A DNA stretch of 45,983 bases, taken from the NCBI RefSeq assembly GCF_004302915.1, contig NZ_QQBI01000024.1:1-45983 (forward strand). Reading direction: 5' to 3'. Shown here piece after piece: positions 1 through 45,983 of this stretch. The stretch is from Komagataeibacter xylinus (lineage in GTDB: Bacteria > Pseudomonadota > Alphaproteobacteria > Acetobacterales > Acetobacteraceae). The translations under genes were made by a program, and so were the position numbers. Numbering within the stretch: the stretch's first letter is position 1; the number at the start of each line of letters is the position of its first letter. The notes below the pieces were generated by a model, which worked only from the letters and a program-made list of their open reading frames with translations, made no database searches and was not told where the DNA came from.

Positions 1-96
1 CTCAAGAAGTTTCCTCAGCGCCGCCGGTGATTGGGGATATAGGACCACCATCACATACCGTCAATCAGAAAATCGCACCGGAGATGAAAAATATGG

Positions 97-121
97 TCCG
101 GGGTGCCATCAAGCCCCCGGA
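97..121 (-). terminator. Hairpin behind the DUF192 gene
   Basis: A 7-bp inverted repeat (TCCGGGG / CCCCGGA) lies about 20 bp past the stop codon of the minus-strand DUF192 gene. On the minus strand it is followed by a short T-rich stretch (ATATTTTTC). It fits a weak intrinsic terminator. Nothing else is recognisable in the first 140 bases. Confidence 0.4.
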
Positions 122-140
122 AAACAGCCAGATAATAGAA

Positions 141-653
141 TCACTTACCGGCGGGCTTGTTGGCCAGCACGTCAGAATCGACCTTGTCACCCACCACGAT
201 TCCCAGTTTTTCGGTAATGCCGGCCTGCAGTTCCAGGGTTGCGCGCACGGGGCCGTGGCTGCTGATGCGGGCCAGGCTGAGTGGCACGGCGTTCTCGACA
301 ATGGAGGAGATGCGGTTATCCGCGCCGATAAAGACGATATCGAGCGGGGCCTTGGTGTTCTCCATCCACATGTCGCTCTGGCGCGGATAGGACCAGACGA
401 AGATCATCCCGGCATCGGCAGGCACTGACGGGCGGAACATCTCACCCACCTGCTGCTCGCGCGGGGTCATGGCCTTTTCCACCGTGAACACGTGCTTTGC
501 GCCATCGGCCGTGGTGATGGTGAGCGGCACGGTGGGCAGCGGGGCCTGCGCGTGGGTGGGTTCACCCGTTTCCTCCGCCGCCATGGCGGGAACGGACACT
601 GCGGCCATGCATACGGCCAGGGCCAGCCACCGGCCCGCCTTGAAGGACATCAT
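141..653 (-). CDS. DUF192 family exported protein
   Basis: About 170 residues. The N-terminus is a signal peptide: basic start, hydrophobic run LALAVCMAAVSVPA, then AMA-A, a plausible signal peptidase I site near residues 24-27. The rest is one DUF192 domain, recognised from the features M-x-x-R, AGMIFVW and MWMENTKAPLDIVFI in the expected order and from the typical length of about 110-120 residues for the domain. The biochemical role of DUF192 is not known; exported members are common in Proteobacteria. The start at the first of two adjacent ATG codons follows a GGAG about 11 bases upstream. The next gene on the same strand, an MBL hydrolase, ends 35 bp upstream, so the two may be co-transcribed. 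Confidence 0.85.
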   Translation of the reverse strand: MMSFKAGRWLALAVCMAAVSVPAMAAEETGEPTHAQAPLPTVPLTITTADGAKHVFTVEKAMTPREQQVGEMFRPSVPADAGMIFVWSYPRQSDMWMENTKAPLDIVFIGADNRISSIVENAVPLSLARISSHGPVRATLELQAGITEKLGIVVGDKVDSDVLANKPAGK

Positions 654-688
654 AAGCAAATACTCTCCTGCACCCTTTGATCTGTCTG

Positions 689-1348
689 TCAGGTCAGGAA
701 GGGATTGCCCTTCCGCTCCGCGCCGATTGTCGTTGCGGGACCATGACCGGGCAGGATCGTGACATCATCATCCAATGTAAGCAATTCCCGCCCGATCGCC
801 CCAATCAGCTGCGCATGGTCGCCATAGGGGAAATCGGTCCGCCCCACGCCGCCCTTGAACAGGGTATCGCCCACAAAGGCGAAACGGGCAGCGGGATCAT
901 AAAACACGACATGGCCCGGCGTATGGCCGGGCACATGACGCACCTCAAAGCTGTGGCCCAGCGCTTCGAGCGTTTCACCATGCTTTACAAACCGGTCGGG
1001 CCTTACATTTTCCACCCCGGTCAGGCCGAACAGGGCGCCTTGCTGCACAATGGTTTCAAGCAGGGGCGCATCGGCCTTATCCGGCCCCAGCACCGGCACG
1101 GGAGCCCCCTGCCGGGCCGAGAGCGCGCGCCGCAGGGCATCGGCCCCGCCCGCGTGGTCGAGATGGCCGTGGGTGAGCCAGATGGCATCCACCGTCAGGG
1201 CCCTGTCCGTCAGGGCGGCCATGATGCGGGGCACATCACCCCCGGGATCAACCACGACCGCATGATGCGTATCGGGGTTCCACAGGATGGAGCAGTTCTG
1301 CCCGAATGCGGTCACGGGCACGACTTCGAGTGACAGGGGTGCTGGCAT
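689..1348 (-). CDS. MBL-fold metallo-hydrolase (YcbL/glyoxalase II-like)
   Basis: A 219-residue metallo-beta-lactamase-fold hydrolase. The metal-binding signature THGHLDH is near residue 70, followed by the downstream ligands in PGHTPGH, GDTLFKGGVGRTD and PGHGP, in the order seen in the single-domain YcbL group of glyoxalase II-like enzymes. It lacks the C-terminal substrate-binding domain of true GloB. A hydrolase acting on a thioester such as S-lactoylglutathione is therefore possible but not shown. The start at MPAPLSLE is preferred over an upstream start that would add seven residues unlike the family. It lies just downstream of the terminator of the gene to its right. Confidence 0.85.
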   Translation of the reverse strand: MPAPLSLEVVPVTAFGQNCSILWNPDTHHAVVVDPGGDVPRIMAALTDRALTVDAIWLTHGHLDHAGGADALRRALSARQGAPVPVLGPDKADAPLLETIVQQGALFGLTGVENVRPDRFVKHGETLEALGHSFEVRHVPGHTPGHVVFYDPAARFAFVGDTLFKGGVGRTDFPYGDHAQLIGAIGRELLTLDDDVTILPGHGPATTIGAERKGNPFLT

Positions 1349-1373
1349 GATAAAAAGCCCTACAAACAAAAAA

Positions 1374-1399
1374 TGCGCCCCACGCTACCGCGGGGCGCA
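1374..1399 (-). terminator. Rho-independent terminator of the host-attachment-like gene
   Basis: A GC-rich stem with arms TGCGCCCC and GGGGCGCA and a 10-base loop is followed on the minus strand by six Ts. It begins about 25 bp beyond the stop codon of the minus-strand gene ending at 1424. This is a textbook intrinsic terminator and separates that gene from the MBL hydrolase gene. Confidence 0.8.
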
Positions 1400-1423
1400 C
1401 CGTTACTGAACCACGCAGGCGGC

Positions 1424-1804
1424 TCAGCGCTCCTTGGCGAGCGGCCAGCCGGTGGCCGGAATATCGAAATGCGGGGCCAGCTTGTTGTCCGGTGTGTTGG
1501 TCAGGTCATGCTCGACAACCTTCACCACCAGCGGGCGGGCTTCCACGTCCAGATGTTCGCGGATCTGGTGCATCACCTCGCCGGGGGCGGCAAGCGCCAG
1601 GCCCGGTGTTTCCTTCGCGCGGATGGCCTTGTTCAGGAACTCGGCAATCACCTTGCCATAGGCACCATTGCGCGGGGCATCCATGCCCTTGGCATCGTCG
1701 CTCTTGAGGTGGGTGATGGTGGCCAGGCCGTGTTCGCCGTGCTTGAGGATGCGGGCGTGAATGCTATCGGCCACAACATACCAGACCGGATCGACATAGC
1801 TCAT
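1424..1804 (-). CDS. Host attachment protein-like (PF10116 type) small protein
   Basis: A 126-residue cytoplasmic protein with no signal peptide or membrane segment. The start WYVVADSIHARIL, the middle LALAAPGEVMHQIREHL and the end VEHDLTNTPDNKL match the pattern of the family annotated as 'protein required for attachment to host cells' (PF10116). That family name comes from plant-associated relatives, and its fold resembles eRF1/RNase-like domains. The activity here is unknown. The start is chosen at MSYVD because a GGAG sits 8 bases upstream; two upstream starts lack this. It is divergent from xdhC, with 129 bp between the start codons, so the promoters of both lie there. Confidence 0.65.
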   Translation of the reverse strand: MSYVDPVWYVVADSIHARILKHGEHGLATITHLKSDDAKGMDAPRNGAYGKVIAEFLNKAIRAKETPGLALAAPGEVMHQIREHLDVEARPLVVKVVEHDLTNTPDNKLAPHFDIPATGWPLAKER

Positions 1805-1933
1805 GTAAAATACTCCGTTCATGCATCGGGCCACCCTGTGGTGGCCCACGTGTTGTTACATTACATGGGGTGTTCGGGCATGCATGTCCAGCGGGTGACA
1901 GGCGCACATGCGTGCTGATAAAGTAAAGCTGCC

Positions 1934-3019
1934 ATGACAAAGCTTTCCTCTACGCCCGATCCTCTGGATCTCCTGATTGAATGGGCCCGGGCGGGACTGC
2001 CCTGCGCCCTTGCCACCGTCACCTCGACATGGGGCAGTTCCCCCCGGCCTGCGGGCAGCATGATGGCCGTGTGCGAGAATGGTCGCATCGAAGGCTCGGT
2101 CAGCGGCGGCTGCGTGGAAGGCGCCGTCATAGAAGAAGCCGCCACCGTCATGCACACCGGCACGCCGGCCGCCCTGTCCCATGGCGTATCGAGCGATGAT
2201 GCCTGGGCGGTGGGGCTGGCCTGTGGGGGGCGGCTTGATGTGTACGTGGCCGCCATCGGCACCCCGGCCCGCCCGCAGGGCACGCTGCCGCTGGAAATGC
2301 TGGAAACCGTGGCCGAAAAGCGCCGCGCCCGCGTGCCGGTCATCATGGCGACCGAACTTGCCACCGGCACGTGCCGCCTGCTGTATGATACCAGCACCCC
2401 CGCCACCGCCCCCGCCACGGACCTTGAAGCCCGCCTGGCCGCCCGCGCGCGCGAGGTGTTTGAAACCGGCCGCAGCCTGCGGCTGGAAGATGAAGCGGGG
2501 CAGGCCATATGGTTCCTGCATCTCGTGCCCATGCCGCCGCGCCTTCTGGTAGTGGGGGCGGTGCATATCGCGCAGGTGCTGGCCCCCATGGCGCAGACCA
2601 CCGGCTTTTCGGTCACGGTCATTGACCCGCGCACGCAGCTTGCCACGCCCGAGCGCTTTCCCGGCATCACGCTGGATACCGACTGGCCCGATGAAGCCCT
2701 TGCACGGCTGGGTATCGATAACCAGACCGCCATCGTTACCCTGACGCATGACGCCAAGCTCGATGACCCGACGCTGCAATACGCCCTGGGCAGCGAGGCC
2801 TTCTATATAGGCGCGCTCGGCTCGCGCAAAACGCAGGCCTCCCGCGTGGCCCGGCTGCATGAGGCCGGTTTTGACACAGGCCGCATCGCGCGCATCCACG
2901 GCCCCGTTGGGCTTGCCATTGGCGCGGTCGGGGCGGCGGAAATCGCGCTCTCGATCCTGGCCGAGATCGTGGCCGTGCGGCACAACAAGCCACTGGGGCG
3001 GGTATCGGGCTGGGCGTGA
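1934..3019 (+). CDS. xdhC: XdhC/CoxI family molybdoenzyme maturation factor
   Basis: A 361-residue XdhC-like protein. The N-terminal XdhC/CoxI domain carries SVSGGCVEG near residues 54-62; its Cys is the conserved one thought to handle the molybdenum cofactor. The C-terminal half is a Rossmann-type domain starting at about residue 200 (LLVVGAVHIAQ), with GALGSRKT near residue 293. XdhC proteins bind Moco, help sulfurate it and deliver it to xanthine dehydrogenase-type enzymes. No molybdoenzyme subunit gene is in this window, so the client is unknown. Its GTGA overlap with the next gene, a MobA-like nucleotidyltransferase, shows tight coupling and supports a Moco-maturation role for both. Confidence 0.9.
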   Translation: MTKLSSTPDPLDLLIEWARAGLPCALATVTSTWGSSPRPAGSMMAVCENGRIEGSVSGGCVEGAVIEEAATVMHTGTPAALSHGVSSDDAWAVGLACGGRLDVYVAAIGTPARPQGTLPLEMLETVAEKRRARVPVIMATELATGTCRLLYDTSTPATAPATDLEARLAARAREVFETGRSLRLEDEAGQAIWFLHLVPMPPRLLVVGAVHIAQVLAPMAQTTGFSVTVIDPRTQLATPERFPGITLDTDWPDEALARLGIDNQTAIVTLTHDAKLDDPTLQYALGSEAFYIGALGSRKTQASRVARLHEAGFDTGRIARIHGPVGLAIGAVGAAEIALSILAEIVAVRHNKPLGRVSGWA

Positions 3020-4089
3020 CCGCCGCACCGGGGCGCATCGCCGCCATCGTGCTGGCGGCGGGCGCCTCGAGCCGCACGGCGCCCGCGCACAAGCTGCTTG
3101 CCCCGGATGCCACCGGCCTGCCCATGATCGCCCGCACCCTGCGCGCGGTCATGGCCAGCCGGGCCGACCCCGTTGTGGTCGTGCTGGGCCACCGGGCCGC
3201 CGAGATCCGGCAGGCGGCAATGCTGGGGCTGGAACCGGGCCGCCTGCCCCATTTCATCATCGCGCCCGACCATGCCCATGGCCTGTCACGCACGCTGGCC
3301 GCAGGTGTGGGGGCGGTCATGGATGACCCCACCATAACAGGTGCGCTGATCTGCCTTGGTGACATGCCGCTGGTCGGCACGGAACTGCTCGACCGCATGA
3401 TGGCCACATTCCATGCCCATCCCGGCTGCCCCGGCGTGCTGGCCACGCATGAGGGCAGGCGTGGCAACCCGGTGCTGTGGAGCCGCAGCCTCTTTGCCGC
3501 CCTGACGGCAGGCCACGGCGATAGCGGGGCCCGCCACCTGCTGGCACGGCATGCCACCGCCATGCCCCGGGTGGCGGCAGGTGCGGAAATCACGGCGGAT
3601 TTTGATACCCCGGAACGGCTGGCGGAATTCAGCCGCCTTTTCGGCGCGGAGCAGTTGACCTCAGCCCGGGCCAGCGCGAAGAGGGAAGGCAGCGCATGTG
3701 GCGCGCCGCATGCCAACCAACCAACCAGGACCCATAACATGAGCAAGATCATTCGCACCGAGCCCAACGCCATCCTGTCGAAGGTGGTGGAGTATCATGG
3801 CTTCCTGTTCACGCAGGGATTCGTGGCGCGCGACCTGTCCGCCGACATCACGGCCCAGACCAAGGACGTGCTGGCCCAGATCGACGCGGCGCTGGAGCTG
3901 CATGGCACCGACAACACCCGCCTGCTGCAGACCCAGATCTGGCTGAAGGACATCAATGACCGTGATGCGCTGAACGCCGTATGGGGCCCCTGGCTGCCCA
4001 AGGGCGGCGCACCGGCCCGCGCCTGTGTCGAGGCCAAGATGGCGCATCCGGACGTGCTGGTCGAAATCATGGTCATCGCGACCAAATAA
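3016..4089 (+). CDS. MobA-like nucleotidyltransferase fused in frame to a RidA domain
   Basis: One open frame of 357 residues containing two proteins. Residues 1 to about 215 are an NTP-transferase of the MobA/MocA type: IVLAAGASSR near residues 10-19 (nucleotide-binding loop), GDMPLVG near 115 (metal-binding Asp) and DFDTPERLAEF near 200. Placed after xdhC, it probably cytidylates or guanylylates molybdenum cofactor. Residues 242-357 are a complete RidA-family domain starting with its own Met. The roughly 28-codon joint (Ser/Ala/Lys/Pro-rich) looks like former intergenic DNA and has no stop. A TGA one base out of frame lies at 3656, so a small indel or sequencing error could have removed the natural stop. 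The GTG start overlaps the xdhC stop. Confidence 0.75.
   Translation: MTAAPGRIAAIVLAAGASSRTAPAHKLLAPDATGLPMIARTLRAVMASRADPVVVVLGHRAAEIRQAAMLGLEPGRLPHFIIAPDHAHGLSRTLAAGVGAVMDDPTITGALICLGDMPLVGTELLDRMMATFHAHPGCPGVLATHEGRRGNPVLWSRSLFAALTAGHGDSGARHLLARHATAMPRVAAGAEITADFDTPERLAEFSRLFGAEQLTSARASAKREGSACGAPHANQPTRTHNMSKIIRTEPNAILSKVVEYHGFLFTQGFVARDLSADITAQTKDVLAQIDAALELHGTDNTRLLQTQIWLKDINDRDALNAVWGPWLPKGGAPARACVEAKMAHPDVLVEIMVIATK
3739..4089 (+). CDS. RidA family protein (possible independent start inside the fusion)
   Basis: A 116-residue RidA/YjgF/YER057c/UK114 domain, the full length for the family. RidA hydrolyses reactive enamine/imine intermediates from PLP enzymes; the conserved substrate-binding Arg is in PARACVEA near residue 97. 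The Met at 3739 has an AGGA 8 bases upstream, so the domain may be translated alone even though the preceding frame is open into it. Whether the cell makes a fusion, a separate RidA or both cannot be told from sequence. A second, divergent RidA paralogue is encoded at 40199-40666. Confidence 0.7.
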   Translation: MSKIIRTEPNAILSKVVEYHGFLFTQGFVARDLSADITAQTKDVLAQIDAALELHGTDNTRLLQTQIWLKDINDRDALNAVWGPWLPKGGAPARACVEAKMAHPDVLVEIMVIATK

Positions 4090-4410
4090 GACCCCGGGGC
4101 AGCGGGAAGGGAGCCTGTGAAACATGTCACATTTTTGCAACTTTCCCGCTTTCCCAGAATCATTCTACTTCTGTTCTCCCCGCTGGAATCCTTGGGATAA
4201 GCGACGGAAAATCAGGGCGTAAACAGTCCGAATAAAGAATATATTCCTATTTTTTTAATCTGAGCACGTTTTTGGGGGAAATATGCAATGTTGCTCTTCA
4301 TCCTCCACAGCGCAGGCTTGTCAGACTTGCAATGGGCTTGCTACTCGATGAACGCGATGTGAGCGGATCATTTTGAGAATCACCCGGATGCGGTGGAGAG
4401 ATTGCGAAAA
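4090..4410. other. AT-rich intergenic region before the CHAP gene
   Basis: About 320 bp without a convincing gene. It is clearly more AT-rich than its surroundings. A 10-bp palindrome GAATATATTC at 4237-4246 is followed by a run of seven Ts, which could end transcription of the ridA gene or act as an operator. The promoter of the CHAP gene should be here, but I see no clear -35/-10 pair. Confidence 0.5.
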
Positions 4411-5160
4411 ATGCGGATCAGAAACATGAAGCGTGGCGTCTTGCTTTCCGTCCTTACGGCCACTTTCGGATTCATGTTTTCTGAACAGGGTCAGGCCCAT
4501 GCCGTACGGCATGTCAGCCATGTGCACCCGACCACCCCTTCCCATCATGTTTCCGTCCATCATGCCGCCTACCATGGCACCCATAGCCATGAGCGCGGGC
4601 ATGTCATCCAGTGCGTGGCCTTCGCCAAGGCGGCATCCGATGTCGAGATTCGCGGCAACGCGGTAGACTGGTGGTATAACGCCGCAGGCCGCTACGCACG
4701 CGGCAACGCACCGGAGGAGGGCAGCGTGCTCAACTTCCGTGGCACGCGCCGCATGCCGCTTGGACACGTGGCCGTGGTGCGCCAGGTGGTCAATAACCGC
4801 ACCATCGTCATTGACCAGTCGCACTGGGGCCAGCGCGGCATCAGCCGCGACGTGCCGGTGATCGATGTCTCCCCCAATAATGACTGGTCGGCCGTGCGCG
4901 TGGCGCTCAACAGCCGCAACGGCGCCTTTGGCAGCATCTACCCCACCTACGGCTTCATCTACGCCCGGCCTGACACCACCTCGCACATGATGCTGAGCAC
5001 CTACCAGAAGGCCATGCGCAACCCTGCCGTCATGGCGCAGGCGCATACCACTACCCGCCGCAACAGCACGGAAGTGGCCGAAGCGCCTGAGGGCATTGCC
5101 GGACGGGCTTCCTCATCCCTCGCCTATTCGGATGACGCGCCCAACCGTTCGCTACGCTAA
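4411..5160 (+). CDS. Exported CHAP-domain protein with a histidine-rich segment
   Basis: About 249 residues. A signal peptide (basic MRIRNMKR, then LLSVLTATFGFMF, ending near QGQA-HA) is followed by a segment of about 35 residues holding 12 histidines. A CHAP (NlpC/P60-like amidase/peptidase) domain comes next, with the catalytic Cys in VIQCVAFAK, the His in LGHVAVV and a polar residue in TIVIDQSHW. CHAP enzymes cut or modify peptidoglycan peptides, so a periplasmic or secreted wall hydrolase is likely. The His-rich stretch could bind Zn, Cu or Ni. The C-terminal 60 residues are low in complexity. GGAGAG 10 bases upstream supports the start at 4411; MKRG at 4426 is an alternative. Confidence 0.85.
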   Translation: MRIRNMKRGVLLSVLTATFGFMFSEQGQAHAVRHVSHVHPTTPSHHVSVHHAAYHGTHSHERGHVIQCVAFAKAASDVEIRGNAVDWWYNAAGRYARGNAPEEGSVLNFRGTRRMPLGHVAVVRQVVNNRTIVIDQSHWGQRGISRDVPVIDVSPNNDWSAVRVALNSRNGAFGSIYPTYGFIYARPDTTSHMMLSTYQKAMRNPAVMAQAHTTTRRNSTEVAEAPEGIAGRASSSLAYSDDAPNRSLR

Positions 5161-5220
5161 AACGCACACCCGGCACGGGGCCTGTTTTCAGGCAGTTTTT
5201 TCAAAAAAAACCTGAGATAA

Positions 5221-5244
5221 CACTGCTTTTTTAAAAAAGTGGTG
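5221..5244. terminator. A/T-centred hairpin behind the CHAP gene
   Basis: Arms CACTGCTTTTTT and AAAAAAGTGGTG pair with two mismatches, between the convergent CHAP (plus) and rlmH (minus) genes. It resembles a degenerate half of the double-hairpin repeat found elsewhere in the window and may act as a bidirectional terminator. Confidence 0.35.
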
Positions 5245-5299
5245 CGTCAGGTCATGCAACTTCATGCTCATTTTCCATAACGACCACACGGGCAGCCTT

Positions 5300-5761
5300 T
5301 CAGTCAGGACGGCCCGCACGGTGATAGGGATGCCCGGCTGAAATGGCGCGGGCGCGATAAAGCTGCTCGGCCAGCATGCCGCGCACGAGCATGTGCGGCC
5401 ACGTCATCTTGCCAAGCGAGAGCGTATGGTCGGCACGCTGCACAACCGGGCCATCAAGCCCTTCCGCCCCGCCAATGACAAAGCACAGCGGCCGCGGCGT
5501 CTCGATCCACTGTTCCACCGCGCGCGAAAAGGCCATGCTATCGTAGGTGCGGCCGCCTTCATCCATGGCCACGACAATGGCGCGATCCGGCAGGGCAGCC
5601 AGAATCGCCTGCCCTTCCCTGCGCTTGATCTCGTTGGGCGCGCCGCGCCCTTCAGGCAGTTCAACCAGCTTGATGCGGGGCGAAAGCCGGGTGGCATAAC
5701 GCTCGAACAGGTCGCGCTCCACCCGGTCCTTCATGCGCCCCACGGCAATCAGGTGAAACAA
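5300..5761 (-). CDS. rlmH: 23S rRNA (pseudouridine1915-N3)-methyltransferase RlmH
   Basis: A 153-residue SPOUT-class methyltransferase that N3-methylates pseudouridine 1915 in helix 69 of 23S rRNA, using S-adenosylmethionine on the assembled ribosome. The family landmarks are present: [41 protein letters not shown] (knot/SAM loop near residue 97), [12 protein letters not shown] and the end EQLYRA..GHPYHR. The C-terminus carries five residues (AGRPD) beyond the usual YHR. It starts 3 bp after the rsfS stop, the usual order in Proteobacteria, so rsfS and rlmH share a transcript. Confidence 0.96.
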
Positions 5762-5764
5762 GGC

Positions 5765-6298
5765 TTACGCCACCGGGCCTGCGGGCGCCTCCGGCGGCAC
5801 GTCCAGGTCATCGCCCCACATGCGCTCCAGCCCATAAAGCGCGCGGGCTTCAGCCTTGAACAGATGCACCACGATATCGCCTGCATCCAGCAGCACCCAG
5901 TCGGAGCCGGTCGCCCCTTCCGTGCGCACGCGCTTGAGCCCGGCCTCGCCCAGCTTGCGCTCGATATGCGCGGCCATGGCAGCGATCTGCCGGTCAGCCA
6001 GACCGGTGGCGATGACCATGCGGTCGGCAAAGGAAGCGCGGCCCGTCAGGTCGATCACCACGATATCCTCAGCCTTGTCATCTTCCAGGCTGGTGGTGAT
6101 GATCTCCAGAAACTGTTCCACGCGCGGGTCAGGCTCGCGCGTTTCGGCACGGGCCGGGCCGGCCACGGCAGCCTTCTTGCGCGGCGTGCCCGGCACCTGC
6201 ACGGCACTGCCCAGTGAACCCGTGACGGCACGCGGCGCGGCATGGGGGCTGCCGGTACGGCGCTTGGCGCCACTCTCGGCTATAGGCTTTCTGGTTAT
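5765..6298 (-). CDS. rsfS: Ribosome silencing factor RsfS, apparent ATA start
   Basis: The RsfS domain covers the last 115 or so residues: PRVEQFLEIITTSLEDDKAEDIV, then GRASFADRMVIATG and DWVLLDAGDIVVHLF, all diagnostic. RsfS binds ribosomal protein L14 and blocks subunit joining in starvation. An Ala/Lys/Arg/Pro-rich N-terminal extension precedes it. The start is uncertain. The only ATG codons lie about 90-100 bp inside nadD. A perfect GGGAG overlaps the nadD stop and sits 8 bases before an ATA codon at 6298, which I take as the likeliest start (177 residues). A GTG at 6202 would give 145 residues but has no ribosome-binding site. The gene follows nadD and precedes rlmH. Confidence 0.85.
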   Translation of the reverse strand: MTRKPIAESGAKRRTGSPHAAPRAVTGSLGSAVQVPGTPRKKAAVAGPARAETREPDPRVEQFLEIITTSLEDDKAEDIVVIDLTGRASFADRMVIATGLADRQIAAMAAHIERKLGEAGLKRVRTEGATGSDWVLLDAGDIVVHLFKAEARALYGLERMWGDDLDVPPEAPAGPVA

Positions 6299-6303
6299 GG
6301 CTG

Positions 6304-6897
6304 TTACTCCCGTCGGCGGCCATGCGCGGCCTGCGATGCACGTATTTCTGTAGCTGATATAGCGTTCTGCGGCGCGGGAAGAAAGACCCATGCGGGCGGC
6401 GTGCATGTTGCCAGCGTTCCCGCCCTGCGCGCGGGCAGCCGCCAGCGCGCAAGCCTGCGGGCAATCTGGCCGTGCAATGCGGCAGGATTATAGCCAGGGC
6501 GCGGCAATACGGCGAAGGGGGCCATCTGCACGATATCGCGCCACCGCCGCCACCGGTTCATCTGCGCCAGCCCATCCGCCCCCATCAGCCAGACAAAACG
6601 CACATGCGGGAAGAGCCGCTTCAGCCGCGCCAGCGTATCGACCGTATAGCGGGTGCCAATGCGGCTTTCGATATCGGTGGCCACCAGCCGCCTGCCCGCA
6701 ACACCATCAATACGCGCCCGCACCCCCGCCAGCCGTTGCGCCAGCGGGGCCATGCCCGCTACCGGCTTGAGCGGATTGCCCGGCGAGACAAGGAACCATA
6801 CCTGATCCAGCCGCAACTGCCGCAACGCCCGGCAGGCCAGTTGCACATGTCCCTCATGAACGGGGTTGAACGAGCCACCAAGCAGGCCCACGCGCAT
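6304..6897 (-). CDS. nadD: Nicotinate-nucleotide adenylyltransferase
   Basis: A 197-residue adenylyltransferase converting nicotinate mononucleotide plus ATP into deamido-NAD. GLLGGSFNPVHEGH at residues 4-17 holds the nucleotidyltransferase (H/T)xGH motif; MGADGLAQMNRWRRW and ISATEIR (ISSTxxR motif) follow. The C-terminus ends only about 12 residues after ISATEIR, without the usual V..YI...LY tail of the longer family members. The start MRVGLLGG is chosen to fit the family; a TTG ten codons upstream is possible. It lies between proA and rsfS, the common alphaproteobacterial order. Confidence 0.93.
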   Translation of the reverse strand: MRVGLLGGSFNPVHEGHVQLACRALRQLRLDQVWFLVSPGNPLKPVAGMAPLAQRLAGVRARIDGVAGRRLVATDIESRIGTRYTVDTLARLKRLFPHVRFVWLMGADGLAQMNRWRRWRDIVQMAPFAVLPRPGYNPAALHGQIARRLARWRLPARRAGTLATCTPPAWVFLPAPQNAISATEIRASQAAHGRRRE

Positions 6898-6932
6898 GCG
6901 TCGGCCATCGCCATGCGCCGGTATCAACAGGA

Positions 6933-8216
6933 TCAGGCCCGGACCTGCCCCGTGCCGATCACCTCGTAACGGAAAGTGGTAAGCTGCTCGAGCCCGACCG
7001 GCCCACGGGCATGAAAGCGCCCGGTGGCGATGCCGATCTCGGCGCCAAAGCCGAACTCGCCGCCATCACAGAACTGGGTGGAGGCATTCCACATCACCAC
7101 CGCGCTATCCGTGCCGTTGAGGAAGGTGGTGGCGGCCTGCGCATCTTCCGTCACGATGGCCTCGGTATGGGCGCTGCCATAACGGGCGATATGGGCCAGC
7201 GCATCCTCCACGCCATCGACTACGGCAACCGAGAGCACGGCATCAAGCCATTCGGTGGCGAAATCCGCATCGGTGGCGGCAGGCAGGTCGGGGATGATCG
7301 CGCGCGCGCGATCATCGGCACGGAAGGTGCAGCCGCGGGTCGCCAGATCCTCGATCAGGCCGGGCAGGATTTTCGGCGCAATGGCCTGGTCCACCAGCAG
7401 CGTCTCGGTCGCGCCACAGATTCCGGGGCGGCGCAGCTTGGCGTTGAGCACGATGCGCCGCGCCATTTCCAGATCAGCCGCCGCATGCACATAGGTGTGG
7501 CAAAGCCCTTCGGCATGGGCCAGCACCGGCACGCGGGCCTCGGCACAGACACGCTCGACCAGCGACTTGCCACCACGCGGAATGATGAGGTCGATCAGCC
7601 CGGCGGCCCCCAGCATGGAGGCCACATGGGCGCGGTCGGCATCGGGCGGGATCTGCACGCATTCAACCGGCAGCCCCGCAGCCGCAAGCCCCGCCTGCAT
7701 GGCCGCATGGATCACGCGCGCGCTGTTCAGGCTGTCCGACCCGCCGCGCAGGATCACGGCATTGCCGGACTTGATGCACAGCCCCGCCGCATCCGCGCCC
7801 ACATTGGGGCGGCTTTCATAAATCATGCCAATCACGCCCACGGGCGTTGCCACCCGGCGGATGCGCAGGCCGTTGGGCCGGTCCCATTCCGCCATGATGT
7901 GCCCCACGGGGTCCGGCAGGGCGGCAATCTGTTCAAGCCCCTGCGCCATGGCCTCGACCCGCTCGGGGTTGAGTGTCAGCCGGTCACGGAAGGCAGCCGC
8001 CCCGGTAAACGCCGCCACGTCACGCGCATTGGCCGCGAGCAGTTCCGGCTGGGCCGCGCGCAGGGCGGCAGCGGCGGCACCCAGGGCCTTGTTGCGGGTT
8101 TCGGTCGTGCTGCGGGCCAGCACGCGGGCCGCCGTGCGGGAGGCGAGCGCCATGGTGCGGATCACGTCCGGCTGCGGTGCGTCGGCCCGCGTGGGGGTTG
8201 CAACAGCCTGGTCCAT
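6933..8216 (-). CDS. proA: Glutamate-5-semialdehyde dehydrogenase (gamma-glutamyl phosphate reductase)
   Basis: A 427-residue aldehyde-dehydrogenase-superfamily enzyme that reduces gamma-glutamyl phosphate with NADPH in proline synthesis. Landmarks include [28 protein letters not shown] (ATP/NADP region), IIPRGGKSL, the catalytic cysteine in [15 protein letters not shown] (about residue 260), TEAIVTED and the family ending [15 protein letters not shown]. Length is normal. proB is not in the window, but proC, the last enzyme of the pathway, is at 18606. It is followed closely by nadD. The N-terminal 20 residues before ASRTAA are variable, so a slightly shorter start is possible. Confidence 0.96.
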
Positions 8217-8262
8217 GATCCGTAACTCCCTGATCTATTCCTGAACGGGCACTGTGCCCGTA

Positions 8263-9357
8263 TCAGACGTTAAAGCGGAACAGCAGGACATCACCATCCT
8301 GCACCACGTAATCCCGCCCCTCGATGCGCAGCTTGCCCGCCTCACGGGCACCGGCCTCGCCATTGCAGGCGATGTAATCATTATATGCAATGGTCTCGCA
8401 CGCAATGAAGCCCCGCTCGAAATCGTTATGAATGACGGCGGCGGCCTGCGGGGCCTTCGTGCCTTCGGTAATGGTCCAGGCCCGCGTCTCCTTGGGGCCT
8501 ACGGTAAAGTAGGTGCTCAGGCCCAGAAGGCGGTAGCCTGCGGCAATGACGCGGTCGAGCCCGCTATCCTTCAGGCCAAGCCCGTCCAGGAACTCGACCC
8601 GGTCTTCCGCGCCCAGCTGGCTCACTTCGGCCTCGATCGCAGCCGAGACGACAACCATCGCCGCCCCCTCTTCTTCCGCCCGCGCGCGCACGCGCTCGGA
8701 AAATTCGTTGCCGGTGGCAGCCGAGGCTTCATCCACGTTGCACACATACAGCACCGGCTTCGAGGTCATGAGCTGCAGGCGGCGCACGGCCTCCTCCTGC
8801 CCCGCCGGGATGGCCTTGCGCGCGGGCAGGCCCTCACGCAGGGCTTCGATCAGCGGCTCCATCAGTTCAACCTGGGCTGCCGCCTCGCGGTCATTTCCGC
8901 GCGCCTTCTTCTGCAGCGCCACGATCCGCTTCTCCAGCGATTCGAGGTCGGCCAGCATCAGTTCGGTCTCGATGATCTCGGCATCGCGGATGGGGTCCAC
9001 GCCACCTTCCACATGGGTGATGTCGTCATCTTCAAAGCAGCGCAGCACGTGGATGATGGCATCCACCTCGCGGATATTGGCCAGGAACTGGTTGCCCAGG
9101 CCCTCCCCGCGCGAGGCGCCGCGCACGAGGCCCGCAATGTCCACGAACTCGAGGCTGGTGGGCAGGATCTTCTGCGACTTGCCAATCCGCGCCAGTTCCG
9201 CCAGCCGCGCATCGGGCACGGCCACGCGCCCGACATTGGGCTCGATGGTGCAGAACGGATAGTTCGCGGCCTGCGCCGACGCGGTCTCGGTCAGGGCGTT
9301 GAACAGGGTCGATTTGCCCACGTTGGGCAGGCCCACGATGCCACAGTTAAAGCCCAT
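8263..9357 (-). CDS. ychF: Redox-regulated ATPase YchF (OLA1 family)
   Basis: A 364-residue TRAFAC-class P-loop protein. G1 is GLPNVGKST (residues 8-16), the switch region is DIAGLVRGASRGEGLGNQFL, and the G4 position reads NVDE instead of NKxD, the substitution that makes YchF prefer ATP to GTP. The C-terminal TGS domain ends in the family signature RDYVVQDGDVLLFRFNV. YchF associates with ribosomes and modulates oxidative-stress responses in Escherichia coli. It lies directly downstream of pth (6-bp gap), a very common pairing, and probably shares its transcript with pth and the L25 gene. Confidence 0.97.
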   Translation of the reverse strand: MGFNCGIVGLPNVGKSTLFNALTETASAQAANYPFCTIEPNVGRVAVPDARLAELARIGKSQKILPTSLEFVDIAGLVRGASRGEGLGNQFLANIREVDAIIHVLRCFEDDDITHVEGGVDPIRDAEIIETELMLADLESLEKRIVALQKKARGNDREAAAQVELMEPLIEALREGLPARKAIPAGQEEAVRRLQLMTSKPVLYVCNVDEASAATGNEFSERVRARAEEEGAAMVVVSAAIEAEVSQLGAEDRVEFLDGLGLKDSGLDRVIAAGYRLLGLSTYFTVGPKETRAWTITEGTKAPQAAAVIHNDFERGFIACETIAYNDYIACNGEAGAREAGKLRIEGRDYVVQDGDVLLFRFNV

Positions 9358-9363
9358 ACGCCC

Positions 9364-9936
9364 TTACTCCCCGGCCTGCGCGGCCATTCTTGTCATGAAC
9401 AGTTCCGGCCTGCCATCCGCCAGCAGCGTGGCTTCATCAGCCAACGTATCAAGCATCGGGTCCAGCCACTCGCGGTCCGTGCGGGAAAAATCGCCCAGCA
9501 CATGGCCCGTCACACGCTCGCGGCTGCCGGGATGCCCGATGCCAAGCCGCACGCGCCAGTATTCTTTCGTGCCCAGCATGCGGTCCATCGACCGCAGGCC
9601 GTTATGCCCCGCCGCCCCGCCGCCACGCTTGACGCGGATGCGGCCCGGCTCGAGGTCAAGTTCGTCATGGAAGGCCGTAATGGCCTCGGGCGGCAGCTTG
9701 TAGAAGGCCGCCGCCTGCTGAACGCTCTCGCCCGAGAGGTTCATGTAGGTCATGGGCTTGAGCAGCAGCACCTTGTGCCGCCCCACCATGCCTTCGGCAA
9801 TCTCGCCACGGAAGCGCTTGCGCCACGGGCCAAACCCGTGGCGCTGCGCAATCCGGTCCACCGCCATGAAGCCGACATTGTGACGATTCCGGCTCATCCC
9901 CGCCTCGGGATTACCAAGACCGGTCCAGAGCAGCAT
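9364..9936 (-). CDS. pth: Peptidyl-tRNA hydrolase
   Basis: A 190-residue Pth enzyme that releases peptides from prematurely dropped peptidyl-tRNA. The catalytic region is GLGNPEAGMSRNRHNVGFMAVD (His about residue 20, Asn about 10), with further landmarks LLLKPMTYMNLSGESV, FHDELDLEPGRIRVKRGGGAAGHNGLRSM and RVRLGIGHPG. All are in the usual places and the length is typical. It lies between the L25/Ctc gene (41 bp upstream) and ychF, the classical rplY-pth-ychF order. Confidence 0.97.
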   Translation of the reverse strand: MLLWTGLGNPEAGMSRNRHNVGFMAVDRIAQRHGFGPWRKRFRGEIAEGMVGRHKVLLLKPMTYMNLSGESVQQAAAFYKLPPEAITAFHDELDLEPGRIRVKRGGGAAGHNGLRSMDRMLGTKEYWRVRLGIGHPGSRERVTGHVLGDFSRTDREWLDPMLDTLADEATLLADGRPELFMTRMAAQAGE

Positions 9937-9977
9937 CGTTCAGTCTCCTGTCAGGGTTCGTGGCGGTGGGCGGGCAA

Positions 9978-10598
9978 TCAGCCCTCGGCTGCGCCTTCGG
10001 CGCCTTCAGCAGCCTCGGGCTCTTCATCAACACTCGGCGGCGCCACGTTGGCGATGACGAAGTTGTTGTCCTGCAGCACGGGGGTCACTTTTTCGGTGCC
10101 CTTGAGGTCTTCCCAGCGCACGTTGTCGTGGAAGTCGAGCTTGGACAGGTCGGCGGTGAAGAATTCCGGAATATCAGCCGGATCAACCACGACATCGACC
10201 GTGTGGCGGACGATGTTCATCACGCCACCGCGCTTGACACCCGGGGAGACATCTTCACCCGTGAAGCGGACTGCCACTTCCACATGCACCTTGTGGCCGG
10301 CGGCGAGGCGCTGGTAATCCACATGGATCGGGGCATCGGTTACGGGGTGCAGCTGGATCTCGCGCAGCAGGGCGTGCACGGATGCGCCACCTTCAACGGA
10401 GATGTCATAGATGCGCGAACGCCAGCCGGACTTGTGCAGCTCACGCTTCACGATACGGGGGTCGAGCGCGATCAGGGTGGGTTCCTGGCCGCCGCCATAG
10501 ATTACGCCGGGCACGTGGCCGGCACGCCTCGTTGCACGCGCTGCCCCCTTACCAGCCTTCGCGCGCGAAGAGACTTCGATTTTGGTGAATTTGGTCAC
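9978..10598 (-). CDS. rplY: 50S ribosomal protein L25/general stress protein Ctc
   Basis: A 206-residue member of the long (TL5/Ctc) form of L25, which binds 5S rRNA. The N-terminal L25 domain (residues 1 to about 90) contains [21 protein letters not shown] and [20 protein letters not shown]; the C-terminal beta domain follows ([21 protein letters not shown]). The acidic Ala/Glu tail is typical. The start is the GTG at 10598: an AGGAG stands 7 bases before it, and the resulting VTKFTKIEV fits family starts. A TTG seven codons upstream would include the ribosome-binding site in the coding frame and is rejected. It probably heads the rplY-pth-ychF transcript. Confidence 0.95.
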
Positions 10599-10711
10599 TT
10601 GTCTGCTCCTGAAACACAAGCGCGCGGGCCTCCAGGGGTGCCAGCGCGTGCGCGGCGTTTAACGGAAAACCGCGCCTTATGCAATCACCAAGCCCGGACA
10701 GCCCCGGTTTT

Positions 10712-11302
10712 TCAGGAAAGCGCGGTGAGACTCCACACCTGCGTCGCCCCCGGCTCGGCCCACATGGGGGTAGCGTTGGGCAGGCGCACGTTGGGCTTGA
10801 GGTGCATGGCCGCGCGCAGCGCGCGGAACATCGCGCCATGGCACACGATCAGCGGCACGCCATCTTGCTCAAGCGCGCGATTGACGGCCGAGACCGCGCG
10901 CTCGCGCAGGTCGGCAAAGCTTTCGCCATCAGGGGGGGTATAGTCGCCCGCGATCCAGCTATCGTACCACGAGCCCATCGGCTTGCCTTCTTCCGCCCCG
11001 AAGCAGACTTCCTTCAGCCCGTCATCAAGGGCGACCTCCAGGCGGGGGGCGCCATGTGCCGCAAGCTGGTCGGCCACGATCTCGGCCGTGCGGCGTGCGC
11101 GCACCAGCGGCGAGGAGACAATGCGCACGATGGGCGCGTGGTCGCGCCAGTGCCGCGCCAGCAGCAGCCCTGCCGCCTCGGCCTGGGCAACACCCGTGGC
11201 ATTGAGCGGAATATCGGTGCGCCCCTGCGAGCGCCCCTGCGCATTCCAGTCCGTTTCCCCATGGCGCAGGTACCAGTATGGCCGGGTAATCAGGTCAGTC
11301 AT
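10712..11302 (-). CDS. Histidine phosphatase family protein (phosphoglycerate mutase-like)
   Basis: A 196-residue member of the histidine phosphatase superfamily. The catalytic RHG motif is in YLRHGETDWN (His near residue 14), followed by GRTDIPLN, SSPLVRARRTAEI, GEEGKPMG-type acidic loop and the second catalytic His in LIVCHGAMFRAL. The GpmB/CobC-like length suggests a broad-specificity sugar phosphatase rather than a glycolytic mutase; the substrate cannot be told. AAGGA 7 bases before ATG at 11302 sets the start. It stands between prs and the L25 gene on the same strand. Confidence 0.88.
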   Translation of the reverse strand: MTDLITRPYWYLRHGETDWNAQGRSQGRTDIPLNATGVAQAEAAGLLLARHWRDHAPIVRIVSSPLVRARRTAEIVADQLAAHGAPRLEVALDDGLKEVCFGAEEGKPMGSWYDSWIAGDYTPPDGESFADLRERAVSAVNRALEQDGVPLIVCHGAMFRALRAAMHLKPNVRLPNATPMWAEPGATQVWSLTALS

Positions 11303-11384
11303 GCGTCGTTCCTTCAACTCTACTACACCCTTGGGGGTAGCGCCGCGCGGGCGGGGCGGTCAATCCCGCCCTGCCCCAAAGCGT

Positions 11385-12374
11385 TCAGTCAAACAGCGAG
11401 GAAACGGAGCTTTCATCGGATATGGCCTGCATGGCGCGCGAAATCAGGGCCGCCGTGCTGATCTGGCGGATATTGGCCGATTCCTTCACCGCCTCGGTCG
11501 CCCTGATGCTGTCGGTCAGCGTCAGCATGCCCAGCGGTGACTGGGCCACGCGGCTGACCGCGCTGCCGGTCAGCACGCCGTGGGTCACATACGCCTCGAC
11601 TGCTGCGGCCCCGTGCTTCATCAGCGCTTCGGCCGCGTTGCACAGCGAGCCGCCGCTATCGACGATATCATCGACCAGGATGCAGTAACGGCCCCGCACG
11701 TCACCGATCACGTTCATCACCTCCGACACGCCCGCGCGTTCGCGGCGCTTGTCGATGATGGCAAGATCCACGTTCAGCCGCTGCGCGAGCTGGCGGGCGC
11801 GCACCACGCCGCCCACGTCGGGCGAGACGATCATGAGGTTGTGCGGGCCACCGGGAATGTCCATCGGCGGTGCGTCATAGGGCAGCGGGGGCTCGCCCTC
11901 GAGCTTCATGCGGCCACGGATGTCGCGCGTGAACAGGGGCGCTGCGTAAAGGTTATCGACCGGTATGTCGAAGAAGCCCTGGATCTGCATGGCGTGCAGG
12001 TCCATGGTCAGCACGCGGTTCGCACCGGCCTCGACCAGGATGTTGGCCACGAGCTTGGCGCTGATGGGCGTGCGGGGGCCGGATTTGCGGTCCTGCCGGG
12101 CATAGCCGAAATACGGCATGACCGCCGTGATGCGCCGTGCCGAGCCCCGGCGCAGGGCATCGAGCATGATCAGCAGTTCCATGAGGTTGTCATTGGTGGG
12201 CGAGCAGGTGCTCTGGATGACGAACACATCCTCGCCACGCACGTTTTCATGAATCTCGACAAAAATTTCCATGTCGGCAAAACGCCGCACGGTCGCGTTG
12301 CAGAGCGGTAGGCCCAGCTCCGCCGCAACTTTCTCGGCGAGAGGCAGGTTGCTGTTACAGGCGACAATTTTCAT
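11385..12374 (-). CDS. prs: Ribose-phosphate pyrophosphokinase
   Basis: A 329-residue PRPP synthetase, which transfers pyrophosphate from ATP to ribose 5-phosphate for nucleotide, His, Trp and NAD synthesis. It begins [17 protein letters not shown] and contains [37 protein letters not shown] (flexible loop) and the PRPP-binding loop [13 protein letters not shown] near residue 235. It is about 10 residues longer than the E. coli enzyme, owing to an insert after FTRDIRG. The start at 12374 is preferred because 30 upstream codons in the same frame do not resemble the family. Confidence 0.96.
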
Positions 12375-12580
12375 CGTGTGACGCTCCCGGGCGGCGGTAG
12401 AGGCGCTGGAGGGCGGTTTTTCCGCCCCCGTCGTGTATGTGCGGCGTTCTATCAACCGGCACATGGCCTGTCACCTGCCTAAGGGTCTGCAAACCTGCAC
12501 GTCTGCCCCCCGTTGCCGATCCGTCACACCCTTGTGGCCTGCCGGGCAGCAGGGCCGCTTTTTTCTACAGGCCGCGCCAG

Positions 12581-12630
12581 AACGCCACCTTTTTTGAGAA
12601 AAGGCAGCACCCGGAAACTTTTATTATTTT
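12581..12630 (+). repeat. Double-hairpin repeat, half copy A
   Basis: Right half of the dispersed repeat: GAACGCCACC-type arm, T-run loop, AAAAGGCAGC, then ACCCGGAAACTTTT. The stem has two mismatches. It lies between the unknown lipoprotein gene and prs, which are co-directional on the minus strand. The rest of this 290-bp gap, including the prs promoter, has no other recognisable element. Confidence 0.6.
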
Positions 12631-12666
12631 TTATCAGGGCCTTGTTTTTTAAAGACCCATTCAAAT

Positions 12667-13653
12667 TCAGGGCTGCGCAGGAGCCGCGGAAGATGCGCTG
12701 GCCGCCGGGGCTGGAGCCGGTGCGCTGCCTGGCGCGGGCAGGGTGCCATCGGCGGCAAGCGGCGCGTTTTCGCGGCCGGAATAGCGGGTGATGATCTGGC
12801 GCACGGCCCCTGCCGCCTCATCGGCAGCGGCCACGGCCACATCGCCCCAGCGGGAATCCAGCGAATGGGCCGCGATGTCATGAATCTGGGTGGCAGCACC
12901 GGCTTCGGTGCCCTGTGCGTCGAGCACCTTCCATGTCAGCACGATATGCTGCTGCGGCGTGGTGGATGTAGTGGTCACCGCATCATTAAGCACCACGGTG
13001 CAGCGCACCGTGTAATCCGCGCCCGTCGCCGCATGCCGCAGGTCTTCATGCGCATCGGGGAAGGCGGCTGTAAAGGCGCGGGCCAATGCGCGGTCGCCAT
13101 CGCCCGGCGCGCCCTGCACGCCCGCGAAATAGACATGGGCGGGGCGATTCTTGAGGCTGTTGGGGTCTTTCTGCATCTGGGCGGCCTGGATGCCGGTCAG
13201 CAGTTCGGCAACCCCGGGGGCCACCTCCTGCGCCGAGCGGGTCTCAGCCTGCCCGTCCGTTGCCTGCCATTGCGCCGCGGGCACCGCGGCGCCGCTCATA
13301 TGGCCGCGTTCCTCGCCCTTGGGGGTCATGACGGCATAGGTGGGAATGACCGTGTCACCCTGCGCCGTGGTGGTCATTTTCAGCCACCAGTCACCCGGCT
13401 TGGCGGGCTGGCCCAGGGCGGGCACCGACTGCGCGAGCATGGCCTCGACCATGGCATGCTGCCAGGCCTGCGCGCCGGCCTCATCCGTGCCCGATGCACT
13501 GGAAACCGGCACGGCCAGCCGCGCGGTGGGGGGCTGCGCGCCGGAGCCATCATGGCGGAAGGGGTGCGGCACATCCACGCAGCCACCCAGCAGGGAAAGC
13601 CCCACAAGGGCCGCGAGCGCGCCCGACCGGCGGGCAAGAACGTCTGACATCAT
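12667..13653 (-). CDS. Unknown lipoprotein
   Basis: A 328-residue protein of unrecognised family. It begins with a lipoprotein signal peptide: basic ARR, hydrophobic core GALAALVGLSLL, lipobox LGGC with Cys at residue 25. The mature part is soluble-looking with no membrane segment, and the last 30 residues are Pro/Ala/Ser-rich, like a flexible tail. There are no Cys pairs or catalytic motifs that I can name. It starts 8 bp after the pgeF stop, so it is translated from the pgeF transcript; lgt, which lipidates such proteins, lies upstream in the same gene series. A longer in-frame extension across pgeF is rejected because the lipobox defines the N-terminus. Confidence 0.75.
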   Translation of the reverse strand: MMSDVLARRSGALAALVGLSLLGGCVDVPHPFRHDGSGAQPPTARLAVPVSSASGTDEAGAQAWQHAMVEAMLAQSVPALGQPAKPGDWWLKMTTTAQGDTVIPTYAVMTPKGEERGHMSGAAVPAAQWQATDGQAETRSAQEVAPGVAELLTGIQAAQMQKDPNSLKNRPAHVYFAGVQGAPGDGDRALARAFTAAFPDAHEDLRHAATGADYTVRCTVVLNDAVTTTSTTPQQHIVLTWKVLDAQGTEAGAATQIHDIAAHSLDSRWGDVAVAAADEAAGAVRQIITRYSGRENAPLAADGTLPAPGSAPAPAPAASASSAAPAQP

Positions 13654-13660
13654 GGCCCCC

Positions 13661-14461
13661 TTATACCGCCCGGCAGGCGATAACGGAAATCTGGTGCCCG
13701 ATCGGCCCACCCCCTGCCAGCGTGCGGCGACGATGGCTGAAAAACTGCGCCTCATCACGCAGCGTGTCGAGGCCAAGCGCCACGGCGGATCCCACCCCGC
13801 ACCGCTCAAGGCGCATGACGCAGAAACCCGGCAGGTCGAACATGAAATGCCCTGCCCGCCCAGCCGGGCGGAAAAACGCGCCAGCCGTTTCATCACACGC
13901 CAGCACGGCACTGCGCATGTCCGGCCCGACCTCGTAGCTGCCCGGCGCAATACAGGGACCGACCACAGCGGTGATCTCACCTGCGGCGCAGCCCAGCGCG
14001 CCCATTGCCGCCACCGTGGCCTCGATAATGCCGCCACACGCGCCCCGCCAGCCCGCATGGGCCGCGCCCACCACCGTGCCCTGCGCATTACTGAACAGAA
14101 TCGGCGCGCAATCCGCCGTAATCACGCCCAGCGCCAGGCCGGGCGTGGCGGTGACCAGCGCATCGCCCTCCGGCCCGGCCCCTGCGGGCCAGGGAGCTGT
14201 TGCCGTGAGCACCCGGTCGCCATGCACCTGTGTCAGGCCCAGAAGATGGTCGGGCGCGACACCGACATACCGCGCCACGCGGCGGCGGTTCTCGTGCAAG
14301 GCGCGGGGGTCATCAGCGGAGCGGGTCGAGCAGTTGAGCGTGGCATAGGGCCCGGTGGAGACCCCGCCAAGGCGGGTGAAAAATCCATGCCGCATGCCTT
14401 CAAGGGCCGGGGCCGGGGCCCGCACCACCTGCGCATCCGTGATCGCGCTATCCGTCATCAC
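13661..14461 (-). CDS. pgeF: Peptidoglycan editing factor PgeF (YfiH family)
   Basis: A 266-residue YfiH/PgeF protein, formerly annotated as a polyphenol oxidase or laccase domain. PgeF removes peptidoglycan precursors that wrongly carry L-Ser instead of L-Ala. The landmarks are GFFTRLGGVSTGPYATLN, LTQVHGDRV, GDALVT, TADCAPILF, GAAHAGWRGACGGI (metal-site His and Cys residues) and GPCIAPGSYEVG. Order and length are normal. A repeat element separates it from midA upstream. The unknown lipoprotein gene follows directly. Confidence 0.95.
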   Translation of the reverse strand: MMTDSAITDAQVVRAPAPALEGMRHGFFTRLGGVSTGPYATLNCSTRSADDPRALHENRRRVARYVGVAPDHLLGLTQVHGDRVLTATAPWPAGAGPEGDALVTATPGLALGVITADCAPILFSNAQGTVVGAAHAGWRGACGGIIEATVAAMGALGCAAGEITAVVGPCIAPGSYEVGPDMRSAVLACDETAGAFFRPAGRAGHFMFDLPGFCVMRLERCGVGSAVALGLDTLRDEAQFFSHRRRTLAGGGPIGHQISVIACRAV

Positions 14462-14501
14462 TGTTTTTCCCTTTACCCCTGACGGGCTGGCTTAAAGTCA
14501 T

Positions 14502-14580
14502 AAAAGTTTCCGGGTGCCACCCTTTTCCAAAAAGGCAGCGCCCCCTGAAGCTTTTGAAAAAAAAGCTTCACCAAAAACTT
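14502..14580 (-). repeat. Double-hairpin repeat, copy B
   Basis: Full copy. Outer inverted ends are AAGTTTCCGGGTG and CACCAAAAACTT. Inside are a GCC-type hairpin and the hairpin GAAGCTTTT/AAAAGCTTC. On the minus strand the element begins 2 bp after the stop codon of the midA-like gene, with the GAAGCTT hairpin nearest the gene. It probably ends or attenuates transcription between midA and pgeF. Confidence 0.8.
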
Positions 14581-14582
14581 CC

Positions 14583-15620
14583 CTATGCTGACTGCGGGGA
14601 GCGATCCTCGCGCAATCCCGCAAAACCCGGCAGGAGACCCGCCACCCCCACCGACAGCCCCAGCACGCGAAACAGCCGCCCCATCAGCTCAGGTGCGGCC
14701 AGCCGCCTTGCCGCCGCCCTGATGTCGTGTGCCTGGTCGGGTGCCGCGCGCGCAAGCTGCTCACAGCGCGCGCCCAGCCCGAGGGCTGCAAGGAAATCGC
14801 CCTGCTCCACACTCCCCCATGCATCCATCCCGCAAGCCGCCTGCGCCATGCTGGCAAAATCGACATGGGCGGTCAGGTCCGCCGTGCCGGGGCCGCATAG
14901 CGGGTCGACAGGCTGGCCCGCCCGTAGCGCCTGCAGGCTGTCACCCCAGGCCGGGGCGTCATAACCGTAATCAATCAGCAGCGCCGCCCCGCGCCCGCGT
15001 TGCAGGCGGGCGGCAAGGTTACGGACAAAATCGAGCGCGGGCTGGCAGGTTTCCAGCACGCAGCCCTCGGGAACGGACCGCGCACAAGCCGGGTGCCCGG
15101 ATGGCAGGACAGCCGCCTGCTCCACAAACCGCCCCGCCTGCACAAAGCGCTCCGCCCAGCCCTGCCCGTGGCGCACGAACTGGCGGATGGGCAGCGCATC
15201 CACAAACTCGTTGGCCAGCAGGACCAGAGGCCCCTCGGGCAGGCTGGCCAATCCATCATGCCAGTTGACCGGGTTGGGCGTGGCCGCCTTCAGGGCCGCG
15301 TTCTGGCAGGCGCGCAGGCGGGGCGAGGTCTCGATCAGGTGCACCTGTGCCGCTTCGTGGCAGGCGGGGGCAATGCTGCGCAGCAGGCGCAGGGCATCGG
15401 CCATGAGCGTGCCCCGCCCCGGACCGGCCTCGGCCAGCACGAAGGAGGCGGGGCGGCCAAGCTGCCCCCACACCACGGCCACCCACGCGCCCAGCAATTC
15501 ACCGAACATCTGCGAGATTTCAGGCGAGGTCGTAAAATCGGCAAACGGGTCGCGGCCTGCGTAATAGGCCGCGTTGGCCCGCGCCATGAAGTGGTCCAGC
15601 CGTTCGGGCTGCCCGGTCAT
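14583..15620 (-). CDS. SAM-dependent methyltransferase, MidA/NDUFAF7 family
   Basis: A 345-residue class I methyltransferase of the COG1565 (DUF185) family. Landmarks are YYAGRDPFADFTTSPEISQMFGELLGAW at the start, the SAM loop LAEAGPGRGTLMADAL (near residue 65), LLANEFVDALPIRQFV, and LLIDYGYDAP. In mitochondria the homologue NDUFAF7 methylates an Arg of the NDUFS2 subunit of complex I; the bacterial target is not established. The presence of an NDUFA12 gene at 37923 in the same window fits a complex I link. Its ATGA overlap with lgt shows that the two are translationally coupled. Confidence 0.9.
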   Translation of the reverse strand: MTGQPERLDHFMARANAAYYAGRDPFADFTTSPEISQMFGELLGAWVAVVWGQLGRPASFVLAEAGPGRGTLMADALRLLRSIAPACHEAAQVHLIETSPRLRACQNAALKAATPNPVNWHDGLASLPEGPLVLLANEFVDALPIRQFVRHGQGWAERFVQAGRFVEQAAVLPSGHPACARSVPEGCVLETCQPALDFVRNLAARLQRGRGAALLIDYGYDAPAWGDSLQALRAGQPVDPLCGPGTADLTAHVDFASMAQAACGMDAWGSVEQGDFLAALGLGARCEQLARAAPDQAHDIRAAARRLAAPELMGRLFRVLGLSVGVAGLLPGFAGLREDRSPQSA

Positions 15621-16471
15621 GCCTTGGCCCCGGCGTCATCTTCCGCCGGTTCCGCCATCACCACGGTGCGGGCGGGGCGCATATACGCATTAAGCATCAG
15701 ACCCAGCCCGCCAATGGCCATGGGCACGCACAGGACCTGCCCCATGGTCACGCCAAAGGGCAGGAAGCCGATGAACGCATCGGGCTCACGGAAGCATTCG
15801 CACACCGTGCGCGCCACCGCGTAGCCAAACAGGAACAGCCCGGCAATGAAACCAGGGTGCTGGCGCACCTTCAGGCTGCGCGAGACGCACCACAGCAGGG
15901 TGAACAGCAAAAGCCCCTCGGCAAAGGCTTCATAAAGTTCGGATGGATGGCGCGGCTCCGGCCCGGCATCGGGAAAGATCATGGCCCAGGGCAGCGAGGG
16001 CGAAGCGGGGCGGCCCCACAGTTCGCCATTGATGAAGTTGGCGATGCGCCCCAGCCCCAGCCCGATGGGCACCACCGTGGTGATCCGGTCGGAAAAGGCC
16101 AGGAAGCTCAGACCGTTGAGCCGCGTGAATGCAATCAGCGCAATGATCACGCCCGCAGCCCCCCCATGGAACGACATGCCCCCATGCCACACCTGCAATA
16201 TGGCCAGCGGGTGCGTGAGGTAATAGCCGGGCTGGTAGAACAGGATGTAGCCAAGCCGCCCACCCAGCACCACGCCCAGCGTGGCCCATGTCAGGAAGTC
16301 ATCGACCTGCAGCGCCGTGGCGGCCCGGGGTGCGAGGGCTGCGAGGCGGCGGGCAATGCGCCACCCCGCCACCAGCGCCACGATATAGGCCATGGCGTAC
16401 CAGCGTATGGCGAACGGCCCGAAATGGACCATTACCGGATCAAACTGCGGAAAGACCAGAACAGGCAGCAT
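15617..16471 (-). CDS. lgt: Phosphatidylglycerol-prolipoprotein diacylglyceryl transferase
   Basis: A 284-residue inner-membrane enzyme that attaches diacylglycerol to the lipobox Cys of prolipoproteins. There are about seven hydrophobic segments. The signature is WHGGMSFHGGAAG (essential His near residue 100) and LGLGRIANFINGELWGR (Lgt signature, with Arg and Asn-Gly-Glu), followed by HPSELYEAF. The C-terminal RPARTVV.. tail is charged. It lies 48 bp after hldD on the same strand and overlaps midA by 4 bp, so hldD-lgt-midA looks like one envelope operon. Confidence 0.97.
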   Translation of the reverse strand: MLPVLVFPQFDPVMVHFGPFAIRWYAMAYIVALVAGWRIARRLAALAPRAATALQVDDFLTWATLGVVLGGRLGYILFYQPGYYLTHPLAILQVWHGGMSFHGGAAGVIIALIAFTRLNGLSFLAFSDRITTVVPIGLGLGRIANFINGELWGRPASPSLPWAMIFPDAGPEPRHPSELYEAFAEGLLLFTLLWCVSRSLKVRQHPGFIAGLFLFGYAVARTVCECFREPDAFIGFLPFGVTMGQVLCVPMAIGGLGLMLNAYMRPARTVVMAEPAEDDAGAKA

Positions 16472-16519
16472 GGGCCGACTTTCAGTAATCAGGAAAGGAG
16501 CAGGGGCAGCACCCGATGC

Positions 16520-17500
16520 CTAGAGATAGGGATCGGGGGTGGCAAGATAGTCGTGCACGTAGCGCCGCACGCCATCCTCCAGCGTGGTGAAGGGATGGCT
16601 GTAGCCCGCAGCCCGCAGCCTGCGCATGTCGGCACAGGTAAAGGACTGGTACTGCCCGCGCAGGGATTGCGGCATGTCGATGAACTCGATCCTGGGCGCA
16701 ACACCCGCCGCATCGCACACCGCATGCGCAAGGTCGGCATAGGTGCGCGCAATGCCGGTGCCGCAGTTGAACAGTCCGCACACATTCGTATGGTCCAGCA
16801 GCCACAGCATGACATTGACCACATCCCCCACCCAGATGAAGTCACGCGCCTGCGCGCCATCGGCCAGGCCCGGCACGTCGGAGCGGAACAGCGTGAGCGG
16901 CCCGCCTGCCCGCGCCTCGTCATACTTGACCTTCACCACCGAGATCATGCGCCCCTTGTGGTATTCGTTGGGGCCATAGACATTGAAAAACTTCAGCCCC
17001 GCCCATGAAAGGCCCGACAGCTCGCCACGGCCCAGACGGCGGTGCAAAATCTGGTCGAACGCCTGCTTGGACCAGCCATACAGGTTGAGCGGGCTGAGCC
17101 GGTCCAGCCCCGCCGGGTCATCGCTGAACTGCTCGACCTTGTCGGCCGCCCCATAGGTCGCGGCTGATGAGGCATAGATGAAGCGCACGCCCTCATGCGC
17201 GCACCACTGCGCCAGGCGGCATGACAGATCAACGTTGGTGCGCCACACGAGGTCGCCATCGGTTGCCGTGGTCTCGCTGATCGCACCGAGATGCACCACC
17301 GCCGACACATCGGGCCGGGTGGCCAGCCACCCCTCAAGCGCCTCGGGGGCCACGACCTGCACGGGGGCATGGTGGCGCAGGTTGCGCCATTTGCCAGCAC
17401 TCCCCAGCCAGTCCACCACGACCGTGTCGACCCCGCGCGCGTGCAGGGCCTGCTGCATGCACGAGCCGATAAAGCCCGCGCCCCCCGTAATCACGATCAC
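16520..17500 (-). CDS. hldD: ADP-L-glycero-D-manno-heptose 6-epimerase
   Basis: A 326-residue extended short-chain dehydrogenase that epimerises ADP-D,D-heptose to ADP-L,D-heptose for the LPS inner core. The NADP-binding loop is TGGAGFIGS (residues 5-13), then ASSAATYG (Ser of the triad) and NLYGWSKQAFD (YxxxK). GKWRNL and QARDFIWVGDVV are typical of the HldD/RfaD branch. The start is a GTG at 17500, which places the glycine-rich loop at the N-terminus as expected; a long upstream in-frame extension covers the divergent ubiK gene and is rejected. Other hld genes are not in the window. Confidence 0.92.
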   Translation of the reverse strand: MIVITGGAGFIGSCMQQALHARGVDTVVVDWLGSAGKWRNLRHHAPVQVVAPEALEGWLATRPDVSAVVHLGAISETTATDGDLVWRTNVDLSCRLAQWCAHEGVRFIYASSAATYGAADKVEQFSDDPAGLDRLSPLNLYGWSKQAFDQILHRRLGRGELSGLSWAGLKFFNVYGPNEYHKGRMISVVKVKYDEARAGGPLTLFRSDVPGLADGAQARDFIWVGDVVNVMLWLLDHTNVCGLFNCGTGIARTYADLAHAVCDAAGVAPRIEFIDMPQSLRGQYQSFTCADMRRLRAAGYSHPFTTLEDGVRRYVHDYLATPDPYL

Positions 17501-17662
17501 TGCTCCGCACCCCGCTGCTGCCTGCACATTGATTGCGGCACACGATGGCCGCCACAATCGTGCGGATAGCCCTGAGGCGGCAATGTGTCTATAGTAGCGC
17601 CTTTCCCCTTCGCGCGGCAGCCGGGTCACGGTGGCGGCGCGGAACGTCATGGAGTATCCACT

Positions 17663-17953
17663 ATGTCCGACAGGCCCCGCATTTTTGATGACCTTGCCGG
17701 TGTGGCCGGCGGCGCGTTCTCCGCCCTTGCTGGCGTGCGCGAGGAAATCGGCGCCATGGTCCGTGCCCGCGTGGATGAAACACTCGGCAGCCTGAACCTC
17801 GTGCGCCGCGATGAATTTGAAGTGGTGCGCGAAGTCGCGACCCGCGCGCGCCTGGCACAGGGCGAGATGGAAAACCGCATCGCCCGCCTTGAAGAGCGCG
17901 TATCCGACCTGGAAGCCAGCCTGACCACCCCCACCCCGCATGCCGGTAGCTGA
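17663..17953 (+). CDS. ubiK: Ubiquinone biosynthesis accessory factor UbiK (BMFP domain)
   Basis: A 96-residue, mostly helical protein. Residues about 10-85 form the BMFP/UbiK domain: an amphipathic N-terminal helix (FDDLAGVAGGAFSALAGVREEI) and a C-terminal coiled coil (NLVRRDEFEVVREVATRAR ... ENRIARLEERVSDLEASL). UbiK assists the Ubi hydroxylase complex in aerobic ubiquinone synthesis and trimerises through the coiled coil. The start is at MSDRPRIF; an in-frame extension of 26 codons upstream is unlike the family. It is divergent from hldD, with about 160 bp between starts. Confidence 0.9.
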   Translation: MSDRPRIFDDLAGVAGGAFSALAGVREEIGAMVRARVDETLGSLNLVRRDEFEVVREVATRARLAQGEMENRIARLEERVSDLEASLTTPTPHAGS

Positions 17954-18102
17954 ACGAGGCTTGCAGCCAGTGCCTGCGGGCCATAGTGTAACAGGACGGT
18001 CCGCGCCCTGATTCCCCGCAACAGGACACGGACCGGGTTGCAGAGACACGGAATCCGGCGTCACGGCCGGATCTCCTCCACGACGGCTTCGGGGAGTGCC
18101 AC

Positions 18103-18606
18103 ATGCCTGCTCTGACTCAGATCACCACCTCTCGTAATACAAACCCGCTCGACCAGATGGAACAGATCGTGGGCGGCTACGACTGGAACTTCGAGCGCCG
18201 CAGCGATTCGGAAATGGCAGCCGAGGCACCGGGCAAATGGTGTGATTACGGCCTGTTCTTCTGCTGGTCGGAAGAGGTGAACGCCATGCACTTTACCTGC
18301 ACGTTCGACCTCAAGGTGCCGCCCGAGCAGCGCCGCAACCTGTTCGAACTCGTGGCGCTGGCGAATGAGCGGCTGTGGATCGGCCATTTCGGCATGGATC
18401 TTGACCACGGCACGCCCGTATTCCGCCACGCGGTGCTGCTGCGCGGCTCGCGCGGGGCCTCGATGGAAAGCCTTGAGGACATGATCGACATCGCCCTGAC
18501 GGAATGCGAGCGATTCTACCCTGCCTTCCAGTTCGTGCTGTGGGGCGGCAAGAAACCGGCCGAAGCCCTCGAGGCGGCCATGCTTGACTGCGCGGGGATG
18601 GCGTAA
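18103..18606 (+). CDS. YbjN domain-containing protein
   Basis: A 167-residue YbjN-family protein with no signal peptide or membrane helix. Features: NPLDQMEQIVGGYDWNFERRSD at the start, W.DYGLFFCW, the helix PPEQRRNLFELVALANERLWIGHF and the end MIDIALTECERFYPAFQFVLWGGKKP. YbjN folds like type III secretion chaperones; its biochemical role is unknown, with regulatory effects on motility and stress reported in E. coli. A GGGGAG about 7 bases before the ATG supports the start. It overlaps proC by one base (TAATG), so the two are coupled. Confidence 0.9.
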   Translation: MPALTQITTSRNTNPLDQMEQIVGGYDWNFERRSDSEMAAEAPGKWCDYGLFFCWSEEVNAMHFTCTFDLKVPPEQRRNLFELVALANERLWIGHFGMDLDHGTPVFRHAVLLRGSRGASMESLEDMIDIALTECERFYPAFQFVLWGGKKPAEALEAAMLDCAGMA

Positions 18607-19442
18607 TGGGCGAACTCCTTCCGCCGCTGCTCCTCATTGGCTGCGGCAAGATGGGGGGGGCCATGTTCGATGGCTGGCTGAAGGAGGGGCTTGCCCCTTC
18701 CTTCATCGTCGATCGCCATCGCGACTCGGTGCCGCCGCCGCATCAGCTCGTGCGCAGCCTCGACGCGGTTCCCGCCAGTTTCCGCCCCGGCATGATCGTG
18801 CTGGCCACCAAGCCCCAGAAGGTGGACGCGGTGCTGCCCGCCCTCGCCCCCTTCGCCGCCCACGCCCCCGTTCTGTCCGTGCTGGCAGGCCGCACGGTGG
18901 GGAGCCTGAGTTCGGCCCTGAGTGCCTGCCTGCCCGCAGGCAGCCCGCCGCCTGCCGTGATCCGCGCCATGCCCAACACGCCCAGCGCCATCGGGCAGGG
19001 CATGACGGTGTGTTACGCCCCGCCACCCGCAACCCCGGCCGACCGCAGGCTTTGCGCGCGCCTGATGAGCGCCGTGGGCGAAGTGGCCTGGATCGACCAT
19101 GAAGACCAGATGGACATGGTCACCGCCATTTCAGGCAGTGGGCCGGCCTATGTGTTCCTGCTTGCCGAACTGCTCGAGCAGGTGGGCATCGAGCACGGCC
19201 TGCCCGCCCCCCTTGCCCGCCAGATCGCGCGCCAGACGGTGGCAGGCTCCGGCGCGCTCATGCAGGCCAGCGGGCTTGATGCCGCCACCCTGCGCCAGAA
19301 CGTGACCAGCCCCGGCGGCACGACACAGCAGGCCCTTGCGGTGCTGATGGCGCCCGATGCCTGGCCCGCCACGCTCGAGACAGCCCTTGCCGCCGCCGCA
19401 CGGCGCGCGCGTGAACTGTCAGGCCCGCAGCCCGTTTCATGA
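18606..19442 (+). CDS. proC: Pyrroline-5-carboxylate reductase
   Basis: A 278-residue NADPH-dependent enzyme of the last step of proline synthesis. The Rossmann motif LLIGCGKMGGAM is at residues 8-19, RAMPNTPSAIGQGMT near 120, and the C-terminal dimer/catalytic segment AISGSGPAYVFLLAELLEQ near 175, with ASGLDAATLRQNVTSPGGTTQQAL at about 220. Length and motif order are normal. It is translationally coupled to the ybjN-like gene and followed 57 bp later by a TetR/COQ9-like gene. Confidence 0.96.
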   Translation: MGELLPPLLLIGCGKMGGAMFDGWLKEGLAPSFIVDRHRDSVPPPHQLVRSLDAVPASFRPGMIVLATKPQKVDAVLPALAPFAAHAPVLSVLAGRTVGSLSSALSACLPAGSPPPAVIRAMPNTPSAIGQGMTVCYAPPPATPADRRLCARLMSAVGEVAWIDHEDQMDMVTAISGSGPAYVFLLAELLEQVGIEHGLPAPLARQIARQTVAGSGALMQASGLDAATLRQNVTSPGGTTQQALAVLMAPDAWPATLETALAAAARRARELSGPQPVS

Positions 19443-19499
19443 TACAGCGGCAGCTTGCGGCCACCATTTCCATCCCCAACCCGGAAGATCAGACCCTCC

Positions 19500-20132
19500 A
19501 TGGATAACGACCTGTTTGACGCCACCCTTCTCCGCTCCGCGCTGGAGCGTGCCGGTTCGCACGGATGGCGGCGCACCACGGTCGTTGATGCCGCGCGTGA
19601 TGCCGGGCTGAGCCTCGAGACCGCACGCAAGCGCTTTGCATGCAAGACCGGGCTGCTGTTCATGCTCGGGCGCCTGGCCGATGAATCAGCACTGGTGGAA
19701 GACGGGACGGAAGGCAGCGTGCGCGACAAACTGTTCGACATGCTCATGCGCAGGCTCGATGTGTTCCAGCAATACCGTGAGGGCGTGCGCAGCGTGCTGC
19801 GCGCCCTGCCCACCGACCCTGTTCTGGCCGTGCTGCTCGGTGGCGCCACGCTGGAAAGCATGCAGTGGATCGCCACCGCCGCAGGCGTCGACACCACCGG
19901 CCTTGCCGGGGCGCTGCGCCTGCAGGCGCTGGTGGGCGTATGGACCCTGACCCTGCGCACATGGGACCGCGATGACAGCACCGACATGGGCCAGACCATG
20001 GCGGCACTGGAGGAGGCGCTCAAACGCGCGGGCCGCTTCGTCTCCTTCGGGCCTGAGCCCAGCGAACCCACGGCACCCGCAGGCCACGACACCGACCCGC
20101 TGGTGGACCTGCCGCTTGAACCTTCAGCCTGA
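19500..20132 (+). CDS. TetR/COQ9-like helix-turn-helix protein
   Basis: A 210-residue protein. The N-terminal region of about 50 residues has a TetR-type helix-turn-helix (GWRRTTVVDAARDAGLSLETARKRFACKTGLLFML). The remainder is helical, with RDKLFDMLMRRLDVFQQYREGVRSVLRALPTDP and the near-C-terminal segment DMGQTMAALEEALKRAGRF. That last segment recalls COQ9-type proteins, which share the TetR fold but bind lipids in ubiquinone synthesis. The proximity of ubiK makes the COQ9-like reading attractive, yet a DNA-binding regulator is equally possible. No ligand or operator can be named. The last 30 residues are Pro/Asp-rich. Confidence 0.7.
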   Translation: MDNDLFDATLLRSALERAGSHGWRRTTVVDAARDAGLSLETARKRFACKTGLLFMLGRLADESALVEDGTEGSVRDKLFDMLMRRLDVFQQYREGVRSVLRALPTDPVLAVLLGGATLESMQWIATAAGVDTTGLAGALRLQALVGVWTLTLRTWDRDDSTDMGQTMAALEEALKRAGRFVSFGPEPSEPTAPAGHDTDPLVDLPLEPSA

Positions 20133-20177
20133 CGTGTCAGGGCGCTGTTAAAAACAACATACTGGTAAAACAGAATA

Positions 20178-20254
20178 AAAGTTTTTGGGTGCCGTCTTTT
20201 TTCAAAAAGGCGACGTGCTTTTGAAGCTTTTTGAAAAAAGCTTCACCAAAAACT
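20178..20254 (-). repeat. Double-hairpin repeat, copy C
   Basis: Full, well-preserved copy. Outer ends are AAGTTTTTGGGTG and CACCAAAAACTT. It contains a GCCGTC/GACG-type hairpin with an A/T core and the near-perfect hairpin GAAGCTTTTT/AAAAAGCTTC. It lies about 45 bp after the stop of the TetR/COQ9-like gene and before the tRNA gene. Confidence 0.85.
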
Positions 20255-20354
20255 TCTTTCCGATGGGCGCGATGTTTTGCAGGCAGACTTTTCAAACCGC
20301 GCCTGAGATATTAGAACAGCATCACGCCACGCGAATCGCGGAGCGTTTGCCTGT

Positions 20355-20429
20355 TGGGGCGTAGCCAAGTGGTAAGGCAGCGGATTTTGATTCCGCCATG
20401 CGGAGGTTCGAACCCTCCCGCCCCAGCCA
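20355..20429 (+). tRNA. tRNA-Gln (anticodon TTG)
   Basis: Complete cloverleaf of 75 bases including an encoded CCA. The acceptor stem is TGGGGCG (20355-20361) with CGCCCCA (20419-20425), G as discriminator, and CCA at 20427-20429. The anticodon stem GCGGA/TCCGC encloses the loop TTTTGAT with anticodon TTG at 20387-20389, reading CAA codons. The T-arm carries GGTTCGAACC. An A/T-centred hairpin about 65 bp downstream can end its transcription. Confidence 0.96.
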
Positions 20430-20493
20430 GTTCCTTCCTGAAAAACAGCATGTGACATGCCCGGCCCGTATTGTGCTGGCGCTAGAAATTAAA

Positions 20494-20515
20494 CCGCCTT
20501 TTTTCAAGAAGGCGG
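20494..20515. terminator. Repeat-derived hairpin between tRNA-Gln and the alpha-E gene (half copy H)
   Basis: Perfect 7-bp stem CCGCCTT/AAGGCGG with an A/T-rich loop, followed on the minus strand by TTTAATTTC. It sits between the plus-strand tRNA and the stop codon of the convergent alpha-E gene and corresponds to one hairpin of the dispersed double-hairpin repeat, with GGCACG and AGCTTCC remnants beside it. Confidence 0.65.
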
Positions 20516-20527
20516 CGTGCCTGGAAG

Positions 20528-21547
20528 CTATTGCCCATTACCCGCCACCTGCAAGGCCACGGGCGGCCAGAAGGCACCCGCGATCTCGTTCTGGATCAGC
20601 CGCAGTTCGCGCTGGATCCAGTCCATGTATTCATGCAGCCCGCGCAGGATGATGTCTTCCACCGTCTGTTCGGCCAATGTCACGCGCAGTTCCTCCACCC
20701 GCTCCAGAATCGGCCCGCAATGGCGCAGCCGGTATTCCCCCGCCAGGGAACCGAGCACGCTGTAAACACAGCGCAGGCTGGTGGAGAGCGAACGGGGAAA
20801 CCCGTCATTCTTGAGCAGGAAGCCCACGATATAGGCAGGCGTCATGCCCTCGGGCAGCACGCGGCGGAAGGCGTGGTAGGCAGCAGCCGAGCGCAGCACC
20901 GAAGTCCACTGGCTCAGGTCGATGTCCGACCCCACCCCTTCGCCACAGGGCAGCAGGGTGTGGTATTTGATGTCGATCAGCCGCGTGATCTGGTCCGCGC
21001 GCTCCAGGTTCTTGCCCAGCAGGTAGAACAGCCATGCCTGGTCGCGGTAGAGCGTGCCCTCGGTTATGCCGAAATGGGTTTGGCATTCCTGCTTGAGCCG
21101 CGTGCATAGCGTGGACAGGTAGCTTGCCCCCACATCATCGGGCCCAAGGTCCATGGCCCAGCGGGTAAAGACATTGAGGTGCATCCACATCTCGGTCGAG
21201 ATCAGCGGGCGCAGCACGCGGGCGTTTTCGCGCACGCACCGCGCCATGGACACGATCGAATCCGGATTATCGGGATCGGTGATGTAAAAGCCGACCACGG
21301 TGCGCTCGGTCGCCACCTTGTGGCGCAGGAAGAACGTCTCCTCATCGGCATTGATGCGGATGACGCTATCCCACCCCGCATCCATGTTGCTGGCATGCAC
21401 CGATGTGCCCGTGACCTCGATCAGCCGGGCCATGTTCTCGATGCGCTCCATGTAGCGCGCCAGCCACATCGTGCTTTCCGCATAGCGCGAGAGCAGGTTG
21501 CGCAGGCCCGGCAGCACCGGGGTGGGAAAAACCGAAACCTGTGTCAT
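20528..21547 (-). CDS. Alpha-E domain protein
   Basis: A 339-residue, all-helical alpha-E domain (DUF403) protein. Diagnostic stretches are LLSRYAESTMWLARYMERIENMARLIEV at residues 16-43, LERADQITRLIDIKYHTLLP in the middle and the LRLIQNEIAGAF end. Alpha-E proteins occur almost only next to circularly permuted ATP-grasp and transglutaminase-like proteins; a partner role in a peptide-ligation system was predicted from gene context by Iyer and Aravind. The start ATG overlaps the stop of the ATP-grasp gene by 4 bp, so the two are coupled. Confidence 0.93.
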   Translation of the reverse strand: MTQVSVFPTPVLPGLRNLLSRYAESTMWLARYMERIENMARLIEVTGTSVHASNMDAGWDSVIRINADEETFFLRHKVATERTVVGFYITDPDNPDSIVSMARCVRENARVLRPLISTEMWMHLNVFTRWAMDLGPDDVGASYLSTLCTRLKQECQTHFGITEGTLYRDQAWLFYLLGKNLERADQITRLIDIKYHTLLPCGEGVGSDIDLSQWTSVLRSAAAYHAFRRVLPEGMTPAYIVGFLLKNDGFPRSLSTSLRCVYSVLGSLAGEYRLRHCGPILERVEELRVTLAEQTVEDIILRGLHEYMDWIQRELRLIQNEIAGAFWPPVALQVAGNGQ

Positions 21548-23010
21548 GACGCCAGCACCCATGTATCCTTGGCCCCGCCGCCCTGCGAGGAATTGACCAC
21601 AAGCGACCCCTTGCGCAGCGCCACCCGCGACAGGCCGCCCGGCAGCACCCATGTCTCGCGCCCGGTTACGGCAAACGGCCGCAGGTCCACATGCCGCGCC
21701 TCGACGCCTGCGGGGCACAACGTGGGCGAGACCGACAGGCTGATGACGGGCTGGCTGATGTAATTGGCCGGGTCCGCGCGCAGCCTGCCGCGAAAATCCT
21801 CCAGCTCGGCCTGGGTTGCGTGCGGGCCGATCAGCAGGCCGTAGCCGCCCGATTCGCCCACCGGCTTGACCACAAGGTGCTCAAGGTTGGCCAGCGTATA
21901 GGCCAGCCCCTCGGGCTCGGCGCAGATATGCGTCTCCACATTGGTCAGGATCGGCTCTTCATCAAGGTAGTAGCGGATGATGCGTGGCATGTAGGCATAG
22001 ACCGCCTTGTCATCGGCCACACCGGTGCCGATGGCGTTGGCCAGCGTGACATTGCCGCGCCGGTAGGCATCGACCAGCCCCGGCACGCCCAGCAGGCTGT
22101 CGGGGTTGAACACCTCGGGGTCTAGGAAGTCGTCATTGAGCCTGCGATAGATGGAATGCACCGGCCGCAGCCCGGCTACGGTGCGCATGTACACCCGCCC
22201 GTCCTCCACGGTCAGGTCGCGCCCTTCCACCAGCGGAATGCCCATCTCGCGCGCGAGGAACACATGCTCGAAATAGGCGGCGTTGTAGATGCCCGGCGAG
22301 AGCAGGACCACCTGTGGGTCATCCACGCCAGCAGGCGCCACCTCGGCCAGCGCGCGGTGCAGGCGGGGGCCATATTCATCGACCGGGCGCAGGTCCAGCC
22401 CGGAGGCGAGGTCGGGCATGAGGCGCAGCATCATCTGCCGGTCCTCGAGCACATAGGACACGCCTGAGGGCGTGCGCGCGTTATCCTCAAGCACCAGAAA
22501 GCGGCCATCGCGGTCGCGCACGAGGTCGGTGCCGTTGATGTGCACGTACACCCCGCCGGGCACGTCCAGCCCCACCATGGCCTGGCAGTAATTGGCGTTG
22601 CCCAGCACCAGCTGGGCCGGGATCACGCCATCACGCAATATGCGCCGCTCGTGATAGATGTCATGCAGGAACAGGTTGATGGCCCTGACGCGCTGCTGCA
22701 CGCCGCGCTCGACATGATCCCACTCGGGCGCTGTCAGCACGCGGGGAATGACATCGAACGGCAGCACGCGATCGATCGCCTCGCGGTCGGAATAGACGGT
22801 AAACGTGATGCCGAGGCGGTAGAACTGCGCCTCGACGGCTGCAGCACGCCGACGCAGCTCGGCCAGGTCAAAGCAGGCCAGCCGGTCGCGCACCTGCTGC
22901 AGCCCGGCGGGCGGGATGTCCTTGCGGTTGAGCAGTTCACAGAAAAAATCCGGGACATCATACGTCGCGAACAGCCCGGCGGCCTGTGCCGCCATCTTCA
23001 TGTCACTCAT
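21544..23010 (-). CDS. Circularly permuted type 2 ATP-grasp protein
   Basis: A 488-residue protein of the DUF404/DUF407 family, a circularly permuted ATP-grasp predicted to form amide bonds between amino groups and carboxylates. Landmarks are [33 protein letters not shown] near residue 90, [58 protein letters not shown], and the ATP-binding ending [13 protein letters not shown] and [22 protein letters not shown]. Cytoplasmic, no signal peptide. GGAGG 7 bases before ATG at 23010 fixes the start. It forms a coupled pair with the alpha-E gene and is divergent from the transglutaminase gene. Confidence 0.94.
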
Positions 23011-23289
23011 GCCCTGCCTCCGCTTGCGGGGAGGAGGATCAGGCGTGAAGGAATCATGTCCACCCACCTGCTGTTTCATTTCGATCCAGTACTAGCGGAG
23101 CAAGAAAATCATCTCTTGCCAAGAACGAATCTGCAATCCCTTCCCTTTCCGGTCAAAATGCCGAAAAAATACGATATTGCTGCCACCGCCAATCCTGATA
23201 CCGTGGGGCGGCATACCAACCATGTCCAAACCGTACCATCGCCGGGATCACGACGGCAGGCAGAACAGTTTACCGAGGCTCAGGATTAC
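23011..23289. promoter_or_regulatory. Divergent promoter region of the ATP-grasp and transglutaminase operons
   Basis: A 279-bp gap between the start codons of two divergent two-gene units that belong to the same predicted system. It is less GC-rich than its surroundings in its centre. Promoters for both directions must be here, but I do not see a convincing -35/-10 pair or operator. Confidence 0.5.
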
Positions 23290-24201
23290 ATGAACGCGCG
23301 TGCCATGCTGGTCCACCACACACGCTACCGCTACGACCGGCCTGTCCACCTCGGCCCGCAGACCATCCGCCTGCACCCCCTGCCCGGCTGCGCCACCATG
23401 CTCGCGCACGAACTCAGCATCAGCCCCGCGCCCAGCACGCAGGCATGGTGCCATGACCCGTTTGGCAACCGCGTTGCCCGCATCACGTTCAATGAGCGTG
23501 TCACTCATTTCGATATTACCGCAACCCTCACCACCGACCAGACGCCCATCATTCCCCGCACCCTTGTCGTGGCACCTGCCGCGCGGGTCTGGACGGCGCA
23601 GAGCGTGGATGACGGCCCGTCGCTTGTCGCCTACCGGCACCCCGCCACGACCGATGCCCCGACCGCGCCCACGCCGCATCTCGACGCGCTGGCGGCAAAA
23701 TGGCGCGCGCGCCTGCCCTGCCCCACGGCCGAGCTGCTCATGGACCTGACGCGCGCCATCGCGGCCGACATCACCTACCGCATCCGCCCGGAGGCTGGCG
23801 TGTGGTCGCCCGAGGAAACCCTGGGCCACGGTGCCGGATCATGCCGCGATACCGCCTGGCTGCTCATTACCGTCCTGCGCCGCCTGGGCTTTGCCGCGCG
23901 TTTCGTGTCCGGCTACCTGTTCCAGCCCGAGCGAGACGCACCCGGGCAACTGGGCTGCGAACTCCATGCCTGGACGCAGGTGCATGTGCCCGGCGCAGGA
24001 TGGGTGGGGCTGGATACGACATCGGGCCTGCGGGCGGCGCAGGGGCATGTGGCGCTGGCCGCGGCCCCCCGCCCGCAGCAGGCCGCCCCCGTGAGCGGGC
24101 TGCTTGACCAGTGCGAGGCGACGTTCGAGGCGACGATGCGCACCACCGTGCTGCCCCCGCACGCCGCATGCACAAAGCTGCGGTCGAGCCTGTCTTCATG
24201 A
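23290..24201 (+). CDS. Transglutaminase-like cysteine protease
   Basis: A 303-residue protein. The N-terminal Bact_transglu_N domain starts HHTRYRYDRPVHLGPQTIRLHP (residues 9-30); the transglutaminase core has the catalytic Cys in HGAGSCRDTAWLL (about residue 183), the His in CELHAWTQVHVPG (about 225) and the Asp in WVGLDTTSG. All three catalytic residues are present. Such proteins are predicted peptidases or amide-bond hydrolases/ligases that act with ATP-grasp and alpha-E partners. The start at MNARAML is chosen because the conserved N-terminal domain begins there. It overlaps the metallopeptidase gene by ATGA. Confidence 0.93.
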   Translation: MNARAMLVHHTRYRYDRPVHLGPQTIRLHPLPGCATMLAHELSISPAPSTQAWCHDPFGNRVARITFNERVTHFDITATLTTDQTPIIPRTLVVAPAARVWTAQSVDDGPSLVAYRHPATTDAPTAPTPHLDALAAKWRARLPCPTAELLMDLTRAIAADITYRIRPEAGVWSPEETLGHGAGSCRDTAWLLITVLRRLGFAARFVSGYLFQPERDAPGQLGCELHAWTQVHVPGAGWVGLDTTSGLRAAQGHVALAAAPRPQQAAPVSGLLDQCEATFEATMRTTVLPPHAACTKLRSSLSS

Positions 24202-25259
24202 AGCTGTTTTTCTGCCAGTCGTGTCAGCAGATCCTGTTTTTCGAGAATACGGCCTGCGAACGCTGTGGCCACACGCTGGGCTACCTGCCCGAGCAGACCG
24301 AACTCAGCGCGCTCGATGCCCTTGGCGGCGATTTGTGGAAACCCCTCGCCGCCCCCGATCAGGCGCGCGCGCTGTGCGCCAACAACGCCCATAGCGCATG
24401 CAACTGGCTGGCCCAGCCGGGGCAGGCCTACTGCATTGCCTGCAGCTTCAACCGCACCATTCCCAACCTGTCGGTGCCCGGCAATATCGAACGGTGGCAG
24501 AAGCTGGAGGTGGCCAAGCACCGGCTGTTCTACACCCTGCTGCGCCTGGGCCTGCCGCTGCGCAACCGCAGGCAGGACCCCGAGGGCGGGCTGGCGTTCG
24601 ACTTTCTGGACAGCCTGCCCGATGGCACGCCCGCCATGACCGGGCACATGAATGGCATCATCACCATCGCCATCCATGAGGCCGATGATGCCCAGCGCGA
24701 ACGCCTGCGGCTGGAAATGGGGGAATATTACCGCACCCTGCTCGGCCATTTCCGCCACGAGATCGGCCATTATTACTGGAACGTTCTCATCCGCGACGCA
24801 GGCCCCGCCCGCCAGGCCGCCTGCCGCGCCGTGTTTGGCGATGACCGGCGCGACTATGGCGCAAGCCTCGAGACCTATTACGCCACGGGCGCCACCACCG
24901 CATGGCGGGGGCGGTATGTCAGCCAGTATGCCACCTCCCACCCGTGGGAGGACTTTGCCGAGACATGGGCGCATTACCTGCACATCATCTCGACACTCGA
25001 GACCGCCTGGGCCTATGGCATGTCGCTCGACGCGCGGGGCGCGCAGGCCCCGCCGCTGCGCGCCAGCGTCACGCGCGACCCCTATACCGAAATGACCTTT
25101 GACGAAATCACGCAGGGCTGGCTGCCACTGACCTATGCCGTCAACAGCCTCAACCGCTCCATGGGCCTGCCGGATTTCTACCCCTTCGTGCTCACGCCCG
25201 ACATCCTGCGCAAGCTTTCCTTCATCCACGACCTGATCCGCGAGAGCCGCGTGGGGTAA
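24198..25259 (+). CDS. Zinc-ribbon zinc metallopeptidase (COG4307 family)
   Basis: A 353-residue protein. Two Cys-rich ribbons open it: CQSCQQILFFENTACERCG at residues 5-23 and CANNAHSACNWL with YCIACSF up to about residue 85. The metallopeptidase motif HEIGH (HFRHEIGHYYW, about residue 190) follows, with a possible third ligand Glu in WEDFAETWAHYLHI about 65 residues later. This matches the 'putative zinc-binding metallopeptidase' family (PF10005/COG4307), often encoded with alpha-E and transglutaminase proteins. No signal peptide, so it works in the cytoplasm. It is coupled to the transglutaminase gene; a repeat copy follows its stop. Confidence 0.92.
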   Translation: MKLFFCQSCQQILFFENTACERCGHTLGYLPEQTELSALDALGGDLWKPLAAPDQARALCANNAHSACNWLAQPGQAYCIACSFNRTIPNLSVPGNIERWQKLEVAKHRLFYTLLRLGLPLRNRRQDPEGGLAFDFLDSLPDGTPAMTGHMNGIITIAIHEADDAQRERLRLEMGEYYRTLLGHFRHEIGHYYWNVLIRDAGPARQAACRAVFGDDRRDYGASLETYYATGATTAWRGRYVSQYATSHPWEDFAETWAHYLHIISTLETAWAYGMSLDARGAQAPPLRASVTRDPYTEMTFDEITQGWLPLTYAVNSLNRSMGLPDFYPFVLTPDILRKLSFIHDLIRESRVG

Positions 25260-25264
25260 TCGGC

Positions 25265-25341
25265 TGGGTTCCGGATGTTGTCTTTTTTCAAAAAGGCGAC
25301 GTCTTCCGAAGCGTTTTGAAAAAAGCTTCACCAGAAACTTT
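25265..25341 (-). repeat. Double-hairpin repeat, copy D
   Basis: Copy with a degenerate left end (GGTTCCGGATG) and a conserved right end CACCAGAAACTTTT. Both inner hairpins are recognisable: TCTTTTTTCAAAAAGGCGA-type and GAAGCGTTTTGAAAAAAGCTTC. It fills the gap between the convergent metallopeptidase and LysR genes, 2 bp from the LysR stop, and could end transcription from both sides. Confidence 0.8.
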
Positions 25342-25343
25342 TG

Positions 25344-26282
25344 TCATTCCCCATCAGCCTCACCCAGCGCGATGGTCTGCGTTCCGGCATGCATGTCGCG
25401 GCAGCATGCCCGCAGGGTCGAGATGAAATTGGACAGCAGCGGCACATGCTGGCCCGCGCGCATGGCAATGGCCAGCTCCGCCCGCGGCGCCTTGGCACCA
25501 AGCGAATGATAGGTCACGCCGCCGGAATGGATCTGGTGCAGCGAGCGCGGCACGACCGAAACCCCCAGCCCCGCCGCAACCAGCGGCACGGTCGAGGCGA
25601 TCTGCGGGGCCTGCTGGCCCATGCGCGGCGTAAAGCCCGCATTGTGGCAGGCGGACAGGATGGCATCATGAAACCCCGGCCCCAGCTCGCGCGGGAAGAT
25701 GATGAAGGGTTCATCGGCCAGCATCTCGAGTTCCAGATGCGGGTGGACGGCCAGAGGGTGCCCCTTGGGCAGGGCCACGACCGTTTCCTCCTCCAGCAGC
25801 GGCGAGACCAGCAGCCCCGCCCCATCAGGCACCGGCGGGCGCACGATGGCGATGTCGATCGCGCGATCATGCAGCGCCTTGCGCAGGGCAGGGGTGTTGC
25901 TTTCCTCAAGGTAGATGGTCACATCGGGCCACACTTCACGGAAGCGACGCACGGTCAGCGGAATCATGGGCAGCAGCGAGACCGCACCCGCCAGCCCCAC
26001 GCGTATATGCCCCTTCTCGCCCCGCGCCAGCCCTGTGGCGGTCGCGATGAACTGCTGCTGCATGCCTAAAAGCGCGCGGGCCTGGTCAAGCAGCACAAGG
26101 CCGATATCGGTCAGCTTGACGCCGCGCGTCAGGCGCTGGAACAGAAGCACGCCCAGTTCATTTTCGAGCTGCTTGATCTGCTGGCTCAGAGGTGGCTGTT
26201 CCATGCCTATCTGCTCTGCAGCCCGCGTGAAGCTCCCGTTCTCGGCAACCGCCACGAAATATCGTAAATGCCTTAAATCCAT
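25344..26282 (-). CDS. LysR family transcriptional regulator, divergent from lutABC
   Basis: A 312-residue LysR-type regulator. The winged helix-turn-helix occupies residues 1-60 (MDLRHLRYFVAVAENGSFTRAAEQIGMEQPPLSQQIKQLE); the CatR/BenM-like co-inducer domain starts at about residue 90 (IRVGLAGAVSLLPMIP). The effector is not evident; given the neighbour, L-lactate or another short organic acid is a reasonable guess. It is transcribed away from lutABC, and a dyad begins 2 bp upstream of its start codon, fitting autorepression plus activation of lutABC. Better-studied lactate operons use GntR-type regulators (LutR/LldR), so a LysR here is a variation. Confidence 0.9.
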   Translation of the reverse strand: MDLRHLRYFVAVAENGSFTRAAEQIGMEQPPLSQQIKQLENELGVLLFQRLTRGVKLTDIGLVLLDQARALLGMQQQFIATATGLARGEKGHIRVGLAGAVSLLPMIPLTVRRFREVWPDVTIYLEESNTPALRKALHDRAIDIAIVRPPVPDGAGLLVSPLLEEETVVALPKGHPLAVHPHLELEMLADEPFIIFPRELGPGFHDAILSACHNAGFTPRMGQQAPQIASTVPLVAAGLGVSVVPRSLHQIHSGGVTYHSLGAKAPRAELAIAMRAGQHVPLLSNFISTLRACCRDMHAGTQTIALGEADGE

Positions 26283-26283
26283 A

Positions 26284-26306
26284 TCCCATATAAATTATAT
26301 ATGGGA
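26284..26306. promoter_or_regulatory. Perfect dyad, probable LysR operator
   Basis: Inverted repeat TCCCATATA-N5-TATATGGGA, perfect over 9 bp per arm, with an AT-rich centre. It lies immediately upstream of the LysR start and about 85 bp before lutA. Position and symmetry fit the T-N11-A operators of LysR-type regulators; binding is inferred. Confidence 0.7.
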
Positions 26307-26388
26307 ATCTTCTTCAATATATATTTGACGAAATAACATGCCATGCGCCACGTTTCGCGCCAACCGTGCTGAGGATGAGTATCCCCTG

Positions 26389-27132
26389 ATGAAAATTGGC
26401 CTGTTCATTCCGTGTTATATCGACGCATTCTATCCCGATGCCGGGATCGCCACGCTGGAGCTGCTGGAAAAACTGGGGCAGGATGTCGAATACCCGCTGG
26501 ACCAGACCTGCTGTGGCCAGCCCATGGGCAACTCCGGCTGCAACTCGGATGCCGCAGCGGCGGAAGCCCTGTTCGTGCGCAACTTCGCCAAATACGACAA
26601 GATCGTCATGCCTTCAGGCAGCTGCACGCACCATGTGCGTGACAACTTCGATGCAATTCCCCAGACGGATGAAGTCCGCCACGTGCGTGAAAACACCTAT
26701 GAGCTGGTGGAATTCCTGCATGATATCCTCAAGGTCGATGCCTTCCCCTGGGCCGAGTTCAACCACACCGTAGGCCTGCACAACAGCTGCGGCACGCTGC
26801 GCGCGCTGCGCACGGCCAGCATGTCGGAACTGGGGGAAAAGCCCTTCTCCAAGCCGATGGACCTGCTAAGCAAGGTCAAGGGCATAAGCTTCGCCACCCC
26901 AAAGCGGCCCGATGAATGCTGCGGATTCGGCGGCACCTTCTCGGTCACGGAAGAAGCCGTGTCGGCCAGGATGGGCGTGGACAAGGTGCGCGACCACCAT
27001 CAGGCGGGTGCTGAATACATCGTCTCGGCTGATTCCTCATGCATCATGCACCAGCAGGGCTGCGCTGAACGCGCGGGCGTGCCGATCCGCTTCATTCACA
27101 TCGCGCAGATCCTCAACGGAGCATCCCAATGA
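26389..27132 (+). CDS. lutA: Lactate utilization protein A (CCG-domain iron-sulfur protein)
   Basis: A 247-residue LutA/YkgE protein, part of the LutABC complex that oxidises L-lactate to pyruvate. Two cysteine-rich CCG domains are seen: TCCGQPMGNSG near residue 41 and ECCGFGGTFSV near 182, each a heterodisulfide reductase-type site for a cluster. The start MKIGLFIPCYIDAFYP fits the family; upstream codons in frame do not. The gene overlaps lutB by ATGA, so lutABC is one coupled operon, with an operator-like dyad upstream. Confidence 0.95.
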   Translation: MKIGLFIPCYIDAFYPDAGIATLELLEKLGQDVEYPLDQTCCGQPMGNSGCNSDAAAAEALFVRNFAKYDKIVMPSGSCTHHVRDNFDAIPQTDEVRHVRENTYELVEFLHDILKVDAFPWAEFNHTVGLHNSCGTLRALRTASMSELGEKPFSKPMDLLSKVKGISFATPKRPDECCGFGGTFSVTEEAVSARMGVDKVRDHHQAGAEYIVSADSSCIMHQQGCAERAGVPIRFIHIAQILNGASQ

Positions 27133-28544
27133 GCGACAAGCCCGTCAATCACGCCAGGGCGGCGGAGCACTTCATCGAGGATGCGCCCCACCTGCAGTTC
27201 CATGATGAACGCCTGTGGGACATGCGCCAGAAGCGTGATGCCCAGATGCATATCCTGCCCGAATGGCAGGAACTGCGCGAGGAAGCCTCGCGCATCAAGG
27301 AACACACGCTCTCGCGCCTGCCCGAATACCTTGAGCAGTTCGAGACCAATGCCAAGAAGAACGGCATTCACGTGCACTGGGCGCGCGACGGGGCGGAGCA
27401 CAACCGCATCGTGGGCGAGATCCTCAAGGCCCATAATGCGCGCAACCTGATCAAGAGCAAGTCCATGGTCACCGAAGAGTGTGACATGCGGCCCTATCTT
27501 GCCAAACAGGGCGTGACGGTAACCGAGACCGACCTTGGCGAGCGCATCCAGCAGCTTGATGACCAGCTGCCCAGCCACATCGTGGTGCCGGCGGTGCACA
27601 AGCTGACGGCCGACGTGGCCAAGATCTTCGCCAAGGATTACCACACCGACCCCGACATCCGCGACCCGCACCTGCTGGCCGAGGCCCAGCGCCAGGCCGC
27701 CCGCCCCGTGATCCTGCATGCCGATGCGGGCATGACCGGCGGCAACTTCGTGGTGGCTGAGACCGGCACCTTCGTGGTCTGCACCAACGAAGGCAATGCC
27801 GACCTGAGCGCGACAGTGCCCAACCTGCACATCGCGACAATCGGCATCGAGCGCCTGGTGCCACGCATGGCGGATATGGGCGTGTTCATCCGCCTGCTCT
27901 CGCGCAGCGCGCTCGGCTCGCCAATCACGCAGTACACCACCCATTTCCGTGGCCCGCAGAAGGGTGGCGAAATGCATGTGGTGCTGGTCGATAACGGGCG
28001 TTCCGCACGCCTGGGCATGGAAGATTTCTGGACCTCGCTCAAATGCATCCGCTGCGGCGCGTGCATGAACACCTGCCCGGTCTATCGCCGCTCGGGCGGG
28101 CTGTCCTATGGGGCGGTTTATTCCGGCCCGATCGGCGCGATCATCGACCCGACCTTCAACGAGCGGAAATACAGCACCCTGCCCTATGCCTCCACGCTCA
28201 ACGGCAGCTGCACCAATGTCTGCCCGGTCAAGATCAACATCCACGAGCAGCTTTACAAATGGCGCCGCGTGCTGGTGCAGCACCACGAGATGCCGTTCGT
28301 CAAGCGCGAGATCATGCACATGGCGGGCAAGCTGATGGGGCAGCCCAAGATGTACCGCGCCGCCATCAAGGCCACCGAGGTCTCGCTCAGCACCATGCCG
28401 CGCTTCGTGCTCTATAACTGGCTCAACCCGTGGGGCAAGCACCGCGAAAACCCGCATCCGGTCAAGCAGACCTTCAATGACTGGTATCGCAAGAACCGCG
28501 AGACCGCCAAGCCCGCCGCCGCCGCACCGGAGACCAAGAAATGA
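27129..28544 (+). CDS. lutB: Lactate utilization iron-sulfur protein B
   Basis: A 471-residue LutB/YkgF protein. The N-terminal LUD-type domain (about residues 60-290) contains MVTEECDMRPYLAKQGVTVTETDLGE and AETGTFVVCTNEGNADLS. Then a ferredoxin-like part with CIRCGACMNTCPVY (about residue 306) and CTNVCPVKINIHEQ (about 360) binds two [4Fe-4S] clusters. A C-terminal extension of about 90 residues ends in an Ala/Pro/Lys tail. It is the electron-carrying subunit of L-lactate oxidation. It overlaps both lutA and lutC by 4 bp. Confidence 0.96.
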   Translation: MSDKPVNHARAAEHFIEDAPHLQFHDERLWDMRQKRDAQMHILPEWQELREEASRIKEHTLSRLPEYLEQFETNAKKNGIHVHWARDGAEHNRIVGEILKAHNARNLIKSKSMVTEECDMRPYLAKQGVTVTETDLGERIQQLDDQLPSHIVVPAVHKLTADVAKIFAKDYHTDPDIRDPHLLAEAQRQAARPVILHADAGMTGGNFVVAETGTFVVCTNEGNADLSATVPNLHIATIGIERLVPRMADMGVFIRLLSRSALGSPITQYTTHFRGPQKGGEMHVVLVDNGRSARLGMEDFWTSLKCIRCGACMNTCPVYRRSGGLSYGAVYSGPIGAIIDPTFNERKYSTLPYASTLNGSCTNVCPVKINIHEQLYKWRRVLVQHHEMPFVKREIMHMAGKLMGQPKMYRAAIKATEVSLSTMPRFVLYNWLNPWGKHRENPHPVKQTFNDWYRKNRETAKPAAAAPETKK

Positions 28545-29128
28545 GCACCGCACGCGACGAGATCCTGCAGGCCCTGCGCAATAACCGCCCCACGCCGGAA
28601 AACCATCCGCTGCCGCCGGTCGCCACCCTTGGCGACCTTGATGCCAGCCGTGAGCGCTTCATCACCAGCCTCAGGATCCTGGGTGGTGACGTGCTTGAGC
28701 CGGTGGAGGGTGAAACGCTCGATCAGGCCATCATGCGCCGCCACCCCGATGCCAAGGTGATCTGCTCCAACGTGCCCGAGGCAAAAGGCACGCTACCGGT
28801 CGAGAAAGTAAAGACCCCGCAGGATGCCGCCACCATCGACGTAACCGTGGTGCGCGCGCCCTTCGGCATTGCGGAAATGGGCTCGATCTTCCTGAGCGAG
28901 GCGCAACTGCCCATCAACTCGTTTGCCCATCTGGGCCAGCACATCGTGGTGCTCCTGGCAGCCGATCAACTGACCGCCAACATGCACACCGCCTATCAGG
29001 AGCGGCCCGAGTTCAAGACCGCCAATTACGGCGTGCTGATGAGCGGCCCCTCCGCCACGGCGGATATTCAGGGCGTGCTGATCCGTGGCGCGCAGGGCGT
29101 GCGTTCGCTTTCGGTCTGGTTTACCTGA
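28541..29128 (+). CDS. lutC: Lactate utilization protein C
   Basis: A 195-residue LutC/YkgG protein made of a LUD domain: TVVRAPFGIAEMGSIFLSEAQLPINSFAHLGQHIVVLL and the C-terminal LMSGPSATADIQGVLIRGAQGVRSLSVWF, which are conserved in the family. It completes the LutABC lactate oxidase. The three genes overlap by ATGA each and end in a shared hairpin. Acetic acid bacteria grow on lactate, so this operon fits the niche. Confidence 0.95.
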   Translation: MSTARDEILQALRNNRPTPENHPLPPVATLGDLDASRERFITSLRILGGDVLEPVEGETLDQAIMRRHPDAKVICSNVPEAKGTLPVEKVKTPQDAATIDVTVVRAPFGIAEMGSIFLSEAQLPINSFAHLGQHIVVLLAADQLTANMHTAYQERPEFKTANYGVLMSGPSATADIQGVLIRGAQGVRSLSVWFT

Positions 29129-29137
29129 ACGCCAGAA

Positions 29138-29164
29138 CGGCTCCTTCCCTGCGGGAAGGGGCCG
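29138..29164. terminator. Hairpin between convergent lutC and HU genes
   Basis: CGGCTCCTTCCC and GGGAAGGGGCCG form a 12-bp stem (one mismatch) around a TGC loop, between the stop codons of lutC (plus) and the HU gene (minus). There is no clear T-run, but the position suggests a bidirectional terminator. Confidence 0.55.
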
Positions 29165-29176
29165 GGCCTTACAAGG

Positions 29177-29446
29177 TCAGACCGCCTTTTTCAGGTTCGG
29201 GCTGGCCTTGAAGCGCACGGTCTTGCCTGCCTTGACCTTGACCGGCTCGCCCGTGCGCGGGTTGAGCGCCTTGCGGGCCTTGGTCTTCTTGACCGTAAAC
29301 GTGCCAAAAGACGGCAGGGTAAAACCACCCTCGCGCTTCAGTTCCTTGACAATGGCCGCAATCAGGTCAGATGCGGCCTGATTGGCCGCGACGCCAGTGC
29401 AATCAATCGAATCCTGAATGACGGCTGCAATGAAGGCCTTACTCAT
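29177..29446 (-). CDS. HU family DNA-binding protein
   Basis: An 89-residue HU/IHF-superfamily histone-like protein. The N-terminal helices run MSKAFIAAVIQDSIDCTGVAANQAASDLIAAIVKEL; the beta-arm region has LPSFGTFTVKKTKARKALNPRTGEPVKVKAGKTVRFKASPNLKKAV, including the conserved R-NP-TG-(E/Q) tip that intercalates into DNA. It bends and compacts DNA as a dimer. N-terminal residues differ from the canonical M-NK-ELI start, suggesting a paralogue rather than the main HU. A long AT-rich region precedes it. Confidence 0.93.
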   Translation of the reverse strand: MSKAFIAAVIQDSIDCTGVAANQAASDLIAAIVKELKREGGFTLPSFGTFTVKKTKARKALNPRTGEPVKVKAGKTVRFKASPNLKKAV

Positions 29447-29743
29447 CGGAACTGCCTACTCCTTCCGGGCTGGAAATGAATTTCGTAAATATCCTGCACC
29501 CGTCTTGAAAACAGGCGAGTTTGCCCCACCGGGCCGGACGGTCGCGGCTTGTAACCTGCTGACTGAGGTTAGACCAGCAATTTTTTGTTATCACATGAAA
29601 ATTATCGCTGATATACGCAGCAACAACCGGCCGAATTCACAAAATGGCAGTTCTGGCCACCGCTCTATTCCACTGTGAAAACTTCATATCGATAAAGCAT
29701 CATCAGGAATTTATTCAAAATCAACCCATTGATAAAAAAGATA

Positions 29744-29822
29744 AAAATTTTCAAGAATTTTCTTTTTTTGAAAAAAGCCGTGTTGTTCGAAGCTTTATGA
29801 AAAAAGCTTCCCCGGAAACTTC
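29744..29822 (-). repeat. Double-hairpin repeat, degenerate copy E
   Basis: The right half is preserved: GAAGCTTTATGAAAAAAGCTTC, then CCCCGGAAACTT. The left half keeps only an A/T stem (TTTTCAAGAATTTTC, GAAAAAAGCC). It lies downstream of the RTX gene and its GC-rich hairpin. Confidence 0.65.
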
Positions 29823-29890
29823 TTTTAATTTGCACAATCTCTCATTGGCATGCTGTTGCGACCACCTTCAGGGGCCGCAACAGCCTGGTT

Positions 29891-29910
29891 GGGGGGCGAT
29901 TCCGCCCCCC
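29891..29910 (-). terminator. GC-rich hairpin after the RTX gene
   Basis: Perfect 8-bp stem GGGGGGCG/CGCCCCCC with a 4-base loop, starting 4 bp after the stop of the RTX gene on the minus strand. No T-run follows, but the strong stem just past the stop fits a terminator or mRNA-stabilising structure. Confidence 0.6.
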
Positions 29911-29914
29911 GGTG

Positions 29915-31264
29915 TCAGCTTTTGAAATTCTGCGCCTTGAGGTCGGTGACCCCCACGAAGGTGATCTGGGTCTGGTCATCGAGGCTTACGGTTGTATTGC
30001 CCCCGCTGATGGTGGCCTGGTCGAGCATGGACTGGATGGAAGCCGGAGTCGCGTCATAGCCGGACAGGAGAATGGCGTTACCGGCTGACTTGCCAAAATC
30101 CTGAATGATGTCGGTGCCGCTATCCTTGCCCTTGATGAACTCGAATTCGGTCGCACCACTACCGCCCACCAGCGTATCGTTACCCATGCCACCGACCAGC
30201 GTATTGTTGCCCGTGCCACCAACAAGCATATCGTTGCCACTGCCTGCCACGGCATAGACCGCGCCCGCCGTTCCGCCATCGAGCGTTTCATTGCCACTAC
30301 CGGCATAATACGTGGTCGTGCCGCTGGTGGCAGCGCTCAGCTCCACCCCGGCCGCACCGAAAATGGTGGCGTTACCGCCTGTTACGGTATCGGCCACAGG
30401 CATAGCCGTGCCTGGGCTGATGAAGGTCAGCGTGGCCGACCCGCTGGCGTTGATCGTGCTGTCATCCAGGCCACTCACCACCAGCGCGGTGCCGGCGTTG
30501 ATGGTGTCATACGCGCCGCCATTGATGGTGACGGCCGCGTTGCCTGATCCGCTGTTGAAGAAACCCTCGCTATCCGCGGTATTGACCGTATCGAACTCGG
30601 TATCCTGCACCACGACGCCATTGTACACATCGAGCGTGCTCTCCGTGCCGCCGAACTGCTGGGGCGTATTGGCCGCGGCACCGGGGGCATTCCAGTCACC
30701 GGTCACGGTGGGGGTACTGTCATAGGCATAGATGGTATCCGTGCCACCCATGGTGTGAATGACATCCTGCCCCTGCCCGCTGAGAAAGAACGTGTCACCC
30801 GCAGCGGCATAATAATCTACACTGCCTGACCCGCCGACATAGACCACCGTGCCTTCGTCGCCATCCATCACATTGGTCGCGCCAGACCCGCCGCGGATGT
30901 TGACTGTCTGGTCAAGCGCGCTGCCCGTCTCGCTGCCAATCTCCACCGTGCCGGCAGTGGCATCATAGGTGCCCGCTCCGGCCAGCGTTTCGATACTGCC
31001 GCCTGAAGCATCCTTGAGCGCCCCGTCCACAGCCACCACATTCAGGGCCTGGGCCGCCTGCACGGCCCCCCAGGCGGAAGCGCTTTTTTCCCCATCCAGC
31101 GAATTCACTTCGCTGGGGGAGATACCTTCTTCCTGCGCATAGGGAACAAGGGCTCCAAGGGCCTTCTCGGCGGCCGTATCCTGCAGGCTCTGTATTACTG
31201 CCGTCGTGTCCTGGTTAAGCCCCAGCGTGAGCCCGGTGGCACCGGCTACGGTCACGTATCCCAT
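29915..31264 (-). CDS. RTX-type glycine-rich protein, probable type I secretion substrate
   Basis: A 449-residue acidic protein rich in Gly, Thr, Ser, Asp and Ala, almost free of Lys, Cys and Arg. The N-terminal 110 residues look helical and the central part beta-rich, with loose repeats (GGSG, GDT, VNIRGG). Residues about 335-373 have four RTX-like nonapeptides (GSGNDMLVG, GTGNNTLVG, GMGNDTLVG, GSGATEFEF) that would bind Ca2+ in a beta-roll. The end (DIIQDFGKSAGNAILLSGY...) resembles type I secretion signals, and there is no signal peptide. It recalls adhesins or matrix proteins of acetic acid bacteria. No type I exporter genes are nearby. The family is not identified beyond this. Confidence 0.75.
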   Translation of the reverse strand: MGYVTVAGATGLTLGLNQDTTAVIQSLQDTAAEKALGALVPYAQEEGISPSEVNSLDGEKSASAWGAVQAAQALNVVAVDGALKDASGGSIETLAGAGTYDATAGTVEIGSETGSALDQTVNIRGGSGATNVMDGDEGTVVYVGGSGSVDYYAAAGDTFFLSGQGQDVIHTMGGTDTIYAYDSTPTVTGDWNAPGAAANTPQQFGGTESTLDVYNGVVVQDTEFDTVNTADSEGFFNSGSGNAAVTINGGAYDTINAGTALVVSGLDDSTINASGSATLTFISPGTAMPVADTVTGGNATIFGAAGVELSAATSGTTTYYAGSGNETLDGGTAGAVYAVAGSGNDMLVGGTGNNTLVGGMGNDTLVGGSGATEFEFIKGKDSGTDIIQDFGKSAGNAILLSGYDATPASIQSMLDQATISGGNTTVSLDDQTQITFVGVTDLKAQNFKS

Positions 31265-31414
31265 TCATTCCGTTCCTTGTCTCACGGCGGCAGGAACCGG
31301 CCTCGCCGCAGATGATCCGCTGCCCCGCCGCCCGGGCGGGGCGGAGAAAGCATTCTTTCAGGACCGTATCTGTCAGGAATGGGTTAAGAAATTCGGAATC
31401 AGGATTGATCTGGA

Positions 31415-33475
<2,061 letters not shown>

Positions 33476-33635
33476 GGGCTGCCTCCCGCCTGATCTGCGC
33501 GCAACCCCGCTCGGGTCGCGACCGCGCCGGGGCCAAAATAACGTATTGCGATGAACCCGTCGCCCTCTGGCGCATTGTTAAGGGGCGGATGTCATGCCCG
33601 CGTCTGTCACAACATCGATCGGAAGGAACCGGATC

Positions 33636-33812
33636 ATGGACCTGTTACGCTGGACCATCACATTCCTTGTTCTCGCCCTGATCGCCGCGGTTTTTGGCTT
33701 CGGCGGCATTTCGGACACGTTTGCCTATTTCGGCAAGGTGCTCTTCTTCATCTTCATCGTGCTGTTCATCCTTGGATTGTTTTTCGGCCGCGGCCGCGGA
33801 ACTTCGCCCTGA
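33636..33812 (+). CDS. DUF1328 small membrane protein
   Basis: A 58-residue protein with two transmembrane helices: MDLLRWTITFLVLALIAAVFGFGGI and TFAYFGKVLFFIFIVLFILGLFFG, ending in GRGRGTSP. It is a DUF1328/YtjA family member; function unknown, linked to stress in some proteobacteria. GGAAGGA about 8 bases before ATG at 33636 fixes the start over an upstream in-frame one. Its last 47 bp overlap the 3' end of dsbB on the other strand. Confidence 0.88.
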   Translation: MDLLRWTITFLVLALIAAVFGFGGISDTFAYFGKVLFFIFIVLFILGLFFGRGRGTSP

Positions 33813-34275
33813 TCCGCAGCCCCCGGCGCACGACAGGGATCAGCGCCAGCGCGTAGATCCCGCCCATCGCCGCCATGGAAAGCGGCACGCCGGGCACAAG
33901 ATAGGTTGCCGCATCGCACGGCTTGGCCGGGCGGCGCGGCATGGACGCCAGACGCTGCGCGAAACTGCCGCCATGAAACGTGGGCGCGCGGCATTCGGGC
34001 AGCGGACTGGGCCACCAGCCCTGCTCCACCCCTACATGCAGGCCGCCAAGGAAAGCCGCCACGAGCAGCACCGGCATGCACAGCCACAACGCGCCGCGCG
34101 CCGCATCACGCGGCAGCACCAGCCCCAGCAGCCCCAGCCCCGCCAGCACCCGATAGGGCCAGCGCTCCCACAGGCACAGCCCGCAAGGCACATGGCCCAG
34201 CGTGTATTCACTCCACCAGGCCACGCCAAGGGCGGCGCACCCGGCCAGCACCATCAATAAAGCAGTTGAACGCAT
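33766..34275 (-). CDS. dsbB: Disulfide bond formation protein B
   Basis: A 169-residue inner-membrane protein with four hydrophobic helices. The CGLC pair is in HVPCGLCLWERWPYR (near residue 31), where WERWPYR is the quinone-contacting region, and the second periplasmic pair is PECRAPTF and KPCDA (near 95 and 120). All four functional Cys are present, so it should reoxidise DsbA using ubiquinone. The C-terminal tail is Arg-rich. dsbA is not in the window. The gene starts 7 bp from the end of otsA and may share its transcript. Confidence 0.93.
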   Translation of the reverse strand: MRSTALLMVLAGCAALGVAWWSEYTLGHVPCGLCLWERWPYRVLAGLGLLGLVLPRDAARGALWLCMPVLLVAAFLGGLHVGVEQGWWPSPLPECRAPTFHGGSFAQRLASMPRRPAKPCDAATYLVPGVPLSMAAMGGIYALALIPVVRRGLRIRAKFRGRGRKTIQG

Positions 34276-34281
34276 GGGTAG

Positions 34282-35634
34282 TTACGGCCGCCCCGCAACC
34301 GGTGCGGCCTCAAGCGCCTGCAGGAAATCAGCCGCCCAGCTTATGGCCGTGGTGCTGCTGACTTCCTGCTCCAGCGCCTGCCAGCGCGTGCGCCGCTCCG
34401 CCAGCCCCATGGTCAGGGCGGCATGCAGGGCATCGGCAATCTCATCGGGGTCATAGGGATTGACCAGGATGCCCTCATCCATTTCCGGCGCGGCACCGGC
34501 AAAATGCGACAGGATCAGCACGCCCGGATTGGCCGGATCCTGGGCGGCCACGTATTCCTTGGCCACAAGGTTCATGCCATCGCGCAGCGGCGTGATCAGG
34601 GCGGCTTCGGCCCGGCGGTAGAACCCGGCCAGCACCTCACGCGGGAGCGGACGGGTGATGTAGCGGATCGGTGTCCAGTCGAATTCGGAATAGGCACCGT
34701 TGATCTGCCCGGTCAGTTCATCAAGCTGGCGGCGCAGCTGGCGGTATTCCTCCACGCTGCCGCGCGAGATGGGGGCGACCTGCAGAAAGGTCACCTTGCC
34801 CCGATGCTCGGGGTAGCGCGCCAGAAGCGCCTCATAGCCGCGAAACCGCTCGGGCAGGCCCTTGGAATAATCCAGCCGGTCCACGCCCAGCACAAGCTTG
34901 GCGCCGCGCAGGCTGCCTTCGAGCCGCTCGACCTCCGGGCCTTCCATGCTCTTTTCAGCCTGTGCGCGGAACTCGTCGGGGTCGATACCGATGGGAAAGG
35001 CCTGTCCGCGCGCCGCAAGGCCGTTGGCCTGGAGGGAATGGTTGAGGTTCTCTGCATCCTCGGGCGTCTGCACGCCAATCAGGTCGTAGCTCTGCATGTC
35101 CTCAAGCAGAAGGTCTGCGCCGGGCAGCGAGCGCACGAGGCTCCATGGCGGGAACGGAATATGCAGGAAGAAGCCGATGCGGCATTTCACCCCGAGGTCA
35201 CGCAACGCCTGCCCGAGCGGGAACAGGTGGTAGTCATGCACCCAGATCGTATCATCAGGCTTGAGCAGGGGCAGCAGCGTGCGCGCGAACATGGCGTTGA
35301 CCGCAAGATATGTTTTCCAGTCCGTGCGGGAATAGTTCATCAGCCCGACGCGGTAATGGAACAGCGGCCACAGGATGCCATTGGAGAAATTCTGGTAGAA
35401 CCCCTCATACTGCAGCGGGGTCAGGTCTATGGTGGCGTAGGTGACGTTATCGACCCTGTCGAGCCGGGGCACCGGGTCGCCGCCATGGAGCTGCACCTGC
35501 TTGCCCGACCAGCCAAACCACAGCGATTCCCCCTCGCGCAGGGCATCTTTCAGCCCCACCGCCAGCCCACCGGCGGGCTGGCTGCGCTCACGCGGGGAAG
35601 GCACGCGGTTGGATACGATAATCAGCCGCCCCAT
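34282..35634 (-). CDS. otsA: Trehalose-6-phosphate synthase
   Basis: A 450-residue GT20 glycosyltransferase making trehalose 6-phosphate from UDP-glucose and glucose 6-phosphate. Landmarks are IIVSNRVPSPRE at the N-terminus, IWVHDYHLFPLGQALRDLG, RIGFFLHIPFPPWSLVRSLPG, GVDRLDYSKGLPERFRGYEALLARYPEHRGKV, LITPLRDGMNLVAKEYVAAQ and LILSHFAGAA. Length is normal. Trehalose protects against osmotic and acid stress. otsB lies upstream on the same strand and overlaps it by 13 bp. Confidence 0.97.
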   Translation of the reverse strand: MGRLIIVSNRVPSPRERSQPAGGLAVGLKDALREGESLWFGWSGKQVQLHGGDPVPRLDRVDNVTYATIDLTPLQYEGFYQNFSNGILWPLFHYRVGLMNYSRTDWKTYLAVNAMFARTLLPLLKPDDTIWVHDYHLFPLGQALRDLGVKCRIGFFLHIPFPPWSLVRSLPGADLLLEDMQSYDLIGVQTPEDAENLNHSLQANGLAARGQAFPIGIDPDEFRAQAEKSMEGPEVERLEGSLRGAKLVLGVDRLDYSKGLPERFRGYEALLARYPEHRGKVTFLQVAPISRGSVEEYRQLRRQLDELTGQINGAYSEFDWTPIRYITRPLPREVLAGFYRRAEAALITPLRDGMNLVAKEYVAAQDPANPGVLILSHFAGAAPEMDEGILVNPYDPDEIADALHAALTMGLAERRTRWQALEQEVSSTTAISWAADFLQALEAAPVAGRP

Positions 35635-36377
35635 GCGCCATCACCCCCCTGTGCCAACTGGGCCAGCCATGCGCGGAAAGCCGCCGGGTCAGGGAAATCA
35701 TTGGGAATGCGCAGGCCCACGCCACCAAGTCTGACCGCTTCGCGCATGCCATCCTCATCGGTCACGTCATCGCCCACGAAAATGGGCAGCCGGCCCGCAA
35801 ACGGCGCGCTTTTCATCACCGCATCGACCGCATGGCCCTTGTCGATGCCGGCGGGGCGGATTTCCCACGCCATCTTGGCGGCCTGCACATGGAACGCGCC
35901 GTGGGTGGCGTCCACCCATTCATCCGCGATCCGGCCCAGCGCCGGACCCGCATCGGGCGCGCCGCGGTAATGCAGCACCAGCCCCGCCTTCTTGTGTTCG
36001 ATCCGCACGCCGGGATGGGCCGCGGCCAGCCTCTCCGCTTCATCCATCCATGCTTTCGGCACTGGCGGCAGCGCCGCGCGCTCCACAGCCTGACCCGGCG
36101 CGTGGCGGATGGCGATGCCATGCTCGCCCGCCACGGCATAGGGCACATCTGGCAGGAAATGGTCGATCTGGTCGATCGGGCGGCCCGAGATGACCGCGAG
36201 CGCGTTGCCGCATTTATCACGCAGGCGGCGCAATGTGTCGCGCAGGCCCGGGGCCACGACCACGGATTCGGGCGTGGGCGCGATATCCACCAGCGTGCCG
36301 TCAAAGTCCAGGAGGAAGGCCGCGCGCGCGGGAGACGGCAGCCGATCGAGCGAAGGGAGGGAGGGTGTCTTGCTCAT
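35622..36377 (-). CDS. otsB: Trehalose-6-phosphate phosphatase
   Basis: A 251-residue HAD-superfamily phosphatase. Motif I is FLLDFDGTLVDIAPTP (nucleophile Asp near residue 22), motif II AVISGRPIDQID, motif III/IV GRLPIFVGDDVTDEDGM near the C-terminus. It dephosphorylates trehalose 6-phosphate and works with otsA, whose start lies inside its last 13 bp. Translation coupling by reinitiation is likely. The start at MSKTPSLP is chosen; an in-frame start seven codons upstream is possible. Confidence 0.95.
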   Translation of the reverse strand: MSKTPSLPSLDRLPSPARAAFLLDFDGTLVDIAPTPESVVVAPGLRDTLRRLRDKCGNALAVISGRPIDQIDHFLPDVPYAVAGEHGIAIRHAPGQAVERAALPPVPKAWMDEAERLAAAHPGVRIEHKKAGLVLHYRGAPDAGPALGRIADEWVDATHGAFHVQAAKMAWEIRPAGIDKGHAVDAVMKSAPFAGRLPIFVGDDVTDEDGMREAVRLGGVGLRIPNDFPDPAAFRAWLAQLAQGGDGAWGG

Positions 36378-36473
36378 GGTGGGTCTAGCCTCTGGCAAAG
36401 CTGGATAATACGCAAGCCCACAAGCGCGCTATACAGGGCTGCAGCATTTATACGACACAAATTAAATTATTTT

Positions 36474-37115
36474 CTAATGCAGCATCAGGGGGGCGGCGCC
36501 CTCATCGGCGGGCTCGGGCGGCATGGCGGGCAGCGGCGGGGAGACCGGCTGCGGCGCGGCCGGGGGGGCTGCCGGAGCGACTGGCGCCGCACCTGCTCCA
36601 CCCGCTTCAGGCGCCGCGGGCTGGCCATCGGGCGTGGCCATGGCGGGGGCTACGGGCGCGGCCTCCGTCGGGGCTGCCACAGCGGCGAGTGGCGGCGGGG
36701 TGGGGGCGACACTGTCACCCGCGCAACCGACCAGCTGCACATCATAAAGCGGGTTCTGGAACACGCCGGTCGCGGGCTCGGCCACCGCCATCCAGCCCTG
36801 GAAGGCGGCCATGCCCTCATGCGCGTCATGCACGTCCAGCCAGGCAGCGCTATCGGCTGGCAGGGTGGCGGGGCGCTGCAGGCATGACGTGGCGCGCAGG
36901 GTCAGGCTCTTGTAGGGCATGTCCTGACCCACGGGCACGTTGAGCAGTTCGGTATGGGCATCGAGCTTGTCGAGCACGCGCACCACCGCCACCGTGCGGC
37001 CCTGCCACGTATCGGGTGGGTACATAGCAGGGGGCGCCAGCCATTCGGTGGCATGGGCAAGGCCCGGCAGGCCAGCAAGCAGCAGGGCGGGCAGGGAGCG
37101 GAGCACGCGCCTCAT
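36474..37115 (-). CDS. DUF2155 domain exported protein
   Basis: A 213-residue protein with a signal peptide (RRVLRSLPALLLAGLPGLAHA) and a DUF2155 domain covering residues about 25-130: VAVVRVLDKLDAHTELLNVPVGQDMPYKSLTLRATSC, then AWLDVHDAHEGMAAFQGWMAVAEPATGVFQNPLYDVQLVGC. The remaining 80 residues are a long Pro/Ala-rich tail. DUF2155 proteins are typical of Alphaproteobacteria and sit by NDUFA12 or mlaD genes; their function is unknown. It is translationally coupled (ATGA) to the small gene upstream. Confidence 0.9.
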   Translation of the reverse strand: MRRVLRSLPALLLAGLPGLAHATEWLAPPAMYPPDTWQGRTVAVVRVLDKLDAHTELLNVPVGQDMPYKSLTLRATSCLQRPATLPADSAAWLDVHDAHEGMAAFQGWMAVAEPATGVFQNPLYDVQLVGCAGDSVAPTPPPLAAVAAPTEAAPVAPAMATPDGQPAAPEAGGAGAAPVAPAAPPAAPQPVSPPLPAMPPEPADEGAAPLMLH

Positions 37116-37330
37116 GCGTGGGGGCTCCGCAGGGTGTTGACCACGTCGATCAGGATCTGGCGCATGGCCGCCTCATCCACGCCCATCAGCACGGCATCCT
37201 CGAACGCATCCTGCAGGACACCCCGCACTTCCTGATGGTTTTCGCGCAGGACCAGCAGTTTGTCACGGCAGGAAACCGGCGTGCCATCACGCTGTGGCCA
37301 CATGGCGGGCAGGGCGTCTTGACCGCTCAT
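37112..37330 (-). CDS. Small unknown protein between mlaD and DUF2155
   Basis: A 72-residue protein I cannot place in a family. It is soluble-looking and probably helical in its second half (VLRENHQEVRGVLQDAFEDAVLMGVDEAAMRQILIDVVNTL), with one Cys and no signal peptide. It is real by context: its start overlaps the mlaD stop by ATGA, and its stop overlaps the DUF2155 start by ATGA, so all three are read by coupled ribosomes. A role in the envelope or respiratory functions of its neighbours is only an inference. Confidence 0.75.
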   Translation of the reverse strand: MSGQDALPAMWPQRDGTPVSCRDKLLVLRENHQEVRGVLQDAFEDAVLMGVDEAAMRQILIDVVNTLRSPHA

Positions 37331-37863
37331 GGCGCGTCTCCGCCCGGCGCGGGGGCAGCAGGCTGGTTCGCCTTGTCCTGCCGGGCCTTGGTCAGGGTAT
37401 CGGTTACCGAGAAGATGAACTTGCTGAGCAGCTGCTCAAGGCTGATCGCGCCCTGGGTCTCGCCAATCGTGCCGCCGGGGGCGAGCATCTTGTCATCGCC
37501 ACCGGGCGAGAGGGCAATGTATTTGCCACCCAGCAGGCTGTCGCTGGTAATGATGGCCGCCGTATCATCAGGCAGCCTGATGTCGGGGCGTACGGTAAAG
37601 GTGACCTGTGCGGCATACGTCCTGGGGTTGACGCGCTCATCGACCACCTGCCCCACCGTAATGCCCGCAAGCCTGACATCCGAGCCGATGGACAGGCCAT
37701 CGATATGGGCGAACCCGGCATTGAGCCGGTAGCCGGTTTCATGCGGGCGGCCCTTGTCGAGCACGGCATAGGCCAGCAGCCCCGCAAGCCCGGCCAGCAC
37801 GGCAAAACCGGCAAGAAGTTCCGCTGGCTGACGGCCCGCGCGCCCTGAAACAGCAGCAACCAT
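37327..37863 (-). CDS. mlaD: MlaD-type MCE protein
   Basis: A 178-residue protein with one N-terminal transmembrane helix (ELLAGFAVLAGLAGLLAYAVLD) and an MCE domain at residues about 40-125: YRLNAGFAHIDGLSIGSDVRLAGITVGQV ... AAIITSDSLLGGKYIALSPGG. MlaD hexamers carry phospholipid between the inner membrane MlaFEB transporter and the periplasmic carrier MlaC, keeping the outer membrane asymmetric. mlaE, mlaF and mlaC are not in this window, so the partner set lies elsewhere. It is coupled to the small gene downstream and follows NDUFA12 by 59 bp. Confidence 0.9.
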   Translation of the reverse strand: MVAAVSGRAGRQPAELLAGFAVLAGLAGLLAYAVLDKGRPHETGYRLNAGFAHIDGLSIGSDVRLAGITVGQVVDERVNPRTYAAQVTFTVRPDIRLPDDTAAIITSDSLLGGKYIALSPGGDDKMLAPGGTIGETQGAISLEQLLSKFIFSVTDTLTKARQDKANQPAAPAPGGDAP

Positions 37864-37922
37864 GGTGGCAAAGCTTCCCCAATATCCAATGGCGCGCACC
37901 CTAGCAGGTTACGCCACGGGTT

Positions 37923-38291
37923 TCATCCCTCGGGGTACCATGCCTCATAATCACTGGTGGTTGAAGCCCGCTGGCCGCCCCGGCAGTCGCTGCCCGGCGG
38001 GTGGTAGGCTCCCGCTGTTCCGGTCTGGTTGGGCTGCCAGGGCTGCTGCCACGGCTGGCGCGCGCTCTCGGGCAGGGGGGCGGCCTCCATGTGGTGCAGC
38101 CAGCCCCACCATTCGGGCGGCACGGCGGATGCGTCCTCGCCCCTGTGATAGATGACCCAGCGCTCGTGGCGCTTTTCCCCGCCGCCGGTGCGGTTGGGCG
38201 TGCGGGCCTCATAATAACAGCGCCCGTCGGCATCCTTGCCGACCAGTCGCCCCCTGAAGCGGGTGTAGATGCGGGTGCCTAGATTTGCCAT
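37923..38291 (-). CDS. NADH:ubiquinone oxidoreductase subunit NDUFA12 family
   Basis: A 122-residue member of the NDUFA12 (B17.2) family. RFRGRLVGKDADGRCYYEAR, RHERWVIYHRGEDASAVPPEWWGWLHHM and the ending YEAWYPEG match the known pattern. In Alphaproteobacteria and mitochondria it is an accessory subunit on the hydrophilic arm of complex I. It implies that this strain codes for complex I; the nuo genes themselves are not in the window. It probably heads the operon with mlaD, the small gene and DUF2155. Confidence 0.92.
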   Translation of the reverse strand: MANLGTRIYTRFRGRLVGKDADGRCYYEARTPNRTGGGEKRHERWVIYHRGEDASAVPPEWWGWLHHMEAAPLPESARQPWQQPWQPNQTGTAGAYHPPGSDCRGGQRASTTSDYEAWYPEG

Positions 38292-38559
38292 GCCGCAAGC
38301 CTAATCCGCCCGTGGTCGCGCGGTCCACGCGCATATGCGTGCGCGACCGTCACATCTGCGGGATCGGCGGGGGGGCGTCGAGGCAGCCCGCACCCTGTCA
38401 AAGGCATTTCAAAGACCCCCGCCTCACGGCGCGGTGATGGCCACGCGCATGGTCGCCGCACAGTTATCCCCCATATCCACTGTATTCAGGGGCATGTATA
38501 GTTGCGACTCCGCCGCAAGCGGGTTCCGCCAGCGTGCTGCCGCCCGGTAAACATAAAGC

Positions 38560-40155
38560 ATGACAGCACGAAGCCACTGGAACGGCGTGCGTATGCGTAC
38601 CGTTGAAGCCGCAGCGGACCCAGACGACGCGCCGCGTTCCGTAACCCTGCCCGCCGACTGGGATGACACGGCAGCCGAGGCCGTGGCCCGGCTGGCCCCC
38701 GGCCATGGCCCCGCCAACCTGCCCGAACTCGCGGCGCGATGGATCGATGACCTGTGCGCGGGCGAGGTGTCCGGCCCGGTCATTGGACCGGTCGCGCGCG
38801 CGCTGTCGTGCCTGCTGCTCATGCGCCAGGCCGCACCGAGCGAAAGCCTGTGGCATGGCCACCATGACCGCAGGCCCGCCTTCGTGGTCAACCTCGCCGC
38901 CTTTGTCGAGGCCGATAACAGCTTCATGGCGCGCGACTTCGTAGCGGCCCTGCGCCTGCTGGCCCGCGTGCTGCGCACCCTTGCGCACCAGAAGCTGCAC
39001 ATGCGCAATGGCGAGCTGCCCCTGCCCGAGCCTGCGGGCGGCGCGGTGGCCCACCTGCGTGCCGTCACCCTGCCTCCTGCTGGCGAAAGCCATGAGCGCG
39101 CCCCTGTTGCGGGTGCGCTGCTGCTGACCAACCTCGATGCCTGCCTGGCCGGGCTGGGGCTCGATTATGACAGCGAGGCCGGGCGCGACGCGGCATGCAG
39201 CATCGTGGCCCTTGCCACCCTCGTGGCCCATGCGGGCGAAGGGGCGGACGCCATGCCCCTGCCCCCCGTGCGCAGCATCCTGCCCGGCGTGAGCCAGATC
39301 GCACGCAGCGTATGGCAGGAAGCGGCTGTCGAGACCGACCAGCCCGCCGCCCGTGTCGAGACCGGCTTTTCCACCCCCGGCCCCATCGATGCGCTGCTGG
39401 GCGTGGAAGCATGCGGGCTGGCCCCCGTCTTTTCCCCGCTGCGGCCTGACGGGCGGCTGGCCATGAGCACGCTGGCCCGACTGGCCAGCCGGGGCCTGAC
39501 GCTGGAGGCAGCCTTCGCCGCCACCCTTGCGGGCGAGAGCGTGCTGCCCCTGCCCGCCGCCGCCTCGCACCAGGCCATGCACCGCGCGCTCAGCGGGTTT
39601 GTGGACCGCGTGCCCGCCCGCCCCGATGCCACGCGTGACACGCTGGCCACCCGCGCGGGGCTGGAGCGCGGCGTGCGCCGCCACCTGCCCGCACGCCATG
39701 GCGGCTTTACGCAGAAAACCCGCATCGGCGGCCACCGCCTGTTCCTGCGCACGGGGGAATATGCCGACGGGTCGCTGGGCGAAATCAGCCTGACGCCCAC
39801 GCGGGAGAGCCCGATGGTGCGCGGCCTGATGGACACGCTGGGCCAGGCCGTAAGCATCGGCCTGCAATATGGCGCGCCGCTGGAAAGCTATGTCGAGGCC
39901 TTTGCCTACACCCAGTTCGGCCCCGCGGGCACGGTGGAGGGCGACCCGGTTGCATCCTACGCCACATCCATGCTCGACTACGCCTTCCGCGCCCTGTCAG
40001 ATGCCTATCTGGGCCGCAGGCTACCCGATGCCCCGCATGAGGAGACGCTGGCCGAAAGCCCCGCCCCCATGCTGCCGCTCGACCTGCCCGGCTCCGGCAA
40101 TGACGATGGCGATGACACGCCCCCCCGGCGGCGCGGGCTGCGGCTGGTCGGATAA
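38560..40155 (+). CDS. NrdJ-derived protein (C-terminal half of class II ribonucleotide reductase, TSCPD type)
   Basis: A 531-residue protein. Residues 385-490 are very like the C-terminal segment of class II (B12-dependent) ribonucleotide reductase: QKTRIGGHRLFLRTGEYADG, LGEISL, AVSIGLQYGAPLESYVEAF, FGPAGTVEGD, ATSMLDYAFR, YLGR. Weaker similarity precedes it: NLAAFVEADNSF at 111-122, LLLTNLDACLAGLGLDYDSEAGR at 187-209, and TPGPIDALLGVEACGLAPVF at 272-291, which recalls the PTGTI and DTTGIEPDF region. The N-terminal barrel half and the N-x-C-x-E motif are missing, so it should not reduce ribonucleotides. It may be a pseudoenzyme or regulator. ridA follows 43 bp later. The start at 38560 is uncertain; Met12 is an alternative. 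Confidence 0.75.
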   Translation: MTARSHWNGVRMRTVEAAADPDDAPRSVTLPADWDDTAAEAVARLAPGHGPANLPELAARWIDDLCAGEVSGPVIGPVARALSCLLLMRQAAPSESLWHGHHDRRPAFVVNLAAFVEADNSFMARDFVAALRLLARVLRTLAHQKLHMRNGELPLPEPAGGAVAHLRAVTLPPAGESHERAPVAGALLLTNLDACLAGLGLDYDSEAGRDAACSIVALATLVAHAGEGADAMPLPPVRSILPGVSQIARSVWQEAAVETDQPAARVETGFSTPGPIDALLGVEACGLAPVFSPLRPDGRLAMSTLARLASRGLTLEAAFAATLAGESVLPLPAAASHQAMHRALSGFVDRVPARPDATRDTLATRAGLERGVRRHLPARHGGFTQKTRIGGHRLFLRTGEYADGSLGEISLTPTRESPMVRGLMDTLGQAVSIGLQYGAPLESYVEAFAYTQFGPAGTVEGDPVASYATSMLDYAFRALSDAYLGRRLPDAPHEETLAESPAPMLPLDLPGSGNDDGDDTPPRRRGLRLVG

Positions 40156-40198
40156 CCCGGCGCCGTACCCCGCCGCCTGAATGCAAGGATTGTTGCCC

Positions 40199-40666
40199 AT
40201 GCCCGATACAACCCCCGAACAGCGCCTCAAGCAGCTTGGCATCATGCTGCCCACCCCCGCCACACCCGTGGCCAATTACGTGGGCACCGTCATCAGCGGG
40301 TCATCGCTGGTGGTGTCAGGCCAGTTGCCGCTGGTTGATGGCAAGCTGCTGACCACCGGCAAGCTCGGCGGCACCGTGGCGGTGGAACTGGCGGTGGAAG
40401 CCGCGCGCTACAGCATGATCAACGTGATCGCGCAGGTTAAGGCGGCCCTTGGCGACCTTTCACGCGTGAAGCGCGTGGTGCGGCTGGGCGGGTTCATTGC
40501 CTGCACGCCCGACTTTACGCAGCATGCCGCCGTCATGAACGGGGCCTCCGACCTGGCGGTAGCCGTATTTGGCGATGCGGGCCGCCATGCGCGCTCGACC
40601 GTGGGCGTGCCCTCGCTGCCGCTCGACTCCGCTGTCGAGGTCGAAGGCCTGTTCGAAATCGGCTGA
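40199..40666 (+). CDS. RidA family protein (second paralogue)
   Basis: A 155-residue RidA/YjgF protein of the longer subgroup, with the N-terminal TPEQRLKQLGIMLPTPATPVANYV, SLVVSGQLPLVDG, LGGTVAVELAVEAARYSMINVIAQVKAALGDLSRVKRVVRLGGFIACTPDFTQHAAVMNGASDL and RHARSTVGVPSLPLDSAVEVEGLFEI. The Arg in HARSTVG is at the position used by RidA enzymes. It probably removes reactive enamines/imines. AAGGA 9 bases before ATG at 40199 fixes the start. It lies between the NrdJ-derived gene and the GNAT-like gene, apparently in one operon. Confidence 0.92.
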   Translation: MPDTTPEQRLKQLGIMLPTPATPVANYVGTVISGSSLVVSGQLPLVDGKLLTTGKLGGTVAVELAVEAARYSMINVIAQVKAALGDLSRVKRVVRLGGFIACTPDFTQHAAVMNGASDLAVAVFGDAGRHARSTVGVPSLPLDSAVEVEGLFEIG

Positions 40667-40699
40667 TGTAACCACCACGCATAACAAAGGGAGCCTGTC

Positions 40700-40747
40700 A
40701 TGACCGCACCGCCCCGCACAGCCTGCACCACGGCGCAGGCATCATGA
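40700..40747 (+). CDS. 15-codon leader ORF before the GNAT/FemAB-like gene
   Basis: A short frame encoding MTAPPRTACTTAQAS with its own ribosome-binding site (AAAGGGAGC, 7 bases upstream). Its TGA overlaps the start codon of the next gene as ATGA. A perfect 6-bp hairpin GCCTGC/GCAGGC with an 8-base loop lies inside its end (40721-40740), just before that start codon. Reading the leader would open the hairpin and allow reinitiation. It may instead be the remnant of a deleted gene. It is too short for proof from sequence alone. Confidence 0.45.
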   Translation: MTAPPRTACTTAQAS

Positions 40748-41898
40748 CCGGCACCACCATGACCCTGCACCGCCGGATTGCCGAGATCCCGGCGGCGCAG
40801 TGGGATGGCTGCGCGGGCGATGAAAACCCGTTTGTCAGCCACGCCTTCCTCTCGGCACTTGAAGACAGCGGCTCCACCGGCCCGCAGACCGGCTGGATGC
40901 CCCAGCACCTTGCCCTGCGCGACGGCGAAGGCAGCCTGCTTGCAGTCGCCCCGCTTTACGCCAAGGGCCATTCCTTTGGCGAATACGTGTTCGACCATGC
41001 CTGGGCCCGCGCCTTCGAGCAGGCGGGCGGGCAGTATTATCCCAAACTGCAGGTCGCCGTGCCGTTCTCGCCCGTGCCGGGGCCGCGCCTGCTCGTTCAC
41101 CCCACCGCCCCCGATGCCGACAGCCTGCGCCTGCTGGCGGGCCGCGCGCTGCGGCAGGCCTGTGGCGAGATGGGACTTTCCTCCGTGCATGTCACCTTCT
41201 GCACGACGCATGAATATGAACTGCTGGGCGAAGGCGGCTGGCTGCAGCGCCTTGGCGTGCAGTACCACTGGGATAACCAGGACTATGCCAGCTTTGACGA
41301 TTTTCTGGGCATGCTGGCCTCACGCAAGCGCAAGGCCATCCGGCGCGAGCGACGCGATGCCAATGCCTGCGGGCTGACATTCCACACCTATCGCGGCGCG
41401 GAGATTACCGAGGCGCTGTGGCATGATTTTTATCACTTCTACCTCTCTACCGTGGACCGCAAATGGGGCAGCGCCTATCTGCAGCCCTCCTTCTTCCCGC
41501 TCCTGTCCGAGCGGCTGGGCGACAGGGTGGTGCTGATGATCGCCAGGCAGGACGGCGTGCCGGTGGCCGGCGCGCTCAACCTGATGGGGCGCGATACGCT
41601 GTACGGCCGCAACTGGGGGCGGCGCGAGGGGGACTGGCCGTTCCTGCACTTCGAGCTGTGCTATTACCGCGCCATCGACTTCGCCATCGCCCATGGGCTG
41701 AAACGGGTGGAAGCGGGCGCGCAGGGCGAGCACAAGCTGCAACGTGGCTACCGCCCGTGCCTGACCCATTCCGCCCACTGGATCAGCCACCCCGGCCTGC
41801 GCGAGGCCGTGGCCGAATTCCTGCAACATGAACGCGCGGCCATACGGGCCGAACTGCCCGCCCTTGAGGCCATGACCCCTTACCGCGCAGAAGAATAA
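40744..41898 (+). CDS. GNAT/FemAB-like acyltransferase (PF04339 family)
   Basis: A 384-residue protein of the family often called 'peptidogalycan biosynthesis protein' or DUF482. Landmarks: WDGCAGDENPFVSHAFLSALEDSGS at residues 20-44, VAPLYAKGHSFGEYVFDHAWARAFEQAGGQYYPKLQVAVPFSPVPGPRLL near 60-110, HVTFC, QYHWDNQDYASFDDFLGMLASRKRKAIRRER near 180-210, GRNWGRREGDWPFLHFELCYYRAIDFAI and EAGAQGEHKLQRGYRP. The fold is a tandem GNAT like FemX; the acceptor is unknown. It follows ridA with a leader ORF between them, and a double-hairpin repeat begins 16 bp after its stop. Confidence 0.88.
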   Translation: MTGTTMTLHRRIAEIPAAQWDGCAGDENPFVSHAFLSALEDSGSTGPQTGWMPQHLALRDGEGSLLAVAPLYAKGHSFGEYVFDHAWARAFEQAGGQYYPKLQVAVPFSPVPGPRLLVHPTAPDADSLRLLAGRALRQACGEMGLSSVHVTFCTTHEYELLGEGGWLQRLGVQYHWDNQDYASFDDFLGMLASRKRKAIRRERRDANACGLTFHTYRGAEITEALWHDFYHFYLSTVDRKWGSAYLQPSFFPLLSERLGDRVVLMIARQDGVPVAGALNLMGRDTLYGRNWGRREGDWPFLHFELCYYRAIDFAIAHGLKRVEAGAQGEHKLQRGYRPCLTHSAHWISHPGLREAVAEFLQHERAAIRAELPALEAMTPYRAEE

Positions 41899-41914
41899 AT
41901 CTGGAATTCATTCA

Positions 41915-41990
41915 AACGTTTTTGGTGAAGCTTTTTTCCAAAAAGCTTCAGGGAACGCCGCCTTTAAAAAAAAGGGGCACCCAAAAACTT
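41915..41990 (+). repeat. Double-hairpin repeat, copy F
   Basis: The cleanest copy in this orientation. Outer ends CGTTTTTGGTG and CACCCAAAAACTT; first hairpin GAAGCTTTTTTCCAAAAAGCTTC, second GCCGCCTTTAAAAAAAAGGGGC. It starts 16 bp after the stop of the GNAT/FemAB-like gene and is followed by a T-run, so it can act as a terminator. Confidence 0.85.
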
Positions 41991-42116
41991 CTGTTTTTTT
42001 GAAGCCGAACAGCGCGATGATGCAGGTCATGCCGCAGGGGCCACAGCCATGCTAGCCTGCACGTCATGGCACCAGCGGCCAGCAGGCCGCCCCTGTACAG
42101 ACAAAGGAGCGCCACC

Positions 42117-43103
42117 ATGTACGCAATGCGACTGCTCGCCCCCCACACCCCCCTGCAATGGACCGAACTGCCCGACCCGCAGCCGGGGCCGGGGCAGATC
42201 CGCGTGACCGTGGGGGCCTGTGGCGTATGCCGCACCGACCTGCACGTGGTCGATGCCGACCTGCCCTTTCCCGGCCATGCCCTCACGCCCGGGCACGAGA
42301 TCGTGGGCCGGATCGACGCCATCGGCCCAAATGTGGAGGGGCTGCACATGGGCCAGCGCGTGGGCATTCCGTGGCTCGGCCATACCTGCGGCTGCTGCCA
42401 CTACTGCCAGACCGACCACGAGAACCTGTGCGACCACCCGCTTTTTACCGGCTACACGCGTGATGGCGGCTATGCCACCAAGGCGGTGGCGGATGCGCAT
42501 TTCACCTTCCCCCTGCCTGACGGCGATGACGACGTGGCCACCGCCCCGCTGCTCTGCGCGGGGCTGATCGGCTGGCGCTCGCTGGTCATGGCGGGCAAGG
42601 AGGCCCGCAGCATCGGGCTGTATGGCTTTGGGGCGGCAGCCCACATCATTGCGCAGGTGGCGGCCTGGCAGGGCCGCAAGGTCTATGCCTTTACCCGCCC
42701 CGGTGACACAAAGACGCAGGAATTCGCCCGCTCGCTCGGCTGCGTATGGGCCGGTGGCTCGGATGAGGCCCCGCCCGAACAGCTTGACGCCACCATCATC
42801 TTCGCCCCTGTGGGCGCACTCGTGCCCGCCGCACTCAAGGCCGTGCACAAGGCAGGCCGCGTGGTGTGCGCGGGCATCCACATGAGCGAGATCCCGGCCT
42901 TTTCCTATGACCTGCTGTGGGAGGAACGCCAGATCGTATCCGTGGCCAACCTGACAAGGCAGGACGGGATCGACTTCCTTGAACTCGTGCCGCGCGTGGG
43001 CATCCGCACCACTACCACGCCGTATGCGCTCAAGGACGCCAACAAGGCCCTTGATGACCTGCGCCACGGCCGCTTTGAAGGCGCTGCGGTGCTGGTGCCC
43101 TGA
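42117..43103 (+). CDS. Zinc-dependent alcohol dehydrogenase family protein
   Basis: A 328-residue medium-chain dehydrogenase. The catalytic-zinc Cys is in GVCRTDLHVVD (near residue 38), the His-Glu in PGHEIVGRIDAIG, the four structural-zinc Cys in HTCGCCHYCQTDHENLCDHP (near 100), and the Rossmann loop in IGLYGFGAAAHIIAQVA near 165. The C-terminal part ends with NKALDDLRHGRFEGAAVL. It belongs to the AdhA-like COG1064 group that oxidises or reduces short-chain alcohols with NAD(P); the substrate is not known. AAGGAG 8 bases upstream fixes the start. It stands alone between two repeat copies. Confidence 0.92.
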   Translation: MYAMRLLAPHTPLQWTELPDPQPGPGQIRVTVGACGVCRTDLHVVDADLPFPGHALTPGHEIVGRIDAIGPNVEGLHMGQRVGIPWLGHTCGCCHYCQTDHENLCDHPLFTGYTRDGGYATKAVADAHFTFPLPDGDDDVATAPLLCAGLIGWRSLVMAGKEARSIGLYGFGAAAHIIAQVAAWQGRKVYAFTRPGDTKTQEFARSLGCVWAGGSDEAPPEQLDATIIFAPVGALVPAALKAVHKAGRVVCAGIHMSEIPAFSYDLLWEERQIVSVANLTRQDGIDFLELVPRVGIRTTTTPYALKDANKALDDLRHGRFEGAAVLVP

Positions 43104-43113
43104 AAAACTGATC

Positions 43114-43191
43114 AAGTTTCTGGTGAAGCGGTTTGCAAAAAGCCCCAAAAAGAACGCCGCCTTATGAACATAAGGCGGCATCCGGAAACTT
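43114..43191 (+). repeat. Double-hairpin repeat, copy G
   Basis: Outer ends AAGTTTCTGGTG and ATCCGGAAACTT. The first hairpin is degenerate (GAAGCGGTTTGCAAAAAGCCCC); the second, GCCGCCTTATGAACATAAGGCGGC, is perfect over 9 bp per arm, and the element is followed by five Ts. It lies 10 bp past the alcohol dehydrogenase stop. The remaining gap up to the helicase start shows nothing else recognisable. Confidence 0.85.
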
Positions 43192-43387
43192 TTTCCCCTC
43201 CCCCTGCCCCGCACTGATGGTGCCTGGGCGCGCGTGCAAAAATGCCCCGGCCATTATTAATTCTGGCTTTTGGGGCAATCATTCTTTATGCACCGGCCTT
43301 CTCCCCTGACGCATGAACACGGCCGGCGGCCAGTTTCCTTCCTGCGTCGCCCATGTTCTTCATGTTTTTGTCCGGATTGCCCGATAC

Positions 43388-45163
43388 ATGCCGTTTCCCG
43401 AAACCCACCCCGCCCTGCAACGCGCGCTGGACGAGCGTGGGTACGATAACCCGACTCCCGTCCAGAAAGCGGTCCTGGATGTCGCAGCCGAGGGGCGCGA
43501 CCTCCTTGTCTCCGCCCAGACCGGCTCGGGCAAGACCGTTGCCTTTGGCATCGCCATGGCCGACACCCTGCTTGGTGGCGCGGAGCATTTTGGCCCAGCA
43601 GGCCCGCCGCTGGCCGTCATCATTGCGCCGACGCGCGAACTGGCCATGCAGGTCACGCGTGAACTGACCTGGCTGTATGCCCCGGCAGGCGGGCGCATCG
43701 TGTCGTGCATTGGCGGCATGGATGCGCGGCGCGAGGCCCGTGCGCTCCAGATGGGCGCGCATATCGTGGTCGGCACGCCGGGGCGGCTGTGCGACCATCA
43801 GTCCCGTGGCCGTCTGGACATGTCGGACCTGCGCGTGGTCGTGCTGGATGAAGCCGACGAGATGCTTGACCTCGGCTTCCGCGATGAACTCGAGCAACTG
43901 CTCGACGCCATGCCCAAGACCCGCCGCACGCTGCTGTTCTCGGCCACCATCGCCAAGGAAATCGCATCCCTCGCGCGCCGTTACCAGAACGACGCCGTGC
44001 GCATCGATACGCTTTCGGGCGCCAAGCAGCATGCCGATATCGAATACCGCGCCATCGTGGCCGATGCGCGCGAACTGATCCCCGCCGTTGTCAACGTGCT
44101 GCGCTATACCGACAGCCAGACCACCATGGTGTTCTGCGCAACCCGCGAGATGGTGCGCCACATGCAGGCGGCCCTGGTCGAGCGTGGCTTCTCCTCGGTC
44201 GCCCTCTCGGGCGAGCTGGGGCAGAACGAGCGCACCCGCGCCATCGACAGCCTGCGCAAGGGCCAGGCCAATGTGTGCGTGGCGACCGACGTGGCCGCCC
44301 GTGGCATCGACATCCCGGCCCTGGCGCTGGTGGTGCATGCCACCCTGCCGACTGATTCGGCCACGCTGCTGCACCGTTCGGGCCGCACGGGCCGCGCGGG
44401 CCGCAAGGGCGTGTGCGTGCTGATGGTGCCCATGTCGCAGCGCCGCCGCGCCGAGCGCCTGATGCAGGGCGCCAAGATCACGGCCACATGGTCCGGCGTG
44501 CCGACGGCCGCCGAAATCCGCGCGAATGACGCCAAGCGCCTGCTGGCCGACCCCGTGCTGAACCAGGACGTGGCGGAAGCCGATGCCGAACTGGTGGGCC
44601 AGCTTGTGGAAGGCCGCACGAGCGAACAGCTCGCCGCAGCCCTGCTGCAGATGTACCGCGCCCGCCTGCCCGCGGCAGAGAACGTGCGCCACATCACGCC
44701 CGATGCTCCGCGCCCCGTGCGTGAGCGCCCCGAGCGCGATGGCCCCCGCCCCCCGCGCGAGAGCTATGGCAGCGGCGAGCCGGGTGCCTGGTTTGCCATG
44801 AATGTGGGCCGCCAGGAAAAGGCTGACCCGAAATGGCTGATCCCGCTGATCTGCCGCCTTGGTGGCGTGCGCAAGGCGGATATCGGCGCCATCCGCATCA
44901 ATGACAGCCAGACGCTGTTCGAGATCACGCCGGAATCGACCGAGAAGTTCCGCTCGTGCATCGCCGCGATCGAGAATGACGAAGTGCAGATCTCGCCCGC
45001 TGCGGCCCCTGCCGGTGGCGCGGGCCCGGCCCGCCGCGGCCCGCCGCGTGGTGGCCGCCCCTTCGCCCGCAAGCCCGGTGGTGGCGGTGGCCGCCCCGGT
45101 GGCGGGTTTGGCGGCGGACCGCGCGGGGCGGCTTCATCGCGCAAGCGGCCGCCGCGTTCGTAA
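43388..45163 (+). CDS. DEAD-box RNA helicase with DbpA-type RNA-binding domain
   Basis: A 591-residue DeaD/CsdA-like helicase. Q motif region TPVQKAVL, Walker A AQTGSGKT (residues 43-50), PTRELA, TPGR, DEADEMLD, SAT, then in the second RecA domain ARGIDIPAL and HRSGRTGRAGR. Residues about 475-545 form a DbpA C-terminal RNA-binding domain (WFAMNVGRQEKADPKWLIPLICRLGG ... IRINDSQTLFEI). A Gly/Arg/Pro-rich tail of about 45 residues ends it. It probably remodels ribosomal or cold-stress RNA. The start at MPFPETHPAL is used; upstream codons in frame are unlike the family. Confidence 0.95.
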   Translation: MPFPETHPALQRALDERGYDNPTPVQKAVLDVAAEGRDLLVSAQTGSGKTVAFGIAMADTLLGGAEHFGPAGPPLAVIIAPTRELAMQVTRELTWLYAPAGGRIVSCIGGMDARREARALQMGAHIVVGTPGRLCDHQSRGRLDMSDLRVVVLDEADEMLDLGFRDELEQLLDAMPKTRRTLLFSATIAKEIASLARRYQNDAVRIDTLSGAKQHADIEYRAIVADARELIPAVVNVLRYTDSQTTMVFCATREMVRHMQAALVERGFSSVALSGELGQNERTRAIDSLRKGQANVCVATDVAARGIDIPALALVVHATLPTDSATLLHRSGRTGRAGRKGVCVLMVPMSQRRRAERLMQGAKITATWSGVPTAAEIRANDAKRLLADPVLNQDVAEADAELVGQLVEGRTSEQLAAALLQMYRARLPAAENVRHITPDAPRPVRERPERDGPRPPRESYGSGEPGAWFAMNVGRQEKADPKWLIPLICRLGGVRKADIGAIRINDSQTLFEITPESTEKFRSCIAAIENDEVQISPAAAPAGGAGPARRGPPRGGRPFARKPGGGGGRPGGGFGGGPRGAASSRKRPPRS

Positions 45164-45485
45164 GCGCCAGACATCTCCCTGCGTTTCCTTCATGCCCGGC
45201 ATCGTCCGGGCATGTTGTGTTTCAGGGCCTTGAACGGCGCCACTTTCCATGCCGCGTGAGCGTCGCGCAACACGGCGGGTATCGGGCCACGGGCAAGCAG
45301 CGGCTGGCGACGCGCTTTTTCCAAAGAAATTCACAAAGACAGCCTGTTTGAAAAAACCTTAATAGTCAGGGCATTTGTGCTGATGCTTCTGCTGGAGGGT
45401 ACAAAAAAATGCCACCTTCCCAAAAAAGGTGGCATTCCGAGACTTTGGTATTTTTTATCTAAAAAACCTGTTCTTAAACAGTTCT
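45164..45485. other. Intergenic region between the helicase and the small coiled-coil gene
   Basis: About 320 bp without a convincing gene. It holds a strong terminator hairpin at 45408-45436. The middle (45300-45370) is AT-rich. Nothing else is recognised. Confidence 0.5.
45408..45436. terminator. Bidirectional terminator (repeat-like half copy I)
   Basis: Perfect 11-bp stem AATGCCACCTT/AAGGTGGCATT with a 7-base loop, with As on the left (Ts on the minus strand) and a T-run (GGTATTTTTT) to the right. It lies between the convergent helicase and coiled-coil genes. The motif CCGAGACTTTGG after it resembles the right end of the double-hairpin repeat. Confidence 0.75.
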
Positions 45486-45905
45486 TTACTGGTTGTTCTG
45501 GCTATTGCCGCCGAACAGGCTGCTCACGTCGGAGCCGGTCTGGCTTTTCAGGTTATCCCAGCGCTGGCGTTCCTCGCTGCCTGCGTCACGCAGCTTGTCG
45601 AGGCGATTTTTGGGCGCGTTGCGAATCGCATCAAGCCGGTCACGACCGTTCTGGATCTTCTGGTCCACACGGTCGCGGTCATCGGACAGATTCTGCTTTT
45701 CATTGTCCCACCGGCCTACCGTATTCTGGCGCAGCGCATCCTTGCGGTCCTGATAGCCTTGCTCCACGTTCTGCTGCTTGTCCTTCCACGCCTGCTCACG
45801 GTCCTGCAGCCGGGTGTTGGCGCAGTCACCAGCCTGCGCCACGCGGCCAAGCACATCCCATTTGGAGGTGGTCTGGCTGCTGTCGCAATCAGCGGCCCGC
45901 GCCGT
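45486..45905 (-). pseudogene. Small Gln/Asp-rich coiled-coil protein with its 5' end lost
   Basis: The readable part is about 140 residues. It starts mid-protein: T-ARAA-DCDSSQTTSKWDVLGRV looks like the last residues of a signal peptide cleavage site and the mature N-terminus. A charged Gln/Asp/Arg-rich helical region follows (REQAWKDKQQNVEQGYQDRKDAL..., DDRDRVDQKIQNGRDRLDAIRN), then SLFGGNSQNNQ. No ATG exists in frame upstream before a stop near 45940; only an internal GTG at 45854 remains. The sequence beyond 45905 is of different, AT-richer character, so the signal-peptide coding start seems removed by an insertion. Family unknown; periplasmic by inference. Confidence 0.5.
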
Positions 45906-45907
45906 TA

Positions 45908-45983
45908 GTGTCTGACCGAAAATGAGTTGAGTGATTTCAGTAGGTTATGATTCATGGGTTTGTGACAACCTGATGAGATCAAA
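45908..45983. mobile_element. Possible left end of an insertion sequence, cut by the window edge
   Basis: From 45908 the sequence becomes AT-richer (GTGTCTGACCGAAAATGAG...) and interrupts the coding frame of the gene to the left next to a TTA trinucleotide at 45905-45907, a typical short target for IS5-type elements. It has no open frame within the 76 bases visible. Element type and completeness cannot be judged without the next kilobase. Confidence 0.35.

Follow-up and report, generated by a model that had tools for sequence, protein, structure and literature searches.

According to the available text of one study, the cysteine-rich C-terminal domain of the class II ribonucleotide reductase NrdJ serves in oligomerisation and electron transfer (PMC5704485). 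A second report describes, in the text available, an IscU-like fold in class II C-termini, mostly lacking metal-binding cysteines, and proposes that the domain originated from an IscU-like protein; the same text reports no role for it (PMC9669993). In Pseudomonas aeruginosa, whose class II enzyme is split, the separate subunit NrdJb carries out thiol-disulfide exchange and binds to the rim of the active-site cleft of NrdJa, as far as the available text describes it (PMC4520616). No description of an NrdJ remnant such as the one presented here was found in openly licensed papers.

The window, i.e. the whole stretch of 45,983 nucleotides of Komagataeibacter xylinus DNA that was analysed, contains a gene whose product resembles the C-terminal part of NrdJ (Table 1). 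The original prediction took the protein for the C-terminal half of NrdJ and for a working pseudoenzyme, which might modulate NrdJ, bind nucleotides or B12, or carry out a reaction together with the RidA-family protein of the adjoining gene. The ancestry is confirmed below, and a different function is favoured over those proposed.

Table 1. Features of the remnant gene and its surroundings (positions in the window)
Feature	Position	Strand	Basis
TSCPD-protein gene (internally deleted, catalytically dead NrdJ descendant)	38560..40155	+	open 531 codons; Pfam, NCBIfam, profile alignment
Leader, residues 3-101, probably from NrdJ residues 11-154	38566..38862	+	profile score against shuffles
Remnant of second barrel half without NxCxE and PTGT, residues 104-350	38869..39609	+	profile alignment, motif counts, fold matches
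Poorly conserved insert, predicted disordered, residues 151-184	39010..39111	+	dN/dS 0.448; pLDDT about 31-40 (residues 151-180)
TSCPD domain, IscU/SufU-like predicted fold, residues 372-487	39673..40020	+	kept in all remnant lineages
New low-confidence tail that replaces the cysteine tail of NrdJ, residues 488-531	40021..40152	+	conserved terminal motif; pLDDT 30-43
RidA/YjgF-family gene	40181..40666	+	PF14588, E 1.7e-30; starts 25 bases past the remnant stop codon
FemAB_like/GNAT gene, second downstream neighbour	40744..41898	+	PF04339, E 4e-154
NDUFA12 gene, divergent, upstream	37923..38291	-	PF05071, E 2.8e-19
MlaD gene, next upstream after NDUFA12	37327..37899	-	TIGR04430, over cut-off

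Ancestry and lost chemistry of the 531-residue protein

Family libraries detect the NrdJ likeness of the protein at its C-terminus only. Residues 385-483 match TSCPD (Pfam PF12637) with an E-value of 1.4e-8 and 35.3 bits, against a curated cut-off of 22.8, and the NCBIfam NrdJ model PRK07562 is matched only at its positions 968-1083 (E 1.7e-41), far under the cut-off for a full-length enzyme. Alignment of a profile of 46 family members with one of 19 NrdJ-type sequences pairs residues 104-491 with NrdJ 481-1082 (E 1.2e-65). In one of the 19 sequences (L036 and L086, genome G098) NxCxE, PTGT and the cysteine tail are all absent. This sequence is counted in the 19-row alignments, the motif counts, the TSCPD tree and the locus counts, and the reruns with 18 rows omit it. 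The TSCPD part, residues of about 372-490, corresponds to NrdJ 963-1077 (E 1.2e-54 with 19 rows, 1.6e-53 with 18). When this part is excised, residues 104-350 alone align with NrdJ 486-723 at E 5e-17 and 6e-15, respectively, and residues 185-350 match NrdJ at E 3e-13 and 1.7e-12. These matches rule out a homology confined to the last 100 residues and bear out the prediction that NrdJ ancestry extends across the second barrel half.

The N-terminal half, which had been thought to be gone, probably persists in part. Leader residues of about 3-101 are collinear with NrdJ residues of about 11-154 (4-101 with 12-154 in the closer delimitation). With 19 rows the leader scores 29.9 (E 0.0025) and the top of 30 column shuffles is 22.4; with 18 rows it scores 24.5 (E 0.017), a value reached by none of 100 column shuffles, the top of which is 22.0. 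Omission of the G098 sequence thus weakens the leader match and leaves the barrel match strong. The descent of the leader from the NrdJ N-terminus is graded as probable, not certain, because the E-value is only 0.017. Nothing in the alignment corresponds to NrdJ residues of about 155-480 and 724-850. Segment by segment, therefore, the remnant resembles NrdJ without these two stretches and with its end replaced. The collinear leader means that an internal deletion describes the protein better than a simple C-terminal half: its second barrel half and TSCPD domain are there as predicted, but the leader was probably kept, the middle deleted and the extreme C-terminus replaced.

The AlphaFold model of the protein has a pLDDT of 74 and a pTM of 0.65. 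A complete ten-stranded barrel is not present, and the model contains no full barrel. Nevertheless, all 43 matches of the whole-protein model against the Protein Data Bank at E <= 0.001 (Foldseek) are titled ribonucleotide reductase, the best of them (E 3.5e-6) being 7b9q, the B12-dependent enzyme of R. sphaeroides. Profile alignment and structure prediction, both proposed as checks at the outset, agree on NrdJ ancestry, and the 531-residue protein is confirmed as a class II ribonucleotide reductase with an internal deletion. Its closest named relatives are from Komagataeibacter species (97% over residues 1-345). The tail ends in an LPL..LRLV-type motif in 58 of 74 sequences and in 39 of the 46 family relatives.

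The radical-site motif NxCxE is absent from all 46 family members, as had been predicted, and is present in 18 of the 19 NrdJ-type sequences. The phosphate loop PTG[TS] gives the same counts (0/46 against 18/19). The TSCPD domain is followed by no cysteine or a single one in each of the 46 relatives, compared to a six-cysteine tail in 18 of the 19 NrdJ-type sequences. With neither radical site nor phosphate loop in any of the 46, the remnant is unlikely to bind nucleotides or B12. The genome to which the window belongs comprises 3.63 Mb in 101 contigs. Its single large-subunit gene above the reductase-barrel threshold encodes a 642-residue class I NrdA, and a small-subunit gene is found elsewhere. 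This NrdA ends with its own C-terminal CLAC sequence, and no ATP-cone is detected by Pfam in the large or small subunits. A search of this genome for a full nrdJ returned no second, NrdJ-type large subunit above the threshold, so that the suggested modulation of NrdJ does not fit.

The dN/dS ratio, calculated from 13 of the 19 loci of the genus (78 pairs, of which some regions keep 72-78 after the dS filter), is 0.145 for the whole gene. By region it amounts to 0.201 (residues 1-103), 0.215 (104-150), 0.448 (151-184), 0.069 (185-350), 0.054 (TSCPD, 372-487) and 0.162 (tail); the neighbouring genes have values of 0.063 (RidA), 0.095 (NDUFA12) and 0.103 (MlaD). Judged by these ratios, the gene is under purifying selection. 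Selection on the half barrel in the Acetobacteraceae is almost as strong as that on TSCPD (0.069 against 0.054), so the function in this family may involve more than the TSCPD domain. Of the 80 named loci returned for the remnant, all from genera that we take to be Acetobacteraceae, 74 have an intact frame, three are cut by a contig end and three are frame-split. The ratio of 0.145 and the 74 intact frames speak against decay, in line with the earlier reading of the gene as intact. With NrdJ ancestry, loss of NxCxE and an intact, selected gene, the remnant is a non-catalytic descendant of NrdJ rather than a decaying one.

Occurrence of the remnant and the reductase class

In the Acetobacteraceae, the family of remnant carriers labelled f1, a remnant match is found in 141 of 150 genomes and in 123 of the 126 good ones; G119, G193 and G123 are the good genomes without a match. 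Weak or partial matches include those in G126 (1.4e-7), G190 (4.6e-5), G154 (1e-22), G103 (1.7e-28) and G182 (2.2e-26). The remnant of G183 (L190) is split over three frames, and the 2.0-Mb genome G192 has two copies (L192, L193), both of which are spread over two or three frames; these two genomes may be in the course of losing it. Being absent from 3/126 good genomes, apparently broken in G183 and G192 and frame-split in three of the 80 named loci, the remnant is not indispensable.

NrdB was found in 136 of the 150 Acetobacteraceae genomes. G111 and G187, which belong to one genus (L048, L049, L098-L100), have no NrdB match; they carry a full-length NrdJ off the native locus and keep the remnant. 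In G111 (genus g94) the remnant is at the native locus, and the full NrdJ stands elsewhere without the neighbours of that locus. The two genomes represent a reversal of reductase class. G133 has another barrel gene and also keeps the remnant, with no NrdB found.

A survey of 142 genomes spread over the Alphaproteobacteria gave a TSCPD match in 95, most of the frames being about 1,100-1,360 or 750-850 residues long. The other 47 genomes have no TSCPD match, and loss of NrdJ therefore does not always leave a remnant. The short TSCPD frames of the survey led to two families, f98 and f9, and to a single genome, G264 (f100).

Family f98 contains SAR11. The 16S gene of G306 (g241) matches four SAR11 probes with 0 mismatches, and on this ground the family is called SAR11; this genome also has a gene of the bacteriorhodopsin family (E 1.8e-53). 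In G262 (g199) three of the four probes match with 1-2 mismatches and the fourth does not match within 4, and a pattern search found no rhodopsin. A TSCPD protein of 273-294 residues occurs in 27 of the 28 SAR11 genomes. In the sister family f139, 29 of 30 genomes match, with lengths of 1,180-1,218 residues among the matches listed. All 28 SAR11 genomes have a class I NrdA of ~650 residues, and all seven f139 genomes tested have a B12-type enzyme of ~1,200 residues; this clean split between sister families bears on B12 dependence in the sea. The SAR11 remnants have 0 cysteines in TSCPD (27/27) and none in the tail. They (L202-L229, not L228) have in common an N-terminal stretch of ~54 residues that starts M[AS]K[YF].[VA]E[TS][YF]YTC; among all loci compared it occurs only in f98 (27 loci and G262), and it has no Pfam match.

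In f9, a family with small genomes, 27 of 32 genomes have a remnant, mostly of 270-301 residues and in two cases cut shorter, and 28 of 32 have a class I NrdA. Two CxxC motifs are kept in 24 of the 27 remnants, and the tail has at most four cysteines compared to six in NrdJ. G264 (L185), a single genome with 10% contamination, has a 667-residue remnant beside NDUFA12 and RidA genes and a 652-residue NrdA; PF08471, the class II N-terminal domain, matches this remnant below threshold (E 0.002, 18.7 bits, cut-off 27). The G098 gene (f40; L036, L086) is full-length, stands beside NDUFA12 and is 38% identical to NrdJ over 1-1119. Its NPCSE is replaced, its PTGT and cysteine tail are missing and its TSCPD is nearly unchanged. 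This gene may represent an early step in the same conversion of NrdJ to a remnant. Of all parts of NrdJ, only TSCPD persists in every remnant lineage.

In a tree of TSCPD (78 rows, 117 columns), the bootstrap of which is unsettled, the f1 remnants lie on one side of a branch (97/80), and those of SAR11 form the sister group of the full f139 NrdJ (96/92). From these positions the SAR11 and Acetobacteraceae remnants appear to have arisen separately, and a separate origin of the SAR11 remnants is supported by the tree. The f9 remnants fall near two other NrdJ, a weak placement (96/74); their separate origin is likely but less firm.

A remnant that regulates the class I reductase which replaced NrdJ, for instance by binding NrdA and altering its oligomeric state, would agree with the NrdA of 620-660 residues in the remnant lineages (28/28 SAR11, 28/32 f9) and with the three NrdA tested, which carry only the barrel and all-alpha Pfam domains and no ATP-cone. 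The position of NrdJb at the cleft rim of NrdJa, in the available text of PMC4520616, offers a precedent for such binding. However, the remnant is present in G111, G187 and G133, where no NrdB was found, whereas G119, G193 and G123 have both NrdA and NrdB and no remnant. The remnant is therefore not tied to one reductase class. A fixed association with the class I enzyme is weakened by the first three genomes, and a regulatory role in that enzyme is unlikely.

The nrdJ locus and the adjoining RidA gene

Of 17 full-length nrdJ-type loci outside f1, 11 have a divergent NDUFA12 gene at a distance of no more than 1.5 kb, one of the 11 being the motif-less G098 gene, and one more has it at 1.9 kb. 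NDUFA12 or MlaD is upstream of the f1 remnant in 46 of 49 loci, and the other three are within 260 bases of a contig end. NDUFA12 also adjoins the remnant in 27/27 SAR11 and 27/27 f9 loci. Because NDUFA12 marks full-length nrdJ and remnant loci alike, the remnant stands at the ancestral nrdJ locus.

On the downstream side, a FemAB_like/GNAT neighbour is conserved in 43 of the 49 f1 loci. In G262 the remnant gene stands alone and is convergent with aspS, a gene named by reading. G056 (L072) has an intermediate, 801-residue form of the remnant with more of the barrel, followed by two tandem RidA-family genes.

The RidA-family gene next to the remnant had suggested a joint reaction. It is directly downstream in 46 of 49 f1 loci, in 25 of 27 f9 loci and at the f100 locus, yet within 1.5 kb of none of the 17 full-length nrdJ-type loci, two of which have a RidA gene 2.6 and 3.9 kb downstream. 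A protein that acts together with RidA would account for this pairing, but so might plain inheritance of the gene order. Furthermore, none of the 27 SAR11 remnants has RidA beside it in the roughly 1.3 kb of downstream DNA or, in G262, in 16 kb. RidA therefore cannot be the general explanation; a joint action of the two proteins is unlikely overall, but may take place in the Acetobacteraceae.

A candidate role for the TSCPD domain

The model of the TSCPD domain has a pLDDT of 83.6. Its first eight Foldseek matches are IscU/SufU proteins, several of them from complexes with SufS or NFS1, at E 0.029-0.20 and TM 0.34-0.55, with no match below 0.001. A sequence search of the Protein Data Bank found no solved TSCPD structure, and the R. 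sphaeroides crystal construct aligns only up to NrdJ residue 920, ahead of TSCPD. No cysteine is invariant in the TSCPD of the remnants, which hence lacks a conserved metal ligand.

The fold matches, and the IscU-like origin proposed in the available text of PMC9669993, are consistent with a remnant that binds a cysteine desulfurase as IscU/SufU do and, without carrying clusters, acts as a brake or adaptor. Carriage of a cluster or of sulfur in the usual way does not apply, because the SAR11 TSCPD has 0 cysteines in 27/27 remnants. However, likeness of fold alone shows no shared partner, and G262 has SufU-like and cysteine-desulfurase-like genes of its own, as found by regular expression and reading only. 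A place for the remnant in sulfur or Fe-S metabolism is thus distinctly unlikely.

The two CxxC motifs in 24/27 f9 remnants could be read as those of an electron donor like NrdJb, and the broken genes of G183 and G192 as those of a slowly decaying, functionless leftover. The six-cysteine tail is gone, however, in 46/46 family members and 27/27 SAR11 remnants and is reduced to at most four cysteines in f9, and on account of this loss the donor role is rejected. Against decay stand the selection and intact frames described above and retention in SAR11 genomes of 1.0-1.5 Mb. Taken together, a donor or a mere leftover is extremely improbable.

The preferred reading is that TSCPD has a reductase-independent role as a protein-protein scaffold or oligomerisation module, to which we assign a probability of about one half. 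The gene would be the former nrdJ of the lineage, left in place once class I NrdAB took over dNTP synthesis. An internal deletion would have taken out the first half of the barrel, including the radical cysteine, and the redox cysteines of the C-terminus would also have been lost, leaving the leader, the half barrel and TSCPD. In NrdJ itself TSCPD may already have had a second role that needs no ribonucleotide reduction, and hence been retained. A size series agrees with such a conversion: full-length without the motif in G098, 801 residues in G056, about 500 in the Acetobacteraceae and about 280 in f9 and SAR11. As redox function is gone in every remnant lineage, a structural or binding function would be what is left. 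The idea of a scaffold or oligomerisation module comes from the IscU/SufU-like fold without metal cysteines and from the published oligomerisation role of the NrdJ C-terminus; scaffolding as the specific job of TSCPD is a guess from a predicted fold and from analogy. We infer that the function of TSCPD is independent of reductase class, and retention of the domain at the same locus in acetic acid bacteria and SAR11 suggests that it has another job. It is proposed more tentatively that such a function is general, and that where Alphaproteobacteria dispense with NrdJ the enzyme can be lost while selection maintains the module.

Most pseudoenzymes are paralogues of an enzyme that stays active. 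In the present case it is the orthologue, still at its native locus, that lost its catalytic chemistry after an enzyme of a non-homologous class took over the reaction. This occurred on more than one occasion, and each time the same domain survived. Lineages that have the IscU-like domain without the enzyme make the role of the domain testable by gene deletion in acetic acid bacteria, which are tractable. Few known cells are as streamlined or as abundant as those of SAR11, and if the proposed reading is true, they depend on a function that lay hidden within a reductase and has not been described. Annotation pipelines may miscall the remnants as ribonucleotide reductase.

By score the remnant is a member of TSCPD PF12637, an entry that gives a domain name without an assigned function. 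In predicted fold it may resemble the IscU/SufU scaffolds, but it lacks their conserved cysteine ligands and the Foldseek scores are weak. Like NrdJb (available text of PMC4520616), it is a separate protein of the IscU-like/TSCPD region, and the remnants of ~280 residues in f9 and SAR11 resemble NrdJb in size. NrdJb donates electrons to NrdJa via its C-terminal cysteines, according to the same text, whereas the remnants have no redox end. The 531-residue protein has neither the C-terminal exchange cysteines nor a matching NrdJa in its genome, and no NrdJ-type barrel that an NrdJb-like partner could serve was found in the SAR11 genomes. From NrdJ (PRK07562) the remnant differs in the absence of NxCxE, of the PTGT loop, of the first half of the barrel and of the cysteine tail. 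It shares with NrdJ its ancestry over the second half of the barrel, TSCPD and probably the leader, and it occupies the same genomic locus.
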